The notes under the pieces: model-generated
The model's input: the letters and a program-made list of their open reading frames with translations, nothing else
Told to the model about the DNA's origin: nothing
The model's database searches: none
Made by a program: the position numbers and the translations under genes
Shown here: one piece after another, positions 1 to 64,000 of the stretch
Layout: every line of letters starts with the position of its first letter
Numbering within the stretch: position 1 is the stretch's first letter
NCBI GenBank assembly: GCA_027323885.1
Contig: DAHVZT010000054.1
Location: 1 to 64,000 of the forward strand
Direction: 5' to 3'
Source of the DNA: Acidobacteriaceae bacterium
GTDB taxonomy: Bacteria; Acidobacteriota; Terriglobia; Terriglobales; Acidobacteriaceae
Length of the DNA stretch: 64,000 bases

Positions 1-1
1 G

Positions 2-589
2 GCCGCAAAGGTGGAGACGCGGCGGCTTACCGAGGCATACGAAAAAAGTGGCAAGCTGCCGCAGCAGACCGCTATCTTCGACAACAACGGCCCAATCAAG
101 CTATTCGCGGATACGAACTATGCAGCGATCCTGCATGGTGGGCAGGATGTGGGGCAGCCCACGCTTGCAGGTTATCTGCGATCCCACCTGGCGCAGCTCA
201 GGCCGAACGACTATTTCGCAACATTGGCGTTCATCCAGCGCGACCGGGAGCATGAGAAGACGTTGCAGGAACTGCGGCACGCCGTGCGCAATGGTAAAAA
301 GGTCGCGACATGCCTTGGATTCGGACCGCGATTCCTTCATTCCACCGGGCAGGATTACAAGGGAGGGCCGAACACTGGAGTGTTTCTTCAGGTGACGGCG
401 GACCACGCCGCGGACGTGGAGGTTCCGGGCCAAAAATATACATTTGGCGTCGTGATCGATGCGCAGGCTGCGGGAGACCTGAGCGTGTTACAGCAACGCG
501 GTCGACGCGCCCTGCGAGCGCATCTGGGAAAGGATGTGGCAGCCGGTTTGCGGCAATTGAGAGACGCGGTCAAAGAAGCAGTGAAGTAG
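2..589 (+). CDS. Bifunctional transaldolase/glucose-6-phosphate isomerase, C-terminal part (5' truncated)
   Basis: The frame is open to the left edge, so only about 195 C-terminal residues are visible. The GTG at 11 is internal rather than a proven start. The motif FGPRFLHSTGQ, followed by GGPNTGVFLQVTADH, is the conserved C-terminal block of the phosphoglucose isomerase half of Tal-Pgi fusion proteins, which join the pentose phosphate pathway to glycolysis. Monofunctional Pgi of this lineage cannot be excluded because the N-terminus is outside the window. The gene ends 199 bp before the next one, and no clear terminator was seen. Confidence 0.8.
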   Translation, partial: AAKVETRRLTEAYEKSGKLPQQTAIFDNNGPIKLFADTNYAAILHGGQDVGQPTLAGYLRSHLAQLRPNDYFATLAFIQRDREHEKTLQELRHAVRNGKKVATCLGFGPRFLHSTGQDYKGGPNTGVFLQVTADHAADVEVPGQKYTFGVVIDAQAAGDLSVLQQRGRRALRAHLGKDVAAGLRQLRDAVKEAVK

Positions 590-725
590 GATTGCGGCGC
601 GCCCGCTCGTCCCAGCCATTTGGGCACGCCAACGGCCGGGTCGATTTCTCAGCTGCAATCAAAAATATTCACCGTCAATTCTTCGACGTTTCAATGGAAT
701 GCAAAGACGTGTCCCTAGGGTGGAA

Positions 726-765
726 GGCGTTGCTACTGGCCTCTTTTCGAGGAGTTAGCAACGCC
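726..765 (+). other. Strong inverted repeat upstream of the phosphoesterase gene
   Basis: GGCGTTGCTA (726-735) and TAGCAACGCC (756-765) are perfect 10-bp inverted arms. An inner CCTC/GAGG pair closes a short pyrimidine-rich loop. The element ends about 10 nt before the ribosome binding site of the next gene and has no U-tract. It is therefore more likely a 5' UTR hairpin or an operator than a terminator. Confidence 0.4.
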
Positions 766-788
766 AGTCTTCCTGGAGGATGCATTCC

Positions 789-2819
789 ATGCCCAAAAAG
801 TTCAGTTCCCACGATTGGACTCTTAAATGCAGCGCAGCGTTTTTAGCTGGCCTGCAAGTGTTCGCGAGCTGTTCAATGGCCGCCTACGCGCAAGACAAAG
901 ACAATCAGCCCCGCACCCGCACGCCGATCAAGCACGTGATCGTCATCATCGGCGAGAACCGCTCCTTTGACCATATATTTGCCACCTATCAGCCGAAACG
1001 CGGCGAAAAGGTGGACAATCTTCTCTCCAAAGGCATTGTCAACCCGGATGGGACGCCGGGTCCGAATTACTCTCTTGCCATCCAATCCAAGGCCGTCGAT
1101 TCCAGCCGCGACGGATACGAACAGAGCCCGATGCACAAGTCGGTGTACCCGTTGCTGCCGGTACCGTTGGCGGGCGGCCCCACAAAACCCTGGATTTCCA
1201 CCATCGCGGAAGCGATGAAACTTGAAAATGGATTGCCGGATTCCTACTACAAGTATTTGACGACTGGGGGAACTGGGCTGAAGGCCGGCACGCCAGATAC
1301 TCGCGTGCCGAACTATAACGATCTGCCGCCTGGGCCGTTTCAACTGACGCCAGGCATTCCTTACGATGCGTATGCAGCGAGTCCGGTGCATCGCTTCTAT
1401 CAGATGTGGCAGCAAACGGATTGCAACACAGACTACGCGACCGAGTGGAACCCGAGCGGATGCAAGTCCGATCTGTTTCCCTGGGTAGAAATAAGCGTGG
1501 GATCCAATGAGAATGGCAAGCCACGGCCCAGGCCTTTTACGGAAGAGACGACCGGTGAGGGGTCAGCTTCGATGGGCTTCTATAACGTCCAGCAGGGGGA
1601 CGCCCCTTACTTCACCTACCTGGCGAACACGTACGCGATGAGCGACAACTATCACCAGGGAGTGATGGGAGGAACCGGTCCGAATCACATCATGCTGGGT
1701 ACCGGTGACATGATCTGGTACAGCGATGGCCACGGTCAGCCGCAGCGACCGCCAGAGAACCGGATGGTTGCAGCCGGAACACCGAACGCCGGCGTTGTGA
1801 ACGAAATTGAAAACCCGAATGCCCAGCCGGGAACCAACAACTGGTGGATCCAGGATGGCTACGGCGGGGGTTCCTACGGTTCGGCTTCCTATGGCGGGGG
1901 CAGCTACAGCAACTGTTCCGACTCGGATGCGCCCGGCGTCGGCTCGATTCTGGATTATCTGAGTTCACTGCCGTATGAAGTGAATCCCAAGTGCGATCCC
2001 GGCCACTACTACTTGCTGAACAACTACAACCCAGGCTATTACGGCAACGGCCAGGTTGCTTCGACGGACACAAGCGCGGGCAACACGGTCTTCACGGTCC
2101 CTCCTTCGACGGTCCGCAACATTGGCGATGCGCTGCTGGAGAAGAACATTTCCTGGAAATACTACGGGGACCAGTGGAACGAATACAAAAACAATCCGGA
2201 CGGGAACTATGTGGATCCGGCGGACGAGTATTGCAACATCTGCAACTTCTTCCAGTATTCCACCTCGATCATGACCAACCCGGCGGTGGTCAGCGCGCAC
2301 CTGCAGGACACGGTGGATTTGTACCAGGACCTGCAGAAGGGGACGCTGCCGGCGGTCTCCTTCGTCAAGCCCAGCGGGTATGTCGACGGGCACCCAGCTT
2401 CGTCGAAGCTCGATCTGTTTGAAGGCTTCGTGCAGAAAATCGTCGATGGTGTGAAGGCCAATCCAAAGCTATGGCGGAGCACCGCAATCTTCATCACTGT
2501 GGATGAGGGCGGCGGATTCTACGACTCCGGATATATTCAGCCGCTCGATTACTTCGGCGATGGGACGCGCATCCCCATGATCGTCGTGTCGCGCTTTACC
2601 AAGCCGGGCCGCATTTCCCACCAGTACAACGACCATGTTTCTATCCTCAAGTTCATTGAGGCGAACTGGTATCTGGACCCGCTGACCAAACGCAGCCGCG
2701 ACAATCTGCCGAACCCTCGACAGGACGGCGTCAATCCCTATGTTCCTACCAACGGACCTGCGATTGGCGATCTGATGGACTTGTTCCAGTTCAATCAGGA
2801 CCACGACGGCAGGCAATAA
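789..2819 (+). CDS. Secreted phosphoesterase (phospholipase C / acid phosphatase AcpA superfamily)
   Basis: The 676-residue product has an N-terminal Sec signal peptide ending near MAAYAQ. It is followed by the family hallmark IGENRSFDHIFATY, in which Glu-Asn binds the metal and nucleophile site of the alkaline-phosphatase-like fold, and by PNHIMLGTGD and a C-terminal VDEGGGFYD metal site. Members hydrolyse phosphate esters or phospholipids in the periplasm or outside the cell; the substrate cannot be read from sequence. The in-frame ATG at 780 is directly abutted by GGAGG (775-779). ATG 789 has a 9-nt spacing and is the better start. A strong intrinsic terminator follows, so the gene is probably a single transcription unit. 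Confidence 0.85.
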   Translation: MPKKFSSHDWTLKCSAAFLAGLQVFASCSMAAYAQDKDNQPRTRTPIKHVIVIIGENRSFDHIFATYQPKRGEKVDNLLSKGIVNPDGTPGPNYSLAIQSKAVDSSRDGYEQSPMHKSVYPLLPVPLAGGPTKPWISTIAEAMKLENGLPDSYYKYLTTGGTGLKAGTPDTRVPNYNDLPPGPFQLTPGIPYDAYAASPVHRFYQMWQQTDCNTDYATEWNPSGCKSDLFPWVEISVGSNENGKPRPRPFTEETTGEGSASMGFYNVQQGDAPYFTYLANTYAMSDNYHQGVMGGTGPNHIMLGTGDMIWYSDGHGQPQRPPENRMVAAGTPNAGVVNEIENPNAQPGTNNWWIQDGYGGGSYGSASYGGGSYSNCSDSDAPGVGSILDYLSSLPYEVNPKCDPGHYYLLNNYNPGYYGNGQVASTDTSAGNTVFTVPPSTVRNIGDALLEKNISWKYYGDQWNEYKNNPDGNYVDPADEYCNICNFFQYSTSIMTNPAVVSAHLQDTVDLYQDLQKGTLPAVSFVKPSGYVDGHPASSKLDLFEGFVQKIVDGVKANPKLWRSTAIFITVDEGGGFYDSGYIQPLDYFGDGTRIPMIVVSRFTKPGRISHQYNDHVSILKFIEANWYLDPLTKRSRDNLPNPRQDGVNPYVPTNGPAIGDLMDLFQFNQDHDGRQ

Positions 2820-2836
2820 AGCTGTATCTCTGCGAG

Positions 2837-2870
2837 ACCGGCGGCGAAAAACATTCGCCGCTGGTTTTTT
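2837..2870 (+). terminator. Intrinsic terminator after the phosphoesterase gene
   Basis: A 12-bp stem (ACCGGCGGCGAA pairing with TTCGCCGCTGGT, one G-U pair) has a 5-nt AAACA loop and is followed by six T residues. It sits 17 nt after the TAA stop at 2817-2819. Confidence 0.85.
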
Positions 2871-2944
2871 GAGTGCTTCCTGATTCGGTAGAAACTTTTT
2901 ACTGCGATTTGCGTCTGCTACTAGTGATTCAGCCTGGGGTGAGA

Positions 2945-4132
2945 ATGCTTCGCGTGGGGAGTGGCCGGAAAAGCTGGCGTACCGGATATCGGAACTTGAT
3001 TGGTGGGAGGTTGCAGGGACGACCGCTGCTATTTATCGCTTTGACCTCCGTTTTGCTGCTCGGCGGTGAACTGTCCGCGCAGAAATCGTCCGTGGCGGCG
3101 ATGCCATCGGCGGCGCAGCAGCAGATGGACAATAAAATTGCCGACGAGATCGACAAGAAGCTGATGGATTCCAATACTCTGCGTCCGCTGGACCTGGGCG
3201 TCTGGGTGCATAACGGCACGGCGACCTTGAGCGGAACGGTTCCCAATCAGGCCCTTCGCAGTGAGGCCGATGCGCTGGTGAACTCGGTTCCAGGCGTCAA
3301 GAAGGTGGACGACCAGCTCTCGATTGGCTCGGTCGCTGCCGTGGCGCCAGGATTCAATGCGGGACAACAGCGGCCAGCGGCTTCTGCTCGCCCAGCGAAC
3401 GCGGCCCTGTCGAACGGAATAAATGCCAACAGAAACTTGCCCGCCCAGAATCGCCCGCAGAGTGCGCCACCTCGCATGTATCAGCGGCCGGCTCCTCCGC
3501 TGCTCAGGATCCCAGCGCGAACCCCCTTGTACGTGCGAATGCTGCAAACCGTGGATAGCCACCATACCAAGCCGGGCACAGGATTTCGCGGCATTCTGGT
3601 GCGGGACGTTGCGCTTTCAAACGGCATCATCGCCATTCCACGCGGCGCTTACGTGGAAGGTACGGTGATCGACGCCCGGCCCCCTGGCCACCTGACCGGG
3701 CGGCCGCAGTTGGCGCTGCAACTCTCGAATGTGATTGTCGGGCGCACCAGTTATGTGCTCAGCAGCTACGTCTGGGCCCATCGCGGACCGGGCAAGGGCG
3801 CAGAGACCGCTTCTTCCGTTGCGGGTGGCGCGGGCCTGGGTGCGGTTTCGGGAGCGATCGCCGGAGGCGGTCCAGTCGCACTCCTCGGCGCAGCCATCGG
3901 CGGAATAGGCGGCGCCGGACTTTCCGCTCTGTCTTCCGGTCCGCATCTGGTGGTTCCGGCGGAAGCTGTCATCACGTTCCATTTGAACGCGCCGCTCACG
4001 GTACGTGAGCCCACTGCCGATGAAGTGCGTGCACTTGCGGCGAATTTGCCGGGCTATGGCTACCGTCGCCGTCGCTACCCGCCCATGCCGCCGCCGCTGC
4101 CGGGCGCTCCGCCGGGCGGCTATCCGTACTGA
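2945..4132 (+). CDS. BON-domain exported protein with Pro-rich and Gly-rich C-terminal regions
   Basis: The 395-residue product starts at ATG 2945 with GGGGTGA just upstream; an upstream in-frame GTG at 2873 is less likely. A basic N-region leads into a hydrophobic segment (about residues 22-44) ending at LSAQ, consistent with export. A BON domain follows, with the typical pattern VWVHNGTATLSGTVPN and VNSVPGVKKVDDQL; BON domains usually bind membranes or envelope components. The second half contains a Gly/Ala-rich zipper-like stretch (about residues 296-335) and a Pro-rich tail ending GGYPY. No enzyme motif is visible and the function is unknown beyond an envelope role. Confidence 0.7.
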   Translation: MLRVGSGRKSWRTGYRNLIGGRLQGRPLLFIALTSVLLLGGELSAQKSSVAAMPSAAQQQMDNKIADEIDKKLMDSNTLRPLDLGVWVHNGTATLSGTVPNQALRSEADALVNSVPGVKKVDDQLSIGSVAAVAPGFNAGQQRPAASARPANAALSNGINANRNLPAQNRPQSAPPRMYQRPAPPLLRIPARTPLYVRMLQTVDSHHTKPGTGFRGILVRDVALSNGIIAIPRGAYVEGTVIDARPPGHLTGRPQLALQLSNVIVGRTSYVLSSYVWAHRGPGKGAETASSVAGGAGLGAVSGAIAGGGPVALLGAAIGGIGGAGLSALSSGPHLVVPAEAVITFHLNAPLTVREPTADEVRALAANLPGYGYRRRRYPPMPPPLPGAPPGGYPY

Positions 4133-4275
4133 GGGACAGCTCGCAGCCTGGCGGCTTCACTCAAAGCCGACGGGCTAATTTATACTGAGCAAAGCTGTGT
4201 CACTCGATCGGGTCCTGAGATCATAGCCAATTTCCGCTGGCGTTTCCGCGCCGCATCTAAGGTCGTCATCCGCAC

Positions 4276-6243
4276 ATGATTCGTTTTCTGCAGCAGGACA
4301 GTCGCATCACCAAATTTATTTTTATCGGCCTGATTTCCATCGTCGCAATTCTGATGGTGATCACGCTTGTACCCGGAATCTTCCAGGATGCGGGAGTCGG
4401 CGGCAACAGTTTCGCCACCGTGCACAGCGACAACCTTTTCGGCCGCTTTCTGGGTTCCTCCACAGACGTACCGATGGCCCAGGTGCAGCAGGTTGCGCAA
4501 CGGATGCAGCAGCAGCAGCACTATCCAGACTTCCTCCTGCCGTTTTTGATGCAGCGGGCTGGCCAGGCGCTGGTGCAGCGCGCCGTTCTGGTGGAGGAGG
4601 CAGGCAGGCTTGGACTGACGGTCACGGATGAAGACGTGCGGAATGAACTGACCCACGGGCCCTTCGCGCCGATGTTGTTTCCAGATGGAAAATTCATCGG
4701 GGAACAACGCTATGACGACTTCGTACAGAACAACTTCAACATGTCGCGGGCGGATTTTGAGACTCAGTTGAAGGAGGAAATTCTCATCAATCGGCTGGAG
4801 GCCCTGATTACAGGCGGGTTGAGTGTATCTCCGCAGGAAGTGCGTGCGGCGTACCTGAAACAGGCTACAAAAGTGAAGTTCGAATACGCGGTCCTCTCCG
4901 CGGCGGACCTGCGCAAGCAGATCAATCCCTCCGAGGCGGAACTGAAGGCTTATTTCCAGCAGAACTCCGCCCGGTATGCACACGCCATTCCGGAGACGCG
5001 CAAGGTGCAATATGTGGCGTTCAACTTTGGCCAGGTTCCCGGCGGGCCGCCGCAAATCACCGACGCGGACATTCAGCGGTACTACAACGAGCACCAGAAA
5101 GATTTCCAGGTCCCAGAAGAAGTGCGGGTGCGGCACATCCTAATCAAGGTTCCGCCGAAAGCGGACGCCAAGACAGTGAGTGCTGCGCAGGCCAAGGCGC
5201 AAGATATTTTGCAACAGCTTCAGCATGGCGCGAAATTTTCCGAGTTGGCTAAGAAGTATTCGGACGATCCGGGCAGTAAAGCACAGGGCGGGGAACTGGG
5301 CTTCATCCAGCACGGCGCCACCGTGCCGGAATTCGATAAGACGGCGTTTTCGCTCAAGCCAGGTCAGACCTCTGGAATCATCCGCACGCAGTTTGGATTC
5401 CATATTCTGCAGGTGGAAGAGAAGCAGCCTGCCCATGTAAAGCCGGTGGAAGAAGTCCACGATTTGATCAAGGCGAACCTGATGCAGCAGAAGCAGACCC
5501 AGATGGCCCAGGATTACGCAGCCAAGTTGCAGGCTGAAGCCCAGAAGAACGGGCTGGCGAAAACGGCGGAAGCCAATCACCTGCAGGTGACTACGACAGG
5601 AGAACTGCAGCAGGGCTCAGTTGTCCCCGGATTGGCGGACGGATCCCAGCTTCTGGCCCGTGCTTTCAAGACCAAGCCCGACGCCCCGCCCCAGAGCGTT
5701 TCCACGGGAGAGGGCTACGCCGTTTTTACCGTGTTGAAAGTCGTTCCAGCCCATGCGCCGACCTTCGACACATTCAAGCCCACAGTTTTGGAAGATTTCC
5801 GCAACAGCCAGATTGCCACTTTGCTGCGTAGCCGTACGCAGCAGTTGGCGATCAAAGCGAAAGAGGAAAACAGCCTGAAAAAAGCCGCGAAGGAAGTGGG
5901 CGCCACCGTCAAGACAAGTGACCTGGTTGACAGCACCGGCCAGGTGCCCGATCTGGGATCGATGGGTTCCGACGGCTCCGTCGCTTTCACTCTGCAGCCC
6001 GGACAATTCAGCGGCCCGATTGTGACGCAGCGAACCGGAATCGTGATGAAGTTGCTGGATAAACAGGCGCCCACGGAGGCGGAGATCCAAAAAAATCTGG
6101 ATACGACCCGCGATCAGATCGTCCAGCAGCGACGCGATGCCGCGTTCGCCGTCTTCGTTACATCCTTGCAGCAGCACTATATCCAGCGCGGTCTGATCCG
6201 CTACAGCAAACAAGCTGCGGCGCCTCCGCAGGTTGGGTTATAG
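4276..6243 (+). CDS. PpiD/SurA-type periplasmic peptidyl-prolyl cis-trans isomerase
   Basis: The 655-residue protein has one N-terminal membrane anchor (about residues 14-36), so the bulk faces the periplasm. A SurA_N-like chaperone segment with short Gln-rich repeats follows. A canonical parvulin domain lies at about residues 280-385, with VRVRHILIK, SDDPGSKAQGGELGF and QFGFHILQVEEK. A second, degenerate parvulin-like region may lie near residues 520-600. The architecture matches PpiD, a foldase for outer-membrane and secreted proteins. This fits a genome rich in TonB receptors. It stands alone, with malQ about 210 bp downstream. Confidence 0.85.
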   Translation: MIRFLQQDSRITKFIFIGLISIVAILMVITLVPGIFQDAGVGGNSFATVHSDNLFGRFLGSSTDVPMAQVQQVAQRMQQQQHYPDFLLPFLMQRAGQALVQRAVLVEEAGRLGLTVTDEDVRNELTHGPFAPMLFPDGKFIGEQRYDDFVQNNFNMSRADFETQLKEEILINRLEALITGGLSVSPQEVRAAYLKQATKVKFEYAVLSAADLRKQINPSEAELKAYFQQNSARYAHAIPETRKVQYVAFNFGQVPGGPPQITDADIQRYYNEHQKDFQVPEEVRVRHILIKVPPKADAKTVSAAQAKAQDILQQLQHGAKFSELAKKYSDDPGSKAQGGELGFIQHGATVPEFDKTAFSLKPGQTSGIIRTQFGFHILQVEEKQPAHVKPVEEVHDLIKANLMQQKQTQMAQDYAAKLQAEAQKNGLAKTAEANHLQVTTTGELQQGSVVPGLADGSQLLARAFKTKPDAPPQSVSTGEGYAVFTVLKVVPAHAPTFDTFKPTVLEDFRNSQIATLLRSRTQQLAIKAKEENSLKKAAKEVGATVKTSDLVDSTGQVPDLGSMGSDGSVAFTLQPGQFSGPIVTQRTGIVMKLLDKQAPTEAEIQKNLDTTRDQIVQQRRDAAFAVFVTSLQQHYIQRGLIRYSKQAAAPPQVGL

Positions 6244-6256
6244 CAAGTTCTTTCAT
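6244..6256. repeat. 13-bp direct repeat, copy 1
   Basis: CAAGTTCTTTCAT begins immediately after the ppiD-like stop codon. It recurs exactly at 6433-6445 just before malQ. Shorter GTTCTTTGC and inverted GCAAAGAAC versions lie between the two copies. Confidence 0.5.
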
Positions 6257-6432
6257 GCGGACTGAGCAAAGAACGTCCCACGTTCACCTTCCCGGTCGGC
6301 ATCTAACCCAAACGGGCTGGATGCGAGTTCTGATTTCCTGAAGCAAAGTTCCTGGCGCCATTTTTTCCAGCACAGGTTCTTTGCTCCAGCGATGGCAGAC
6401 GAATGAACGGAACAGTCCGCATATTGAAAAGA

Positions 6433-6445
6433 CAAGTTCTTTCAT
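6433..6445. repeat. 13-bp direct repeat, copy 2
   Basis: This is an exact second copy of CAAGTTCTTTCAT, ending 11 nt before the malQ start codon and next to its GGAGAG ribosome binding site. It could contribute to control of malQ, but no regulator is identified. Confidence 0.5.
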
Positions 6446-6456
6446 TTGGAGAGTGA

Positions 6457-7974
6457 ATGCTAACGGAACGCGCGTCGGGTATCCTGCTCCACGTGTCTTC
6501 GCTGCCCTCCCGTGGCGGAATAGGAGACCTGGGGCCAGCTGCCTACGCATTTGCCGATTTTCTGGCTGCCGCAAAGCAGCAATATTGGCAAGTGCTTCCA
6601 CTCAGCCCTACGGGATATGGAAACTCGCCCTACTCCGCGCTTTCGGCTTTTGCAGGCAATCCGCTCTTCATCAGCCTGGAGGTACTGGCCGCGCAGGGTT
6701 GGCTGGATGGCAGCAGCCTGGACGACCTGCCCGGCGCGGAGGGGCCAGCCGATTTCGAAGCGGCGGCGCGGCACAAGTATCCTCTTTTGCAGCGGGCAGC
6801 GGAGCGGTTTGCCGCCCATTCCGGCGGAGCATTGCGCAGCCGCTTCGAGCAATTCTGCGAGGAGAGCTCTTTCTGGCTTGATCCCTACGCCAGCTTTGCC
6901 GTTCTCCGGAGCATGTTCGCGGGAGCAAGCTGGTCGGAGTGGCCGCCAGAGTACGTGCAGCGGGATCCCGGTGCCATGGCGGCCTTTCGCGCGGAACATG
7001 GGCACGAGCGCCTGATGCAGAAAATCATCCAGTTCTTTTTCGATGAGCAGTGGCACGCGTTACGGGACTACTGCGGGGAACGAAAAATTGGGTTCATCGG
7101 CGACGCGGCCATCTTCGTGAATTACGATAGCTGCGACGTCTGGATGAATCCGGAAATCTTCGATCTTGACGAGCAGAAGAAATCGCTTCAGGTCTCCGGC
7201 GTTCCACCGGATTACTTCAGCCCTACCGGTCAAAAATGGGGCAACCCGCTTTACAGGTGGGACGTGCTGAAGCGGCGGAATTTCGATTGGTGGGAAGCGC
7301 GAATCCGGCGCGCCCTGTCTCTTTGCGATTTGCTGCGTCTGGATCACTTCCGGGGTTTTGAGGCCTACTGGTCGATTCCGGCGGAGGACGAAACGGCGGT
7401 CCGGGGTTCCTGGGTAAAAGCGCCTGGGATGCAGCTGTTTCAGCGCCTTCGCGCACAGCTTGGCGATCTTCCCCTCATCGCGGAAGATCTGGGATTGATC
7501 ACGCCGGAGGTGGAGAAACTGCGGACCAGTTGTGGTCTGCCCGGAATGAGAGTGATGCAGTTCGGCTTCAGCGGCCGTGGAGCCCACATCCACTTGCCGC
7601 ACCGCTGTGAAGAGAACATGGTCATCTACACGGGCACGCACGACAACGACACGACCATGGGATGGTGGCACACGGCCAGTGAGACAGAGCGCGCGGCGAT
7701 CGCGGCGTACCTGCATCCCGGAGATGATGGCGTCGTCTGGGCAATGATGCGAGGAGCTGCCGCATCCGTCGCACGCCTCTGCCTGTTTCCAATGCAGGAT
7801 CTGCTGCAATTGGGTGGTGAGGGGAGAATGAACACGCCGGCGCAATCGGTCGGGAACTGGACCTGGCGATATTCGTCCGATGCGCTGCAGCCATGGATTG
7901 CCGAAAAACTGGCTGCGCTGACGGAAGTGACGGATCGTGACGGCTGGGTAGAGCCGCACAACGAGAATCCGTAA
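6457..7974 (+). CDS. malQ: 4-alpha-glucanotransferase (amylomaltase)
   Basis: The 505-residue protein is close to the usual size of the short GH77 amylomaltases. It starts with the family N-terminus ERASGILLHVSSLPS and carries GYGNSPYSALSAFAGNP. The three catalytic acids lie in LLRLDHFRG (nucleophile Asp), IAEDLGLITPEV (acid/base Glu) and TGTHDNDTTMGW (transition-state Asp). It disproportionates maltodextrins in the cytoplasm during glycogen or maltose metabolism. GGAG precedes ATG 6457 at suitable spacing. No other glycogen gene lies alongside it. Confidence 0.93.
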   Translation: MLTERASGILLHVSSLPSRGGIGDLGPAAYAFADFLAAAKQQYWQVLPLSPTGYGNSPYSALSAFAGNPLFISLEVLAAQGWLDGSSLDDLPGAEGPADFEAAARHKYPLLQRAAERFAAHSGGALRSRFEQFCEESSFWLDPYASFAVLRSMFAGASWSEWPPEYVQRDPGAMAAFRAEHGHERLMQKIIQFFFDEQWHALRDYCGERKIGFIGDAAIFVNYDSCDVWMNPEIFDLDEQKKSLQVSGVPPDYFSPTGQKWGNPLYRWDVLKRRNFDWWEARIRRALSLCDLLRLDHFRGFEAYWSIPAEDETAVRGSWVKAPGMQLFQRLRAQLGDLPLIAEDLGLITPEVEKLRTSCGLPGMRVMQFGFSGRGAHIHLPHRCEENMVIYTGTHDNDTTMGWWHTASETERAAIAAYLHPGDDGVVWAMMRGAAASVARLCLFPMQDLLQLGGEGRMNTPAQSVGNWTWRYSSDALQPWIAEKLAALTEVTDRDGWVEPHNENP

Positions 7975-8056
7975 GCTCCATTCTGTCCGTGTGCTTTACG
8001 AGTATGCCTTCCGCACCGCAAAATAGATCGAGACCAAAATGACTGAAGGAGAACCA

Positions 8057-8242
8057 ATGCCGCTTTCTGGAGAAGCCATCCGCATGATGAACTACGCCGA
8101 CGACATCGGCACCACGCTGCGCCGTCTGCTGGTAGTGCTGCCATCTCTGGCGCCCGAAGAACGCCGCCGCGTGCGCGAGTATATGCTGAGCGTGGAACCG
8201 AAGGTCAGCGATGTCCTGGCGGCGCTGGAAGACAAGAAATAG
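8057..8242 (+). CDS. Small conserved hypothetical protein (61 aa)
   Basis: The ORF can start at ATG 8039 or ATG 8057. GAAGGAG (8045-8051) lies five nt before 8057, which favours the shorter 61-residue product. It is predicted mostly helical, with a charged pattern such as APEERRRVREYMLSVEPKVSDVLAALE. There is no membrane segment and no known motif. It follows malQ by about 80 bp on the same strand and ends 6 bp from the tail of the convergent peptidase-like gene. The function is unknown. Confidence 0.6.
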   Translation: MPLSGEAIRMMNYADDIGTTLRRLLVVLPSLAPEERRRVREYMLSVEPKVSDVLAALEDKK

Positions 8243-8248
8243 GCCGGC

Positions 8249-10276
8249 TTACCGCGTGGCCTTTTCTGGGATGGAATAGGGCTGCTGCAGGTAGGTCCGC
8301 GCGAAATCGAGTGCTCCGCCGGTGTTATCGCCGGTCTGCAATGCTTCGCGATATTCGTTTATGGCCCGCTCTCTCTGGCCGGAGGCATCGAAAACATTGC
8401 CAAGCTGGAGATCGCTCCAGACCTCTATCCATTTTGGAATCCCGTCTCCGCGCAACGCCGCGCGAAAAGCGTCTGCGGCTGCCTGAAAGTTTCTTTGCCG
8501 GAAATACACTTCTCCCAGCCGATAACTCGCCAGTGAGCTGTTGTTGTTGATTGCAAGAGCTCGCTGATAATCGCGAATTGCGTGGGCCTCATCCCCGCGC
8601 AACAGCCGCTGCTGACCGCGCAGGATTTGAACGCGAACCTGCATGTCCGGGCTGTCGCGTAGTAACCAGTGCTGCGGGTCAAGCGATACTTTTTTGGGCA
8701 TTCCAAAGCTGTCGATGACGAACTGGGTATGCGGTCCGACGACTTCGACGCGCTGCGTCACCGGGTTTCCCTCAGTCTCGATCCGCATTTCCACCGGCAT
8801 CCGGAACAGATCCAGATTTTGTTCGATCGTTCCGAGCGTGCGAAATCCTTGATTGTTCCCCAGGCGATAGGTCGTCCATCTGGCCTGCAGGCGCGGGGCT
8901 CCGGTGCTTTCAATCCATTGCCAAAAAAATGGCCGCAAGTTCTGGCGAGAGGCGGATTCGGCTGCTCTTTGCAACTGTGCGGATGAAATGGTTTTTGCTG
9001 CCTGCGACAGAATGTCTTGCAGCGTGGATGCGAAAGCAGCGTCCCCGATCTGCCATTGCAGCATGCGGAAGATCATAGCGCCCTTGTCGTAGGTCATCCA
9101 TTCAAATTCCGGCGAGAAAACCGCACGGCGGCCTGCATCGCGCAGTGGAATGGTGTCATAGGCCAGCGCGGCGGCGGAAGTGTCGAGTACGGCCTGCCGC
9201 ACGGCGGCTGCTCCTGATGAGCTTTGCAGAAAACTCAGCTCAGCATAGCGGCACATGCCATTCGTGATCCATGCATCGCCTAAGGTTGACGGGCTGACTC
9301 GTTCACCCCACCACTGGTGAGCAATCGTGTTCACCAGCAGCCGCGGCGGTTCATCCTGCATGTGGGCCGCGGAAATGAGCGCGAGCTCTGGAGCGGAATA
9401 TGCGGGCAAAGAGCCATCCGGCAGCTCGACGATGTTCAACGCTTCGGAATCCAGCGGGCCAAATTTTGCGCGCAGAAAGTTGTATATGCGAGAAGCCGTC
9501 GCAGCGTAGGATTGCCCGTCGAATTTCATTTTGCCTGTGTCAGGCTGCTGGATGAGATAGAGGCGCACCTTGGAGTCTGGGCCTGCTACGTGCGGCTGAG
9601 TAAAATTTCCAGCGAGCACGGTTCCTGGGAATCCCGGGTGTGCCCAGTCAAAATCAAAAACTTTGCGGCCTTCGCCGTCCCGATGCGGGGCGCCAGTTGG
9701 CCGACTGCCCAGCACTTCTTCCGCGGGAACATGGATATGCATGGTCGCGGTGAACCGATCGGTGTTGTCGCCGGCGGTTGGAAACCACTGCGCTGGGTAC
9801 AGGAGATAGCTAACCGGATTTCCTACGAATGCAAGCTGCGGAGAGGCAGGATTTGGGTGCGCGGGAGAATCGAGGGTACCCCTGTAGCGAAATGTCCAGG
9901 TTATGGAGTCACCCGCGTGCAGTGGCGTCGCGGGTGTCACGCGAAGGACGTTTTCTTCCGCCATCGATCCGAGATCGCCGGAAGAGCTGCGCGTCGCCTC
10001 AAGGATGTTGCCACTCTCATCGGTAATTTCCGCCACGGCCAGTGCGGGGTTCAACTCAAACGAGACGGTCTTTGCATTTTCTAAAGCGGTAAAGGTAACG
10101 GTTGTCTCCGCCTTCAGCACGTGTCGAGCCGGATCCAGCGCCGCATCAATGCGGTAATGCTGGATGCGAATGGGCTGCGCGGGTTGTGAGGTTTGCCCGT
10201 ATAGAACCGGAGCTGCGTAAACAAAGAGCAGAATCGCGAATGCCCGCAACGGACGTTCGCAGAAATGGGCTGTCAT
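8249..10276 (-). CDS. M1 aminopeptidase-like protein with degenerate zinc site and C-terminal TPRs (probable pseudoenzyme)
   Basis: The open frame runs further upstream into lpxB, but the natural start is ATG 10276, which gives a signal peptide (FAILLFVYAAPVLYG) and a 675-residue product. The N-terminal half is an M1-type beta domain (YRIDAALDPARHVLKAETTVTF). At the position of HEXXH the protein reads N316-T-I-A-H320. The third zinc ligand Glu, expected 19 residues after the second His, is Asn339, and no GAMEN motif is visible. The C-terminal about 130 residues contain TPR repeats. It lies 7 bp after the lpxB stop and is probably cotranscribed with it. Loss of catalysis is inferred; a binding or scaffold role would fit. 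Confidence 0.8.
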   Translation of the reverse strand: MTAHFCERPLRAFAILLFVYAAPVLYGQTSQPAQPIRIQHYRIDAALDPARHVLKAETTVTFTALENAKTVSFELNPALAVAEITDESGNILEATRSSSGDLGSMAEENVLRVTPATPLHAGDSITWTFRYRGTLDSPAHPNPASPQLAFVGNPVSYLLYPAQWFPTAGDNTDRFTATMHIHVPAEEVLGSRPTGAPHRDGEGRKVFDFDWAHPGFPGTVLAGNFTQPHVAGPDSKVRLYLIQQPDTGKMKFDGQSYAATASRIYNFLRAKFGPLDSEALNIVELPDGSLPAYSAPELALISAAHMQDEPPRLLVNTIAHQWWGERVSPSTLGDAWITNGMCRYAELSFLQSSSGAAAVRQAVLDTSAAALAYDTIPLRDAGRRAVFSPEFEWMTYDKGAMIFRMLQWQIGDAAFASTLQDILSQAAKTISSAQLQRAAESASRQNLRPFFWQWIESTGAPRLQARWTTYRLGNNQGFRTLGTIEQNLDLFRMPVEMRIETEGNPVTQRVEVVGPHTQFVIDSFGMPKKVSLDPQHWLLRDSPDMQVRVQILRGQQRLLRGDEAHAIRDYQRALAINNNSSLASYRLGEVYFRQRNFQAAADAFRAALRGDGIPKWIEVWSDLQLGNVFDASGQRERAINEYREALQTGDNTGGALDFARTYLQQPYSIPEKATR

Positions 10277-10283
10277 TCCGGCA

Positions 10284-11420
10284 TTACCGCACAGCTTCCG
10301 GAGAATTTCGCGCGCCGGCCAACTGCAAAACGCAGTCAGCCACCCGGGCGATGGTGTTGGTGGCTTTGGGGCGCCCCGTCTCGATCGAGCCAGAGTCTTC
10401 CCGGACGGTGAGCTCGGCGCGCAATTCAAGGAGATCCTGCCGCATTTGCGTTCGAAGCGGTCCTTCCTCAAGAAGCGGCTGCAGCGCGGCGACCACATTG
10501 GTTGCGGTAAATTCATCTTGAATCAGCTCGGGGACGATACGCTGGCCCGCAATCAGGTTCACCATTGCTACGTGCGGCAGGGTTATCAGCCGCCGGGCCA
10601 CGGCGTAGCTAAGAGTCGATAACCGATACACCACGATAAAGGGATTTCCTATCAGAGCGGCCTCCACCGTCGCGGTGCCGCTGGCAACGATGCTTGCCCG
10701 CGCATGGAACAGAGTGGCACGGGCATCCTCCACAACGTGAATGGGAACGCTGCCGCATTGGGCCACAGTGTTCCGCACCCATGCCGGGGGAAGCGTCGCA
10801 GCCACTGGCAATATGTATTCGTAGCGATTGCCCAGCTTGGTCGCAGCGGCCATCATCCCGGGCAGGTTGAGGCCAACTTCCTTTGGGCGGCTGCCGGGCA
10901 GCAGACCGATCCATGGTTTGCCGGGGTCCAGTGCAAAACGTGCTGCAAACTCCTCTCGCGTTACCGCCGGCTGCGGGAGTTCGGCAAGGGGATGGCCGAC
11001 AAACTCCGCATCCACTCCGCGCCCCCGGTAGTATGTTTCTTCAAAGGGGAAAATGACGAGCATCCTGGTTATCCGGTCTTGCACCCATCGGATGCGGTGC
11101 TTTTTCCATGCCCACAGCTGCGGACTCACGAAGTAAACCACAGGGATGCTCATTTTCTTCAGTTCGCGCGCCAGGCGAAAATTCACATCGGGGAAGTCGA
11201 TCAACACGGCGACATCGGGTTTGCGGGCGCGGATACTTCGCACCAGGCCGCGATACTCTCCGTAAATGCGCGGCAGATGCTGGATGACTTCCGTGATGCC
11301 CATGACGGCGATATCTTCAGCCCGGGCGACGCGTTCGCATCCTGCGGCTTCCATGGCCTGACCCCCGAGGCCGAAGAACTGCGCATCCGGCAAACGGGTG
11401 CGCAGTTCTTCGATCAGCAT
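10284..11420 (-). CDS. lpxB: Lipid-A-disaccharide synthase (N-terminus extends upstream of first ATG)
   Basis: LpxB condenses UDP-2,3-diacylglucosamine with lipid X to make the disaccharide core of lipid A. Visible family features are FGLGGQAMEAAGCE, VLIDFPDVNFRLA, YFVSPQLWAWKKHR and LPGSRPKEV. From ATG 11420 the product is 378 residues, but the conserved LpxB N-terminus (IFISAGEASGERYGA) is encoded in the same frame directly upstream (11421-11465). No ATG, GTG or TTG occurs between it and the in-frame TGA at 11496-11498, which is the stop of the ABC gene. An ATT at 11472-11474, with AGGA at good spacing, is a possible non-canonical start. The coordinates given use the first canonical codon. 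Confidence 0.88.
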   Translation of the reverse strand: MLIEELRTRLPDAQFFGLGGQAMEAAGCERVARAEDIAVMGITEVIQHLPRIYGEYRGLVRSIRARKPDVAVLIDFPDVNFRLARELKKMSIPVVYFVSPQLWAWKKHRIRWVQDRITRMLVIFPFEETYYRGRGVDAEFVGHPLAELPQPAVTREEFAARFALDPGKPWIGLLPGSRPKEVGLNLPGMMAAATKLGNRYEYILPVAATLPPAWVRNTVAQCGSVPIHVVEDARATLFHARASIVASGTATVEAALIGNPFIVVYRLSTLSYAVARRLITLPHVAMVNLIAGQRIVPELIQDEFTATNVVAALQPLLEEGPLRTQMRQDLLELRAELTVREDSGSIETGRPKATNTIARVADCVLQLAGARNSPEAVR

Positions 11421-11495
11421 AGCCCCGTAGCGCTCGCCGCTCGCTTCGCCGGCGGAAATGAATATGCTTGAAATGACGGAGTTCCTGAGACCCTT

Positions 11496-13436
11496 TCAAT
11501 CGGCCGTAAACGCCAGGGCGTCGCCCTGGGTGACCTTTGTTTCGGGCATTTCCTGGTCTTTATATTGCAGCCGGTACAGCTTCCAATAGAGCCCTCGCTG
11601 TGCCAGCAACTGCTGGTGTGTGCCAATTTCCCGCAATTGGCCCTTATGCATCACCAGGATCTGGTTGGCTGTTTGGATCGTGGACAGCCGGTGTGCGACA
11701 ACCACGGATGTGCGGCCCGTGACCAGACGGGTGAGGGCGGAACGTACGCGCATCTCTGTTTCCGTATCGACGCTGGAAGTAGCTTCATCGAGAATCAGAA
11801 TCCTGGGATTGTGCGCCAATGCCCGGGCAAAGTTGATAAGTTGCTTCTGGCCTGTGGAAAGTGTGCTGCCGCGCTCGCGGACCGGCTCGTTGAATCCACC
11901 AGGCAGGGACCGGATGTAATCGCCAACGTTGACCTGATCGGCTGCGTCCTCTATCTCCTGATCGGTTATGCGCTCGGTGCCTAGCCTTATATTGCTGGCG
12001 ATGGAACCGGTGAATAGCACGGGGTCCTGCAGTACAACGGCAAAACGGCGGCGCAGTTCCTGAAGGTCCCACTCGCGCACGTCCACGCCCTCGATCAGAA
12101 CCGCTCCACGCTGCACGTCGTAAAACCGGAGCATCAGGCTGCTCAATGTGGTTTTGCCCGCGCCAGTATGTCCCACGATGGCCGCTGTCTCTCCCGCGGG
12201 CACGGTGAAGCTTACATCCCTCAGCACCCACTCGATATTTTCATTCTGCGGCGTGCTGGTTTCCCGCAGGCGCGCGTGCGTAGCTTCGTCGAGTCGCTGG
12301 TAGGTGAACCAGACATTGCGAAACTCAATGCGGCCTGAGCCATCGCCCGTGCGTGGGTGTTCCGGCGACACAATATCCGGCTCTGTGTCGAGCAGCCTGA
12401 AGACGCGTTCGCTCGCCGCCATGGCCGCCTGCAGAATGTTGTATTTGTCGCTCAGGTCCTGAATGGGACGAAAGAAGCGCTGCGAATACTGGATGAAGGC
12501 GACCAGCACGCCCAGGGTGACCGCACCGCGCAGCACCCCTCGGCCGCCAATCCAGATGATGATCGCCACGGCAAGCGAACTGAGAATTTCTACCGCCGGA
12601 TAGTAGAGCGCATACGCCATAATGGCGTCTTTGAACGCCTTCATGTGCTGACGATTGACCTTTTCAAAATCCTGAAAGGCGCGCTCCTCGCGATTGAAAA
12701 GCTGCACCACGCTCATGCCGCTGACATGCTCCTGCAGATAGGCATTGATCCACGCGATTGCGGTGCGAATGCGGCGGTAGGATTCGCGAACGTACTTGCG
12801 AAAGATTTGCGTCCCCAGCAGGATAAAGGGAATCACGGAGAAGGCGAGCAGCGCCAGCCACCAGTTCATGCGCAGCATTACAAATACAATTCCGGCGAGC
12901 ACCAGCACGTCTTCGAAAATCGAGACGACGCCGGAGGTAAACATTTCATTCAGCGCATCCACATCGCTGGTAACGCGCGTGACCAGGCGTCCTGTCGGAT
13001 TGCGGTCGAAGAAAGCAACCTGCATGCGCTGAATGTGCCGGAAGATCTGGCTGCGCAGGTCATACATGACCTTCTGCCCGGTCCACTGCATCAGGTATGT
13101 CTGCACAAACTCCAGGAAATAACTGAATACCAGAGAACCCAGATAAATCCCAGCGATTTCACTGATGCCGGTGATCGCGTTGCTGCTCAAATAGCGCGAC
13201 AGCAGGGAATGGTGCGTCGCCCCGCGCTGCGACATGTAAAGATCGATGGCAACCTTCGTCAGGTAAGGACCCAGAACATCCGAAAAGGCTTTGAGCAGAA
13301 TGGCGACAAGCGAGACGCCGACCTGCAGCCGGTATGGCCGCAAATAGGTCAGCAGCCTCCGCATCAGCCGGCCGTCATAGGCCTTACCGACTACATCGTC
13401 TTCATGCTGTTGGGCGTTCTGCTTTTCGTCTGCCAT
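11496..13436 (-). CDS. ABC transporter, fused permease and ATPase (MsbA/MdlB-like exporter)
   Basis: The 646-residue half-transporter has a six-helix type-1 exporter domain (about residues 30-330), then an ATPase domain with Walker A GHTGAGKTT, Q-loop LQDPVLF, signature LSTGQ, Walker B ILILDEAT and the H-loop in VVAHRLST. The LSTGQ variant is common in the YheH/MdlB branch. It sits immediately upstream of lpxB on the same strand, so export of a lipid or lipid A precursor is an attractive inference, but the substrate is not shown by sequence. The stop TGA is in the same reading frame as lpxB. Confidence 0.88.
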   Translation of the reverse strand: MADEKQNAQQHEDDVVGKAYDGRLMRRLLTYLRPYRLQVGVSLVAILLKAFSDVLGPYLTKVAIDLYMSQRGATHHSLLSRYLSSNAITGISEIAGIYLGSLVFSYFLEFVQTYLMQWTGQKVMYDLRSQIFRHIQRMQVAFFDRNPTGRLVTRVTSDVDALNEMFTSGVVSIFEDVLVLAGIVFVMLRMNWWLALLAFSVIPFILLGTQIFRKYVRESYRRIRTAIAWINAYLQEHVSGMSVVQLFNREERAFQDFEKVNRQHMKAFKDAIMAYALYYPAVEILSSLAVAIIIWIGGRGVLRGAVTLGVLVAFIQYSQRFFRPIQDLSDKYNILQAAMAASERVFRLLDTEPDIVSPEHPRTGDGSGRIEFRNVWFTYQRLDEATHARLRETSTPQNENIEWVLRDVSFTVPAGETAAIVGHTGAGKTTLSSLMLRFYDVQRGAVLIEGVDVREWDLQELRRRFAVVLQDPVLFTGSIASNIRLGTERITDQEIEDAADQVNVGDYIRSLPGGFNEPVRERGSTLSTGQKQLINFARALAHNPRILILDEATSSVDTETEMRVRSALTRLVTGRTSVVVAHRLSTIQTANQILVMHKGQLREIGTHQQLLAQRGLYWKLYRLQYKDQEMPETKVTQGDALAFTAD

Positions 13437-13502
13437 GCGACACTGCTATTGTACGAACTTTCGCGCAAATCTCCGCCGCAGCGGACATTTAGAGCAACCC
13501 TC

Positions 13503-14726
13503 ATGCCGGATACGCTCGGAATTTATATCTCCATCCCGTTCTGCCGCGCCAAGTGCAGCTATTGCAACTTTGCTTCAGGCGTGTTCGGCGGCGAGCGCAT
13601 GTCAGCCTATGTGGATCGCCTGACAGCCGAAATCCGCGAGACTCACCAGCGCACCGATTTCTGCATGGTATTGCCGCGGATCGTCGACAGCGTCTATTTC
13701 GGCGGAGGCACACCCAGCCTGCTCTCTTCCGAACAGATGCAGCAGATCGTGCGCGCGCTGCAGGAAGTTTTCCAGGTGGATCCGCGAGCAGAAGTGGCGC
13801 TGGAGTGTGCGCCCGGCCAATTGCAGGACGATCTTCTGCGGTCGCTGCCGGATTTGGGTTTCAATCGGGTGAGCCTTGGCGTGCAGTCGTTCCTCGACCG
13901 CGAAGCCGCTGCCGTGGGACGTCTGCATACCCGTGCCGCCACGTTGCTGGAAATTGCCCGTCTTCGCGGCGCTGGGATCAACGACATCAATGTGGACTTG
14001 ATTGCGGGCCTTCCGCACCAGACGGAAGCAAGCTGGCGTGAGTCACTGGACGTGGCAATCTCGACCGGTGTCCCGCATTTGAGCGTCTACATGCTGGACG
14101 TGGACGAGGATTCCCGGTTGGGCCGCGAAATGCTGGCTGGTGGCACGCGCTATGGGGTGGGTCTGGTTCCGCGCGAAGAGCGGATTGCCGCCATGTACAA
14201 CGAGGCGTGCGAGCGATTTACCAGGGAAGGCATTGCGCAATATGAAATCTCCAACTTTGCGCGTGTTGGCCACCAGTCCAGACATAACCTGAAGTATTGG
14301 ACACGTCAGCCCTATCTCGGATTCGGTCTGGATGCGCATTCCTTTCTCTTCGTGCCAGATGGCACTGCGGTACGCTTTGGCAACACCGACAATCTGGACC
14401 GATACATGGCGGGACCCGCTGAGGAAGTGCGGACCGCCATCTCCGCAACGGCAGCGGCCGAGGAAGCGTGGTTTCTTGGCCTGCGCCTGGCCACGGGAGT
14501 GTCGCTGGTCGAACTGGAAAAGAAGATTGGCCCTGCCGCCATGCGAGCTTTTTGGCCGATTGTTGCGGAATGCGAACAGGAGAGATTGCTGGAACGCACT
14601 GCCACGCACGTGCGGCTGACGAACCACGGAAGGCTGTTCGCGAACGATGTCTTCGAACGCTTTCTGGGAGTTGTTCGCGAAGAAGATTTGTCGCACGAAT
14701 TTATGGAACAGGGAGCACTGGTTTGA
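13503..14726 (+). CDS. hemW: HemW-type radical SAM protein (haem chaperone / coproporphyrinogen-oxidase-like)
   Basis: The frame is open far upstream as an antisense shadow of the ABC gene. The true N-terminus is ATG 13503, giving 407 residues. It carries the radical SAM cysteine motif CRAKCSYC, followed by [15 protein letters not shown] and [12 protein letters not shown], all typical of HemW/HemN. HemW-type proteins lack coproporphyrinogen oxidase activity and act in haem trafficking; assignment to HemW rather than HemN rests on length and the short N-terminus. It is divergent from the ABC gene across 66 bp and overlaps the next gene by 4 bp. Confidence 0.85.
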
Positions 14727-15799
14727 GCACCACGATTGCGGAGCATGAAGCCGTTTTACACCGGAACGCGACGGGAACAATCGATCTGCGCAGCGACACC
14801 GTCACCAGGCCGACGGCGGCGATGCGGGCCGCTATGGCATCGGCTGAAGTCGGAGACGACGTGTATGGCGAAGATCCCACCGTCAATAGCCTGGAGCGCC
14901 GGGCGGCGGAAATTTTCGGCCGTGAGGCGGCGATTTTCGTCCCCACGGGAACGATGGCAAATCAGATCGCCATTCGTCTGCACACGCAGCACGGGCAGGA
15001 AGTGATCTGTGAAGCGCGCTCGCACATTGTGGATTGGGAAATGGCCATGTTGTCCGCGTTCTCTGGATGCATGCCGCGCACCATTGCGGGGGAGCGCGGT
15101 GTGCTCACGTGGAAGCAGATCAAGGCGGCCATTGCGCCAGGCATTTATTACCGCGCGCAGACCGGACTGATTTCGCTCGAAAACACGCACAACATGGCCG
15201 GTGGAACCGTCACGCCGCTGGACGTGCTGGAAGAAATCTGGGCTGGCGCCCGGGATGCAGGTCTTCCCACCCATCTTGACGGCGCCCGCTTGTTCAATGC
15301 CGCAGCCTATCTCCAGACCACCGTTGCGGAACTGTCGCGCGGTTTCGACACGGTCATGTTCTGCCTCTCGAAAGGCCTATGCGCGCCTGCCGGCTCCATG
15401 CTGGTAGGCACGCAAAAGCAGATCGACAAAGCACGGGTCTTCCGCAAGGCGCTTGGCGGCGGCATGCGGCAGGCAGGAGTTCTTGCCGCCGCGGGACTGC
15501 TCGCGCTCGACACCATGACGGAGCGGCTGGCAGAGGATCACGCCAACGCGCGATACCTGGCGGAATCGCTGGCCAAAGTCCCAGGCCTGTTCGTCGATCT
15601 CGCCAGCGTGCAGACCAACATCGTTATCTTTCAAATCACACGTGGCCAGGGGGCTCTGGACCTGGTTGCCGGGTTGAAACGGCGCGGCGTCCTTTGTGGA
15701 AACCTGGGACCGGCTGCCGTCCGGCTTGTCACCCATCGCGATGTGAATCGCGAGCAATGCGAGCAGGCGGTTGCGCAGATTCTTGCAGAGCTGGCCTAA
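14723..15799 (+). CDS. L-threonine aldolase (PLP-dependent, low-specificity type)
   Basis: The 358-residue enzyme cleaves threonine or allo-threonine to glycine and acetaldehyde. It begins [12 protein letters not shown], continues [14 protein letters not shown] and [11 protein letters not shown], and contains [11 protein letters not shown] and the PLP-lysine region [15 protein letters not shown]. The likely start is TTG 14723, which overlaps the hemW TGA (TTGA) and has GGGAG seven nt upstream. This indicates translational coupling. The only in-frame ATG near the N-terminus (14821) would remove conserved sequence. Confidence 0.88.
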
Positions 15800-15838
15800 G
15801 ATGGCCCGATCCTCTTCCAGAATCGGAATTTCACGTGA

Positions 15839-15856
15839 CCGTCATGCAGCCTTCAT
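15839..15856 (+). promoter_or_regulatory. Pho-box-like direct repeat upstream of the two-component genes
   Basis: CCGTCAT, a 4-bp spacer and CCTTCAT form two CTGTCAT-like half sites repeated at 11 bp, which is the spacing of PhoB boxes. The site lies about 105 bp before the response-regulator start, consistent with autoregulation. It is a pattern match only. Confidence 0.4.
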
Positions 15857-15961
15857 CGTATTTTTGCAGGATATTTGCACGATTGCGATACTCTGATGCT
15901 CTGCAGAAATGCGCTGCCGGAAATGTTCAGACGGCCAGGCATCCGAGAGAGGAAATTCGCT

Positions 15962-16660
15962 GTGAGTCAGACGATTTTTGTTCTAGAGGATGATCAGGAC
16001 ATCTCCCGCCTGGTGCAGCACAACCTGGAGATCGCGGGGTTTTCCGTGCGCACCTATGTCAGTCCCCTGGCCGTGCTCGGAGATGCCGAGCGAAAAGCGC
16101 CCGACCTTTTTCTGCTGGACATTATGGTTCCCGGCGGCGACGGCCTGGATCTATGCCGCCGTATCCGCAAAAATCCTGGTCTGGCCATCAGGCCAGTCAT
16201 CTTTCTAACCGCTCGCACCAGTGAGAGCGATCGCGTGCTGGGCCTGGAACTCGGCGCGGACGATTACATCTCCAAACCGTTTTCTCCGCGCGAACTGGTC
16301 GCCCGCATTAAAGCCGTTCTGCGGCGGTTTGAGCGTCCCGCGGCCCCTATGGCTTTACATTTCGACCAGGTGGAGATTGACTCCAGCGCCATGCAATTGC
16401 GGGTCAACGGGCAACTGGCGGCCACCACCGCAACGGAATTTCGCCTGCTGGAATATCTGGCGCGCCATCCCGGACGTGTCTTCAGCCGCGACCAGTTGCT
16501 GGACGCCGTCTGGGGAGATGCCCGCTTTGTCACGCCGCGTTCTGTAGATGTTTACGTGCGCCGCATCCGGGAAAAGATTGAATCGGACCCGGAAGATCCG
16601 CAATATCTCAAGACGGTGCGCGGGGCAGGTTACCGCTTCGAAATGCCAAAGTCTTTGTAG
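15962..16660 (+). CDS. PhoB-like response regulator (OmpR family)
   Basis: The 232-residue protein has a receiver domain (about residues 1-120) with the acidic pair EDD, the phospho-acceptor in LFLLDIMVPGGDGL, and the conserved Lys in ISKPFSPREL. It is followed by an OmpR/PhoB winged-helix domain ending VRRIREKIESDP and TVRGAGYRFE. GTG 15962 is chosen because AGAGAGGA lies 8 nt upstream; the frame is open further to ATG 15875. It is followed 31 bp later by its histidine kinase. The Pho-box-like site upstream supports a phosphate-starvation role, but this remains inference. Confidence 0.85.
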   Translation: MSQTIFVLEDDQDISRLVQHNLEIAGFSVRTYVSPLAVLGDAERKAPDLFLLDIMVPGGDGLDLCRRIRKNPGLAIRPVIFLTARTSESDRVLGLELGADDYISKPFSPRELVARIKAVLRRFERPAAPMALHFDQVEIDSSAMQLRVNGQLAATTATEFRLLEYLARHPGRVFSRDQLLDAVWGDARFVTPRSVDVYVRRIREKIESDPEDPQYLKTVRGAGYRFEMPKSL

Positions 16661-16691
16661 CGAACCGCGCGCATATCGGGAACGGATTGGC

Positions 16692-18161
16692 ATGACGCAA
16701 AGAGTGTTCTTCAAGCTGCTGAGTGCAATGGTTCTGGTCTTGCTCGTGGCGGCGGGAATCCTCGACCTCTCTCAGCAGCACATGCTGCAGTCGTATTTGC
16801 AGGCGCAGATCGCCCATGGCCTGCATGATCCTGCGCAATTGCTCGCGATTCGAAACACATTGTCTGTTGTTCGCCGCAGCCTGTTGTGGGCTACGCTGCT
16901 GGGGCTTGTCCTGGCGAGCCTGGTGGCGGCGCTGCTTGCTCACGGCGTGGCTCGCCGCCTGGCGCGCATTGTGGAGTTCGCTCACCGTCTTGCCGCAGGC
17001 GATTTTGGCGCGCGCATTCATGAGAGGGCGGGAGATGAAATCGCCGCCGTGGCCAACGCCCTAGACGCTACCGCCGTGCGTGTCGAAGTCGTTTTCCGCG
17101 CGCTGGAGGATAGCCGGAAGGAAATGGAAACCGTGCTCGACAGCATGGAGGAGGCCGTGATTGCAGTGGACTCGCAAAGCCGCATTCACTGGACGAACAA
17201 AGTGATGGAGCGGCTCGCCGGAGGCGCCATCCAGCCGGGGAATGCGCTGGTGCAGACGGTGCGCGACCCTGATCTTCTGAACTGCGTGGGCCAGGCGCTG
17301 CGTCAGCGCACCACCGCCAAAGCAAGAGCGCGCGCAGTAGTTCCAGGACGCATCTTCGAAGTGAGCGCCGCTCCCATGCTGGGGGGCAGCGCGGTCGTCG
17401 TCCTGCACGACATCACCGAGATCGATCGCGTGGAGAGGACCCGCCGCGACTTCATCGCGAACATCTCGCATGAGCTGCGTACTCCGCTGACGTCAATTTC
17501 CGGCTATGCGGAGACGATGCTGGAGCAACATTCTGGAGCCCCGTCTCAGGACCGGGAATTTCTCTCCATCATCTGCCGCAATGCAGCGCGGATGAATCGA
17601 CTTACGGAAGACCTCCTTGCGCTGGCCCGCATCGAGTCCGGGGAGTACAAGCTGAAGTTGAGGCCGACAGACGCCGACGCACTGATTGACGAGGCGGCTG
17701 CTGTGCTGACAGGTTCTCTGATGGACCGGAATTTTGTGCTGGAAAGAGGTGAGCCCGTCCGCGCCATGGTTATCGCGGACTCCGACGCCATCCTGCAGGT
17801 CCTTTCCAATCTGCTGGAAAACGCAGTGAAATATGGCGGGAATCGCGTGGTTGCCGGCGCGCGGCGAGTTCACGGAGCAGTCGAGTTTTTTGTGAAGGAC
17901 TTTGGCGCCGGCATCCCGTCCGAGCACCTTGGTCGAATCTTCGAACGTTTTTATCGCGTCGATAAAGGGCGCTCGCTGGAATCGGGCGGTACGGGGCTGG
18001 GCCTATCGATCGTTAAGCACATTATCCTGGCGCACGGCGGCACGGTTCGCGCAGAAAGCGAATTGAACCGGGGCAGCACGTTCTTCTTTACGCTGCCGCT
18101 CGCGCCAGAGAATCCTTCGAGCGACGAGACGGACGCACTCAAGGATCATCAGGAGGTCTGA
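16692..18161 (+). CDS. PhoR-like sensor histidine kinase
   Basis: The 489-residue kinase starts at ATG 16692 with two membrane helices (about residues 7-24 and 60-82). A HAMP segment (LARIVEFAHRLAAGDF), a PAS-like domain around VLDSMEEAVIAVD, a HisKA box SHELRTPLTSISGY containing the phospho-His, and HATPase motifs NLLENAVKYGGN, DFGAGIP and GGTGLGLSIV follow. The small periplasmic loop is as in PhoR. It forms an operon with the upstream response regulator and overlaps the tail of the convergent nucleotidyltransferase gene by 13 bp. Confidence 0.88.
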   Translation: MTQRVFFKLLSAMVLVLLVAAGILDLSQQHMLQSYLQAQIAHGLHDPAQLLAIRNTLSVVRRSLLWATLLGLVLASLVAALLAHGVARRLARIVEFAHRLAAGDFGARIHERAGDEIAAVANALDATAVRVEVVFRALEDSRKEMETVLDSMEEAVIAVDSQSRIHWTNKVMERLAGGAIQPGNALVQTVRDPDLLNCVGQALRQRTTAKARARAVVPGRIFEVSAAPMLGGSAVVVLHDITEIDRVERTRRDFIANISHELRTPLTSISGYAETMLEQHSGAPSQDREFLSIICRNAARMNRLTEDLLALARIESGEYKLKLRPTDADALIDEAAAVLTGSLMDRNFVLERGEPVRAMVIADSDAILQVLSNLLENAVKYGGNRVVAGARRVHGAVEFFVKDFGAGIPSEHLGRIFERFYRVDKGRSLESGGTGLGLSIVKHIILAHGGTVRAESELNRGSTFFFTLPLAPENPSSDETDALKDHQEV

Positions 18162-18772
18162 TCGCCTTTCAGCAAGTCTTCCGGATGGTCCAGGTCCCAC
18201 TCTCCTTCAGGAAAATCGATCGGATACGTGCTTTCGCTGTGGCGCAAAATTGCTCGCGCACCATGATCGCCTGTCAGCGTCAGCATTGCGGGAAACATTC
18301 GGCGCGGCAACACAACCGGAACACCGTCGCGCCCCCCATAGCGCGACACAATCGGCAGTTCGGGCGAAACAACGTGGGCCGCCAGCAGCTTCCGCAAATG
18401 CTCCGCCGAAAGTGCGGGTTGATCGCAAACCATCACCAGCGCTCCGGAGCACACAGCGCAGGCTTCCATCGCCGCGCGCACTCCGGTGCGCAGAGAACTG
18501 GCCATCCCTTCCTCCCACTCTGAATTGAGCAGCACTTTGCAGCGGCCGAGTTGAACATTGCGCTCAATTTCTTCCGCGTGCGCGCCAAGGATCACAAAAA
18601 CAGGCTCAGCGCCTGCCTCCAAGGCCAGCCGCACGGCACGTTCAAGCAATTTTTCTTGTTGCGCGCCGTGCAGCGTCAAAAGTTGCTTTGGCTGACCCAG
18701 CCTCCGGGACGCGCCTGCCGCGAGTACGATGGCTGGGGTCGGGTGCTCGTCAGCGGATCCCGGATTCGGCAT
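18149..18772 (-). CDS. MobA-like NTP transferase (MocA-type molybdenum cofactor nucleotidyltransferase)
   Basis: The 207-residue protein has the nucleotide-binding signature LAAGASRRLGQPKQLL, then EWEEGMASSLRTGV, ALVMVCDQP and GDHGARAIL, as in MocA/MobA-like cytidylyl- or guanylyl-transferases. Members add CMP or GMP to molybdopterin. It overlaps the upstream xdhC-like gene by 23 bp and is probably translationally coupled to it. Together they would prepare the cofactor for a molybdo-hydroxylase, but no xanthine dehydrogenase or CO dehydrogenase subunits lie in this window. Confidence 0.82.
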   Translation of the reverse strand: MPNPGSADEHPTPAIVLAAGASRRLGQPKQLLTLHGAQQEKLLERAVRLALEAGAEPVFVILGAHAEEIERNVQLGRCKVLLNSEWEEGMASSLRTGVRAAMEACAVCSGALVMVCDQPALSAEHLRKLLAAHVVSPELPIVSRYGGRDGVPVVLPRRMFPAMLTLTGDHGARAILRHSESTYPIDFPEGEWDLDHPEDLLKGDQTS

Positions 18773-19994
18773 GAGACGGGCTCACAGCATCCGAAAGAAA
18801 TTCGTCCGCAGGTTGGTCCAGCGGGCATTGCGTCGGAACATAGGGCCGCTCAGGAGCGGCGCTCATGTCAATGGCAGGCGTCGAGCGCAATGCGATTGGC
18901 TTGCGGTGCATCACAGATTGAATCTCAGCCATGATCGAAAGAGCGACTGCCTGCGGGCTGTCGCCGCCCAGGTCCAGACCGATGGGCGCATGAACGCGGC
19001 TCAGGCACTGCTCGGGCGTCCAATTCAATGCCTCTGCTACTTCCTTCAGCAGGAGCTGACTGCGATGACGCGCACCGAGGAGACCTACATACGATAATTC
19101 GAGCGGCAGCAACCGCTCCAGCAGATTGCGATCCTGCTCAAAGCTGTGGGTCAGGATTGCGATCGCGTCCTCCGCGGTCAAATGCAGATCATTGAAGTTG
19201 CTGATATCCCGGCGAAGCGCCAGCACCTGGTCGGCCTGCGGGAAGCGGCCCGCCTGCGCCAGCCACGCCCGCCCATCCGCTACCGCAACACGCCAGCCCA
19301 GAAGGTGCGCCATCTGCACCAGCGGATGTACGTCATCTCCTGCTCCGAAAATCACCAGGCGCGGGGGCGGAAGGATTGCTTCGACGTAGATGTTACGTAG
19401 CTCGCCGTTCAGACGGGCAGAGATCAACTCGGTTTTCGTGGAACTGGTTGCCAGGTGGATGAGCAGTTCTTTCGTAGCGGCATCGCAATTCCTGCTTACA
19501 AATACCGGCTCGGAGAGGCTGCGATTTTCAGGGATATTTCTGTCCAAAATTACCCTGGCAAGGTTCTGGCCCGCACTCGCGCCGCTGGGCAGCAGAGTCA
19601 CCGCGCTGAAAGCAGCGCCCTTTTCGGCGGCTTCGAGCGCGGTGAGCAGGGCCTGTGCTTCAGGAAGAGCTACCGGCTCCAACAGCAGGTCAAGCACGCC
19701 GCCGCAGCCCAGACCATAGGGCATCTCGCGGATCTCCTCCGGAGCGTCCTGATCGTACATCGTGGAATACCGTTCGAGCGCCGCGCCATGCCGGGTGATC
19801 CAGGACGCCTTGCGCGCCACCTCACCCTCCAGACATCCTCCGCTGATGGAGCCTGCATAGGACGTGGGCTGAATGTACATCCGCGCGCCCGGCCGGCGAT
19901 AGGAGGAGCCTTGGACACTGATGAGCGTGGCCAGCACTGCGGACGCGTCCTCACCCTTGCGCCACAACCCCAGAATTTCTCTACGCTCTGCCAT
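18750..19994 (-). CDS. XdhC/CoxI family molybdoenzyme maturation factor
   Basis: The 414-residue protein contains the XdhC_CoxI N-terminal motif GSSYRRPGARMYI and SISGGCLEGEVARKA. A Rossmann-like C-terminal XdhC domain carries FGAGDDVHPLVQMAHLLGW, DGRAWLAQ and SYVGLLGARHR, and PIGLDLGGDSPQ. XdhC binds the molybdenum cofactor, promotes its sulfuration and inserts it into xanthine dehydrogenase-type enzymes. It is the first gene of a two-gene minus-strand operon with the MobA-like gene. The target enzyme must be encoded elsewhere. Confidence 0.87.
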   Translation of the reverse strand: MAERREILGLWRKGEDASAVLATLISVQGSSYRRPGARMYIQPTSYAGSISGGCLEGEVARKASWITRHGAALERYSTMYDQDAPEEIREMPYGLGCGGVLDLLLEPVALPEAQALLTALEAAEKGAAFSAVTLLPSGASAGQNLARVILDRNIPENRSLSEPVFVSRNCDAATKELLIHLATSSTKTELISARLNGELRNIYVEAILPPPRLVIFGAGDDVHPLVQMAHLLGWRVAVADGRAWLAQAGRFPQADQVLALRRDISNFNDLHLTAEDAIAILTHSFEQDRNLLERLLPLELSYVGLLGARHRSQLLLKEVAEALNWTPEQCLSRVHAPIGLDLGGDSPQAVALSIMAEIQSVMHRKPIALRSTPAIDMSAAPERPYVPTQCPLDQPADEFLSDAVSPSHAESGIR

Positions 19995-20117
19995 GCTTGC
20001 AGTCCCTTAGCTCGATCGGAGTTACCAGCGAACAAACTTACAAACTTATGATAAATCTTTGAGCGCAGCAGAAGCGCCGGTATCTTCCGTGGTATGCAGG
20101 ATTAAAATAGAAGCTAT

Positions 20118-20990
20118 ATGGGAAATACTGTCAAGACCGCGTTTTTGCTTACTTTGCTCACTCTGTTGTTGATCTGGATTGGTGGTCACTTTGAGGGCCG
20201 CAATGGGCTGATCTTTGGATTCCTTCTTGCTGCCGGTATGAACTTCTTCACTTACTTCTATTCCGACAAGCTGGCGTTGAAGATGTATCGCGCGCAGCCT
20301 GTCACACGGGAACAACTGCCGCGCGCCTATGAAGTGGTGGAGCGGATGACGCAGCGCATGGGCCTTCCCATGCCCAAGATGTACATTCTGCCGACGCAAT
20401 CGCCCAATGCTTTTGCGACCGGCCGCAACCCCAAGCACGCCTCTGTCGCCATGACGGAAGGGATTCTGCAGCTACTGAACGACGAAGAGTTGGAAGGCGT
20501 GCTGGCCCATGAGTTGGGCCATGTACAGAACCGGGACATCCTGACCAGCACCATCGCGGCGACATTGGCCGGAGCCATCACGCTGATTGCGCGCATGGGT
20601 TATTGGGCTGCGCTGTTTGGCGGCTATGGCGGCGGCCGCGGAGAACGCAGCGATCGCGGTGGCGGGGGAATCAGCTCACTCCTGATGCTGTTTCTCGCGC
20701 CCGTTGCCGCCATGCTGATCCAGTTCGCCGTCTCACGCTCCAGAGAATATGAGGCCGACGCGACCGGAGCGCGCACCACGGGGAACCCTTACGCACTGGC
20801 GAGCGCGCTGGAAAAGATCGACGCCTATTCAAAACGGATTCCCATGGTCGCCTCTCCGTCCAGCGCGCATTTATTCATCGCGCAGCCTTTGGTGGGCGCC
20901 AGCATGTTCGCCAATCTTTTTTCCACGCATCCTCCCATGGCCAAGCGCATCGAACGTTTAATTGGACGCAAGTCCGTCAGCGGCATTTGA
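20118..20990 (+). CDS. htpX: HtpX-type membrane zinc metalloprotease
   Basis: The 290-residue protein has two N-terminal hydrophobic segments, the catalytic HELGH in VLAHELGHVQNRDI, two further hydrophobic segments after it, and a Glu-containing SREYEADATGA third-ligand region. This order is that of M48B HtpX, which degrades misfolded inner-membrane proteins. A TAAAAT element (20103-20108) lies nine nt before the ATG and no Shine-Dalgarno is obvious, so a very short 5' UTR is possible. Confidence 0.9.
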   Translation: MGNTVKTAFLLTLLTLLLIWIGGHFEGRNGLIFGFLLAAGMNFFTYFYSDKLALKMYRAQPVTREQLPRAYEVVERMTQRMGLPMPKMYILPTQSPNAFATGRNPKHASVAMTEGILQLLNDEELEGVLAHELGHVQNRDILTSTIAATLAGAITLIARMGYWAALFGGYGGGRGERSDRGGGGISSLLMLFLAPVAAMLIQFAVSRSREYEADATGARTTGNPYALASALEKIDAYSKRIPMVASPSSAHLFIAQPLVGASMFANLFSTHPPMAKRIERLIGRKSVSGI

Positions 20991-21058
20991 AACGATCATT
21001 TTTTTCATCGAAGCTGCTAATCCGGAAAGGAAGCCGCTCCGCGGCTGGCACGACACTC

Positions 21059-21568
21059 ATGCGAACTTTCGTCCGCAGCCTGATTTCGATTTGTCTGGCC
21101 GTCTGGATAGGCGGCCTGCTGTTCTTCGCGGCTGTGCTGGCTCCGGTCGCCTTCGGAAGCATCATGCCGATGTTGCCCGACCCGGCGTTCGGCATTCACG
21201 TCGCCGGCACGATGGTGCGAATCGCGCTTTTGCGCCTGCATAGTATCGGCCTTGCATGCGGAGTGGGGCTGCTGATCCTGACCATCATCGAGCGCATCAC
21301 CCGCATGACACACCGCTCCATTGCGCCTCAGCTTTTGCTGCTGGCCGCAATGCTTGGCCTCACCGCGTATTCCCAGTTCTCCATCATTCCTCGTATGGAC
21401 GCGCTGCGTATCCAGGCCGGCACGGAGATCGACAATCCCGCTTCCGCCAGTCCGGAGCGTGCGGGTTTCAATCGCCTGCACAATCTCTCCACCAATCTGG
21501 AAGGATTGGTGCTGGTGTGCGGTCTGGGCTTGATCGTGCTGTACGCACGGCCAGAATCAACCGTGTAA
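21059..21568 (+). CDS. DUF4149-like integral membrane protein
   Basis: The 169-residue protein has four predicted membrane helices and begins RTFVRSLISICLAVWIGGLLFF. That N-terminus, with Trp-Ile-Gly-Gly and a small acidic loop, resembles DUF4149/TMEM205-like proteins of unknown function. A longer frame begins at TTG 20987, overlapping the htpX TGA. ATG 21059 is preferred because the helical core starts there. The gene is probably cotranscribed with htpX. Confidence 0.65.
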   Translation: MRTFVRSLISICLAVWIGGLLFFAAVLAPVAFGSIMPMLPDPAFGIHVAGTMVRIALLRLHSIGLACGVGLLILTIIERITRMTHRSIAPQLLLLAAMLGLTAYSQFSIIPRMDALRIQAGTEIDNPASASPERAGFNRLHNLSTNLEGLVLVCGLGLIVLYARPESTV

Positions 21569-21654
21569 CACACCGGGCACGTATCATCTAGGCTGGTGCA
21601 GGGAACTGGAAATTCCAGCGAAACTGCCAAGCCAATTCTCTCTACAGGACAAGC

Positions 21655-22740
21655 ATGAAGACCGGAATCATCGGCCTGCCACAGGTAGGCAAGACGTCGT
21701 TGTTCAAGATTTTGACCAAGGCCAGGCTGGAAGACCGCGGCTACTCCAACCCGAAGGAAGTTCATCTCGGCGTGGCGCGCGTCCCGGACGATCGCCTGGA
21801 AAAGCTGGCTGCACTTTACCAGCCGAAGAGGACCATCTTCGCTTCGATCGAATACGCGGACGTGGGGGCCATCGGCCAGGAGGCTCTCAAAGAAACGAGC
21901 CTGCTGACCAGCCTGCGCAACGTAGACGCGCTGATCCACGTGCTCCGCGTCTTTGAGGATCCATCGGTCCCCCTCACCTCGCCCATTGACCCCCTCAAGG
22001 AGGTCCAGGAAGTTGAGTTCGATCTGATGCTGAGCGATCTGACTCAGATCGAAAAGCGCATGGAGCGTCTGGAGAAGGATTTGAAGAAGATGCGCTCGCC
22101 GGAACTGGAGGCGGAACACGCCCTGTTGACGCGCGCCAAGCCCCACCTGGAAGCTGAGCAGCCGCTGCGGGCCATGGAAATGACGGCCGAAGAGAAGAAG
22201 CTGATCCGCGGCTACATGTTTCTCAGCCAAAAGCCCGTGCTCTACGTACTGAATATCTCTGAGAGCACCACCCTCGGCGCGGACCTGGAAGCCGCAGTCG
22301 AGAAGTATGGCCTGGTAAAGCTCGCGTCCCGTCCCGGAACTGGGGCCACGGCGATCTGCGGCAAGGTGGAAGCCGAACTGGCGGAAATGCCGGACGAAGA
22401 GGCTGAGGAGTTTCTCTCAAGTTATGGCCTGGTCGAAAGCGGTCTTCGCCGGTTGATCCGGAAAAGCTATGAGTTGCAGGGACTGGTCTCGTTCTTTACT
22501 GTGGGCGAGGACGAATGCCGCGCCTGGACGATTCCCGCCAATTCGCGGGCGCAGCAGGCCGCCGGAGCTATCCACACCGATCTGGAGAAACATTTTATTC
22601 GCGCCGAAACCATCCACTGGGACACCCTGCTGGCGGCCGGGTCGGAGGCTGCTGCCCGCGCCCAGGGAACACTGCGACTGGAAGGCAAAGACTACATCGT
22701 GCAGGACGGGGACGTGATGCACATCCGTCATAGTGGATAG
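21655..22740 (+). CDS. ychF: YchF (Obg-like) nucleotide-binding ATPase
   Basis: The 361-residue protein has the G1 loop GLPQVGKTSLF, a long coiled-coil insertion (about residues 125-170), NxxE in place of NKxD in the base-recognition loop (LNISES), and a C-terminal TGS domain ending RLEGKDYIVQDGDVM. YchF prefers ATP, binds ribosomes and is redox-regulated. The G1 loop has Gln-Val and Lys-Thr-Ser where many homologues read Asn-Val and Lys-Ser-Thr; this still fits a functional P-loop. AGGA lies before ATG 21655. Confidence 0.9.
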   Translation: MKTGIIGLPQVGKTSLFKILTKARLEDRGYSNPKEVHLGVARVPDDRLEKLAALYQPKRTIFASIEYADVGAIGQEALKETSLLTSLRNVDALIHVLRVFEDPSVPLTSPIDPLKEVQEVEFDLMLSDLTQIEKRMERLEKDLKKMRSPELEAEHALLTRAKPHLEAEQPLRAMEMTAEEKKLIRGYMFLSQKPVLYVLNISESTTLGADLEAAVEKYGLVKLASRPGTGATAICGKVEAELAEMPDEEAEEFLSSYGLVESGLRRLIRKSYELQGLVSFFTVGEDECRAWTIPANSRAQQAAGAIHTDLEKHFIRAETIHWDTLLAAGSEAAARAQGTLRLEGKDYIVQDGDVMHIRHSG

Positions 22741-22745
22741 TCGCC

Positions 22746-23495
22746 TTGTTGACTCGATTGCTATGTGCGACCATCGCTCCACCTTTTGGCCTGGTGCTGC
22801 TGCTGGGGCTCGTTGCCGGGCTGGCCGATGTTGCCGGTGGATTGCTGCTGCTGCGCGTGCGTGCCGAACGCTTTCTCCACGGTTTTGTCGCTTTCGGCGC
22901 AGGCTTTCTCATTAGCGTTGCGCTGGTGGAAATGCTGCCGGAGAGTCTGCATGCTTCCCCGGCTTTGGGTCCATTGTGGATCCTGGCCGGGTTCTGCGGC
23001 GTGCATTTCCTTGAGCACACGCTGGTCGCGCACTTTCATTTCGGAGAGGAAACGCACCCTGGCGAATTTCTTCAGAGGTCGACGGCCTACTCGGTCACGT
23101 TCGGCCTGGCCGCGCATACGTTTTTTGACGGGATTGCCATTGCCAGCGGCTTTGCATTCTCCGGAGGGCTTGGATGGCTCATTTTTACAGGCGTGCTGCT
23201 GCATAAGTTGCCGGAAGGCTTTACTGTGGGCAGTGTGATGCTGGCGAGCGGACGCAGTGCTCGCGCCGCTTTTTCCGCGGCATGCGCGCTCGGCGCGGCT
23301 ACAGTGGCAGGCGTCGGCGCCATCCATGCCTTTCCCCATTTGGCCGCGGTCGGCCTGCCGCTTTCCGCTGGAGTAGCTTTCTATGTTTCCGCGACGGACT
23401 TGTTGCCGGAAGTCAACCGGGCCCACGGGACTCGATATCGGCTATTATTCTTCGTTGGCGTAGGATCGTTTTTGCTGGCGCAGCATCTCGTTTAA
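22746..23495 (+). CDS. ZIP-family divalent metal transporter
   Basis: The 249-residue membrane protein has about eight helices. It carries the ZIP signatures HTFFDGIAIASGFAF (helix 4, with His and Asp) and LLHKLPEGFTVGSVML (helix 5, HxxPEG), which form the metal site. There is a His-rich loop (HTLVAHFHFGEETHPG). It probably imports zinc or iron across the inner membrane. No ATG occurs near the N-terminus and TTG 22746 is the first usable start. It lies 5 bp after ychF. Confidence 0.85.
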   Translation: MLTRLLCATIAPPFGLVLLLGLVAGLADVAGGLLLLRVRAERFLHGFVAFGAGFLISVALVEMLPESLHASPALGPLWILAGFCGVHFLEHTLVAHFHFGEETHPGEFLQRSTAYSVTFGLAAHTFFDGIAIASGFAFSGGLGWLIFTGVLLHKLPEGFTVGSVMLASGRSARAAFSAACALGAATVAGVGAIHAFPHLAAVGLPLSAGVAFYVSATDLLPEVNRAHGTRYRLLFFVGVGSFLLAQHLV

Positions 23496-23519
23496 ATGCG
23501 AACAGGAAGGCAAGGGAGC

Positions 23520-24308
23520 ATGGAGCCGCGGGGATACGCGCTGGTTACCGGCGCCAGCTACGGGATCGGCGAGGAATTCGCGTGGCAACTTGGGGAACGC
23601 GGCTGGTCCCTAGTGCTGGTGGCCCGCTCCCAGGAGCGGCTTGCCAAGCTGCGCGAGGAGGTAATGAACCGGCACGGCCAGGTGGACGTGGTGTGCGCGG
23701 TTCTCGACCTGAGCCGCCCGGGCGCTGCTCTGGAACTGTTCCAGAAAACCCAGCAGGCGAATCTTGAGATCAATTTGCTGGTCAACAACGCTGGTTTCGG
23801 CGCGTTTGGGGAATTTTCCGCCAATCCGCTGGAACGGCAACGGCAGATGATTGACCTGAACGTCGGCGCGCTTGTGGAGTTGTCGCACCTTTATCTGCAG
23901 CCGATGAAGGAGCGGGGAACCGGCGCCATTGTGAATGTAGCCTCCATTGCGGGCTATGTTCCGCTGCCGTACAACGCCGTGTATGGCGCAACCAAAGCCT
24001 TTGTTCTCAGCTTTTCTCACGCGCTGTATCAGGAAGCGCGCCCGTACGGCATTCAGGTTCTGGCCGTAAATCCCGGAAAAACCGAAACCAGGTTCTTCGA
24101 GACTGCCAACATGGACATTTCGAAGGACGGCGGACAAAGGCAGACTGCGGCGCAGGTCGTGAAGGAAGCGCTGTCGGCTTTGGATCGAGGAAAAACTTCG
24201 GTCATTACAGGGTTGGGGAACCGGATGTTGCTGCGCCTGGCTCACTTTATCCCGCGAGCCTGGATTGCGGCGGTCGTCGCGAAAAGGGCGCGCCAATCCA
24301 GGAGATGA
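23520..24308 (+). CDS. Short-chain dehydrogenase/reductase (SDR)
   Basis: The 262-residue classical SDR shows the cofactor motif TGASYGIGEEFA, NNAG, the catalytic Ser in VASIAGYVPLP, and YGATK (YxxxK). It most resembles the DltE/YqjQ-like SDRs; the substrate is unknown. Two starts are possible: ATG 23496, which overlaps the upstream TAA, and ATG 23520 after GGAAGGCAAGGGAG. The second is chosen. It belongs to the ychF-ZIP-SDR run of same-strand genes with minimal gaps. Confidence 0.82.
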   Translation: MEPRGYALVTGASYGIGEEFAWQLGERGWSLVLVARSQERLAKLREEVMNRHGQVDVVCAVLDLSRPGAALELFQKTQQANLEINLLVNNAGFGAFGEFSANPLERQRQMIDLNVGALVELSHLYLQPMKERGTGAIVNVASIAGYVPLPYNAVYGATKAFVLSFSHALYQEARPYGIQVLAVNPGKTETRFFETANMDISKDGGQRQTAAQVVKEALSALDRGKTSVITGLGNRMLLRLAHFIPRAWIAAVVAKRARQSRR

Positions 24309-24507
24309 TCCCGTGGGGTTACACCTTGTATAAGGATTGGACAGAATTCTGCATCAAACACCGGGCATCTGTTCCGGTAAGTGCCGCGAATCCAGCTAGT
24401 TACCGCTGCGCTTACGATAATGCTTGACTTAGGCATCACAAAGGCGCGAAATAGCATCAATCGTTCTGTGGCCGAATTGTGCGAGAAGATAGTCGAGAAG
24501 ACAATCT

Positions 24508-24864
24508 GTGATCTTAGTCGTTGACGACAATCCAGTGCAGGCGCTGACGCGAACTGCGATCCTCTCTCGCGCCGGGCATGCCGTTTCCGCCGTGTATTCA
24601 GCAGAGGATGCATTCCATGCACTGGACTCGGATCAGGCCCACAAAATTGGCCTGGTGATTACCGATCACATCATGCCAGGCGAGTCGGGCTCGCATTTTA
24701 TCCAGCTTTTATGGCAGCGGCGACCGGGGCTGAAGGTTCTGGTCCTAAGCGGGTTGGCTGAGGCCGAGGCCGAATATGAAGGGCTGGACATCACCTTCCG
24801 GGCCAAGCCCATCATGCCGGAAGAACTGATCTCCCTGGTGAAGGATCTTTGCTGCGAAGCCTGA
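24508..24864 (+). CDS. Single-domain response regulator (receiver only)
   Basis: The 118-residue protein is a bare CheY-like receiver: VDDN at the N-terminus, phospho-acceptor Asp in LVITDHIMPGESG, and conserved Lys in FRAKPIMPEEL. There is no output domain. It starts at GTG 24508. The 199 bp upstream contain a TTGACT (24424-24429) that may be part of a promoter and otherwise nothing recognised. No partner kinase is adjacent. Confidence 0.8.
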   Translation: MILVVDDNPVQALTRTAILSRAGHAVSAVYSAEDAFHALDSDQAHKIGLVITDHIMPGESGSHFIQLLWQRRPGLKVLVLSGLAEAEAEYEGLDITFRAKPIMPEELISLVKDLCCEA

Positions 24865-24933
24865 CCTCCGCAGCGGGCGTGCAAGGCCCGTTCACGATCC
24901 ATTCGCAATCGGGCCTGGTTTTGGCGAACCCAT

Positions 24934-25806
24934 CTATTTCGGCCAGATTGGGCTGGCCTGTTTGACGTCCCAGATCGGGCCGCCGTCGAAAAGTGGACCC
25001 CGCAGCCGCACGAACGCAGGCGCTCGTCCTTCGACAACCCACACACGGACATCTTTGGGCTGCTTGCCGACAACTGGCGCAATCGCACCTTCAATTCCTG
25101 GTATTTCGGTCCTTATGACGTAGCGGACCGCCTCATGACGAGCGCCACCCACGGAGAACGTATCCGTGCCATGCGGCTCCAGGGAGAATTGCACGATCTT
25201 CGGCTTAGGTGTAGCGGCTAAATAGGACACTTTCGTTTGTGAAACGTTTGGATTCAGGTTGGTCAGCAAAGTGAGCACCATCCCATTGGACAGGTCCTCT
25301 GGAAGCTCCATGTGGTAGGTTTTCGAGCCGGTCTCCGGGCTGCCTTTCCCATGATCGAAAGTCCGGACGGTCACCTGACCTTTGGGAACATTGATCAGGA
25401 CATCCATAGGGTGCAGGTATTGCGGCCCCTTTTGCAGATGGTGATCGCTGATCAGCTTGAACTTTCCATCTTCGGAAAACACAGTCGTGTCATCGTCGAT
25501 CGAGCCATCCTTAAAGCGAAACACTAAGCTGGAAGTGACGATATTCCCACGGACCGTGATTCTCGAATCTCCCGTTGCGAGCTGCCTTCCGTCTGTGTCG
25601 CGCAACAGGAGAAAGCCATGGCTGGTCCCGACCGGGTGCTCGACCGGGACCAGTTCCGAGTTCAGTGGGCGCGCCGGCCAAAATAGAGCAAAGAACAAGA
25701 GCAAAGCGGAGAAAGCTTGCGTTGCGGTCGATCTACAGCGGAGGCTGCGGAAAAGCCGGGGAAGGCAAGGATAGGTCAACGGCTGGTCGCTGCTCGAGAC
25801 ATTCAC
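24934..25806 (-). CDS. Secreted protein of unknown function (290 aa)
   Basis: The open frame continues to 26223, but its first 139 codons have no export signal and look non-coding. GTG 25806 has AGGA eight nt upstream and yields a basic N-region, then a hydrophobic stretch (FSALLLFFALFWPARP), as in a signal peptide. The mature part is rich in beta-strand patterns and contains VRVWVVEGRAPAFVRLRGPL near the C-terminus. It resembles no enzyme family I can name. The gene is divergent from rimP and convergent with the receiver gene. Confidence 0.6.
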   Translation of the reverse strand: MNVSSSDQPLTYPCLPRLFRSLRCRSTATQAFSALLLFFALFWPARPLNSELVPVEHPVGTSHGFLLLRDTDGRQLATGDSRITVRGNIVTSSLVFRFKDGSIDDDTTVFSEDGKFKLISDHHLQKGPQYLHPMDVLINVPKGQVTVRTFDHGKGSPETGSKTYHMELPEDLSNGMVLTLLTNLNPNVSQTKVSYLAATPKPKIVQFSLEPHGTDTFSVGGARHEAVRYVIRTEIPGIEGAIAPVVGKQPKDVRVWVVEGRAPAFVRLRGPLFDGGPIWDVKQASPIWPK

Positions 25807-25985
25807 GGTAACATTCCTTAATTGTGCTGGTATATACAACGCGCGGATGCTGCGGAAGAACGCGAGGATCCTGCTTAGCTGTGAAGAGAAGACTGGCTCA
25901 CTGGTTGTATGGCCCGGCATAGGCAGTTTCCGGCAGCGGCGCGGTAGTTTGAAATAGTATGGCGTCCGGCGTATCCTACGATAGA

Positions 25986-26007
25986 TGAGTTTGTCCTGAG
26001 TTTGTCC
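25986..26007. repeat. Tandem 11-bp repeat
   Basis: TGAGTTTGTCC occurs twice in direct succession (25986-25996 and 25997-26007) in the divergent region between the secreted-protein gene and rimP. It lies about 40 bp before a terminator-like hairpin. The rest of this 311-bp region (25807-26117) holds no ORF that I can support. Confidence 0.5.
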
Positions 26008-26047
26008 TGGGCAGCCTATGGCAGAACAGGCCGGGGCGGGAGAAATG

Positions 26048-26069
26048 AGTGGGCGCAAGCCCACTTTTT
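26048..26069 (+). terminator. Attenuator-like hairpin upstream of rimP-nusA
   Basis: A 7-bp stem (AGTGGGC/GCCCACT) capped by a GCAA tetraloop runs into TTTTTGTTTG. This is a plausible intrinsic terminator located 49 nt before the rimP start, with no gene immediately upstream on this strand. It may act as a leader attenuator for the transcription-factor operon. Confidence 0.55.
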
Positions 26070-26117
26070 GTTTGCTGCTGTTGGAGCGCCGGGAACTCGT
26101 GTCTGAACTGATCTTAG

Positions 26118-26705
26118 GTGCGTCCGGTGGCGGTGGAAATCGACAAAATTCGGGCTTTGGCGGATCGCGTGGCGGCATCTCACGGACTGGCGGTTGTGGA
26201 AGTCCAATTTGCAGGTGCCGCAAAACAGAGGTGCCTTCGGATCTTCATAGAAAAGGACGCGAAGACGCGGGCCGCGCTTGCAGCGCCGGACGAAACCGCG
26301 GGACTCAAGCTGCCGGAGCATGTTTCTGTGGATCAACTGGCAGGCACCACAGTGGAAGATTGCCAGGCCTTCAGCGACGACTTTGGGACGGTTCTGGATG
26401 TAGAAGATTTGATTCCGGGGCAGGAATACACGCTGGAGGTATCCTCGCCAGGGCTGGATCGCAAATTGTATTTGCACGAGGATTACGTGCGGTTTACTGG
26501 AAGTATGGTGAAAGTGCGAACGATTCAGCCGGTCAACGGCAATTCGCATTGGCAGGGACGCATCGCGAATGTGGGCGCGGATGTGCTGGAATTGGATTTG
26601 AGCACTGCAGGCAAGCGGAAAAGCAAGACTGAGAAGCGGACAGAAGCAAAGATATCGATCGCTTTTTCGAACATATCGAAAGCGAATCTGGTCCCGGAAA
26701 TCTGA
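26118..26705 (+). CDS. rimP: Ribosome maturation factor RimP
   Basis: The roughly 195-residue protein has the RimP N-terminal pattern HGLAVVEVQFAG...LRIFIEKDA, the DCQAFSDDFGTVLDVEDLIPG block and EVSSPGLDRKL, then an SH3-like C-terminal domain. RimP assists maturation of the 30S subunit. GTG codons at 26118, 26127 and 26133 are possible starts; AGGTG (26116-26120) would serve 26127 best. The rimP-nusA-infB order is the standard bacterial operon, here with a hairpin in front. Confidence 0.9.
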   Translation: MRPVAVEIDKIRALADRVAASHGLAVVEVQFAGAAKQRCLRIFIEKDAKTRAALAAPDETAGLKLPEHVSVDQLAGTTVEDCQAFSDDFGTVLDVEDLIPGQEYTLEVSSPGLDRKLYLHEDYVRFTGSMVKVRTIQPVNGNSHWQGRIANVGADVLELDLSTAGKRKSKTEKRTEAKISIAFSNISKANLVPEI

Positions 26706-26840
26706 GATAAATCGCAATTCAAGTCGCAATCGATGGTCTTTGCATGATTCGCAGCCGTGGCCCTGAGCGGCGCACGAAGCAGAAACCCGGAAAGCGACAA
26801 ACCTTATTGGGCCGCGAAGGCCGAGACGAGCAGAGAAGAC

Positions 26841-28541
26841 ATGGCAAGCCCTCTTTACGACACGATAGAAGTTTTGAGCAGAGAAAAAGGCATCGATCCG
26901 CAGATTGTAGTCTCAGCGGTGGAGGATGCTATCGCTCTGGCAACGCGCAAGTATTACAAAACCCAGGAGAACATGCGCGGTGAACTGGACCGGGAATCCG
27001 GTGAGATTCGCGCCTATGCGTACAAGACGGTGGTGGAAACGCCGGAACTCCTGGAAGATCCCTTGAACCAGATCAACCTGGAAGACGCTCGCGCGATCGC
27101 GCCGGATGTCGAGCCGGGAGCTGAGCTCCGCTATTACAAGCCCACGGATGTTCTGGGACGGATTGCGGCGCAGATGGCCAAGCAGATCATTTTCCAGAAG
27201 GTCCGGGAGGCGGAGCGCGATACCGTGTTCAATGAATACGCGCACCGCGTAGGCGAGGTGTTGAACGCCACGGTGAAAAGAATTGAAGGCCAGGATATTG
27301 TGTTCGATATCGGCAAGGCCGAAGCAAAGATGCCAAAGCGGGAACAATCCCGGCTGGAGCAGTTTGCTGTGGGTGAGCGGGTACGGGTGGTGCTGCTGCG
27401 CGTGGATCGCAATGCCCGCGGGCCCCAGGTAATCGTATCCCGTGCGGCCAAGGAACTGGTGCAGAACCTGTTTCAGAGTGAGGTTCCCGAAATCTACGAC
27501 AACACGGTCGAGATCCGCGCGATTGCCCGGGAAGCGGGGGAGCGCACCAAGATCGCTGTTGTTTCCCGCGATAAAGATGTAGATCCGGTCGGCGCGTGCG
27601 TGGGCATGAAGGGAATGCGTGTGCAATCGATCATCCGGGAGTTGCGCGGCGAGAAGATCGACATCATCGAATACAGCGAGGAGATCACAACCTTTGCGGA
27701 GAAGGCCCTGCAGCCCGCCAAGGTGAGTCGCGTCAGCATCGCGGACCTGAGTGACAAGCAGATTGAAGTGATCGTCGATGACACGCAGCTTTCTCTTGCG
27801 ATCGGCAAAAAAGGCCAGAATGTTCGTCTTGCGGCCAAGCTGCTCGGCTGGAAGATCGATATCAAGAGCGAAGAAGAAAAGCGTCAGGAAGTTGAGCAGC
27901 AGATGCAGGCAATGGCCGGCCCGGTCACTACCCCGATCGAGCAGGTTGCGGAACTGGGCGAAGCCACGATTCAGAAGCTGGTTGCCGCTGGAATTACCAC
28001 AGTGGAAGGTCTGGCAGATATGACTCCGGAGGAACTTGAAGAAGTTCCGGGGATAGGAGAAAAGACTTTGGAGAAAATCGGAACTGCGGTTCGCCACTAC
28101 TTTGCGCAGATCGATAAACAGGCGGACGTCGGCCCGATGGGTGCCCCGAGTTCGGCGGAAGAGGATGCCAACGAGGCTGCCATGGATCGCGTCGCGGCTG
28201 CGGGAATGAATCCGGAAGCCTCGCTTACGTCCGAAGAGGATGCGGCGATCCAGGGCGCTCCCGAAGCGGCGATGGAAACGGGCGGTGATTCTACGCGCGA
28301 GGTGGCGAACCTGGAACCGGAAGACGCGATTGCCCAGGGTTCTTACGGCGCAGGGGGTAATGAAGTCGAGGACGCACGGGAGCAGGGCGAGGAAGATCTG
28401 GGCGATGAAGGTGAGAATTTGTCGCAGAGCTTCCTGAAGCAGGCGACGGCGACTGAGGACACGGATTCTCCTGTTTCCATTGAAGCTCCGAACGCGCACG
28501 AGCCAGCGCTTGACCGGTGGGAAGAAAAAGAAAAGCCCTGA
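26841..28541 (+). CDS. nusA: Transcription termination/antitermination factor NusA
   Basis: The 566-residue protein begins ASPLYDTIEVLSREKGI. It contains the NusA N-terminal domain, an S1 domain (VLNATVKRIEGQDIVFDIG), two KH domains (GACVGMKGMRVQ and AIGKKGQNVRLAAKLLGW), and one helix-hairpin-helix (GIGEKTLEKIG). A long acidic low-complexity tail of about 120 residues follows. NusA binds RNA polymerase and controls pausing, termination and antitermination. ATG 26841 is chosen; the frame is open to 26757 but that extension is not conserved in type. The ylxR gene often found between nusA and infB is absent; the 142-bp gap has no ORF I can support. Confidence 0.93.
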   Translation: MASPLYDTIEVLSREKGIDPQIVVSAVEDAIALATRKYYKTQENMRGELDRESGEIRAYAYKTVVETPELLEDPLNQINLEDARAIAPDVEPGAELRYYKPTDVLGRIAAQMAKQIIFQKVREAERDTVFNEYAHRVGEVLNATVKRIEGQDIVFDIGKAEAKMPKREQSRLEQFAVGERVRVVLLRVDRNARGPQVIVSRAAKELVQNLFQSEVPEIYDNTVEIRAIAREAGERTKIAVVSRDKDVDPVGACVGMKGMRVQSIIRELRGEKIDIIEYSEEITTFAEKALQPAKVSRVSIADLSDKQIEVIVDDTQLSLAIGKKGQNVRLAAKLLGWKIDIKSEEEKRQEVEQQMQAMAGPVTTPIEQVAELGEATIQKLVAAGITTVEGLADMTPEELEEVPGIGEKTLEKIGTAVRHYFAQIDKQADVGPMGAPSSAEEDANEAAMDRVAAAGMNPEASLTSEEDAAIQGAPEAAMETGGDSTREVANLEPEDAIAQGSYGAGGNEVEDAREQGEEDLGDEGENLSQSFLKQATATEDTDSPVSIEAPNAHEPALDRWEEKEKP

Positions 28542-28683
28542 TCGAAGGCAGCAGTCCCGGTGGCCAGGGCGAATATTCGACGCCCCCGGGGGCTTTCAGC
28601 GGATAATGGTAGTAGACGCACAACGGTCGCAAGCTATGAGGCTGACGATGAGCAGTTAAAGTTTGGGAAGGCGAAAGAGGCGG

Positions 28684-31600
28684 ATGAGTAAAGTTCGTAT
28701 CAACGATCTAGCGCGCGAGCTAGAAGTAAAGAGTAAAGTGATCCTCGATCTTCTCCCGGAAGTTGGCGTGACGGAAAAGAAAACGCACTCCAGCTCGGTG
28801 GAGGACGACGAAGCCGTACGCGTGCGGGCGGCGCTCAGCCGTGGCGGCAAGCATCCGTCAGGGAGCTCCACGAAAGCTGCGGGAAATGGCCAGCAGCCCA
28901 AAATCGACCTTTCGAATATTTCCAGACCCGGCGACGTTATGCGGGCGATTCAGCAGCGGAGAGAGGAACAGGAGAATCGCAGGGCGACTCCGCCGCCAGC
29001 GAAGCCGGTCGAGCAGAACCGCGCCGCAACTCCGCCAGCGGTCAGCTCCAAACCGAAAGGGACCGCGGCTCCCGCGCCAGGGAAGGCCCCTGCCCCCGTT
29101 TCCGCTTCCAGTGCGCAGAATGCGCCTGCGCCCCCTCCGCGAAAGATCGTTGTTCCTCAGCCGCGGCAGGCCCCGCAGATTGTTTCCGCGCCGCCACCGG
29201 CAGCTCCGGCGATCGCATCACGCGCGCCGTCCGGACCCGTGATCGTGCGCGCTCCGCAGACGGGCAACGGCCCAGCGGCGGCAAGCCCGGCCGCCACTCC
29301 GGTAAAGCCAAGCGTATCCGAGCAAAAGCCCGTGGTGGTTGCTCCAGCAGCGGTGACAGCGAAAGCTCCCGTTCAGGCTGCGCCGCCGCCCGCCCCTGTT
29401 CTGCCGGTCGTGGAAGCACCGCCGGAGCCCTCCACTCCGGTCCAAGTTGAGAGCACCTCGCCTTCGAATGCTCCAGCCGCGCAGGCTGTTGCGGAGGCAC
29501 CCGTTTCCGAGACATCTCCTCCTGCTGTTGCGGCCGCTCCGGCGCCTCCGGCAAAACGCGTCATCATGCCGCAGACCGGCCCCCGTCCCGTATACAAGGC
29601 CCACCCCGGCGCGGCGCAAACGCTGGGAGGTATGCAACGGGGCAAGCCAATCTTTGAGCGTCCACGGCCGCAAGGTGCGGGAGGATCAGGGACTGCCAAT
29701 GCTGCCGGAGGACCATCTTTCGGTGCGCGACCTGGTTCCAGCCCTGGCGGGCTGAGACGTCCCATGCATCCCACGCGCCAACATCCTACCGGCGCGCCGG
29801 GTGCGCGGCCAGGGATGGGAGCACGCCCTGGATTCGGTGCTCCGCGGCCCGGTGTTGGTGGCGCGCCAGGAATGGCAGCTCCTCCTCCTGCCGGAGCAGC
29901 GGACCGTCCGTCCCGCGGACACCAGCAGCGTCGTGGCGGGAACAACCGGTACGAAAAATCCAAAGAGGGTCCGATGAAGGGAATGGTTGCGCCGCGTCTT
30001 GGCGCAGCCGTCGTTCCCAGCGGCCCGGTGCCGATCACCCGCAAGATTACGGTGACGGATGGCGTGAGCGTCAAGGACCTGGCGGAAAAGCTCGAACTCC
30101 GCGCCAAGGACCTGATCGCCACACTGCTGCAGCGTGGCGTATTCGTCACGGTCAACCAGTCGCTCGACACCGAACTCATCAAAGAAGTATCACGCCAGTT
30201 CGGGGCGGAAGCTACGGTCATCACCTTTGAAGATGAGATGGCGAATGAGGCGCTTGAACATCTGTTGACGCAGGAGACGACGGAAGAGCTGGAAGTCACA
30301 CGTCCTCCGGTGGTGACGATCATGGGCCACGTCGACCATGGCAAAACTTCTCTGCTCGACGCAATCCGCGAGACCGAAGTGGCAGCGGGCGAAGCTGGTG
30401 GAATTACGCAGCACATCGGAGCCTACAAGGTTCGCATCAGCAAGGAAGATTCTCCAGCTTTCGGGCGCGAGATCGTCTTTCTCGACACGCCAGGTCATGA
30501 GGCGTTCACCCGTATGCGTGCGCGCGGCGCGAAGGTCACCGACATCGTTGTGATCGTAGTGGCGGCCGACGATGGGGTGATGCCGCAGACTGTGGAGGCG
30601 ATCGACCACGCCAGGGCGGCGAATGTGCCGATCATCGTGGCAGTGAACAAGATTGACAAGCCCGGCGCGCAGCCCGATCGCGTGAAGCAGCAACTGGGAG
30701 ACCGCGGACTGGTGCCCGAGGCCTGGGGCGGCAATACAGTTTTCGTGGAAGTCTCTGCTAAAAAGCACATCAATCTCGACCTGCTGCTGGAAATGATCTG
30801 CCTGGTTGCGGATGTTGGAACCTTGCGTGCCTCTCCGGATCGTCCGGCGCTGGGCACAGTGATCGAATCCAAGCTGGATCGCGGTCGTGGTGCGGTATCA
30901 ACCGTACTGGTGCAAAACGGAACCTTGCGTCTTGGCGACACCTTTGTGGTAGGCAACACATTTGGCAAGGTGCGCGCGATGTTCGACGATCGCGGTCGCG
31001 CCATTGCAGAGGCGGGTCCTTCAACTCCTGTTGAGATTCTGGGACTGGAAAGCATTCCGGATGCTGGCGATGTCTTCACGGTCGTCGCCGATCGAGATAA
31101 GGCCAAGAGCGTCGCGCAATATCGCAAGATGAAAGAACGCGAATCTCAACTTGCGAAATCCTCGCGTGTCTCGCTTGAAGGGCTTGCCGAGCAAATCAAA
31201 CAGGCGGGCGTCAAGGAATTGCCGATCATTCTGAAGGGCGACGTGCAGGGTTCGGTGGAAGTCCTGGCCGAATCCATGCCACGACTCTCGACCGAAAAAG
31301 TCCGGGTCAAGGTCATCCATACGGGCGTGGGTGCCATTACAGAAAGCGACATTCTGCTTGCGTCGGCATCGAACGCCATTATCATCGGCTTCAATGTGCG
31401 GCCGGAGCGCAAAGCTGCGGAATTGGCGACACAGGAAGGCGTAGACATTCGTCTGCATTCGATCATTTATGAACTGCAGGACGAAATGCGAAAGGCTATG
31501 CTGGGCCTGCTGGAAGCCACGATCAAGGAAAATTATCTTGGGCGCGCCGAAGTTGCCAACGTGTTCAGGATTCCTAAAGTGGGCGCGGTGGCAGGCTGCC

Positions 31601-31869
31601 GCGTGACGGACGGAATGTTCCGGCGCGATTCGGAAGTTCGAGTTTTGCGGGATTCTGTGCAGGTCTACAAAGGAAAGCTTGCTTCCCTCAAGCGGTTTAA
31701 GGACGATGTCAGCGAGGTTCGTAATGGAATGGAGTGTGGCATCAGCATAGCGAACTTTAATGACATAAAGGTCGGCGATGTCATTGAGGCATTTACCGCG
31801 GAGAAGATTGCCGCGGACATAGGCACGGCGCTGGTGGATTCCGCAGGGAATGCGATGACGACCGCGTAA
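28684..31869 (+). CDS. infB: Translation initiation factor IF-2
   Basis: The 1,061-residue GTPase starts at ATG 28684 behind AAAGAGGCGG. An IF2_N domain ([14 protein letters not shown]) is followed by a very long Pro/Ala- then Gly/Arg-rich linker (about residues 60-430) and a second IF2_N-like domain ([17 protein letters not shown]). The GTPase has G1 [10 protein letters not shown]3 DTPGHEAF and G4 NKID, and the C1/C2 domains follow. It brings initiator tRNA to the 30S subunit. The linker is long and disordered, as in several high-GC lineages. A terminator follows the gene. Confidence 0.95.
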
Positions 31870-31888
31870 GCGGAACATCATTATGGTT

Positions 31889-31926
31889 AAAACAAAATGG
31901 CTCGCCACACCGAGCCATTTTGTTTT
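31889..31926. terminator. Bidirectional intrinsic terminator after infB
   Basis: A perfect 16-bp stem with A-rich and T-rich ends (AAAACAAAATGGCTCG against its complement) surrounds a 6-nt CCACAC loop. It lies 19 nt after the infB stop and closes the rimP-nusA-infB operon. Confidence 0.88.
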
Positions 31927-31979
31927 GTGGAAATGATTCTTTCTGGTGCAGGACGTTTCTTCTGGGCCAGGATGTTCCA

Positions 31980-33572
31980 GTGGAGGCAAATATCGGCAGC
32001 CGTCCCGATGAAGCGAAGAAGAATCGGAAGCTCTATGTTGCGCTGATTTTCTTGTCGCTCGTATGCGTTGGGTGTGGCATTGCTGTCCAGTACGCTATCC
32101 ACCATGCCCAGCCGATTTTGCGGGCGCGCGTCGTCCAAACGCTCGCCACGCGATTCCAGAGTGTGGTGCATCTGGGAGATTTCAACGTTTCCGTGTATCA
32201 CGGTCTGGATGTCGAGGGCAAAGATCTCACGATCCAATCCACGCTTTACCCGGCTCTTCCGCCGCAGATTGCAATTGCGTCCTTCCATTTTCACGCGCAA
32301 CTTCTCGATCTGTTTCGTTCCCCGATGCATATCAGCTCCGCGGAGATAGGCGGTCTGGTGGTGAGAGTTCCGCCCAGGGCGTCGCGCGCTGCAATGCGGA
32401 AGTCGCAAAAGGGCCGGCCCAAAATCAAGATCATCGTCGACCGCATTTTCTGTAAGAGCGCCCTTCTGCTGATCATGCCGGAGGACACGCAAAAGAAGCC
32501 GCTAAAATTCCGCATCGATACGTTGACATTGCAGCGCGCAGGGAAGCACCAGGCAATGCACTTTCGAGCAAATCTGGTGAATCCCAGGCCGGTTGGAATC
32601 ATCCAGACGGAGGGAAACTTTGGCCCGTGGGCAGATGAGGAACCGGGAAATACGCCGATCGACGGCGCGTACTCATTCACGCATGCAGACCTGAGCACGA
32701 CGAAGGGAATCAAAGGGACGCTTTCCTCTACCGGGAACTTCAAGGGAAAACTCGATGCGGTCACTGTGGATGGGACGACAGACACGCCGAACTTCAGCCT
32801 GAATGTGAGCGGGCATCCGGTGGCGCTGCACACCCAATTTCACGCCATTGTGAACGGCACCAATGGCAACACCTATCTACAGCCTGTTCATGGGCACTTC
32901 CTCAATACGGAGTTGGTAGCGACCGGATATGTGGTTCACGCGCAGCATAGAAAAGGCCACAACATTCACCTTGTGGTCCAGATCGACCACGGCAGAGTAG
33001 AAGACCTTCTGTACCTCGGGGTGAAGACAGAGCCCCCGGTGCTTTTTGGTGCTCTGCGCCTGCACACGCACTTTGATTTGCCCGCAGGCAGGCAGTCCGT
33101 CATACGCAAGTTGCGGCTGCGGGGTACGTATACGGCGGACCATGTTGTTTTCACCAACCCTCAGATTCAAAAGCGGCTGGTTGAACTAAGCTTGCGCAGT
33201 CAGGGGCATGCAGCGGATGCCCGGCGTCTATCGCAAGCGGTCATCTCAAAGCAGAATCCGCTTGCCAGGATTCCCTCCGGTTTGCATGGAGATTTTCTCG
33301 TCGTGGACCGGAAGCTGACGATACCGCGGCTCGTCTGCAACATTCCCGGCGCGGAAATCAACTTGTCGGGAACATACACTCTGGATGGGAGGGTGTTCAA
33401 CTTTAAAGGGAATGCCCGTATGGACGCGCCGGTCTCCAGGATCGTGGGAGGCTGGAAAGGAGCGCTCATGAAACCGATCGATCCAATTTTCGCGCGGCAT
33501 GGAGCGAAGACGGAGATCCCGATTACGATTACGGGGACCAGCACAAAGCCGCGATTAGGACTGAAGCTTTGA
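31980..33572 (+). CDS. AsmA-like membrane-anchored envelope protein
   Basis: The 530-residue protein starts at GTG 31980, with AGGA seven nt upstream. One N-terminal membrane helix (about residues 19-40) precedes a periplasmic region of repeated amphipathic beta-strands. It contains the AsmA-like pattern LHTHFDLPAGRQSVIRKLRLRGTY early in the C-terminal part and GDFLVVDRKLTIPRLVCNIPGAEINLSGTY nearer its end. AsmA-like proteins are proposed to move phospholipids or assist outer-membrane assembly. The family assignment is by general architecture and is moderate. The gene stands alone after the infB terminator. Confidence 0.6.
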   Translation: MEANIGSRPDEAKKNRKLYVALIFLSLVCVGCGIAVQYAIHHAQPILRARVVQTLATRFQSVVHLGDFNVSVYHGLDVEGKDLTIQSTLYPALPPQIAIASFHFHAQLLDLFRSPMHISSAEIGGLVVRVPPRASRAAMRKSQKGRPKIKIIVDRIFCKSALLLIMPEDTQKKPLKFRIDTLTLQRAGKHQAMHFRANLVNPRPVGIIQTEGNFGPWADEEPGNTPIDGAYSFTHADLSTTKGIKGTLSSTGNFKGKLDAVTVDGTTDTPNFSLNVSGHPVALHTQFHAIVNGTNGNTYLQPVHGHFLNTELVATGYVVHAQHRKGHNIHLVVQIDHGRVEDLLYLGVKTEPPVLFGALRLHTHFDLPAGRQSVIRKLRLRGTYTADHVVFTNPQIQKRLVELSLRSQGHAADARRLSQAVISKQNPLARIPSGLHGDFLVVDRKLTIPRLVCNIPGAEINLSGTYTLDGRVFNFKGNARMDAPVSRIVGGWKGALMKPIDPIFARHGAKTEIPITITGTSTKPRLGLKL

Positions 33573-33592
33573 GGAAGAAGCTTCTCGTGGCA

Positions 33593-35518
33593 TTACTGAA
33601 TCATGATTTCGGTCAACCTGATGAGAGGTTGTTTTATGCCTGGTCCGCGCAATTCTAACTTGACCGAGTGAATCCCTCTGGAAACCGCTTCGCCATCTAA
33701 ACGGAACTTAACCGCAGCGAGATAGCCTGGCGCTGAATCTATGGTGAGCCGCGTTTGCTGCTCAGACTCGATTCGTCCAGCGTGATCGAGCAGTTCAAAT
33801 GTGGGATGCCATGCGTCCAGGCTTCCTTTGTCCACTTTGCCGGACAGGTAAATGCGGACCAAAGCCCGCAGAACATCGTCCTTCCTGTAGAAAAGCAGAG
33901 GGTTGGGTTCCAGGAGGCAATTGGTTTCAAGCAACGGATCCTTAACCGCATCCGTGGGCGTCTCGGTGGAGGCGTGTAGATGGGGGCCCCGGCTGCGGAG
34001 ACCGTTCATGGATTGCGACTTGTCCTGTATGGAGCGGCGACAATTCACCCCCGTGACCAAGGTGCTCGCCTGTACATCCGCAGCGGCCGGTCTTGGAACC
34101 TTCGTTTCTGTCACGGCGGAAGCCAGCAATGTTCCAGCGCCGTCTGCCACGGCGATTTTCCAACGATACGCGCCTGGAGATAACTTGTTGTCACGTTCCC
34201 AGGAAGCAAACCTTCCATTCCACGACAACGTCAGCTTGTGACTCAACACGACAAAGCCTGAATTTGCCCGCTCCACCCTTTCCACAACGATCAATTTGCG
34301 CGGTGCTTCGCCATCTCCGGTCCAGACCAGTGCGCAACTAAACGGCAGCACTGCTGCCATGCCGTTTTTCTCCGGAAAATAATCAATGTGCTGGGCAATT
34401 CTGAGATCCGGGGATGCGACCGGGTGGTCCAATGCATCCAGGAGTGGGCGAGGCACTCCCGCGCTCGCTGTCTCGACTGCTGTTTGCGACCTGGAAGAGG
34501 GATCAGGCAATGGTTGCAGTACTACGGCCTTGAGATTCCGATTAAGTATCCGGACTTTCACTTTAAGGGAGGAGTCGTCCAGGTTATCTGGTCTTATATG
34601 GAACTTCAGGACGTAGCTCTTATCGCGGTCCGCGATAATCTGGCCAAACAAGTCTTTCAAACTGTTCGCATATCCGGCGCCAGTCAAGCCGGAGCTCTGC
34701 ATCATGCCGGAAATCGGCGTTCCGGCCAGGGCAGTATTCAGGCCGCTCCCAGCCGGTCCCACATAAGCGGGTCCGGTGGTATTGGCTAGATACACTTGTG
34801 CGCCTGCGCGCTCAGCGGCTCCCACCAGATCGCTCGGATCGGTTTGCATCAGGGAATATTCAAGTAGGCCGTAAACAGGCTCCAATTGAGGATCGAATGC
34901 AACGACGATTCTGCGCCCGGGAAGGAATTGCATCCTGGAGATGGAATTCCTTGCATCCTCTAGCCAGTTTCCTCCGAGATCGGCACTGGGTTCGAGCGGC
35001 TGGACTGTCTTTCTGCTCGCCTCAAGCCCGGCCAATAAGGCACCTTTGTCGCGTGTGAACGCCGTCTGCTTTGCGTTGGAATCGAATATGGAAATATCCC
35101 ACGGCAGACGTCCCTGTCCGTCTGCTTCCTGTTTGGAGAAATACCGTATGGCATCTTCCGTCGCCATGTTGTGCAGAAGTGGCTGGTTAGGCGGCAGCAC
35201 GAGCAGAATGTGATCTGCGCAGTCGTGTTTGCACGATCGTCCTTCCTCGTTCCAAGGACGCTCGATCTTCGCCTTCGCAGGTATCCCATCCACCAACAGA
35301 GTGAAGTCTTTTTCTGTGAATTCCCGCGGCGCGGTTCCGGACCTTGTGCTTACAAACAGCGGCAGGAGCATGGTCGAAGCGATGTGGGGCCCAGCAGGAG
35401 GAAGGAGATTTTGGTCAGAATACCCTGGCGTCCTGGGTGTTCGGTTCTCTTGCGCCAAGACCAAAGCGGTTCCGGCGATACAGAGCGCGAGCCACTGCGC
35501 ATTGCGAAACCGCTGCAT
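33593..35518 (-). CDS. VWFA-related domain secreted protein
   Basis: The 641-residue protein has a signal peptide ending ALVLAQ. It is followed by the acidobacterial VWFA-related pattern: FVSTRSGTAPREFTEKDFTLLVDGIPAKA, HILLVLPPNQPLLHN and RRIVVAFDPQLEP. The metal-ion-dependent adhesion site is not clear, as is usual in this group. The C-terminal half has Ig-like beta-strand patterns. Such proteins are abundant in Acidobacteriota, and their function is unknown. It lies 83 bp downstream of ffh on the same strand. Confidence 0.72.
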   Translation of the reverse strand: MQRFRNAQWLALCIAGTALVLAQENRTPRTPGYSDQNLLPPAGPHIASTMLLPLFVSTRSGTAPREFTEKDFTLLVDGIPAKAKIERPWNEEGRSCKHDCADHILLVLPPNQPLLHNMATEDAIRYFSKQEADGQGRLPWDISIFDSNAKQTAFTRDKGALLAGLEASRKTVQPLEPSADLGGNWLEDARNSISRMQFLPGRRIVVAFDPQLEPVYGLLEYSLMQTDPSDLVGAAERAGAQVYLANTTGPAYVGPAGSGLNTALAGTPISGMMQSSGLTGAGYANSLKDLFGQIIADRDKSYVLKFHIRPDNLDDSSLKVKVRILNRNLKAVVLQPLPDPSSRSQTAVETASAGVPRPLLDALDHPVASPDLRIAQHIDYFPEKNGMAAVLPFSCALVWTGDGEAPRKLIVVERVERANSGFVVLSHKLTLSWNGRFASWERDNKLSPGAYRWKIAVADGAGTLLASAVTETKVPRPAAADVQASTLVTGVNCRRSIQDKSQSMNGLRSRGPHLHASTETPTDAVKDPLLETNCLLEPNPLLFYRKDDVLRALVRIYLSGKVDKGSLDAWHPTFELLDHAGRIESEQQTRLTIDSAPGYLAAVKFRLDGEAVSRGIHSVKLELRGPGIKQPLIRLTEIMIQ

Positions 35519-35601
35519 AGATAGATATCCTACGGCCGCATTTTACCGGTTCAATTTCCGTGCAGATCTTTCCGTTCAAATATGGCGAAGCAGGCCCGCT
35601 G

Positions 35602-36978
35602 CTAGCGTCCGGAGCGCAGGTTGGCCAGTGAACCCATCAAACGACGCTGCGCGCCTACGCCTTTGCCAATGCTTTTGAAGACCTTGCGCATCTGGACGTA
35701 TTGACGGAGAAGCTGGTTCACTTCCTGCACGCTGGTTCCCGAGCCGCGCGCGATGCGTTTGCGGCGGCTGCCGGAGATCAGTTCGTGATTATGCCGCTCC
35801 GCATTTGTCATGGAGTTGATGATGGCCTCCACGCGGGTGAACTGGTTTTCATCTACATTGCCGGCGGCCTGCTGCAATCCCTGGAACGGACCGACGGAAG
35901 GCAGCATCTTCAGGATGCTCTGCATGGAGCCCATTTTCTTGATCTGCCGCAGCTGCTCGCGGAAATCATCCAGAGAAAATCCGTCGCCGCTTAATGCCTT
36001 CTTCGCGAACTCCTCGGACTTCTTCTTGTCGAGTGTCTCTTCCGCTCGTTCGATGAGCGTCATGATGTCGCCCATGCCGAGGATGCGGCTTACGATCCGG
36101 TCCGGATGGAACGGTTCAAAGGCGTCCGGCTTTTCGCCCATGCCTATAAACTTGATCGGCTGGCCCGTCACCTGGCGAATGGAAAGTGCCGCGCCACCCC
36201 GCGCGTCGCCGTCCATTTTGGTCAGCACAATGCCCGTCAGGGCGAGGCGGTCGTGGAATTCCTTGGCGGAACGGACGGCGTCCTGGCCGGTCATGGCGTC
36301 TGCGATGAAGAGAATTTCCTGCGGATTCAGGAGCGACTTCAACCGGGCCATTTCGTCCATCAGGCCCGCATCGATGTGCAGGCGTCCGGCGGTATCGACA
36401 ATCATCACATCGCAGCCGGAAGTGACGGCCTCGCGACGAGCTTCTTTGGCGAGCCGCTCGACCAGCGGAGTGCCCGCAGCCTCGCCCTTCAGGTCGCCTT
36501 CATATAAATTGGCGCCGATCGTTTTGGCGACCACCTTCAACTGCTCGCGGGCCGCAGGACGATAGACGTCGACTGAAACCAACAGCGGACGATGACCGCC
36601 CTTTTTCAGCCATGCCGCCAGCTTGCCGGAGGTGGTCGTTTTGCCAGAGCCCTGGAGCCCGGCCATCAGGATCACCGTCGGGGGCTGTGAAGCAAATTTG
36701 AAGCGAGCCGTGTCGGTACCGAGCATCGCGACCATCTCATCGCGTACGATTTTGATGACCTGCTCGGTGGGCGAAAGCGCGCTGAGTACGTCCTGGCCCA
36801 GGGCCTTCGCCCGGATGTGCTCGATCAATTCCTTGACGACGTTCAGGTTGACGTCAGCCTCAAGCAGCGCGACACGAATTTCCTTGAGCGCTTCGCCGAT
36901 ATTTTCCTCGGTTACGGTGCCCTGGCCGCGCAGGTTCTTAAAGGTCCGCTGGAGTTTTTCTGAAAGGTTTTCGAACAT
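35602..36978 (-). CDS. ffh: Signal recognition particle protein Ffh
   Basis: The 458-residue SRP54-type GTPase has an N-domain (FENLSEKLQRTFKNLRGQG), a G-domain with G1 GLQGSGKTT, DVYRPAAREQL, VDTAGRLHID and TKMDGDARGGAALS, and the Met-rich M-domain containing RIARGSGTSVQEVN, which binds SRP RNA and signal peptides. It delivers nascent membrane proteins to FtsY. A strong palindrome (36998-37031) lies just upstream. The 4.5S RNA gene was not seen in this window. Confidence 0.95.
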   Translation of the reverse strand: MFENLSEKLQRTFKNLRGQGTVTEENIGEALKEIRVALLEADVNLNVVKELIEHIRAKALGQDVLSALSPTEQVIKIVRDEMVAMLGTDTARFKFASQPPTVILMAGLQGSGKTTTSGKLAAWLKKGGHRPLLVSVDVYRPAAREQLKVVAKTIGANLYEGDLKGEAAGTPLVERLAKEARREAVTSGCDVMIVDTAGRLHIDAGLMDEMARLKSLLNPQEILFIADAMTGQDAVRSAKEFHDRLALTGIVLTKMDGDARGGAALSIRQVTGQPIKFIGMGEKPDAFEPFHPDRIVSRILGMGDIMTLIERAEETLDKKKSEEFAKKALSGDGFSLDDFREQLRQIKKMGSMQSILKMLPSVGPFQGLQQAAGNVDENQFTRVEAIINSMTNAERHNHELISGSRRKRIARGSGTSVQEVNQLLRQYVQMRKVFKSIGKGVGAQRRLMGSLANLRSGR

Positions 36979-36997
36979 AGGTCAGAGCTTAGTGTAA

Positions 36998-37031
36998 CAA
37001 GGACGGCGGCCCGCGCGGGTAGGCGTCCTTG
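36998..37031. other. Nested inverted repeat upstream of ffh
   Basis: CAAGGACG (36998-37005) and CGTCCTTG (37024-37031) enclose a second palindrome CCCGCGCGGG (37010-37019). It lies in the divergent ffh/GH32 region, about 20 bp before ffh. There is no U-tract. It could be a hairpin in the ffh leader or a protein site. Confidence 0.35.
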
Positions 37032-37161
37032 CGTAACAGGGCAGCCCAGCCAAGTGCGGCGCGCCCCGCCAAGGCCAGAGGATTCTCATACTATGGAAGC
37101 TGTGCACTTTAGATATCAGGCAATCCTCGTGGCGTGAGCGGGAAATCCGAAAGGCGTTGCA

Positions 37162-38721
37162 ATGAGAATGAGCAGGCGCAGTCTGTTGTCCGGGGCCGTT
37201 GTTACGGGGGCCGCAACCTGTCTCGCTGCGCGTACCGGCTTCATTCTCGCGCTGGCGACGCCGCCGCGTCCCGATCTGGCGAAGGACCCGAGGCGTCCGC
37301 AGTTTCATTTGCTCCCGGCAGCCAACTGGATGAATGATCCCAATGCACCGATTTATTGGAACGGCAGCTACCACATGTTCTACCAATACAATCCCAACGG
37401 CGCGTTCTGGGGCGACATGCACTGGGCACACGCTGTAAGTCCGGACATGGTGCATTGGACACATCTTCCTTTGGCTCTATCGCCAACGCCGGGAGGTCCG
37501 GACGCAGGCGGATGCTTCTCGGGGACGGCCGTTGTACAAGACGGCGTGGTCACCGCGCTCTATACCGGTGTTGTATCTGTTCCGGAGGAGCAAGCGACAT
37601 TGCGCGACGGCCAACATTCTTTTCAAGAGTCTCAATGTCTGGCCACATCTGTGGATCCGCAACTGCGATCATGGTCCAAGCTGCCCAAACCTGTGATTGC
37701 CGCACCGCCCGCTGGCATGAAAGTCACTGGGTTCAGAGATCCTTCTCCGTGGCGTTCTGGAGACTGGTGGTATCTGGCGGTCGGATCCGGCATTCCCAAG
37801 AAAGGCGGAGCCGTTCTTCTCTATCGATCCAGGGATCTCCGCAACTGGGAATATCTGCACGTTCTGGCGAGCGGTCCAGGGAAACATATCGAGACTGCCA
37901 ACCAGGTCGATTCCGGCGATATGTGGGAGTGCCCGGATTTTTTCCTACTGGACGGCAAGCATGTGTTGATTTATTCGACTGCGGGAAAGTGCTGCTGGGA
38001 AAGCGGGGAACTGGACCCTAAGGAAATGGTGTTCCATCCCACGCTCAGCGGAATCCTTGATCATGGGTCCTTCTACGCTCCTAAGACCCAGCTCGACAAG
38101 TCGGGACAGCGCATTCTTTGGGGCTGGATTCCGGAGACGCGTCCGTTGGAGGAGTATCGCGCAGCAGGCTGGGCCGGAATGATGTCGTTGCCCCGCGTGC
38201 TCAACGTAAACAGCACAGGCAGCTTGTCCATGCGCGTCAATCCTGACGTTGGAATTCTCCGGAGGAACGAACAGGTTTTCGTACTGGGCAACGATGAGGG
38301 AAAGAACCGGAGAGCAATCGATCGCCTGCGATTGCATGGGTGTTGCGGCGAAATCATTTGCTCGTTTGCAGTCGGCCAGGAGCCATTTGGCTTGACTCAG
38401 CTGTTTGCGCCAGCAAGCGCGGAGAAAAACGAACTGATTTCCATTCAGTCCGATGCGGCCCATCCTGGCCATGTGTTGGTCGACGGCAAACCGATTCCGA
38501 TTCATGTTGATCGTCATGGCCAACTTCATCTGCAAATGTACGTCGATGGATCCGTGATTGAGCTGATGGTGAATCAGCAGGCAGCATACACGAAGAGGTT
38601 CTATTATCCCGGACCGAGCTCCCCTGAGATCGCGCTGCGCGTTGAGGGCAAAACGGCAAACATCGCCAAGTTGGCTCTGTGGCAATTCGCGCCTATTTCG
38701 CCGAACCGGTTGACCACGTAA
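37162..38721 (+). CDS. Exported GH32 glycoside hydrolase (fructan/sucrose hydrolase)
   Basis: The 519-residue enzyme has a Tat-type N-terminus (SRRSLLSGAVVTGAA). The GH32 catalytic triad regions are visible: NWMNDPNAP with the nucleophile Asp59, FRDPSPW with the transition-state stabiliser, and WECPDFF with the acid/base Glu. FYQYNPNGAFWGDMHWAHA and a C-terminal beta-sandwich complete the family architecture. Members cleave beta-fructosidic bonds in sucrose, inulin or levan; which of these is not decidable here. Export by the folded-protein route suggests action in the periplasm or outside. No transporter or regulator for it is adjacent. Confidence 0.88.
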   Translation: MRMSRRSLLSGAVVTGAATCLAARTGFILALATPPRPDLAKDPRRPQFHLLPAANWMNDPNAPIYWNGSYHMFYQYNPNGAFWGDMHWAHAVSPDMVHWTHLPLALSPTPGGPDAGGCFSGTAVVQDGVVTALYTGVVSVPEEQATLRDGQHSFQESQCLATSVDPQLRSWSKLPKPVIAAPPAGMKVTGFRDPSPWRSGDWWYLAVGSGIPKKGGAVLLYRSRDLRNWEYLHVLASGPGKHIETANQVDSGDMWECPDFFLLDGKHVLIYSTAGKCCWESGELDPKEMVFHPTLSGILDHGSFYAPKTQLDKSGQRILWGWIPETRPLEEYRAAGWAGMMSLPRVLNVNSTGSLSMRVNPDVGILRRNEQVFVLGNDEGKNRRAIDRLRLHGCCGEIICSFAVGQEPFGLTQLFAPASAEKNELISIQSDAAHPGHVLVDGKPIPIHVDRHGQLHLQMYVDGSVIELMVNQQAAYTKRFYYPGPSSPEIALRVEGKTANIAKLALWQFAPISPNRLTT

Positions 38722-38754
38722 CGCGCAGCTAAGTTCTGGCGGTGCTGTTTCCGA

Positions 38755-39441
38755 TCAAGACTGAAGATGAATCCCGCATTCCAGCTTTTTTCCGCCCCAG
38801 CGGCCTGCGCGTGGATTGTTCGGGTCGGCAGATGGCTGCGTACACGGTTCGCAACCGATACTGCGATAGCCACGGTCATAGAGCGGGAGATGCGGGATCG
38901 CATGCGCCGTCATGTAGTCCCAGACCTGCTGCCAGTTCCACTCCGCCAGGGGACTGATTTTTTGCAGAACTTTTCCTCCGGGCAATGTATGTGCTTCAAC
39001 TTTTTTCAGGTTGGCCCGGGTTGGGGATTGTTCCCTGCGTAATCCGGTAAACCAGATGTCATAGTGCTCAAGAGAACGGAACAGCGGGGCGACTTTCCGC
39101 GTCTGGCAACATTGCGTGGGTTCGACAAGATAAAGCTTGCCAAAAGAGCCTTCATGCTGCGAGACCGTAGTTTCCGGGAGTATGTTTTTCAGATTGATCG
39201 ACCATTCGGCCACCATCCGGTCCCGATAGGCGTATGTTTCTGCGAAATGGTAACCCGTGTCGAGAAAAATCACAGGAATTTCCGGTGCCCGCCGCCGCAG
39301 CAGATGCAGCACGACCATGTCTTCCGCCTGCAGGCTGCTGGTCAGGCAAGCAGGAGCGCCGCTAGACTGGGAAAAAACTTCGTCCACAACTGCTTCGGCA
39401 CTGTACGGCTCGAACTGCTCCGCAATCTTCTGAAGATTCAT
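38755..39441 (-). CDS. cysH: Adenylyl-sulfate (APS) reductase, CysH family
   Basis: The 228-residue enzyme carries the PAPS-reductase fold (LTSSLQAEDMVVLHLL, FLDTGYHFAET). It also carries the four extra cysteines that bind a [4Fe-4S] cluster in APS-specific reductases: C111-C112 in TQCCQTRKV, and C197 and C200 in GCEPC. The catalytic Cys222 is in ECGIH. It reduces APS to sulfite with thioredoxin. The APS rather than PAPS specificity agrees with the lack of a functional APS kinase nearby. Its ATG overlaps the cysN stop (ATGA-type coupling), so it is the last gene of cysD-cysN-cysH. Confidence 0.92.
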   Translation of the reverse strand: MNLQKIAEQFEPYSAEAVVDEVFSQSSGAPACLTSSLQAEDMVVLHLLRRRAPEIPVIFLDTGYHFAETYAYRDRMVAEWSINLKNILPETTVSQHEGSFGKLYLVEPTQCCQTRKVAPLFRSLEHYDIWFTGLRREQSPTRANLKKVEAHTLPGGKVLQKISPLAEWNWQQVWDYMTAHAIPHLPLYDRGYRSIGCEPCTQPSADPNNPRAGRWGGKKLECGIHLQS

Positions 39442-41111
39442 CAGCGTTCCTCACCTTCGCCTGCATACAGAATTTTTTCTAAAGCTTCTGCCAGCTTTTC
39501 GGCCGCAGTGGGGCTTTCGTCGACTTCGATCCAGCGGTCGCGTCCAAGAAATTGCTGAATTTCATATTCGATGTTCGGAGTGAGAGCATCCCGTGAGCAC
39601 ACAGCAACCAGGCCAGCTTGCTGCGCCACGCGAACCGCACTCGGAATCCCGGGACCTGTAATGTGAGGATCGTCCAAGGAGATATAAGGAATGTGGCGAT
39701 CCCGCAGTTCGGCCATGACGAGAGCGCTCCACCGGCTCGATGCTGGCGTCAGCACGAGCGGGTAATTATGAACGGCTCGGTTCCGCGACTCGCTGCCCAG
39801 GTCACGCTCCAGCATGACAGCGCCGACAGTGGCGTTGGTTACCGCGTCGATCAATATCATGCTGCCCAATGCACGATTCACGGCGTAGCGATCGAACAGC
39901 AGCGGGAGGTTGGAACTGAAATCCACCGAACCGATGTCGTTCATCTCCAACTGTGCAGCGGGGAGTTCTGCGAGTGTATGCATGTCAACCCGGGACCGGA
40001 TGGCGGTCGCTTGCACACGCACTGTGCGGGTTGTATGTTTTGCGATGTAGATGCGGCCCTTCTGCAGTGGCTCTTCATGAAGCCAGATCACCTTGCCGCC
40101 AAAGGTGCGTGACAAATGGGGCGGTGTTTCAGGAGAGACCAGCATGTCACCACGACTCAGATCGATTTCATCTTCCAACTGAATCGTTACCGGCATAGGG
40201 GCGAATGCTTCTGTCAGCTTTCCATCGTAGGTCACGATAGAAGCTACGCGTGTGCGTATTCCTGATGGAAGGGCCAGAACTTCATCGCCGGTTCGCAGAA
40301 CACCACGCGCGACCTGCCCGGCAAAGCCGCGAAAACTTGCGTCCGGCCGCAGGACCATCTGAACAGGAAATCGCAAATGGGCCTGATCGCCATCCTCGCC
40401 GTGGGAAAGTCTGTCCAGTGGAACAGTCTCCAGATGCTCGAGCAACGTGGGGCCGTCATACCACAGCGTGCGAGCGCTGCGTGTGACGATGTTATCCCCC
40501 TTCAATGCGCTGATCGGAATGATTTGCACGCTGCGCAACCCAAGCTGGTTGGCCAATACGTGGAAATCGGCGCTGATTTTCCGGTAGGTGGAGGGATCAT
40601 AGTCCACCGTGTCCATTTTGTTGATCGCGACAACCACATGCGGAATACCCAGCAACGCTGCAATCGAGGCGTGGCGGCGCGATTGCGCCAGCAGACCTTT
40701 GCCCGCATCCACCAACACGATTGCCAGGTCCGCAGTTGACGCGCCGGTAGCCATATTGCGCGTGTACTGCTCATGCCCCGGCGTGTCGGCAATGATGAAC
40801 TTTCTGCGTGATGTGGAGAAGTATCGATAGGCCACATCGATCGTGATGCCTTGTTCTCGTTCTGCCCGCAGCCCGTCGGTCAGGAGAGAAAAGTCGATTG
40901 GCCCTGCTGCGCGATTCACCTTGCTCTGCCGGATGGAAGCCAACTGATCTTCGTATACAGTCTTCGTGTCGTGCAGGAGCCGCCCGATCAGCGTCGATTT
41001 TCCGTCATCCACGCTGCCTGCCGTGGTGAAGCGAAGCATCTCACGCTCAAGATGTTCATCCAGGAAGTTCTGGAATGTGGCAGAAGTTCCTGAGCCGGTG
41101 GTAGTCGCCAT
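39441..41111 (-). CDS. cysN: Sulfate adenylyltransferase large subunit (GTPase) with CysC-like degenerate tail
   Basis: The 556-residue protein starts at ATG 41111 (TTTAGSVDDGKSTLIGRLL G1 motif, DTPGHEQYTRNM G3, INKMD G4, then two beta-barrel domains). With CysD it makes APS from sulfate and ATP, driven by GTP hydrolysis. The last about 105 residues go beyond plain CysN. They look like a collapsed APS-kinase domain: the expected P-loop is replaced by LTPASSRWSALVM, while a later VAQQAGLVAVCSRDAL segment resembles CysC. The frame is open upstream to 41291, but that part is cysD antisense-frame noise. It overlaps cysD by one base (TAATG). Confidence 0.92.
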   Translation of the reverse strand: MATTTGSGTSATFQNFLDEHLEREMLRFTTAGSVDDGKSTLIGRLLHDTKTVYEDQLASIRQSKVNRAAGPIDFSLLTDGLRAEREQGITIDVAYRYFSTSRRKFIIADTPGHEQYTRNMATGASTADLAIVLVDAGKGLLAQSRRHASIAALLGIPHVVVAINKMDTVDYDPSTYRKISADFHVLANQLGLRSVQIIPISALKGDNIVTRSARTLWYDGPTLLEHLETVPLDRLSHGEDGDQAHLRFPVQMVLRPDASFRGFAGQVARGVLRTGDEVLALPSGIRTRVASIVTYDGKLTEAFAPMPVTIQLEDEIDLSRGDMLVSPETPPHLSRTFGGKVIWLHEEPLQKGRIYIAKHTTRTVRVQATAIRSRVDMHTLAELPAAQLEMNDIGSVDFSSNLPLLFDRYAVNRALGSMILIDAVTNATVGAVMLERDLGSESRNRAVHNYPLVLTPASSRWSALVMAELRDRHIPYISLDDPHITGPGIPSAVRVAQQAGLVAVCSRDALTPNIEYEIQQFLGRDRWIEVDESPTAAEKLAEALEKILYAGEGEER

Positions 41112-42061
41112 TAAAAATATCCCTCTCTCTTCTTCACTTCCATGGATCCTTCTTCGTCGTGATCGATCACGCGATTTTCCCGTTCGGAACGCCGGAACGC
41201 GATCAGTTCCTGAATGATTTTCGGCACTGTATCGGCGTCGGAGCGAATAGCGCCTGTGCATGGCATGCAGCCCAAAGACCGCATGCGGCACTGGATGCGC
41301 TGGATGGATTCGCCGGGCAAAAGGGGAGTCTCGTCGTATTTCAGAATGATCGACTGGCCTCGCACAACTGCCTCGCGCTCTTGCGCAAGATAGAGCGGCA
41401 CCAATGGAATCTGTTCGGCATAGATGTAGAGCCAGATGTCGAGTTCAGTCCAGTTCGACAGCGGAAATACGCGTATGCTTTCTCCTTTGCGCAGGCGGGA
41501 ATTGTAGAGGTTCCACAACTCCGGACGCTGATTTTTAGGGTCCCACTGCCCGGCCGGATCTCGAAAGGAATAGATGCGTTCTTTGGCACGCGACTTTTCT
41601 TCATCGCGGCGAGCGCCCCCGAACGCGGCATTGAACCCACCGGATTCCAGCGCATCCAGCAAAGCGCGGGTCTTCAACAATCCACAGCAGTTTTGTGTAC
41701 CCAGCGCGAAGGGGTTCGCACCCTCATCGAGTGCTTTCCGGTTCTGATGCACGATCAGCTTTGCTCCTATGTCGCGCGCGAAGGCGTCACGGAAAGCAAT
41801 CATCTCGGGAAATTTGTAACTGGTGTCGATATGCAGCAGCGGAAAAGGAATCTTGCCTGGATAAAACGCCTTTTGCGCGAGACGCATCAGCACTGAGGAG
41901 TCTTTTCCGATGGAATAGAGCATCACCGGGTTGGAAAACTCCGCCACAGCTTCCCGAAAGATAAAAATGCTCTCTGCCTCCAACGCCTGAAGATGATTCA
42001 GTACGCGTCGCGATATTAGCGGGGGTTGGCAGCTTGAGTCGACAGAGATTGCTGTATTCAT
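41111..42061 (-). CDS. cysD: Sulfate adenylyltransferase small subunit
   Basis: The 316-residue ATP-PPase subunit shows [16 protein letters not shown] (PP-loop), [30 protein letters not shown] and [15 protein letters not shown]. It activates sulfate to APS together with CysN. ATG 42061 is chosen over ATG 42094 because AGGAG precedes it and the upstream ATG lies inside the T-tract of the leader terminator. It is the first structural gene of the minus-strand operon and sits directly behind a Cys/Met-rich leader peptide and an intrinsic terminator. Confidence 0.93.
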
Positions 42062-42078
42062 CGGAAGAATTTCTCCTG

Positions 42079-42117
42079 AAAAATAAAAACCCACGGACTG
42101 GATTTCCAGTGCGTGGG
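42079..42117 (-). terminator. Leader terminator (attenuator) upstream of cysD
   Basis: On the minus strand CCCACGCACTGG, loop AAAT and CCAGTCCGTGGG form an 11-pair stem with one mismatch, followed by TTTTTATTTTT. The stem starts 33 nt after the leader-peptide stop. The cysD ribosome binding site lies immediately after the T-tract. The 5' arm can alternatively pair with 42163-42172 inside the leader ORF. Confidence 0.85.
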
Positions 42118-42150
42118 CTGATGTGAATGTGACCTTAGGTTAGTGAAGGG

Positions 42151-42234
42151 TCAATCAGGCTTCCCACGCTGGCTGCGCATACACATGTCGAGCGACATGC
42201 AACACATGCAACGCATTTGTCCGCGCAGGGCCAT
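42151..42234 (-). CDS. Cys/Met-rich leader peptide upstream of cysD (27 aa)
   Basis: A 27-codon ORF begins at ATG 42234. Its core reads RCMCCMSLDMCMRS: four Cys and six Met including the start. A promoter (42247-42275) predicts transcription start near 42240, so the 5' UTR is about 6 nt and translation is near-leaderless. Codons 21-24 (CCAGCGTGGG, 42163-42172) copy the terminator's 3' arm and can form an antiterminator. A ribosome stalled at the Cys codons would leave this segment free and permit cysD-cysN-cysH transcription. It shares the Met-Cys-Cys-Met core with the divergent leader. No peptide function other than regulation is proposed. Confidence 0.75.
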   Translation of the reverse strand: MALRGQMRCMCCMSLDMCMRSQRGKPD

Positions 42235-42246
42235 AGGAATTCATTG

Positions 42247-42275
42247 AATATACGGGTTAGTTCCGAAGAATGCAA
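42247..42275 (-). promoter_or_regulatory. Promoter for the cysD leader
   Basis: On the minus strand TTGCAT (-35, 42270-42275), a 17-bp spacer and TATATT (-10, 42247-42252) form a good sigma-70-type promoter. It predicts a start near 42240, just before the leader ATG. Confidence 0.65.
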
Positions 42276-42324
42276 ATTTCTTTCGCGAATCGAGAGTATT
42301 GCGCCAACTAAATTGCCGAATGAA

Positions 42325-42351
42325 TTGACTTTTTGTAAGCGAGCCGATAAC
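42325..42351 (+). promoter_or_regulatory. Putative promoter for the sulfite reductase leader
   Basis: TTGACT (42325-42330), a 15-bp spacer and GATAAC (42346-42351) give a plausible if short-spaced promoter. The predicted start near 42358 would make the leader ORF at 42361 almost leaderless. The 49 bp between the two divergent -35 elements (42276-42324) hold no recognised operator. Confidence 0.45.
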
Positions 42352-42360
42352 GTACGACTT

Positions 42361-42438
42361 ATGAAGTTCCACACAATGACGTCGAGCATGTGTTGCATGT
42401 GTATGTGTTCCATGCGACTGCGACGGTCTTTTGTGTGA
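42361..42438 (+). CDS. Cys/Met-rich leader peptide upstream of sulfite reductase (25 aa)
   Basis: A 25-codon ORF begins at ATG 42361. Its core reads SSMCCMCMCSMRLRR: four Cys codons between 42391 and 42408 and six Met including the start. No Shine-Dalgarno is visible, in line with near-leaderless initiation. The segment CTGCGACGG (42418-42426), 10 nt after the last Cys codon, can pair (8 of 9 positions) with CCGCCGCGG (42477-42485), which overlaps the 5' arm of the downstream terminator. Ribosome stalling at Cys codons would therefore favour read-through into the sulfite reductase gene. A longer in-frame extension to TTG 42217 crosses the promoter and is not favoured. Confidence 0.75.
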   Translation: MKFHTMTSSMCCMCMCSMRLRRSFV

Positions 42439-42470
42439 GCCAGCGACTTAAGTAACAACTCAGCACACCC

Positions 42471-42516
42471 AAGCACCCGCCGCGGATTCTCTGCAGCGGG
42501 TGCTTTTTTATTTTTT
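42471..42516 (+). terminator. Leader terminator (attenuator) upstream of sulfite reductase
   Basis: A perfect 10-bp stem (AAGCACCCGC with GCGGGTGCTT) with a 15-nt loop is followed by TTTTTTATTTTTT. It begins 32 nt after the leader stop and ends 18 nt before the structural start. It mirrors the terminator in front of cysD. Confidence 0.87.
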
Positions 42517-42534
42517 GTAAATGCGAGGAGCGCG

Positions 42535-44214
42535 ATGAGCGAAGCAATAGCATCACCCCCTTTGAAAGAAACCAAAACCCAGCGGACAGAACGTCTCAAG
42601 CTCGAAAAGAATCCCTGGGAGGCATTCAATGAAGTGCGTGAGTTTGCGCTGTCCGGTCGCGGCGCCGTATTGCCAGCGTGGGCGAGCCTGTACTTCAAGT
42701 GGTGGGGCATCTACACCCAGGGAGACGGTGTGGGCGCAATCGGCGGCTCGGGCGGGGAAGGAAAGATGTCGGAATATTTTATGATCCGAATCGCCATTCC
42801 CAACGGCATTCTTACTTCCGCGCAATTGCGCGTAATCGCCCGGCTCGCGAAGCAGTACGGACGCAATCTTGCGGACATCACGGTGCGCCAGGCCATCCAA
42901 CTGCACTGGCTTACCATCGAGTCGCTGCCGGAAATCGTCGACGAGCTGGCCGCGGTTGGTCTTTCTCCCAAGGGTGCATGCGGAGACGTAGTTCGCAATG
43001 TTACAGGCTGCCCGCTCGCTGGCTTGGCTGCCGATGAGATCATCGATGCTTCGCCGCTGGCTCTCAAAATTGTTGGCGCTCTTGCGGGTAACTCGGCGTT
43101 CTACAATCTTCCTCGCAAGTTCAAGATCTCCGTCACCGGCTGTTCGGACTGGTGTTCGTATCCGGAGATCAATGACATTGGACTGACCGCGGTCCAACGT
43201 GGACCGGAGATTGGGTACATCGTACGCGTTGGGGGAGGGTTGTCTGCGGACCCGCACCTTGCTGTCAAGCTGGATGCATTTGTTCCTCCCGAGCAGGCCG
43301 TGCCTGTTGTGCGCACGATCGCAGAAATTTTTCGCGATCAAAAAGGACTGCGTGAGAGCCGGGATCGGGCCAGGCTCAAACACCTTTTCCTGCGCGAGGG
43401 GTGGACGGCGCAATCTTTCCTTTCGGAAATCGAGGCGCGGTTGCATCATCGCTTCGATTCTGCTCCGGAAGAGAAGTTACCGCGCGACCTGCACCGCGAC
43501 CACGTCGGAGTCTATGCGCAAAAAGAACGCGGTCTGCACTATGTCGGCGCGTCTGTATTGCGCGGCAGGCTATCCGGCGAGCAGCTCGAAGCGGCTGCCG
43601 ATCTTGCGGAGCGCTTCGGCTCTGGAGATTTGCGCACCACGGTCATGCAAAACCTTCTCTTTGTGAACATCGCAGCTTCGAAGTCTGCCGAACTGGTGCG
43701 GGAATTGAGAGCGATCGATTTACCCGTAGACGGAACCTCCTTCTGGAGAGGTACGGTGGCCTGCACTGGAACAGAGTTCTGCAAACTGGCTATTACGGAA
43801 ACGAAGGGGTTTGGCCGCTGGCTGGTTGAGGAGATGGAGACGCGCCTTCCACAGTTCGATCAGCAGTTAAAACTCAACATTACGGGATGCCCCAATAGCT
43901 GCGGACAGTATTGGATCGCGGACATTGGGATTGAGGGCAAGAAGATCAAGCACCAGGGCAAGCTGGTGGACGCGTTCCAATTTGCCGTAGGCGGTGCTGT
44001 TGGAGAGTTCGCAAACATTGCCCGTCCGTTGGGGTATCGTTGCCTTTCCACCGATGTTCCAGATGCGATTGAACGCCTGTTACGTAGTTATCTCAACAAC
44101 CGATCCGGGAACGAGAACCTTCGCGCCTATTTCTCAAGACATTCCGACGAGGAATTGCGCGGCCAGCTTTCCGGAGCTTTTATTGCGCAGGAACAGAACG
44201 CGGTGACCGTATGA
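42535..44214 (+). CDS. Ferredoxin-dependent sulfite reductase (nitrite/sulfite reductase family)
   Basis: The 559-residue protein has the duplicated ferrite-reductase half domains and the NSR signature cysteines in ACTGTEFCKLAITET and TGCPNSCGQYWIADIG, which bind the [4Fe-4S]-sirohaem centre. TGCSDWCSYPEINDIG is the corresponding decayed site of the first repeat. The family includes nitrite reductases, but the neighbours (sulfate activation, APS reductase, sirohaem synthase) point to six-electron reduction of sulfite to sulfide. GAGGAG precedes ATG 42535. Expression is probably governed by the leader attenuator. The next gene overlaps by 4 bp. Confidence 0.9.
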   Translation: MSEAIASPPLKETKTQRTERLKLEKNPWEAFNEVREFALSGRGAVLPAWASLYFKWWGIYTQGDGVGAIGGSGGEGKMSEYFMIRIAIPNGILTSAQLRVIARLAKQYGRNLADITVRQAIQLHWLTIESLPEIVDELAAVGLSPKGACGDVVRNVTGCPLAGLAADEIIDASPLALKIVGALAGNSAFYNLPRKFKISVTGCSDWCSYPEINDIGLTAVQRGPEIGYIVRVGGGLSADPHLAVKLDAFVPPEQAVPVVRTIAEIFRDQKGLRESRDRARLKHLFLREGWTAQSFLSEIEARLHHRFDSAPEEKLPRDLHRDHVGVYAQKERGLHYVGASVLRGRLSGEQLEAAADLAERFGSGDLRTTVMQNLLFVNIAASKSAELVRELRAIDLPVDGTSFWRGTVACTGTEFCKLAITETKGFGRWLVEEMETRLPQFDQQLKLNITGCPNSCGQYWIADIGIEGKKIKHQGKLVDAFQFAVGGAVGEFANIARPLGYRCLSTDVPDAIERLLRSYLNNRSGNENLRAYFSRHSDEELRGQLSGAFIAQEQNAVTV

Positions 44215-44849
44215 GCTTATTTCCAGCTTTCCTGAAACTCTCTGGACGCGCATGCCTGGTGATCGGCGCGGGACAGGTTGCCCTTTCCAAGGTTGACAGC
44301 CTGATGCGTGCCGGGGCGGACGTGCATGTTGTTTCGCCCAAAGCCCTGCCGGAAATTGAAGAACTGGCACGCGAGGGAGCACTGCGCTGGACCCGGAGAA
44401 AGTATGAAGTGGGAGATGTTCCCGGCTCATTTCTTGTGATCGCCGCGACGGACAATGTAGAGGTGAACCACTGCGTTTATCGGGATGCCGCGAGTCGCGG
44501 GATTCTTTGCAATGTTGTCGATGATCCGCCGTACTGCGATTTCTATTTTCCTTCTGTGGTGGAGCGAGGCCCTTTACAGATTGCAGTTTCTACTGAGGGA
44601 GAAAGCCCTGCCGTCGCGCAGCGCATGCGCCGCGAGCTGGACGCGGCATTGCCACCGGACCTAGGTCCATGGGTTCAGGAGATGGGCCGCCTTCGGCGTG
44701 AGGTTCGGACCGAGCATCCCCCATGCGAAAATCGCACCAGGCTTCTGCATACCCTGGCCCAACGGCCGTTGTGTGAACTGGAGCATTGCCCTACACGTCA
44801 GTTCGCGCGTAAAGCCAATGACGTGGCGTGTTCAGCGAGCGCAGTGTAA
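44211..44849 (+). CDS. Precorrin-2 dehydrogenase / sirohydrochlorin ferrochelatase (sirohaem synthase N-terminal type)
   Basis: The 212-residue protein resembles the CysG N-terminal module or Met8p: the NAD-binding motif VIGAGQVALSKVDSLM, VIAATDNVEVNHCVY, CNVVDDPPYCDFYFPS, and STEGESPAVAQRMRRE. It oxidises precorrin-2 and inserts iron to make sirohaem, the cofactor of the gene just upstream, with which it shares an ATGA overlap. The methyltransferase half (SUMT) is absent and must be encoded elsewhere. The C-terminal 30 residues are unusually Cys/Arg-rich. The following 210 bp contain no gene I can support. Confidence 0.87.
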   Translation: MSLFPAFLKLSGRACLVIGAGQVALSKVDSLMRAGADVHVVSPKALPEIEELAREGALRWTRRKYEVGDVPGSFLVIAATDNVEVNHCVYRDAASRGILCNVVDDPPYCDFYFPSVVERGPLQIAVSTEGESPAVAQRMRRELDAALPPDLGPWVQEMGRLRREVRTEHPPCENRTRLLHTLAQRPLCELEHCPTRQFARKANDVACSASAV

Positions 44850-45059
44850 GCGATACAGACGCGCCGGTAGACTGAACGACCCGGCGCGCAAGCCGCTGCT
44901 GAAGTATCAAAGTTCCCCGGCGGCATGCAACGCTGCGCCGACGCCAAACAGCGGCGTGTTTCATCGCTAAGCACCCGCGGCACTTCCTAACCTGTGGACA
45001 AAGAGCAGATTCGGACAATAAGATGAGAATTCGTTATTTCTGCGTCATCCTACGATCCA

Positions 45060-46112
45060 ATGAGAGCCGTGCCCTCACATGCCACGCTGACAGATGTCGC
45101 ACGAGAGGCGCGTGTTGGGACAACTACGGTATCGCGCGTCATCAATGGCGGTGAGCGAGTCAGCCCCGCAACTCTGGAGCGGGTCCAAAAGGTAATTCAG
45201 AGGCTTGGCTATCAGCCAAATCACGCTGCGCGAATCTTGAAAGGGGAAAGCACGAGAACGCTTGGCCTGATCGTTCCAAGTGTTGCTGACTCCTTCTTTT
45301 CTACCTGTGCGGAGGCGGCGCAAAAAGTCTCACGATTGCATCATTTCCTTTTGATCGTAACTTCCTCGAATAATCACGGTCCTACGGAGTTGGAGAATCT
45401 CAACGTTCTGATTCAGCACCGAGTGGACGGTGTGCTGATCGCTCCGGCTGTTTCCCACAACAAAGAACTGGTCGAGGTTCTCAAGAGGACTGCAATCCCC
45501 GTTGTCTCGTTCGATCGCCCAATTTATAACTCGTCAGTTCCCAGCGTGGTCAGCAATAACTACAAAGGCGCCTGGGAGGCGACTCGCCATCTGCTTTCGC
45601 ATGGCTACAAGCGTATTATCTGTTTTGGGTTTAAAGGAGAAGATTCTCTTTACACGATCAAGGAGCGGATTCGCGGCTATCGGCAGGCGATAAAAGAGGC
45701 GAAGCTTACTGCTGAAGTCGATATGTCGATCTCGGATTGCGAGTCTGCGGAATTGGCGGTCAGGACCCATCTCCAGGGGCCAAACCCTCCGGATGCTATT
45801 TTCGCCCTCAAAAATCTGGCTACCATTTATACCTGCGAAGCCTTGCAGAAGATGGATATTCCTGTCCCTGCGACAATCGCTCTAATTGGATTCGATGATT
45901 TTGAGCTCGCTTCAACCCTGAATCCATCCATTACAGTTGTGAAACAGCAGATTGAGCAGATTGGCGAAGTTGCTACAACATTGCTGTTTGAGCAGGTGAA
46001 GGCCAGGAAGAAATCGGGCGTACGAGGGTCGCAGAACGAACGCAACTCCGAGACAACGAGACTGGAAACGGAATTGATTCTGCGTAATTCATGCGGTTGC
46101 GGAAGACGCTGA
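45060..46112 (+). CDS. LacI-family transcriptional regulator
   Basis: The 350-residue protein has the LacI HTH and hinge (TLTDVAREARVGTTTVSRVINGG, then NHAARILKG). A periplasmic-binding-like sensor domain follows, with LGLIVPSVADSFF, VDGVLIAP, VVSFDRP and IALIGFDDFELASTLNPSITVV. It ends in a Cys pair (NSCGCGRR). Operators of this family are palindromes centred on CG. Such a site (46202-46217) lies between this gene and the first mannosidase, with related sites before the TonB receptor and the second mannosidase. A mannose- or mannoside-derived effector is inferred. Confidence 0.9.
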   Translation: MRAVPSHATLTDVAREARVGTTTVSRVINGGERVSPATLERVQKVIQRLGYQPNHAARILKGESTRTLGLIVPSVADSFFSTCAEAAQKVSRLHHFLLIVTSSNNHGPTELENLNVLIQHRVDGVLIAPAVSHNKELVEVLKRTAIPVVSFDRPIYNSSVPSVVSNNYKGAWEATRHLLSHGYKRIICFGFKGEDSLYTIKERIRGYRQAIKEAKLTAEVDMSISDCESAELAVRTHLQGPNPPDAIFALKNLATIYTCEALQKMDIPVPATIALIGFDDFELASTLNPSITVVKQQIEQIGEVATTLLFEQVKARKKSGVRGSQNERNSETTRLETELILRNSCGCGRR

Positions 46113-46153
46113 AAACATGCGGCGGGCAAAAAGATACGTTGGACAATCGTTGC

Positions 46154-46181
46154 TTGACAACGTTGTTGTGCGCTCTATAAA
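46154..46181 (+). promoter_or_regulatory. Promoter of the first alpha-mannosidase gene
   Basis: TTGACA (46154-46159), a 16-bp spacer and TATAAA (46176-46181) form a near-consensus promoter with start near 46188. The spacer contains the perfect palindrome ACAACGTTGT (46157-46166), which could be a further regulator site. Confidence 0.75.
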
Positions 46182-46201
46182 TTAGCAGCATTTGAGCCCT
46201 A

Positions 46202-46217
46202 ATGGAAACGTTTCCAT
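46202..46217 (+). promoter_or_regulatory. LacI-type operator before the first alpha-mannosidase
   Basis: ATGGAAACGTTTCCAT is a perfect 16-bp palindrome centred on CG, the hallmark of LacI/GalR-family operators. It lies 20 bp downstream of the -10 element, at about +14 to +29, where a bound repressor would block elongation. Confidence 0.75.
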
Positions 46218-46389
46218 GAGCCGCTTGTCCTGGGATCATTGTGCTGGCCAGAAATCGAAACTGTGTGCTCCTGCTTCCAAGGTGAGAATCAAGAGTCACA
46301 GAAACCAACCAGCCGCAACTAGAAACTATTCTGACCCGCCAGTTTCACGTAATTGGATTGTGACAAACTTAGTTCCTGTGGAGTGTCCT

Positions 46390-49300
46390 ATGAATCTCAA
46401 CCGTAAGTCCTTGCGAACAGTAATCCTGATAGCGAGCGCATTTTGTTTCTCGGCGCAAGCAGGAACTCTCGGCGCGCAAACCGGAACCCCCAAGCCCTAC
46501 GTTTTTTCCGGTCAGGCAAAGGCGGCGCTCGATCGGCTCGCTTTGTTCCAGGCCATCCCGGCGGACACCTGGCAGTATCACGCCGGAGACATAGCGCACG
46601 GAGAACGTCCAGACCTGGACACGAGCGGGTGGCAGACGGTTCATCTTCCTTTTACCGCACCGCGCGGAGCTGTTTGGTTCCGGCGCACCGTGGAAGTTCC
46701 CAAGACGCTCCACGGTTATGACATTACGGGCGCGCAGATCTGGTTCCAGATGAATATCGATGCAAATGGTTCGGTGCCCGTCATCCTGTATTACAACGGG
46801 CAGAGGGTTGCGCTGGGCGAGGATCTGGAAAAACAGCCGCTTTTCAGCGATGCAAAGCCTGGGGACAAGATTCTGGTCGCTGTGAAAATGCTGGTGACCC
46901 AGGATACAAAGCGCTTTCGCAGGGCCGATCTTCCTGTGGTTTTTTCCGGCAACCGGCCCAATCCTGAAGACCTGCGCAAGGAATTAATCTCCGCGGCGGA
47001 TTTGTTGCCCGCAATTACCACCGATCCCAACTCGCTGGCTTCGCAGGAAAAAACGCTGGACCACGCCGCAGCGTCGATTAACTTGTCGGCCCTGGATGCC
47101 GGGAACCAGGCGGGATTTGATGCATCCTTGCAGCAGGCGCAATCGAAGCTGGAATCCCTTCGTCCGATTCTGCAGAAATACAGCGTGCACATGACAGGAA
47201 ACGCGCATATCGATGCGGCGTGGCTGTGGCCATGGACGGAGACGGTGGACGTGGTGAAACGCACGTTTTCCTCTGCCTTACAGTTGATGAACGAATATCC
47301 GGATTACACCTATTCCCAGTCGGCGGCGCAGTACTACGAATGGATGCAGCAAAAATATCCCAGCATTTTTCAGCAAATCCAGCAGCGTGTGAAGGAAGGC
47401 CGGTGGGAAATCGTTGGGGGCATGTGGGTCGAGCCGGATCTGAACCTGCCCGACGGTGAGTCCCAGGTGCGGCAGATTCTTGTGGGCAAGCGTTATTTTC
47501 AGAAGAACTTTGGCGTCGATGTGCGCGTCGGCTGGAATCCGGATTCATTCGGTTATAACTGGCAGTTGCCGCAGATCTACAAAAAGTCCGGCATCGACTA
47601 TTTCGTTACCCAGAAGATGACGTGGAACGACACGAACAAGCTGCCGCTCAAGCTCTTCTGGTGGCAGTCTCCTGATGGCAGTCGCGTACTGACCTACTTT
47701 CCGCATGATTACGTGAACCAGATTGAGCCAGCGCGTATGGCCCGCGATCTGGCAACAGCCATTGAGATGAACCCCGGCCAAAACGAGATGATGCACCTTT
47801 ATGGCATTGGCGACCACGGAGGCGGACCCACGCGCGACATGCTCGACAGCGGCGTGCGCTGGATGGAGCCGAACAAGGTTTTCCCGCATCTGGAATTCGG
47901 GGTGTCTCAGAATTTCTTCAATACCATGGCCCAGCGGATCGAGAAGAGCGGCAGCCCGGTATGGAATTACGCAACGCTGGCCGCCGGCAATACGGCCCTT
48001 CCGCCACCACCGGAGGGAAAGATCAGTCTGCCCGTCTGGAACGATGAGCTGTACCTGGAATTCCATCGCGGCGTGTACACCACCCAGGCAAAACATAAAT
48101 GGAATTTACGGCACAGCAGCGAATGGCTACTGAACGCCGAAAAATATTCTTCTCTGGCCTGGCTGGGCGGCGCGGCCTATCCCGGCGATAAGCTCACGGA
48201 AGGCTGGAAGCTTGTTTCCTTCAACGGCTTCCACGACTTGGCCGCGGGCTCTGGGATTGGCGTCATCTATAAGGACGCGCAAAAACAATTCGACGTAGTC
48301 CATTGGACCGCAAACGATGCAACGCGGCGGGCCCTGCGCGACATTGACAGCCAGATTGACACAACAGGTAAAGGAGACGCGAAAACGGGCGTGCCGATCA
48401 TCGTATGGAATACGATGAGCTGGGGACGCACGGATGTGGTGAAAGTACAAGTTCAGATGCCGCAGCCGACCCCCAACGGCATTTCGGTTCTGGATGCCAA
48501 TGGCAATGTAGTTCCCGCGCAGGTCCTTTCGCACGATCCGGCTTCCAATAGCTACCATCTCCTGTTGGAACCCAGGCAGGTTCCCTCCGTCGGTTATACC
48601 GTGCTGCACGCAATTGCGGGCAAGCGTTCTTTGCAAACGGATCTGAAGACCAGCGGCGTGACCATGGAAAACGAGTTTCTCCGCGTTGTCGTGAATCCTA
48701 CGAACGGTTGTATCGATAGCCTGTATGACAAGCAAGCGCATTTTGAAAGCATCGCGGCTGGACAATGCGGCAACATGTTGCAGGCATTTGTGGATACACC
48801 CAAGGAGTATGACGCGTGGAACATCAATCCCAATTTTGCGGAGCACGGCACGAACCTGACCATGGCGGATAGCGTTCAGCTCGTCGAACACGGTCCAGTC
48901 CGTAGTATCGTTCGGGTTACCCGGCATTGGGACAAATCCACCTTCATCCAGAACATCGTGCTGTATGCGGGAATGCAGCGCGTGGACGTGGTGAATGATG
49001 TGGACTGGCATGAGACGCACATCCTGCTTAAGGCGGCGTTTCCGCTGGCGGCAACTGCCCCGAAGGCAACCTTCGAAATTCCGTATGGAACGATTGAGCG
49101 GCCGACGACACGCAATAATTCCATCGAGAAGGCTAAGTTCGAAGTTCCGGCGCAGCGCTGGGCCGATCTGGGCGATGGCCAGCATGGGTTCAGCCTCATC
49201 AACGATTCCAAGTACGGCTACGATGTGAAGGGGAATGTATTGCGCTTGTCGCTGCTGCGCTCTCCAGTGTGGCCCGATCCGGATGCCGATCGCGGTCCTC

Positions 49301-49734
49301 AGCACTTTCGTTATTCGCTGTATCCACACGCCGGGACCTGGAAGCAAGCCGATACGGTCCTGCATGGGTACGCTTTCAACTACAGGCTGCACGCGATGCA
49401 GACGCAGCAGCATGATGGCGAACTGCCCTCAACGCACTCGTTTGTGACCGTTCATCCCAGCAACCTGGTGCTGACCGCAATGAAGAAGAGCGAAGACGGA
49501 GACTCACTCATCCTGCGCTTTTACGAGTGGGCCGGAAGGAAAACAGACGCGAGAATCCAGGTTCCTGCTGGTGCGAGCGCGGCGGTCACAACCAACCTGA
49601 TGGAGCACGCCAATGGACTTCCGGTTCCGGTTGCGGGCAACCAGATGACTGTGCCAGTGGGCCCATATTCCATCAATACTGTACGCGTGGAGTACGGCAA
49701 TCGCGGGGCCGGTTTTTGGCAGGCACAAAAATAA
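46390..49734 (+). CDS. Secreted alpha-mannosidase, GH38 family (paralogue 1)
   Basis: The 1,114-residue enzyme starts at ATG 46390, with GGAG 6 nt upstream. It has a signal peptide (TVILIASAFCFSAQA) and a jelly-roll-like segment, then the GH38 domain. Zinc ligands lie in GNAHIDAAWLWPWTE and in FNGFHDLAAGSGIG; the nucleophile Asp is in GWNPDSFGYNWQLPQ. C-terminal beta domains include YGTIERPTTRNN. GH38 enzymes release mannose from alpha-mannosides such as N-glycans or mannan fragments. The in-frame extension to 46192 runs through the operator and is not coding. A long leader of about 200 nt separates promoter and start. Confidence 0.9.
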   Translation: MNLNRKSLRTVILIASAFCFSAQAGTLGAQTGTPKPYVFSGQAKAALDRLALFQAIPADTWQYHAGDIAHGERPDLDTSGWQTVHLPFTAPRGAVWFRRTVEVPKTLHGYDITGAQIWFQMNIDANGSVPVILYYNGQRVALGEDLEKQPLFSDAKPGDKILVAVKMLVTQDTKRFRRADLPVVFSGNRPNPEDLRKELISAADLLPAITTDPNSLASQEKTLDHAAASINLSALDAGNQAGFDASLQQAQSKLESLRPILQKYSVHMTGNAHIDAAWLWPWTETVDVVKRTFSSALQLMNEYPDYTYSQSAAQYYEWMQQKYPSIFQQIQQRVKEGRWEIVGGMWVEPDLNLPDGESQVRQILVGKRYFQKNFGVDVRVGWNPDSFGYNWQLPQIYKKSGIDYFVTQKMTWNDTNKLPLKLFWWQSPDGSRVLTYFPHDYVNQIEPARMARDLATAIEMNPGQNEMMHLYGIGDHGGGPTRDMLDSGVRWMEPNKVFPHLEFGVSQNFFNTMAQRIEKSGSPVWNYATLAAGNTALPPPPEGKISLPVWNDELYLEFHRGVYTTQAKHKWNLRHSSEWLLNAEKYSSLAWLGGAAYPGDKLTEGWKLVSFNGFHDLAAGSGIGVIYKDAQKQFDVVHWTANDATRRALRDIDSQIDTTGKGDAKTGVPIIVWNTMSWGRTDVVKVQVQMPQPTPNGISVLDANGNVVPAQVLSHDPASNSYHLLLEPRQVPSVGYTVLHAIAGKRSLQTDLKTSGVTMENEFLRVVVNPTNGCIDSLYDKQAHFESIAAGQCGNMLQAFVDTPKEYDAWNINPNFAEHGTNLTMADSVQLVEHGPVRSIVRVTRHWDKSTFIQNIVLYAGMQRVDVVNDVDWHETHILLKAAFPLAATAPKATFEIPYGTIERPTTRNNSIEKAKFEVPAQRWADLGDGQHGFSLINDSKYGYDVKGNVLRLSLLRSPVWPDPDADRGPQHFRYSLYPHAGTWKQADTVLHGYAFNYRLHAMQTQQHDGELPSTHSFVTVHPSNLVLTAMKKSEDGDSLILRFYEWAGRKTDARIQVPAGASAAVTTNLMEHANGLPVPVAGNQMTVPVGPYSINTVRVEYGNRGAGFWQAQK

Positions 49735-49803
49735 CAGCCGGTCCGGAATACGAGGGCAACGCTACTAACCAGAAGCCTCTGCAACGGAGAGCGACGATTC
49801 AGG

Positions 49804-51645
49804 TCAGCGATTCCGCAGGGGCTTTGTACCGCCAACTCCTGTACCCTCTTTCAGGGTGATCAACTGGCCGGCGATGACACCCTTGAACACTTCCGTGGAG
49901 CCACTGGGCCAGCGCACTTCAATGCGGTCCACAGCCCGTAGGCTTCCAAGTCCAAAGTGCAATTGGAAAGCATTGCTGGAGTCGAAGCTCGAGCCGCTCC
50001 GCAGCTCGCCTACCCACCTGTGAGCGCCTGCGTACACCACGACGCGAGCACCTATCGCATCCCGATTGGACGAGGTTCCGACCAGGCGTATTTCCAGCCA
50101 ATGGTTTTCATTCTGCGCGAGGTTCACCAGAAGCATCGGCTGTTGATTCATGTTATTCACCACCGCTTCAAGGCGTCCATCGAGCCACAGGTCGCCAATC
50201 GCAAGTCCGCGGCTCGATGCAGGAACGGTAATACCGGGCCCTGACTTGTTCGAAATATCCTGGAATTTGCCAGCAACGTTGTGGTACAGAACGCGCGGCT
50301 CCTGGTAGGTCGAGCCTGTCTTCCCGCTATCCACCTGCGGATAGACATGCCCATTGACCAGCAAAAGGTCTAACCAACCATCGTTGTCGATGTCCATGAA
50401 CATTGTTCCCCAGCCAAGGTACTGCCGATTGAGGCTGAGGCCGGCCTGATACGTTGCGTCTGAGAAGCTGCCATCACCATTGTTCCGGTAGAGTGTGGAG
50501 GTGTCGTCGGAAAAATTGGTTTTGAAGATATCGAGACGTCCGTCGTTGTCATAATCGCCGATGGTCGATCCCATCCCAGCCTGTTCGCGGCCATCTCCGT
50601 CGTAGGCCACTCCCGCATCCGGAGCGACGTCGGTAAATGTGCCGTCGTGGTTATTGTGGTACAGAATGGAGGGTGTCGAATCGCATGCTATATAAACGTC
50701 AGGCCAGCCATCGTCGTCATAATCCAACGTGGAGACGCTAAAGCAGTAGTGTCCTGTCGTTTTTTGAATGCCGCTAGATTTGCTTACATCCTCGAATTTC
50801 CCGCCACCCAGGTTGTGATACAGAATATTGGGAGAGCTCGGCAGGCCACGCGGACCACAAAAAACCGGCATCTCTTTCCACGTGCAGAAAGGTGCCTGGC
50901 CGGGCCCTGGGGTGTTCTGCCGATCGAACTGCACATAATTTGAAACGATAAGATCAAGCTTCCCATCTCTGTCGTAATCGACGAATGCGCATCCGGTTCC
51001 CCATTCCTTTCCGCTGCCGGCCACGCCCGACTCCTGAGCGACCTCTTTGAAGGTTCCGTTTCCCTGGTTGTGGTAAAGGTGGTTCTTGCCGTAGCTGGTT
51101 ACGTACAGGTCTTCATAGCCGTCATTGTCGTAATCTCCCACGCATACTCCCTGTCCCCATCCAGAACTGAGCAGGCCGGCCCGCGCCGTAACATCTGTAA
51201 AGGTTCCATCGTGGTTGTTATGGAATAAGCGGTCGGTTGGGGCATCATTCCCGCGCGGCGGAGAATCCGGAAGGACGCTGCCGTTGACCAGGAAAATGTC
51301 GGGCCAGCCGTCGTTGTCATAATCAAAAACGGCGACCCCACTGCCTGTGGACTCCAGGATGTATCGCTTGGAATGAACGTCCCCGTTGGTGTCGAGAGCA
51401 TGAAGACCCGCCTTGTCGGCAACATCGATGAACCATGCCGGTCCGGCATGGTCCTTGGTTGGCGGGTAAACGGAAATCTTCGATGTGGAGTCTGGGGATG
51501 CTTTGGTGCCGGACTTATCGGGAGTCTGCGCGCCGATAAGCATGGGCAGGCACAGTAGAATCGCCGTTGCAATCGGATGGAAAGGAGCGACGAGGTATCT
51601 TCTCAAGCTGCCCCCAGCACCGCGGATTGAAGGCGAACATCCCAC
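49804..51645 (-). CDS. CRTAC1-type protein with FG-GAP/VCBS repeats and ASPIC/UnbV domain
   Basis: The 613-residue secreted protein has a hydrophobic signal region (IATAILLCLPMLIGA). At least six FG-GAP/VCBS repeats of the form DYDNDGWPDIFLVNG and HNNHDGTFTDVT carry Ca-binding-like Asp patterns. A C-terminal ASPIC/UnbV domain includes NHWLEIRLVGTSSNRDAIGARV and VRWPSG. Such beta-propellers are common in Acidobacteriota and often accompany TonB receptors and TPR proteins; their role may be glycan or protein binding at the surface. It lies 21 bp downstream of the TPR gene on the same strand. Confidence 0.85.
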   Translation of the reverse strand: MGCSPSIRGAGGSLRRYLVAPFHPIATAILLCLPMLIGAQTPDKSGTKASPDSTSKISVYPPTKDHAGPAWFIDVADKAGLHALDTNGDVHSKRYILESTGSGVAVFDYDNDGWPDIFLVNGSVLPDSPPRGNDAPTDRLFHNNHDGTFTDVTARAGLLSSGWGQGVCVGDYDNDGYEDLYVTSYGKNHLYHNQGNGTFKEVAQESGVAGSGKEWGTGCAFVDYDRDGKLDLIVSNYVQFDRQNTPGPGQAPFCTWKEMPVFCGPRGLPSSPNILYHNLGGGKFEDVSKSSGIQKTTGHYCFSVSTLDYDDDGWPDVYIACDSTPSILYHNNHDGTFTDVAPDAGVAYDGDGREQAGMGSTIGDYDNDGRLDIFKTNFSDDTSTLYRNNGDGSFSDATYQAGLSLNRQYLGWGTMFMDIDNDGWLDLLLVNGHVYPQVDSGKTGSTYQEPRVLYHNVAGKFQDISNKSGPGITVPASSRGLAIGDLWLDGRLEAVVNNMNQQPMLLVNLAQNENHWLEIRLVGTSSNRDAIGARVVVYAGAHRWVGELRSGSSFDSSNAFQLHFGLGSLRAVDRIEVRWPSGSTEVFKGVIAGQLITLKEGTGVGGTKPLRNR

Positions 51646-51666
51646 AGTCGAATTTGGCCCCCGGAA

Positions 51667-52683
51667 TTAATGCGGACTATCCGGATTTGGCGTTTCATCT
51701 GTATCGGTGGATTTCGATCCATTCAGGGCCGCGCAGGCCGCAAATTCCTTCTTAGCCATGTCCTCATTCTTCTCTTCGTGATAGACCCTCCCCAGCTGGA
51801 AATGCAGGGCGGACACGCTGGGCGCCAGCAGTACAGCTTTCTCCAACTCCGATTGAGCTTTGCGCAACATGTGCATTTTTTCATAAGCGCGGCCAAGCTG
51901 CTCGCGCGCTTTAGGATTCTGAGGAGCCAATTCCACAGCTTTTTGCAAATAGGGAATCGCCTGCGCATTTTGGCCGTCCCGTGCCAGCAGGATTCCGAGA
52001 TTCAGATATGGCTGAGGATCAGGAAGCGACAGCTCAGTTTCCCATTGGATCGCGGTTACATAAGCATGCTGCGCTCTAGCATCGTCCGCTAAGCCTTCGT
52101 AGGACAAACCTAAATTGCTTTCGGCGCGAACATTCTTCGGATCGAGCTGAAGGCACTTGCGGAAGGCGTCGATCGCTTCCTGAAAACGATTTTCGTTATA
52201 TTTTGTCCGCCCAAGCAGATACCAGCCCAGTGCATCGCCAGGGTTCCATTGCGTGGCCATGGTGAGCCATTTATCGGCGTCGCTGTAATCGTGGAGGTAA
52301 ACGTAGTCAGCCGCCACGACCAGCAAATCGCTGGCGCTTGGTGGGTGGAACCGCGCGCCGGTTGTATATTCCGCAAGCGAACGCGTAGGTTTATGTTCCG
52401 CGTTCAGAATATAACCCAGCAGGAAGTGGCCCTCGGCAGAGTCTGGGCTCTTCGCAAGGTATGCGCGCACTGTTTGCTCGGCCTTGGTAAGCTCCTTCTG
52501 GGCTACCTGCGCGCGGGCATCCTGCAGGCTGTCTTGGCAATTCGCAGGAGTAGGGGGAGCGAGCAGAAGAAAGACCCAGAGAACAGCCAGGCGCGTGGCC
52601 CAACTGATACTTGAATTGGTACGGGCCAACCGGATAAGAGCGCGCTGCGGTTCAGGATGATGGCGCAATTGCGTACTTCGCAT
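51667..52683 (-). CDS. Exported TPR-repeat protein (paired with ASPIC/UnbV gene)
   Basis: The 338-residue protein has an N-terminal signal or anchor (LAVLWVFLLLAPPTPANC; a lipobox-like ANC is possible but not convincing). About seven tetratricopeptide repeats follow, for example ALGWYLLGRTKYNENRFQEAIDAF and ALHFQLGRVYHEEKNEDMAKKEF. It probably acts as a periplasmic protein-protein scaffold. It is the upstream member of a two-gene unit with the FG-GAP protein and follows the TonB receptor gene on the same strand. Confidence 0.8.
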   Translation of the reverse strand: MRSTQLRHHPEPQRALIRLARTNSSISWATRLAVLWVFLLLAPPTPANCQDSLQDARAQVAQKELTKAEQTVRAYLAKSPDSAEGHFLLGYILNAEHKPTRSLAEYTTGARFHPPSASDLLVVAADYVYLHDYSDADKWLTMATQWNPGDALGWYLLGRTKYNENRFQEAIDAFRKCLQLDPKNVRAESNLGLSYEGLADDARAQHAYVTAIQWETELSLPDPQPYLNLGILLARDGQNAQAIPYLQKAVELAPQNPKAREQLGRAYEKMHMLRKAQSELEKAVLLAPSVSALHFQLGRVYHEEKNEDMAKKEFAACAALNGSKSTDTDETPNPDSPH

Positions 52684-52793
52684 AGGCTACAACTGGGGAA
52701 CGGGGTCGGTTCTCGGTCCAGTATATCGCGCACCCGCTGCCTGCCTGGTCCGATCCAGCAGCGACGTTGAACTTCATCCTGGCCGCAAAAGGC

Positions 52794-52824
52794 AATGGCC
52801 GGAGGAGATTTTCCACCGGCCATT
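52794..52824 (-). terminator. Hairpin after the TonB receptor gene
   Basis: AATGGCCGG and CCGGCCATT are perfect 9-bp arms around a 13-nt loop, 17 nt after the receptor stop. Only a short CCTTTT follows on the minus strand, so it is a weak or partial terminator. Confidence 0.5.
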
Positions 52825-52840
52825 GTTCCCGCCGCTAGGT

Positions 52841-55800
52841 TTAGAACTCCAGCCGGAAGGTAGCCTGACCTTGCCGGTTGGAGTTGGCTTGGCCTAGATT
52901 CGTTATCTGACCAAAGGTTGAATCGCTCGCGTTGGTGTCGGGACCGTTCAACTGCACTCGGTTCAATATGTTGAAGTAATCCACTCGCAAGGTAATAAGT
53001 ACCTTGTCGGTCAGGTGAAAATATTTCATCGCGTCGACATTCTCGTTGTAGTAGGCAGGATTTCGAAGCGAAGGATAGTTCCGCACAGCATTGCCCAGTG
53101 CAAACGGGGCCGTCAAAGCGAAGGCGTTGGTAGTGAACTGGACGGGCTGCGTTTTCAGTTTTCCGGTGAAATAGGCGATCGAACGGTTATAGCTGAAGGT
53201 TTTTCTCTTAACGCCCGGAACAACGTTGGGGCGATCGAACCCGTTTCCAAGTGGATTGTAGTTGTCATAGGCTCCAAACGGTGTACCGCCGTCGTAGTTG
53301 GCAATGACACCTACCTGCCATCCTCCGGCGATCTGACCCAAAATGCCCTTGGAGTTTAGATACTTCTGTCCCGGTCCGATCGGCAGTTCATAGGTCCCAA
53401 CCAGGTTGACCAGATATTTCTGGTCCAGGCCGGAAACGGTGAACTCCGCTTTCTGGTTGTATTTGTTTTCCGGCAGACTTGCGAACGAGGAAAACCCGCT
53501 GTCCACGTTTGACATATTACGCGACAAAGTCAGATCGGCCAGGTAGCTGATGCCATTGGTAAACCGTTTTTCCGCCTGTACCTGCAGCGCGTTATAGGAC
53601 GTGCTGCCAGCCAGGTCGAAGTTGTTCATGACCGTTGAATACTGGGGATAGGTGGACAACGCCTGGAGCACAGTAGCGGAGGAACCGAACTGACTCAAGA
53701 ACTCGGGATATGGGTTCTTGATACCTGCAGCCACCGCACCTGGAGAGTTCACCAGAGCCCCGAGAAGTGGACCGTATCTCAACACGGACGGATTGGGCTG
53801 GTTCGGAGGGTTCAACTGGGACGGCAGGTGGACATCATGATTGCCGACGTACGCAATGGTGATGAACATGTTCCAGGGAAGCTGCCGCTGTACGCTCGCA
53901 TTCCACGATTCGTTATAAGGGGCCATCCCATCTTTCTTGGGATTGAAGGAATGGATGACGTTTCCGTTTCCGATTGAAGGACTAAAGGGCACCGGCGGCG
54001 GATCGGGCATGGGATGGGTATCCCAATCCCCATAACCGGGAACGTTGGTCGCGGTGGAGTTGCGGTGGAATTCTCCGTTCAGCAGGTTGCCGTAGTTGAC
54101 CGCGACTTTGCTCGTTCCATACTCATAAGCGCCGCCGTCCAGGAAGTCGAGATAGAATCCGCCCTGCACGACCGTCTTGTTATTCACCATGTAGGAGAAG
54201 CCGAGTCTGGGTCCGATATGGGCCCAGTGGATATCGGCACGCGTGAGCCCGGCACAGCCAACGCAATGCCCGAACTTCGTGGCGCCGCCCGGCAGATTGC
54301 CCGCTCCAGGGTCTGGGGCGGTGGGATCGAGATAAACGATCTGGTTGTGGTTCTCGGTGAAGGGAACCATGATGTCCCAGCGCAGTCCGACGTTCGCGGT
54401 GAGCCGGTTGTTGACTTTGATGTCGTCCTGAATGTAAGGCGACAAGTCCGCATTGCGGAGCTTCAACTCATTTGCGAAGACGCGAACTCCGGAGTCCACC
54501 TGTCCCAGAAGGAAGCTGGCGAAGGAACTTCCGTAAGTGCCGAAGTTCGGATCGGTTGTATCCGGGGTCGAGGTTGTGCGCTGGGTAAAGTTGAAAGTAC
54601 CACCGCACTGTTGACACTCATTATCGTCTTGATAGGTGCGACGGAACTCGCCACCAATGTTGAATGTGTTGCGTCCCTTGGTCCATAGCCAGTTGTTCAC
54701 GATCGCAATGCCGAGTTTACGGTTGATGGACTGGATCCAGCCGCCTGCAGTTCCCCAGTTGGTATCTGCATTCTGTCCGTCGAAGGTTACGTTCGGGAAA
54801 ATGACGCTATTGATCACTCCGGGGAAGTTGACGCCCTTGCGCGCATCGAACTGATTGTTGATTTCCCCAATCCAGTCTGCGCCAGCCGTCATCACGAGGT
54901 TCTGCCGCACCGTTTTAACGTAATTGAGCAGGAATCCGGAACCGATATAGGGCAGCGTCTTCTCGCTCTGCAACTCATTGCTCGGCGCGACGATAGGTGC
55001 GTAGTCGAACCCTGACGTTGTGCGGGTATCGCGCCACTGGCTCCAATGGATGCTCTGAGAGCTGCTGAGGTTATGGTCCAGCGTGTAGCCCCAGAGAAGT
55101 TGATTGATCGGCAGGGAAGTGACGGCTGGAGATTTGTTGCTTTGCAGCCCGTGGACCACCCCTGCGCGGTCCGGATTGGGAATCAGCGGCAGGATGGACC
55201 TGGCCAGCGTGCTGAAGCGATTGAACGGAATGATATTGCCGGGGAAGGGCTTGCCGGTTAAGGGATCGAAGATTGGGATTTGCTTGCCGGTGGAATCCAC
55301 GAAGCTGCTGAAATCTCCCCCCTTCATCGCAGGTGTCGGCACAGTTCCGATCGCGGTCTGCGCGATGTTCTGCTTGAATTTGTCTAAGCTGAACAGGAAG
55401 AAGGTCTTGTCCTTTCCGTTATAGAGCTTTGGGAAGACAACTGGTCCGCTCACCGTAAAGCCATAGTCGTTTTGCTGGTCCACCGGCGGAATCGGTCTGC
55501 CTTTTGAGTCGAAGTTGGTGGGGAAAAATCCGCTGGAATCAAACAATTGATTGCGCAGGATTTCGAAGCCGTCGGCATGGAGATGGTTCGTTCCGGAAGC
55601 CATGTTGTAAGTGACGGCGCCCTGGGCCAGGCCGAACTGCGCGGAGAAGGTTGACCGGTCCACGCGGAATTCATTCACCATTTCATACGGAGGATTGAAG
55701 TTGGTCTGGTACCCCTGCGTCTCAGGTTGCGGGACGGGAATACCGTTGAACTGAATTTCACTCTCAAAATTCACGCCGCCATTTATGTTTTTAGCAAAGG

Positions 55801-56353
55801 TATTTCCTTGAACGCCCGGCGCGAGAAAGACAAACGAGTCAATCTGGCGGGCCATGCCATTGATTTCGATTGGGGCGGTCTTGACCAGTTCCGGCTCGAG
55901 AGTTGTCCCAATTTCCGGCTGCTCGGTGTTCAGGGAAACCGCGCTTGCCGCGACCTGAACTGTTTGACTGGTGGTGCCGGGAGCCAATTGGAAGTTGACA
56001 GTGGATTGCTTCGCGATTTCCACCGTCACGCCGGTTTGGACGCCTTTTTTAAAGCCGCTCGCTTCTACGCTGACATCGTAATGGCCCGGATTAAGCGCGG
56101 TGATGGTGTAGGTGCCGACCGAGGACGTGACTGCATGAGAGGAGACGTGGGTGGACAGGTCTGTGGCTGTCACATTGGCGCCTGCGACACTGGCTCCCGC
56201 ACTGTCCGTTACGGTGCCGTTTACGCCGCCTACGGCCTGGGCGCCGAGCCTGAGGGTGGGCAGTGAGAGGAACACGCACAGAATCAGAAACGGTGTGTAG
56301 CGTCCGACTCTGCTCATCCAAGCATTGTTCGATTTACCCAAGATTCCGATCAT
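52841..56353 (-). CDS. TonB-dependent receptor, Oar-like with carboxypeptidase-regulatory-like domain
   Basis: The 1,170-residue outer-membrane protein is preceded by GGAGG six nt before ATG 56353, which is preferred to ATG 56374. A signal peptide is followed by an N-terminal CarboxypepD_reg-like Ig domain (GGVNGTVTDSAGASVAGANVT). Next come a plug domain (FNGIPVPQPETQGYQ) and a long beta-barrel ending in a terminal aromatic strand (RQGQATFRLEF). These receptors import large or complex ligands in Acidobacteriota and Bacteroidota. A LacI-type operator upstream ties it to the mannosidase genes, so mannan fragments or glycopeptides are an inferred ligand. Confidence 0.9.
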   Translation of the reverse strand: MIGILGKSNNAWMSRVGRYTPFLILCVFLSLPTLRLGAQAVGGVNGTVTDSAGASVAGANVTATDLSTHVSSHAVTSSVGTYTITALNPGHYDVSVEASGFKKGVQTGVTVEIAKQSTVNFQLAPGTTSQTVQVAASAVSLNTEQPEIGTTLEPELVKTAPIEINGMARQIDSFVFLAPGVQGNTFAKNINGGVNFESEIQFNGIPVPQPETQGYQTNFNPPYEMVNEFRVDRSTFSAQFGLAQGAVTYNMASGTNHLHADGFEILRNQLFDSSGFFPTNFDSKGRPIPPVDQQNDYGFTVSGPVVFPKLYNGKDKTFFLFSLDKFKQNIAQTAIGTVPTPAMKGGDFSSFVDSTGKQIPIFDPLTGKPFPGNIIPFNRFSTLARSILPLIPNPDRAGVVHGLQSNKSPAVTSLPINQLLWGYTLDHNLSSSQSIHWSQWRDTRTTSGFDYAPIVAPSNELQSEKTLPYIGSGFLLNYVKTVRQNLVMTAGADWIGEINNQFDARKGVNFPGVINSVIFPNVTFDGQNADTNWGTAGGWIQSINRKLGIAIVNNWLWTKGRNTFNIGGEFRRTYQDDNECQQCGGTFNFTQRTTSTPDTTDPNFGTYGSSFASFLLGQVDSGVRVFANELKLRNADLSPYIQDDIKVNNRLTANVGLRWDIMVPFTENHNQIVYLDPTAPDPGAGNLPGGATKFGHCVGCAGLTRADIHWAHIGPRLGFSYMVNNKTVVQGGFYLDFLDGGAYEYGTSKVAVNYGNLLNGEFHRNSTATNVPGYGDWDTHPMPDPPPVPFSPSIGNGNVIHSFNPKKDGMAPYNESWNASVQRQLPWNMFITIAYVGNHDVHLPSQLNPPNQPNPSVLRYGPLLGALVNSPGAVAAGIKNPYPEFLSQFGSSATVLQALSTYPQYSTVMNNFDLAGSTSYNALQVQAEKRFTNGISYLADLTLSRNMSNVDSGFSSFASLPENKYNQKAEFTVSGLDQKYLVNLVGTYELPIGPGQKYLNSKGILGQIAGGWQVGVIANYDGGTPFGAYDNYNPLGNGFDRPNVVPGVKRKTFSYNRSIAYFTGKLKTQPVQFTTNAFALTAPFALGNAVRNYPSLRNPAYYNENVDAMKYFHLTDKVLITLRVDYFNILNRVQLNGPDTNASDSTFGQITNLGQANSNRQGQATFRLEF

Positions 56354-56420
56354 TTTTCGCCTCCGAAAGTCCAAATGAGTGTAGCGTCGCTAGAATCGAG
56401 TTTTTATGAACCCGTGATGT

Positions 56421-56436
56421 ATGGAAACGTTCCCAC
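56421..56436. promoter_or_regulatory. LacI-type operator between the TonB receptor and TPR genes
   Basis: ATGGAAACGTTCCCAC matches the operator at 46202 in 14 of 16 positions. It lies 68 bp upstream of the receptor start, downstream of the receptor promoter candidate, and could affect both divergent genes. The rest of this 382-bp gap (56354-56735) shows no ORF I can support. Confidence 0.65.
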
Positions 56437-56479
56437 GTTGGGAGCGAACACAGCCCCGAAACGCTCTAGGAGAGGAAAG

Positions 56480-56506
56480 GTATTAAACATCCATATCCGT
56501 TGTCAA
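56480..56506 (-). promoter_or_regulatory. Putative promoter of the TonB receptor gene
   Basis: On the minus strand TTGACA (56501-56506), a 15-bp spacer and TAATAC (56480-56485). The bases TTGACAACG also occur at the mannosidase promoter. The spacing is short and the -10 assignment is uncertain. Confidence 0.45.
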
Positions 56507-56720
56507 GGTATTTTTAAAAGTCTCCGCGCAAAGACATTCGCGCTCTCTGGGCCGCATGAACGATCGTCCGGTGCACGAGTTCCGGGAAGCCGAATGCTCC
56601 GGTTGCATCTCGCAGGAGAAGTTCGCGCATTCTGAACGGAAACGGCTGGATTTTCATGGCGGCCGTGCGCTTGAAAATGTCGAGACGGCATCCGGATTCA
56701 ACGGCACCCGAGCGTCGCAC

Positions 56721-56726
56721 TATAAT
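56721..56726 (+). promoter_or_regulatory. Consensus -10 element before the TPR gene
   Basis: TATAAT ends 9 nt before ATG 56736, which would give a 5' UTR of only about 3 nt. No convincing -35 element is visible. Confidence 0.4.
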
Positions 56727-56735
56727 CAGGCCGAT

Positions 56736-57926
56736 ATGGAGATCAGAAGAGCGCAATCCTTAAAAGGCCGCATGGCCGTCATTCTGTGCGTCCTTGTAGG
56801 GATCGCCCGCTTGTCCACCCTGTATGGTGCCGGCCAAACCTCGGCCGTCAGTCCGGCGGTCCAGCAACTCTATGCAGAGGCGCAATCTGCTCAGGCAAAC
56901 GGCGATCGTGCAACCGCAATCTTGAAATACAAGGCGATGTTGAAGTTGGCGCCTCGATTGGCCGCGGCATATAACAATCTGGGAATGCTGTATTACCAGC
57001 AGCAGGAGTTTCCAGAAGCTGCAGCCGTTCTCGAGAAAGGCTTGAAAATCAATCCGCACATGACTTCCGCGGAGGCTTTGCTGGGCTCCGCATATTTCGA
57101 GATGGGCGAATATGAAAAGGCGAAGTTACCGCTGGAATCAGCAGTCAAGGGCAATATCAAAGACGATTTTGCGCGCATGCTTCTTGCCCGCGACCTGGTG
57201 AACATTCATGACTACGAGGGCGCAGTGACGCAATTGCGTACACTGATTGCTCACAACCCCAAAAACCAACAGGCCTGGTATTTGCTGGGCAACGCATACC
57301 TTCAGCTTTCCGAGCAATCTTTGGCCAAGGTGAGCGAGATCGACCCAAATTCTTTTCTGTCTCAGGAAATTGCGGGAGAGATCATGCAGAGCATGGGGAA
57401 CACAGATGGAGCGCTGGGTGCGTTCAGCAAAGCTGTCAAGGCCGCACCCACGGAACCAGGAACTCATGAACACCTGGCCAACGAATTCTGGACGCTGGGG
57501 AAGTGGACTTCCGCACGCAAGGAGTTTCAGGCGGAACTCGTCAACGATCCAAATAACTGCGAGGCGCGCTGGAAGATGGCAAACAGCCTGCTCGCCCTGC
57601 ATGGCTCGCCGGAAGAGGCGATCGCAGAATTGGATGGCGCGATCCATCGCTGTCCGACTTTGATGCAGGCCCGTGTAGACCGGGCCCGCGCGCTCCTTCT
57701 TGAAGGCAAACCCGCTGAGGCCGTGCCCGATCTGATGACGGCCGAGAAAGCCAGTCCGGAGGAACCCTCCATCCATTTCCTGCTTGCAAATGCCTATCGT
57801 GCGCAGGGCCGAACTGCGGACGCGCACAACGAGATGCAGATCTATGGCAAGCTCAAGGATGATGCGATGGCTCAGGAATCCAAACGTGCGATGGAAGACG
57901 AGAAGATCAAGAACGAAGCCCATTAG
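56736..57926 (+). CDS. Exported TPR-repeat protein
   Basis: The 396-residue product has a basic N-region and a hydrophobic segment (MAVILCVLVGIARL), then about eight TPRs (for example AAAYNNLGMLYYQQQEFPEAAAVLEKGL and AWYLLGNAYLQLSEQSL). It ends in a charged helix. It is unrelated in detail to the TPR gene at 51667. ATG 56772, with AAAAGG upstream, is an alternative start that also gives a signal peptide. It is divergent from the TonB receptor and is followed by the second mannosidase gene, so it may serve the same locus. Confidence 0.78.
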   Translation: MEIRRAQSLKGRMAVILCVLVGIARLSTLYGAGQTSAVSPAVQQLYAEAQSAQANGDRATAILKYKAMLKLAPRLAAAYNNLGMLYYQQQEFPEAAAVLEKGLKINPHMTSAEALLGSAYFEMGEYEKAKLPLESAVKGNIKDDFARMLLARDLVNIHDYEGAVTQLRTLIAHNPKNQQAWYLLGNAYLQLSEQSLAKVSEIDPNSFLSQEIAGEIMQSMGNTDGALGAFSKAVKAAPTEPGTHEHLANEFWTLGKWTSARKEFQAELVNDPNNCEARWKMANSLLALHGSPEEAIAELDGAIHRCPTLMQARVDRARALLLEGKPAEAVPDLMTAEKASPEEPSIHFLLANAYRAQGRTADAHNEMQIYGKLKDDAMAQESKRAMEDEKIKNEAH

Positions 57927-57988
57927 CGGAAACCTTCATTTGTTCCCCACCATTTAGTCGCTGAATAAGGGCCTCTCGGCACTTCGCG

Positions 57989-58004
57989 ATGGTAAGGTTC
58001 CCAT
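57989..58004 (+). promoter_or_regulatory. LacI-type operator before the second alpha-mannosidase
   Basis: ATGGTAAGGTTCCCAT keeps the outer half sites of the 46202 operator, with three differences. It overlaps the expected -35 position of the promoter whose -10 is TATAAT at 58022-58027, so repression by promoter occlusion is likely. Confidence 0.55.
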
Positions 58005-58021
58005 TCGCGTTTTTCGTGCTA

Positions 58022-58027
58022 TATAAT
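58022..58027 (+). promoter_or_regulatory. Consensus -10 element of the second alpha-mannosidase gene
   Basis: TATAAT predicts transcription start near 58034. The -35 region is occupied by the operator-like palindrome at 57989-58004. Confidence 0.55.
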
Positions 58028-58115
58028 TCGCCCGATGCAGTCAAAGCACGCCTCTCCGTCCCGCATTGCGGAGATGCCATCCCTGTGGATGCAGAAAGCT
58101 TATAGGAGCCCTGCC

Positions 58116-61100
58116 GTGTTCATCCGAGTCCTGCGCACCAGATCGCTACGCCGTAGTCTCCAAGCTGTCGCCCTCCTGCTGCCGGTTCTGCTCTCCGTCA
58201 CGATACTTTCCGCGCAGCAGTTTGGCAGATTCGCGCCGCAGCAAACGGCGGCTGCTTTGAAATCGCTCTCCAGCAATTCGCAAACTGTCATCGAGAGACT
58301 CTCGAAGTTCAGCTCTCTTCCTTTGAATACCTGGCGCTATCACACAGGAGACGTGCAGAACGGGCAGTCCGAGTCTCTGGACGATTCTTCCTGGAAACAG
58401 ATCCAGACGCCATATCGAACGGATACTACTGATGTGGTGTGGCTGAGAAAGCGCATAGAAGTTCCGAAAACGCTGGAGGGCTACGACCTCACAGGCGCTC
58501 GTATTTCTATTCAATCCTGGGGACGCAGCGGAGTCATCGTTTACTTCAACGGTCGACGCGTCGCCCAGGGGGAACACATGGAGCCGATCGTTTTATTCGA
58601 CTCCGCAAAGCCTGGTCAGACCGTGCTGGTGGCCGTCAGAATCGACAAAAGTGAGCGGCCGAAGACAATACCGCCCGGCCGCATGCACATTGAGTTTGCT
58701 CCGAACCGGCCCAATCCGGGAGATATGTACACCGAGTTCGTTTCTGCGGCACTCCTTATTCCGAGCGTTTCCAGCAATGTGTCCGCGGACAAAGCAACGC
58801 TGGAAAAAGCGATCGGCGACGTCAATTTGCAGGCCCTGGATGGGAGCCATCAGCAGCAATTTGACGATTCCCTCCGCAAGGCGCAAGCCGATCTGGAACC
58901 ACTTAAACCTACATTGCACCAGGCGACCTTCCACCTGACCGGGAATTCGCATATTGACGCAGCCTGGCTATGGCCCTGGACGGAAACGGTCGACGTAGTA
59001 AGACGCACCTTTGGAACTGCGCTCCAATTGATGAACGAATACCCGACCTACACCTACACCCAATCTGCCGCGCAGTACAACCAGTGGATGGCTGATAAAT
59101 ATCCCGACATGAATGCGGAAATCAAGAAGCGCATTCAGGAAGGCCGGTGGGAAGTAGTCGGTGGCATGTGGGTTGAACCAGACCTGAACCTGCCAGACGG
59201 TGAGTCGCAGGTGAGGGAACTGCTGATCGGAAAGCAGACCTTCAAGCGGCTGTATGGCGTGGATGTTCGCATCGGATGGAACCCGGACTCCTTCGGGTAC
59301 AACTGGCAGCTACCTCAAATTTATAAAAGATCCGGCATCGACTATTTCGTCACCCAGAAGATGTCGTGGAATGACACAAACCAACTTCCGTTGAAGCTGT
59401 TTTGGTGGGAGTCTCCCGATGGAAGCAAGGTGCTGACATATTTTCCCAACGGATATGGAAATAGCACATTGAATCCTGTGCGGCTCTCGAATGATCTGGT
59501 CAAAGCAAGAACACTCGCGCCTGGCATGTTGCAGATGATGGACCTGTATGGGGTAGGCGATCATGGAGGCGGCCCGACACGTACCGTGCTCGATGAGGGC
59601 TTGCACTGGATGCAGCCCGACAATGTCGTACCTCAAATGAAATTTGGAATTGCCCAGACGTTTTTCAGTGACATTGAGAAGAAAATTGCTCCGGAATCCC
59701 CGACCTGGAACTATGCTTCCACCGCAAAAGGAAACTCCGCACTTCCCGCGCCGCCCGCGGGCAGAGTCACCATTCCCACCTGGAAAGACGAGTTGTATCT
59801 GGAGTACCACCGCGGAGTCTACACGACACAATCGCACCACAAGCGGAACATGCGCCAGAGTGAGGAATGGGTCCTGAACGCCGAGAAATTGTCCTCGCTT
59901 GCATGGCTGGACGGGCTCTCCTACCCGGCGGCCCAGTTAACGGACGCATGGAAGCAAGTGGTGTTCAATCAGTTCCATGATCTCGCCGCAGGATCAGGGA
60001 TCGGCATCATCTACCAGGATGCGCAGCGCGACTATAATCAGGTGCGCTGGGCCACGAATGAGGCATCTGCCAAGGCGCTGCAGACCCTCCAGTCTCGAAT
60101 CGACACTCGCGCTGCCGGTTCTGTTCCCGTCATCGTGTTCAACCCGCTAGGATGGAAACGCTCCGGAACTCTCAACGTCAGCGTTGAAATGCCGAGTGCC
60201 GCTCCAGCCGGGGTGTCCGTGCTGGACGCGCACAATCGCGTGGTGCCTTCGGAAGTGGTTTCAACCGACAAGCAGACGAACACATTCCACCTGTTGGTTC
60301 AGGCATCGGATGTGCCATCGCTTGGCTATCAGGTATTGCACGTCATCCCCGGCAAAAAACCGTTTGCAACTGACCTCAAGGCCAACGGAATGACGCTTGA
60401 AAATGCCAAGCTCAAGGTGACCGTAGATCCTCATACCGGGTGTATTACAAGTCTCTACAACAAAGCCGCGAACTTCGAAGCCCTGGCTCCCCATAGCTGT
60501 GGAAACCAATTGATTGCATTTGAGGACAAGCCGAAGGCTTTTGACGCCTGGAACCTGAACCCAGAGTATGAAAAGACATTTACAAATCTCGATATGGCTG
60601 ATTCCGTAAAGCTAGTGGAGAATGGGCCACTGCGCGCTGTCATAAGGGTCAGCAGAACATGGCAAAGTTCGCACTTCGTGCAGGACATTACGCTCTACCG
60701 TGGGGCCGACGAAGTGGATGTCACGAACGATATCGACTGGCACGAGACGCATGTTCTTCTCAAGGCATCTTTTCCGCTGGCCGCCTCCAGCGGTATGGCG
60801 ACTTATGAGATTCCCTACGGAACCATTCAGCGGCCTACCACGCGCAACAATAGCTGGGAAAAAGCCAAATTTGAAGTACCGGCGCTGCGTTGGGCGGACC
60901 TCGGCGACGAGCAGCATGGATTCAGTTTGATCAATGAGTCAAAGTATGGATACAACACCGTTGGAAACGTGATGCGTCTATCGTTGCTTCGTGCCACGGT
61001 TTCACCTGATCCGAATGCGGACCGCGGGCACCATCACTTCAGCTATGCTCTTTACCCCCATGGTGGAAATTGGAAAACGGCGCTCACTGTGCGGCACGGA

Positions 61101-61445
61101 TATGAGTACAACTACAAACTTATGGCTCAACAGGTGGAAGCGCATTCAGGATCGATGCCGTTGGAGTATTCCTTTGCCGGTCTGCAGCCAACCAACGTCG
61201 TTCTAACGGCCATGAAAAAAGCGGAAAATTCCAACAGTCTTATTCTTCGTTTTTACGAATGGGCAGGCAATACCGGAAGCGTGACGGTGCATCTGCCAAA
61301 AGGAGCGATATCGGCTCAACAGACGAACTTGATGGAGCAGCCACAAGGACCTGCGTTGCAAGTGACCAACGGTGATTCCGTAGAGGTGCCAGTCCACCCC
61401 TATGAAATTGTGACCGTTCGCGCAGATTACCCGCAATCCCACTGA
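58116..61445 (+). CDS. Secreted alpha-mannosidase, GH38 family (paralogue 2)
   Basis: The 1,109-residue product is paralogous to the GH38 enzyme at 46390 over its full length. It shares the zinc site GNSHIDAAWLWPWTE, the nucleophile region GWNPDSFGYNWQLPQ and the later NQFHDLAAGSGIG. The frame opens at ATG 58035, but AGGAG lies seven nt before GTG 58116, which starts a compact signal peptide (LQAVALLLPVLLSVTILSAQ); 58116 is preferred. Two copies in one locus may differ in linkage specificity. It is controlled by its own promoter and operator. Confidence 0.9.
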   Translation: MFIRVLRTRSLRRSLQAVALLLPVLLSVTILSAQQFGRFAPQQTAAALKSLSSNSQTVIERLSKFSSLPLNTWRYHTGDVQNGQSESLDDSSWKQIQTPYRTDTTDVVWLRKRIEVPKTLEGYDLTGARISIQSWGRSGVIVYFNGRRVAQGEHMEPIVLFDSAKPGQTVLVAVRIDKSERPKTIPPGRMHIEFAPNRPNPGDMYTEFVSAALLIPSVSSNVSADKATLEKAIGDVNLQALDGSHQQQFDDSLRKAQADLEPLKPTLHQATFHLTGNSHIDAAWLWPWTETVDVVRRTFGTALQLMNEYPTYTYTQSAAQYNQWMADKYPDMNAEIKKRIQEGRWEVVGGMWVEPDLNLPDGESQVRELLIGKQTFKRLYGVDVRIGWNPDSFGYNWQLPQIYKRSGIDYFVTQKMSWNDTNQLPLKLFWWESPDGSKVLTYFPNGYGNSTLNPVRLSNDLVKARTLAPGMLQMMDLYGVGDHGGGPTRTVLDEGLHWMQPDNVVPQMKFGIAQTFFSDIEKKIAPESPTWNYASTAKGNSALPAPPAGRVTIPTWKDELYLEYHRGVYTTQSHHKRNMRQSEEWVLNAEKLSSLAWLDGLSYPAAQLTDAWKQVVFNQFHDLAAGSGIGIIYQDAQRDYNQVRWATNEASAKALQTLQSRIDTRAAGSVPVIVFNPLGWKRSGTLNVSVEMPSAAPAGVSVLDAHNRVVPSEVVSTDKQTNTFHLLVQASDVPSLGYQVLHVIPGKKPFATDLKANGMTLENAKLKVTVDPHTGCITSLYNKAANFEALAPHSCGNQLIAFEDKPKAFDAWNLNPEYEKTFTNLDMADSVKLVENGPLRAVIRVSRTWQSSHFVQDITLYRGADEVDVTNDIDWHETHVLLKASFPLAASSGMATYEIPYGTIQRPTTRNNSWEKAKFEVPALRWADLGDEQHGFSLINESKYGYNTVGNVMRLSLLRATVSPDPNADRGHHHFSYALYPHGGNWKTALTVRHGYEYNYKLMAQQVEAHSGSMPLEYSFAGLQPTNVVLTAMKKAENSNSLILRFYEWAGNTGSVTVHLPKGAISAQQTNLMEQPQGPALQVTNGDSVEVPVHPYEIVTVRADYPQSH

Positions 61446-61467
61446 GGTGTTTCGTCTGTTCGAGCAC

Positions 61468-61565
61468 CCGAAATGCGCAAACTGGGCTGACCGGTGGGCA
61501 TTGAGCCGAAGGCAAGCTGCGGCGATGTACGATGGAGAATACCGGCTCACCAAAGCGCATTTCGG
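61468..61565. other. 98-nt nested palindromic element
   Basis: The outer arms CCGAAATGCGC (61468-61478) and GCGCATTTCGG (61555-61565) pair perfectly over 11 bp. Inside them TGAGCCG (61502-61508) and CGGCTCA (61543-61549) form a second 7-bp stem. It fills most of the gap between the mannosidase and the cytochrome gene. It could be a structured RNA, a REP/MITE-like element or a transcript-end structure; no T-tract follows. Confidence 0.4.
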
Positions 61566-61600
61566 AATGCGGCAATTGACTCTTTAACCCGGAAGTTACC

Positions 61601-63307
61601 GTGCTCCATTCCTTATCCAAGTTTGCGCAAGCATGCCTTGTGTTTGCGCTAAGTACCATCGGCCACGCATCGGCCATCGACACAGTGCGCGGGGCGGATC
61701 ATGCGTGTGCGCAGTGCCACAAAGGAATCTACCGAAGTTACATCGAGACTACGATGGCAAACGCCAGCGGCCCGGCAATCAATGCTGCGGTCCCGGGAGC
61801 GTTTACCCAGGCCTCGTCCGGAATAACCTATCGGATAAAGATAGAGAACGGAAATGTACTTCTTACATACAAGCGCGCCGGCAACCCGTCGCTTTCCGGG
61901 CAATACAGGCTGCAATATTTCTTCGGCTCAGGACGCCAAGGTACATCCTTCATTTACTCCCGAGACGATTATCTGTTTGAAGCTCCTCTGAGTTATTACG
62001 CAGCCAAATCCAGCTATGATCTTCGCCCCGGTTATCTCCAGGCGAAAGAGATGCCATCGGCGCTGCCATTGAACTCGCAATGCCTCATCTGCCACATGAG
62101 CGGCGTCCGGAAGGAAGACTCAGGCACCGTCAACCACTACAGCGGCCCTCCATTTCTCCATGGCGGTATCACCTGCGAGGCTTGTCATGGCGACACGACC
62201 GCACATGTGCTCCACCATGGTAAGGGAGGCCTATTGGTGCTTTCCAAGCTCGGTCCCTTGGAGCGGGATTCAATCTGCTTGAGATGTCATCTGGAATCTG
62301 AGACGTCCGTTGCTCGACGGGGTAAAAGCCTATTGGATTTCAAATCTGGAGATCGCCTGTCGGACGACGTTTCATACTTCATCTATACAGGAGAGCAGGG
62401 AAGTACAGGCCGCGCCGTTAGCCAGGTAGAAGCCTTGGCGATGAGTGAATGCAAGCGAAGTAGCGGAGGGCGCATGTCATGTACGACTTGTCACGATCCT
62501 CACTCCACGCCAGCACCCTCTGAGCGAAGTTCATATTACAGGGCGAAATGTCTGGCCTGCCATTCTCAGCCACTGTTTGCATCTTCGCACTACAGCAATG
62601 TTCCCGACTGCACCATCTGCCACATGCCAAAGTCCTCCACCTCGGACATCCCGCACGCACAGGTTACGGACCACCGCATTCTGCGCACACAGCAGGAGGG
62701 CGAGCATGCCCCGGAAGCCCAACCAGCAGACCATGACAGAACGCTTATGCCAGTACCTGGAATAGGCGAACGACCGTCCGTTCGAAGCTTCGGGCTTGCC
62801 TTTTATAAAGTAGGCCTGAAGGGCGATCCTGATGCGATGAAGAACGCCTGGGATTTGCTTCAGAAAGCATTGCAAGGCAACCCAAACGACAGCGAAGTTC
62901 TTTCCGCATTGGGCTTCATAGCGCGGTTGAGGGGAGACGTTACGCAATCGGCGGAGTTTCTGGAGAAAGGCTACCAAGTCGATCCGGCAAATGTTTACGT
63001 AGCGAACGACGTTGGCGTTTTACTTGCTTCTTCGGGCAAGCTGAATCAGGCTGAAATCGTGTGGAAGGAGCTTTTTGCCCGCAATCAGGACCTAGTGGAT
63101 TTGGGTGACAATCTGGCTCTATTACAGTGCCAACTGGGAGAGAAATCGGCTGCAAGTGAAACCCTTCAGAGGGTGCTTCAATTTAGTCCAGACCACCAGG
63201 CAACTCGACAGCTTCTCGCCAGGATTCAATCGGGAGACAAGCGGTGCATCTCGAGTAACGCCAGCCACGGTGAGATCCCGGCTCCGACTGAAAACCACGT
63301 TCAGTAA
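61601..63307 (+). CDS. Exported multihaem c-type cytochrome with C-terminal TPRs
   Basis: The 568-residue protein starts at GTG 61601 with GGAAG upstream and has a signal peptide ending GHASA. Seven CXXCH haem sites are visible: CAQCH, CLICH, CEACH, CLRCH, CTTCH, CLACH and CTICH. The pattern ISPLHGGITCEACHG-like and MSCTTCHDPHSTP recalls cytochrome c554/NrfA-type and doubled-CXXCH folds. The last about 170 residues are TPR repeats. Electron transfer or a binding role in the periplasm is inferred; no partner oxidoreductase is adjacent. Its 3' end overlaps the antisense GRPK gene. Confidence 0.85.
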   Translation: MLHSLSKFAQACLVFALSTIGHASAIDTVRGADHACAQCHKGIYRSYIETTMANASGPAINAAVPGAFTQASSGITYRIKIENGNVLLTYKRAGNPSLSGQYRLQYFFGSGRQGTSFIYSRDDYLFEAPLSYYAAKSSYDLRPGYLQAKEMPSALPLNSQCLICHMSGVRKEDSGTVNHYSGPPFLHGGITCEACHGDTTAHVLHHGKGGLLVLSKLGPLERDSICLRCHLESETSVARRGKSLLDFKSGDRLSDDVSYFIYTGEQGSTGRAVSQVEALAMSECKRSSGGRMSCTTCHDPHSTPAPSERSSYYRAKCLACHSQPLFASSHYSNVPDCTICHMPKSSTSDIPHAQVTDHRILRTQQEGEHAPEAQPADHDRTLMPVPGIGERPSVRSFGLAFYKVGLKGDPDAMKNAWDLLQKALQGNPNDSEVLSALGFIARLRGDVTQSAEFLEKGYQVDPANVYVANDVGVLLASSGKLNQAEIVWKELFARNQDLVDLGDNLALLQCQLGEKSAASETLQRVLQFSPDHQATRQLLARIQSGDKRCISSNASHGEIPAPTENHVQ

Positions 63308-63805
63308 CTTTTGCCCGAGCATTGCACAAGCAATGCGGACCGATCGATCGCCACTCGCAAGCTTCGGCAGCGCGATTTGATCTGAGGCATGGAGTTGCGT
63401 GCTGACGGTCGGCGCTGAGAGTAAGCGATGCAATGAGTGAAATGCACCGGAACGGCTGAGGCGAATCTCTTCCGTATGTGGACGTGACAAGCCAGAAGCG
63501 AGCCCTGGCTTGCCCGGGCCTTGAGAACGATTACTTGCTGCCTTGCTGCTTTGAGCTTCCCTGTGCTTTTTGCGTTCCGCCCACCGCTTGCGCATCGCTT
63601 CCGCAATCCGTTTGCGCCCTTCCGGCGAAAGACGGCGTTTACGTGTGGAGGGGTGGGCAACGTGGCTTGCAGCCGCCTTATGTGCGGCTGCAGCTTTGGG
63701 GCGTCCGGGTCCACGTTTCGAGCCCGTCCCGGCTAGCACAGCGCGTGCTTGCTGCAGTCGTTCGATTTCTGCGTCGATTACTTCAATTACGTGATCGAAA
63801 TCCAC
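63122..63805 (-). CDS. Small basic GRPK-motif protein, probably extended by a frameshift
   Basis: The open frame encodes 227 residues from GTG 63805, with AGGAGG upstream. Only the first about 90 look like a real protein: a short coiled-coil (HVIEVIDAEIERLQQAR), an AT-hook-like SKRGPGRPK and LSPEGRKRIAEAMRKRWAERKK, a pattern seen in small acidobacterial basic proteins that may bind DNA. The rest has shadow-like composition and runs antisense through the cytochrome gene. A TAA lies out of frame at 63531-63533 just after a Lys-Ala-Ala run, where a natural C-terminus would be expected. The real gene may be about 63531-63805. Confidence 0.55.
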   Translation of the reverse strand: MDFDHVIEVIDAEIERLQQARAVLAGTGSKRGPGRPKAAAAHKAAASHVAHPSTRKRRLSPEGRKRIAEAMRKRWAERKKHREAQSSKAASNRSQGPGKPGLASGLSRPHTEEIRLSRSGAFHSLHRLLSAPTVSTQLHASDQIALPKLASGDRSVRIACAMLGQKLLNVVFSRSRDLTVAGVTRDAPLVSRLNPGEKLSSCLVVWTKLKHPLKGFTCSRFLSQLAL

Positions 63806-63916
63806 AATTCCTCCTGGAGTTATCAGCTCATCCTAACCGATCAGCTATGCACGGTAAATGCAGTAGGACGAATAGCTGACTCTTTCACCATACATAACTA
63901 TTAGAGGTAAGCGCAA

Positions 63917-64000
63917 ATGACCGCTCTCGAACAATGGGCACCAAAAAAGATCCTCGAGCTTATAAAGGTGGATCATTGGAGGATTCCACTGCACGACTTA
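63917..64000 (+). CDS. Start of a hypothetical CDS (3' truncated)
   Basis: ATG 63917 has GAGGT at 8-nt spacing and opens a frame of 28 codons to the window edge without a stop (begins TALEQWAPKKILELIKVDHW). The sequence is too short to assign a family. Confidence 0.5.
   Translation, partial: MTALEQWAPKKILELIKVDHWRIPLHDL

Follow-up and report, generated by a model that had tools for sequence, protein, structure and literature searches.

Classical ribosome-mediated attenuators are represented by the trp, his, phe, and thr leaders of Proteobacteria and by the trp leaders of Actinobacteria. Leaders rich in cysteine codons have been described in mycobacteria, where poly-Cys leader ORFs precede cys operons without conserved terminator hairpins (Seliverstov 2005, PMC1262725) and where, in M. 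smegmatis, leaderless polycysteine ORFs are cysteine-responsive attenuators (Canestrari 2020, as cited in PMC9094748 and PMC9031893). In Rhodobacterales, the uORFC-8-2 motif found upstream of cysS combines a tandem Cys pair with an intrinsic terminator, and cysteine attenuation has been proposed for it (PMC8632094). A survey from 2010 listed almost no predicted attenuators with an assigned function in Acidobacteria, a group abundant in soil (PMC2965389), and our search of non-subscription literature turned up no account of a cysteine attenuator from Acidobacteriota, which is not proof of novelty.

According to our analysis of a 64,000-nt stretch of DNA from a soil acidobacterium of the family Acidobacteriaceae (the window), the operons cysD-cysN-cysH and sir-cysG, which diverge from a 473-nt intergenic region with cysD on the minus strand and sir on the plus strand, are very probably each under their own cysteine-specific ribosome-mediated attenuator of the classical trp/his type. 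Like the classical attenuators, the two leaders have runs of control codons in a leader ORF and mutually exclusive antiterminator and terminator structures, with the 5' arm of the terminator taking part in both; unlike them, they involve cysteine, sulfate assimilation genes, a predicted leaderless start of the ORF, and the phylum Acidobacteriota. The clustered codons for the end product, the intrinsic terminator, and the antiterminator blocked by the ribosome that define the classical cases were all found here in silico, the window sir leader taken alone being weak. With the mycobacterial polycysteine ORFs, the family's leaders share contiguous Cys codons, a leaderless start as judged by promoter position, and a place upstream of cysteine or sulfur genes, whereas most of the sir leaders described here have intrinsic terminators and antiterminators and the mycobacterial leaders are thought to act translationally or through Rho; the likeness is one of layout, the sequences being too short to decide on common descent. 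The uORFC-8-2 motif is similar in its short ORF with tandem Cys codons and its intrinsic terminator, but it controls a cysteinyl-tRNA synthetase in Alphaproteobacteria and carries its Cys codons inside a stem, whereas the genes concerned here are cysD and sir.

Both strands show one order of parts (Table 1): the promoter is followed by a short ORF containing four Cys codons, and after a further 33 to 34 nt come a hairpin and its U-run, the ribosome binding site, and finally the structural gene. The earlier note on this DNA had described the same layout on both strands, and all the parts that it listed are present in the sequence, including the four Cys and six Met codons and the MCCM core in both ORFs. 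The gap between stop codon and terminator, which it gave as a near-equal 32 to 33 nt, measures 34 nt on the sir side and 33 nt on the cysD side, and the intrinsic terminators that it proposed are both strong hairpins, equaled by none of their shuffles. Its placement of an attenuator at the head of each sulfate assimilation arm in an acidobacterium is likewise supported. Its near-leaderless ORFs hold for the sir side, where 7 nt separate the -10 box from the ATG, but not for the cysD side, where the distance is 12 nt and the transcript likely has a short 5' leader, as read from the promoter position; the same 12-nt gap is found in the nearest relatives, L113 and L114. The leader peptides closest to that of the window cysD are MTRPAQMRCICCMSLDMCMCMCACGRRGEPS and MTRLAQMRCLCCMSPDMCMCMCACGRRGEPS. 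Absent from the earlier note are the antiterminators, which we found on each strand as a pairing of the 3' part of the ORF with the 5' arm of the terminator and which round off the case for attenuation.

Table 1. Features of the divergent cysD/sir locus, in window coordinates
Feature	Position	Strand	Description
sir promoter	42325..42353	+	TTGACT 42325-42330, 17 nt, TAACGT 42348-42353; ends 7 nt before leader ATG
sir leader ORF, MKFHTMTSSMCCMCMCSMRLRRSFV	42361..42438	+	4 Cys (TGT TGC. TGT. TGT), 6 Met; Cys-cluster ORF conserved before sir in the family
sir segment 2 (3' end of ORF and stop codon)	42420..42439	+	TGTGTGAG at 42432-42439
sir segment 3 (antiterminator 3' side and terminator 5' arm)	42459..42485	+	From footprint folding
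sir terminator	42473..42515	+	Hairpin 42473-42503 and U-rich tail; -26.1 kcal/mol, z -6.75; no dinucleotide shuffle as good
sir ribosome binding site	42525..42530	+	GAGGAG, from sequence
sir	42535..44214	+	Ferredoxin-type nitrite/sulfite reductase family protein; PF01077, PF03460
cysG/met8 (siroheme synthase-like)	44211..44849	+	Second gene of the sir operon; PF13241, PF14824
cysD promoter	42247..42275	-	TTGCAT 42275-42270, 17 nt, TATATT 42252-42247; ends 12 nt before leader ATG; scan gave an overlapping site
cysD leader ORF, MALRGQMRCMCCMSLDMCMRSQRGKPD	42151..42234	-	4 Cys, 6 Met
cysD segment 2	42149..42169	-	GCGUGGG 42169-42163, CUGAU 42158-42154, UGACC 42153-42149; complementary to segment 3
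cysD segment 3	42111..42134	-	GGUCA 42134-42130, AUCAG 42122-42118, CCCACGC 42117-42111 (terminator 5' arm)
cysD terminator	42080..42117	-	Hairpin 42117-42090, U-rich tail 42089-42080; -20.9 kcal/mol, z -6.18; no dinucleotide shuffle as good
cysD (sulfate adenylyltransferase small subunit)	41111..42061	-	PF01507; homologous family search; ATG at 42061 after AGGAG
cysN-like GTPase (sulfate adenylyltransferase large subunit)	39441..41225	-	PF00009, PF22594
cysH-like adenylylsulfate/PAPS reductase	38755..39441	-	PF01507

The cysG/met8-like gene adjoins sir in relatives as well and is thus a conserved neighbor. Beyond the two operons, the window holds a LacI-type regulator at 45060-46112, identified through Pfam, and two large plus-strand ORFs that by eye resemble a GH32-type glycosidase (37162-38721, with a WMNDPN motif) and an alpha-mannosidase (46192-49734). 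An alternative ORF on the cysD side, 42244-42155 on the minus strand (MNSYGPARTNALHVLHVARHVYAQPAWEA), was rejected, as it contains no Cys and L113 and L114 lack its ATG. A simple consensus scan of the window recovered neither terminator, its stems being ungapped, and, of the promoters, only the one on the cysD side.

In the mechanism that we propose, RNA polymerase would start at the leader AUG or a few nucleotides before it, and a ribosome would begin the short ORF at once. With plentiful Cys-tRNA, the ribosome would reach the stop codon and cover segment 2, so that the terminator (3:4) would form and transcription would end ahead of the structural gene. Under a shortage of charged Cys-tRNA, the ribosome would instead stall on the UGU/UGC cluster and leave segment 2 free to pair with segment 3, including the 5' arm of the terminator, and the operon would be transcribed. 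The operons would thus probably be switched on when cysteine runs short; we infer the response to Cys-tRNA, the translation of the ORFs, and the transcript start sites from sequence. The parts of the switch, their competing pairings, the conserved Cys codons, the terminators, and the promoter spacing were observed, as follows.

When the Cys codons are occupied by a ribosome and the transcript ends at the terminator 5' arm, both window leaders fold into the antiterminator (-18.6 for sir and -23.4 for cysD), whereas with the ribosome on the stop codon and the same transcript end the antiterminator is gone (-2.7 and -1.3, respectively). Once the transcript is complete, the terminator is the preferred fold whatever the ribosome state, so that control must be kinetic. 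On the cysD side, the duplex of segments 2 and 3 reaches -25.4 kcal/mol, with a z of -3.6 against shuffles. On the sir side, with the 5' part of the ORF blocked by a ribosome, the partner of segment 2 is 42459-42467 (CTCA.G.CACA) and, to a weaker degree, the terminator 5' arm; the former pairing, UGUGUGAG/CUCAgCACA, is present but no better than in shuffled controls (z -0.7), and the sir leaders of close relatives give antiterminator z values of -1.5 to -3.3. Across the sir leaders, the pairing of segment 2 with the region ending in the terminator 5' arm has a mean z of -2.28 against mononucleotide shuffles, with 70% of the leaders below -1.65, and in 89% segment 2 pairs with at least 4 nt of that arm. 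An alignment of 28 sir leaders of the CCRCC type contains terminator pairs in 93% of its cells, against 29 to 43% in slid controls, and antiterminator pairs in 87%, against 20 to 50%. Covarying stems, one of the marks by which the earlier note proposed to judge the relatives, were detected in the same alignment, with seven antiterminator pairs changed on both sides, a number reached by 2 of 500 shuffles; this covariation is modest because the sequences are conserved. When each segment 2 was offered segment 3 partners from other genomes, its own partner ranked only in the best 19% (median), probably due to sequence shared among relatives. Pairing of segments 1 and 2 into a protector hairpin is possible in both window leaders when no ribosome is present, where it is clear; in most relatives it is not, a z below -1.65 being reached in 32% of the sir leaders.

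For the wider comparison, upstream regions of sir and cysD were gathered from related genomes, yielding 99 distinct regions for sir and 37 for cysD. A Cys-cluster ORF was defined as having no more than 62 codons, three or more Cys within a stretch of 8 codons, and an adjacent Cys pair; the background was formed by ORFs of at least 200 codons in 2.4 Mb of the relative G017, with leader ORFs there limited to at most 40 codons. Such ORFs precede sir in 68 of 99 regions and cysD in 29 of 37, against 35 of 2,082 background ORFs, an enrichment of about 40-fold, which bears out the conservation of Cys codons in relatives on which the earlier note had made its proposal depend. Some of the sir regions without a hit are not real losses, as sir lies within a cysD-led operon in L006, L008, and L076, and in L022, L037, and L047 the leader either lies at a greater distance upstream or carries its Cys codons in alternation. 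Typical sir leader peptides are MQGRPCCRRCTPLRAHR and MALCPMPVMCCACCCALRRTCG, and the one nearest to the window is MKFHTMTAICCMCMCPMRLRRSYV. TGY triplets in the sir leaders occur 349 times in frame 0, against 151 and 48 times in the other frames.

A terminator was recognized in 71 of the 78 sir leaders collected, at a median of 34 nt after the stop codon (28 to 43 nt for the 10th to 90th percentiles). About half of the cysD leaders, 14 of 30, have no recognizable terminator. Cys-rich ORFs without a U-run terminator are seen in the cysD leaders of L011, L017, L027, L077, and L139, which are of the SCCCLSxIFDGC type, and of L134 and L138, of the MRACCQCRNCC type. The promoters of the sir leaders keep to few positions: in 55 of the 78 leaders, the end of a -10 box (TANNNT) is separated from the ATG by 6 nt (35 cases) or 7 nt (20 cases), in 59 that of a -35 box (TTGNNN) by 29 nt (33 cases) or 30 nt (26 cases), and other positions of either box are near zero. 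These positions correspond to a 17-nt spacer and a start site at the AUG, so that the sir leader ORFs, and with them the transcripts, are probably leaderless; the window sir promoter fits this arrangement.

The leaders also differ from their genes in the choice of Cys codons. UGU and UGC occur 246 and 103 times in the sir leaders and 132 and 1,168 times in the sir genes, and 123 and 43 times in the cysD leaders against 13 and 165 times in the cysD genes. UGU thus makes up 70% of leader Cys codons versus 10% in the sir genes, and its share exceeds that of the sir gene downstream in 78 of 78 leaders; because the sequences are related, a formal P value overstates this evidence, though the direction is uniform. 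Plausibly, a shortage of Cys-tRNA is felt by the ribosome more readily at UGU, since this codon is read by wobble; part of the bias could also come from constraints on the nucleotides, such as pairing.

The earlier note had taken the two leaders for a mirror-image pair and had judged their near-identical spacing hard to explain by chance. When the intergenic region was shuffled 20,000 times with its dinucleotides preserved, ORFs holding four or more Cys, two of them adjacent, appeared on both strands in only 0.095% of cases, terminators not yet being required, and to this extent the arrangement does go beyond chance. The equal spacing, instead, belongs to the leader design of the whole family, whose median stop-to-hairpin distance of 34 nt accounts for it, and is no sign of pairing. 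Nor is the pair conserved as a designed unit: L003, whose sir is 88% identical to that of the window, keeps the sir leader with no cysD nearby, and in many genomes sir and cysD lie apart, each with its own leader. Therefore, we regard the pair as two independent attenuators side by side. The divergent layout recurs at least once, in L045, where cysH-cysN-cysD on the minus strand and sir-cysG on the plus strand have two Cys leaders, that of cysD without a recognizable terminator. A model built from the CCRCC sir leaders (R1) matches sir leaders in other genera and also some cysD leaders (G097, G052, and G039). In G097, the sir and cysD leaders can be aligned with each other (score 62, shuffle maximum 26), so that leaders have been copied between sir and cysD there; the two window leaders have only a 15-nt core in common (score 30, shuffle maximum 25).

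Different readings of the Cys ORFs were weighed against cysteine-specific attenuation. One is that the ORF acts by translational or Rho-dependent attenuation, as proposed for mycobacteria, with the hairpins being secondary. The actinobacterial cys leaders without terminators (PMC1262725) speak for it, as do the family's cysD leaders that have a Cys ORF and no U-run terminator (14 of 30), where another read-out must exist, perhaps a translational or Rho-dependent one. For the window, however, we deem this unlikely, given a strong intrinsic terminator at a fixed distance and an antiterminator that overlaps its 5' arm, both there and in 71 of 78 sir leaders. The earlier note had itself favored mixed control codons, that is, a sensor of cysteine and methionine together. 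Both window ORFs do contain six Met codons and the MCCM core, some of which are kept in L002, L003, L083, L113, and L114, but the MRCMCCM of the cysD leader becomes MRCICCM and MRCLCCM in relatives. Across the family, the Cys positions persist while Met is lost or replaced, as in the CCRCC and CCACC cores, and only 22 of 78 sir leaders have at least two internal Met. Mixed sensing thus does not stand up to the comparison, and we hold it to be distinctly improbable.

That the repeated ATGTGTTGCATGT is a protein binding site, an operator common to both divergent promoters with the ORFs as a by-product, could be argued from the sequence of this exact 13-mer, which contains inverted repeats and is present in the window in just two exact copies, one on either strand of this region, with one further copy, at one mismatch, in the cysD leader (chance mean 0.13). 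Yet conservation of the 13-mer ends with the closest relatives; what the family keeps instead are the in-frame Cys codons, the length of the ORF, the distance to the terminator, and the antiterminator pairing, which leaves an operator with very little probability. Hardly any credence remains for a riboswitch (SAM, T-box, or other) or for chance short ORFs before ordinary terminators. Riboswitches are typically leader regions with terminators, but no Rfam family reaches its cutoff in the window, where the riboswitch and T-box covariance models gave no match at curated score and none that was meaningful at E values up to 1; the sole weak match of the region is to a plastid 3' UTR (E 0.27). As for chance, 392 Cys-rich short ORFs were counted in 2.4 Mb of G017 at places other than sir and cysD, and not one combines a promoter with a terminator in a suitable position.

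A third Cys attenuator was accordingly not found in that 2.4 Mb outside sir and cysD, and the candidates with Cys runs that we inspected in G017 looked like stretches within longer coding frames. When the same genome was scanned for other amino acids, we were able to identify a His leader, MWIHRHHRHHHHHVTSVSANPYGLK (G017:C1:1400209, minus strand), followed by a strong terminator and then by hisI-hisG-hisD, which by its sequence is a classical His attenuator in Acidobacteriaceae. It comes from a related organism of the same family and has the same order of ORF, terminator, and operon as the cysteine leaders, differing in its histidine codons and histidine operon. Its recovery serves as a positive control for the scan and suggests that attenuation is used for another pathway in the family.

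Some further loci were noted. The R1 model strongly matches G083:C27:17404-17533 on the minus strand (E 3.7e-17), a place outside both sir and cysD. Neither a sulfate permease nor cysK-type enzymes nor a sulfate-binding protein accounts for this match. In another family of the same order (f2), candidate short ORFs that look leaderless and encode CCC through runs of TGT, such as MSTLIRLLCCC and MVRTSSHMCRCCC, are located at G101:C24:57954, G101:C39:115489, G103:C51:30885, and G117:C221:3009. In yet another family of the phylum, an ORF at G212:C3:43090-43125, starting with MKKTMCSMCCCC, lies about 2.5 kb upstream of a sir homologue on the same strand and is possibly an operon-head Cys leader outside the order.

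We tentatively suggest, with somewhat more doubt than confidence, that leaderless poly-Cys attenuation is widespread in the sulfate assimilation of Acidobacteriota, with the rare UGU codon as the sensor of starvation and with interchangeable read-outs, namely, intrinsic terminators, which most sir leaders and part of the cysD leaders have, and terminator-free leaders before other cysD genes. The UGU bias of the leaders amounts to a testable claim on which codon best reports a shortage of cysteine, and terminator-bearing and terminator-free leaders within one family offer natural material on how an attenuator changes its read-out. If the reading is correct, it would provide a cysteine attenuator with a complete terminator/antiterminator switch, combined with leaderless initiation, which should load the ribosome as the RNA emerges, and it would assign cysteine control to sulfate assimilation across the Acidobacteriaceae.
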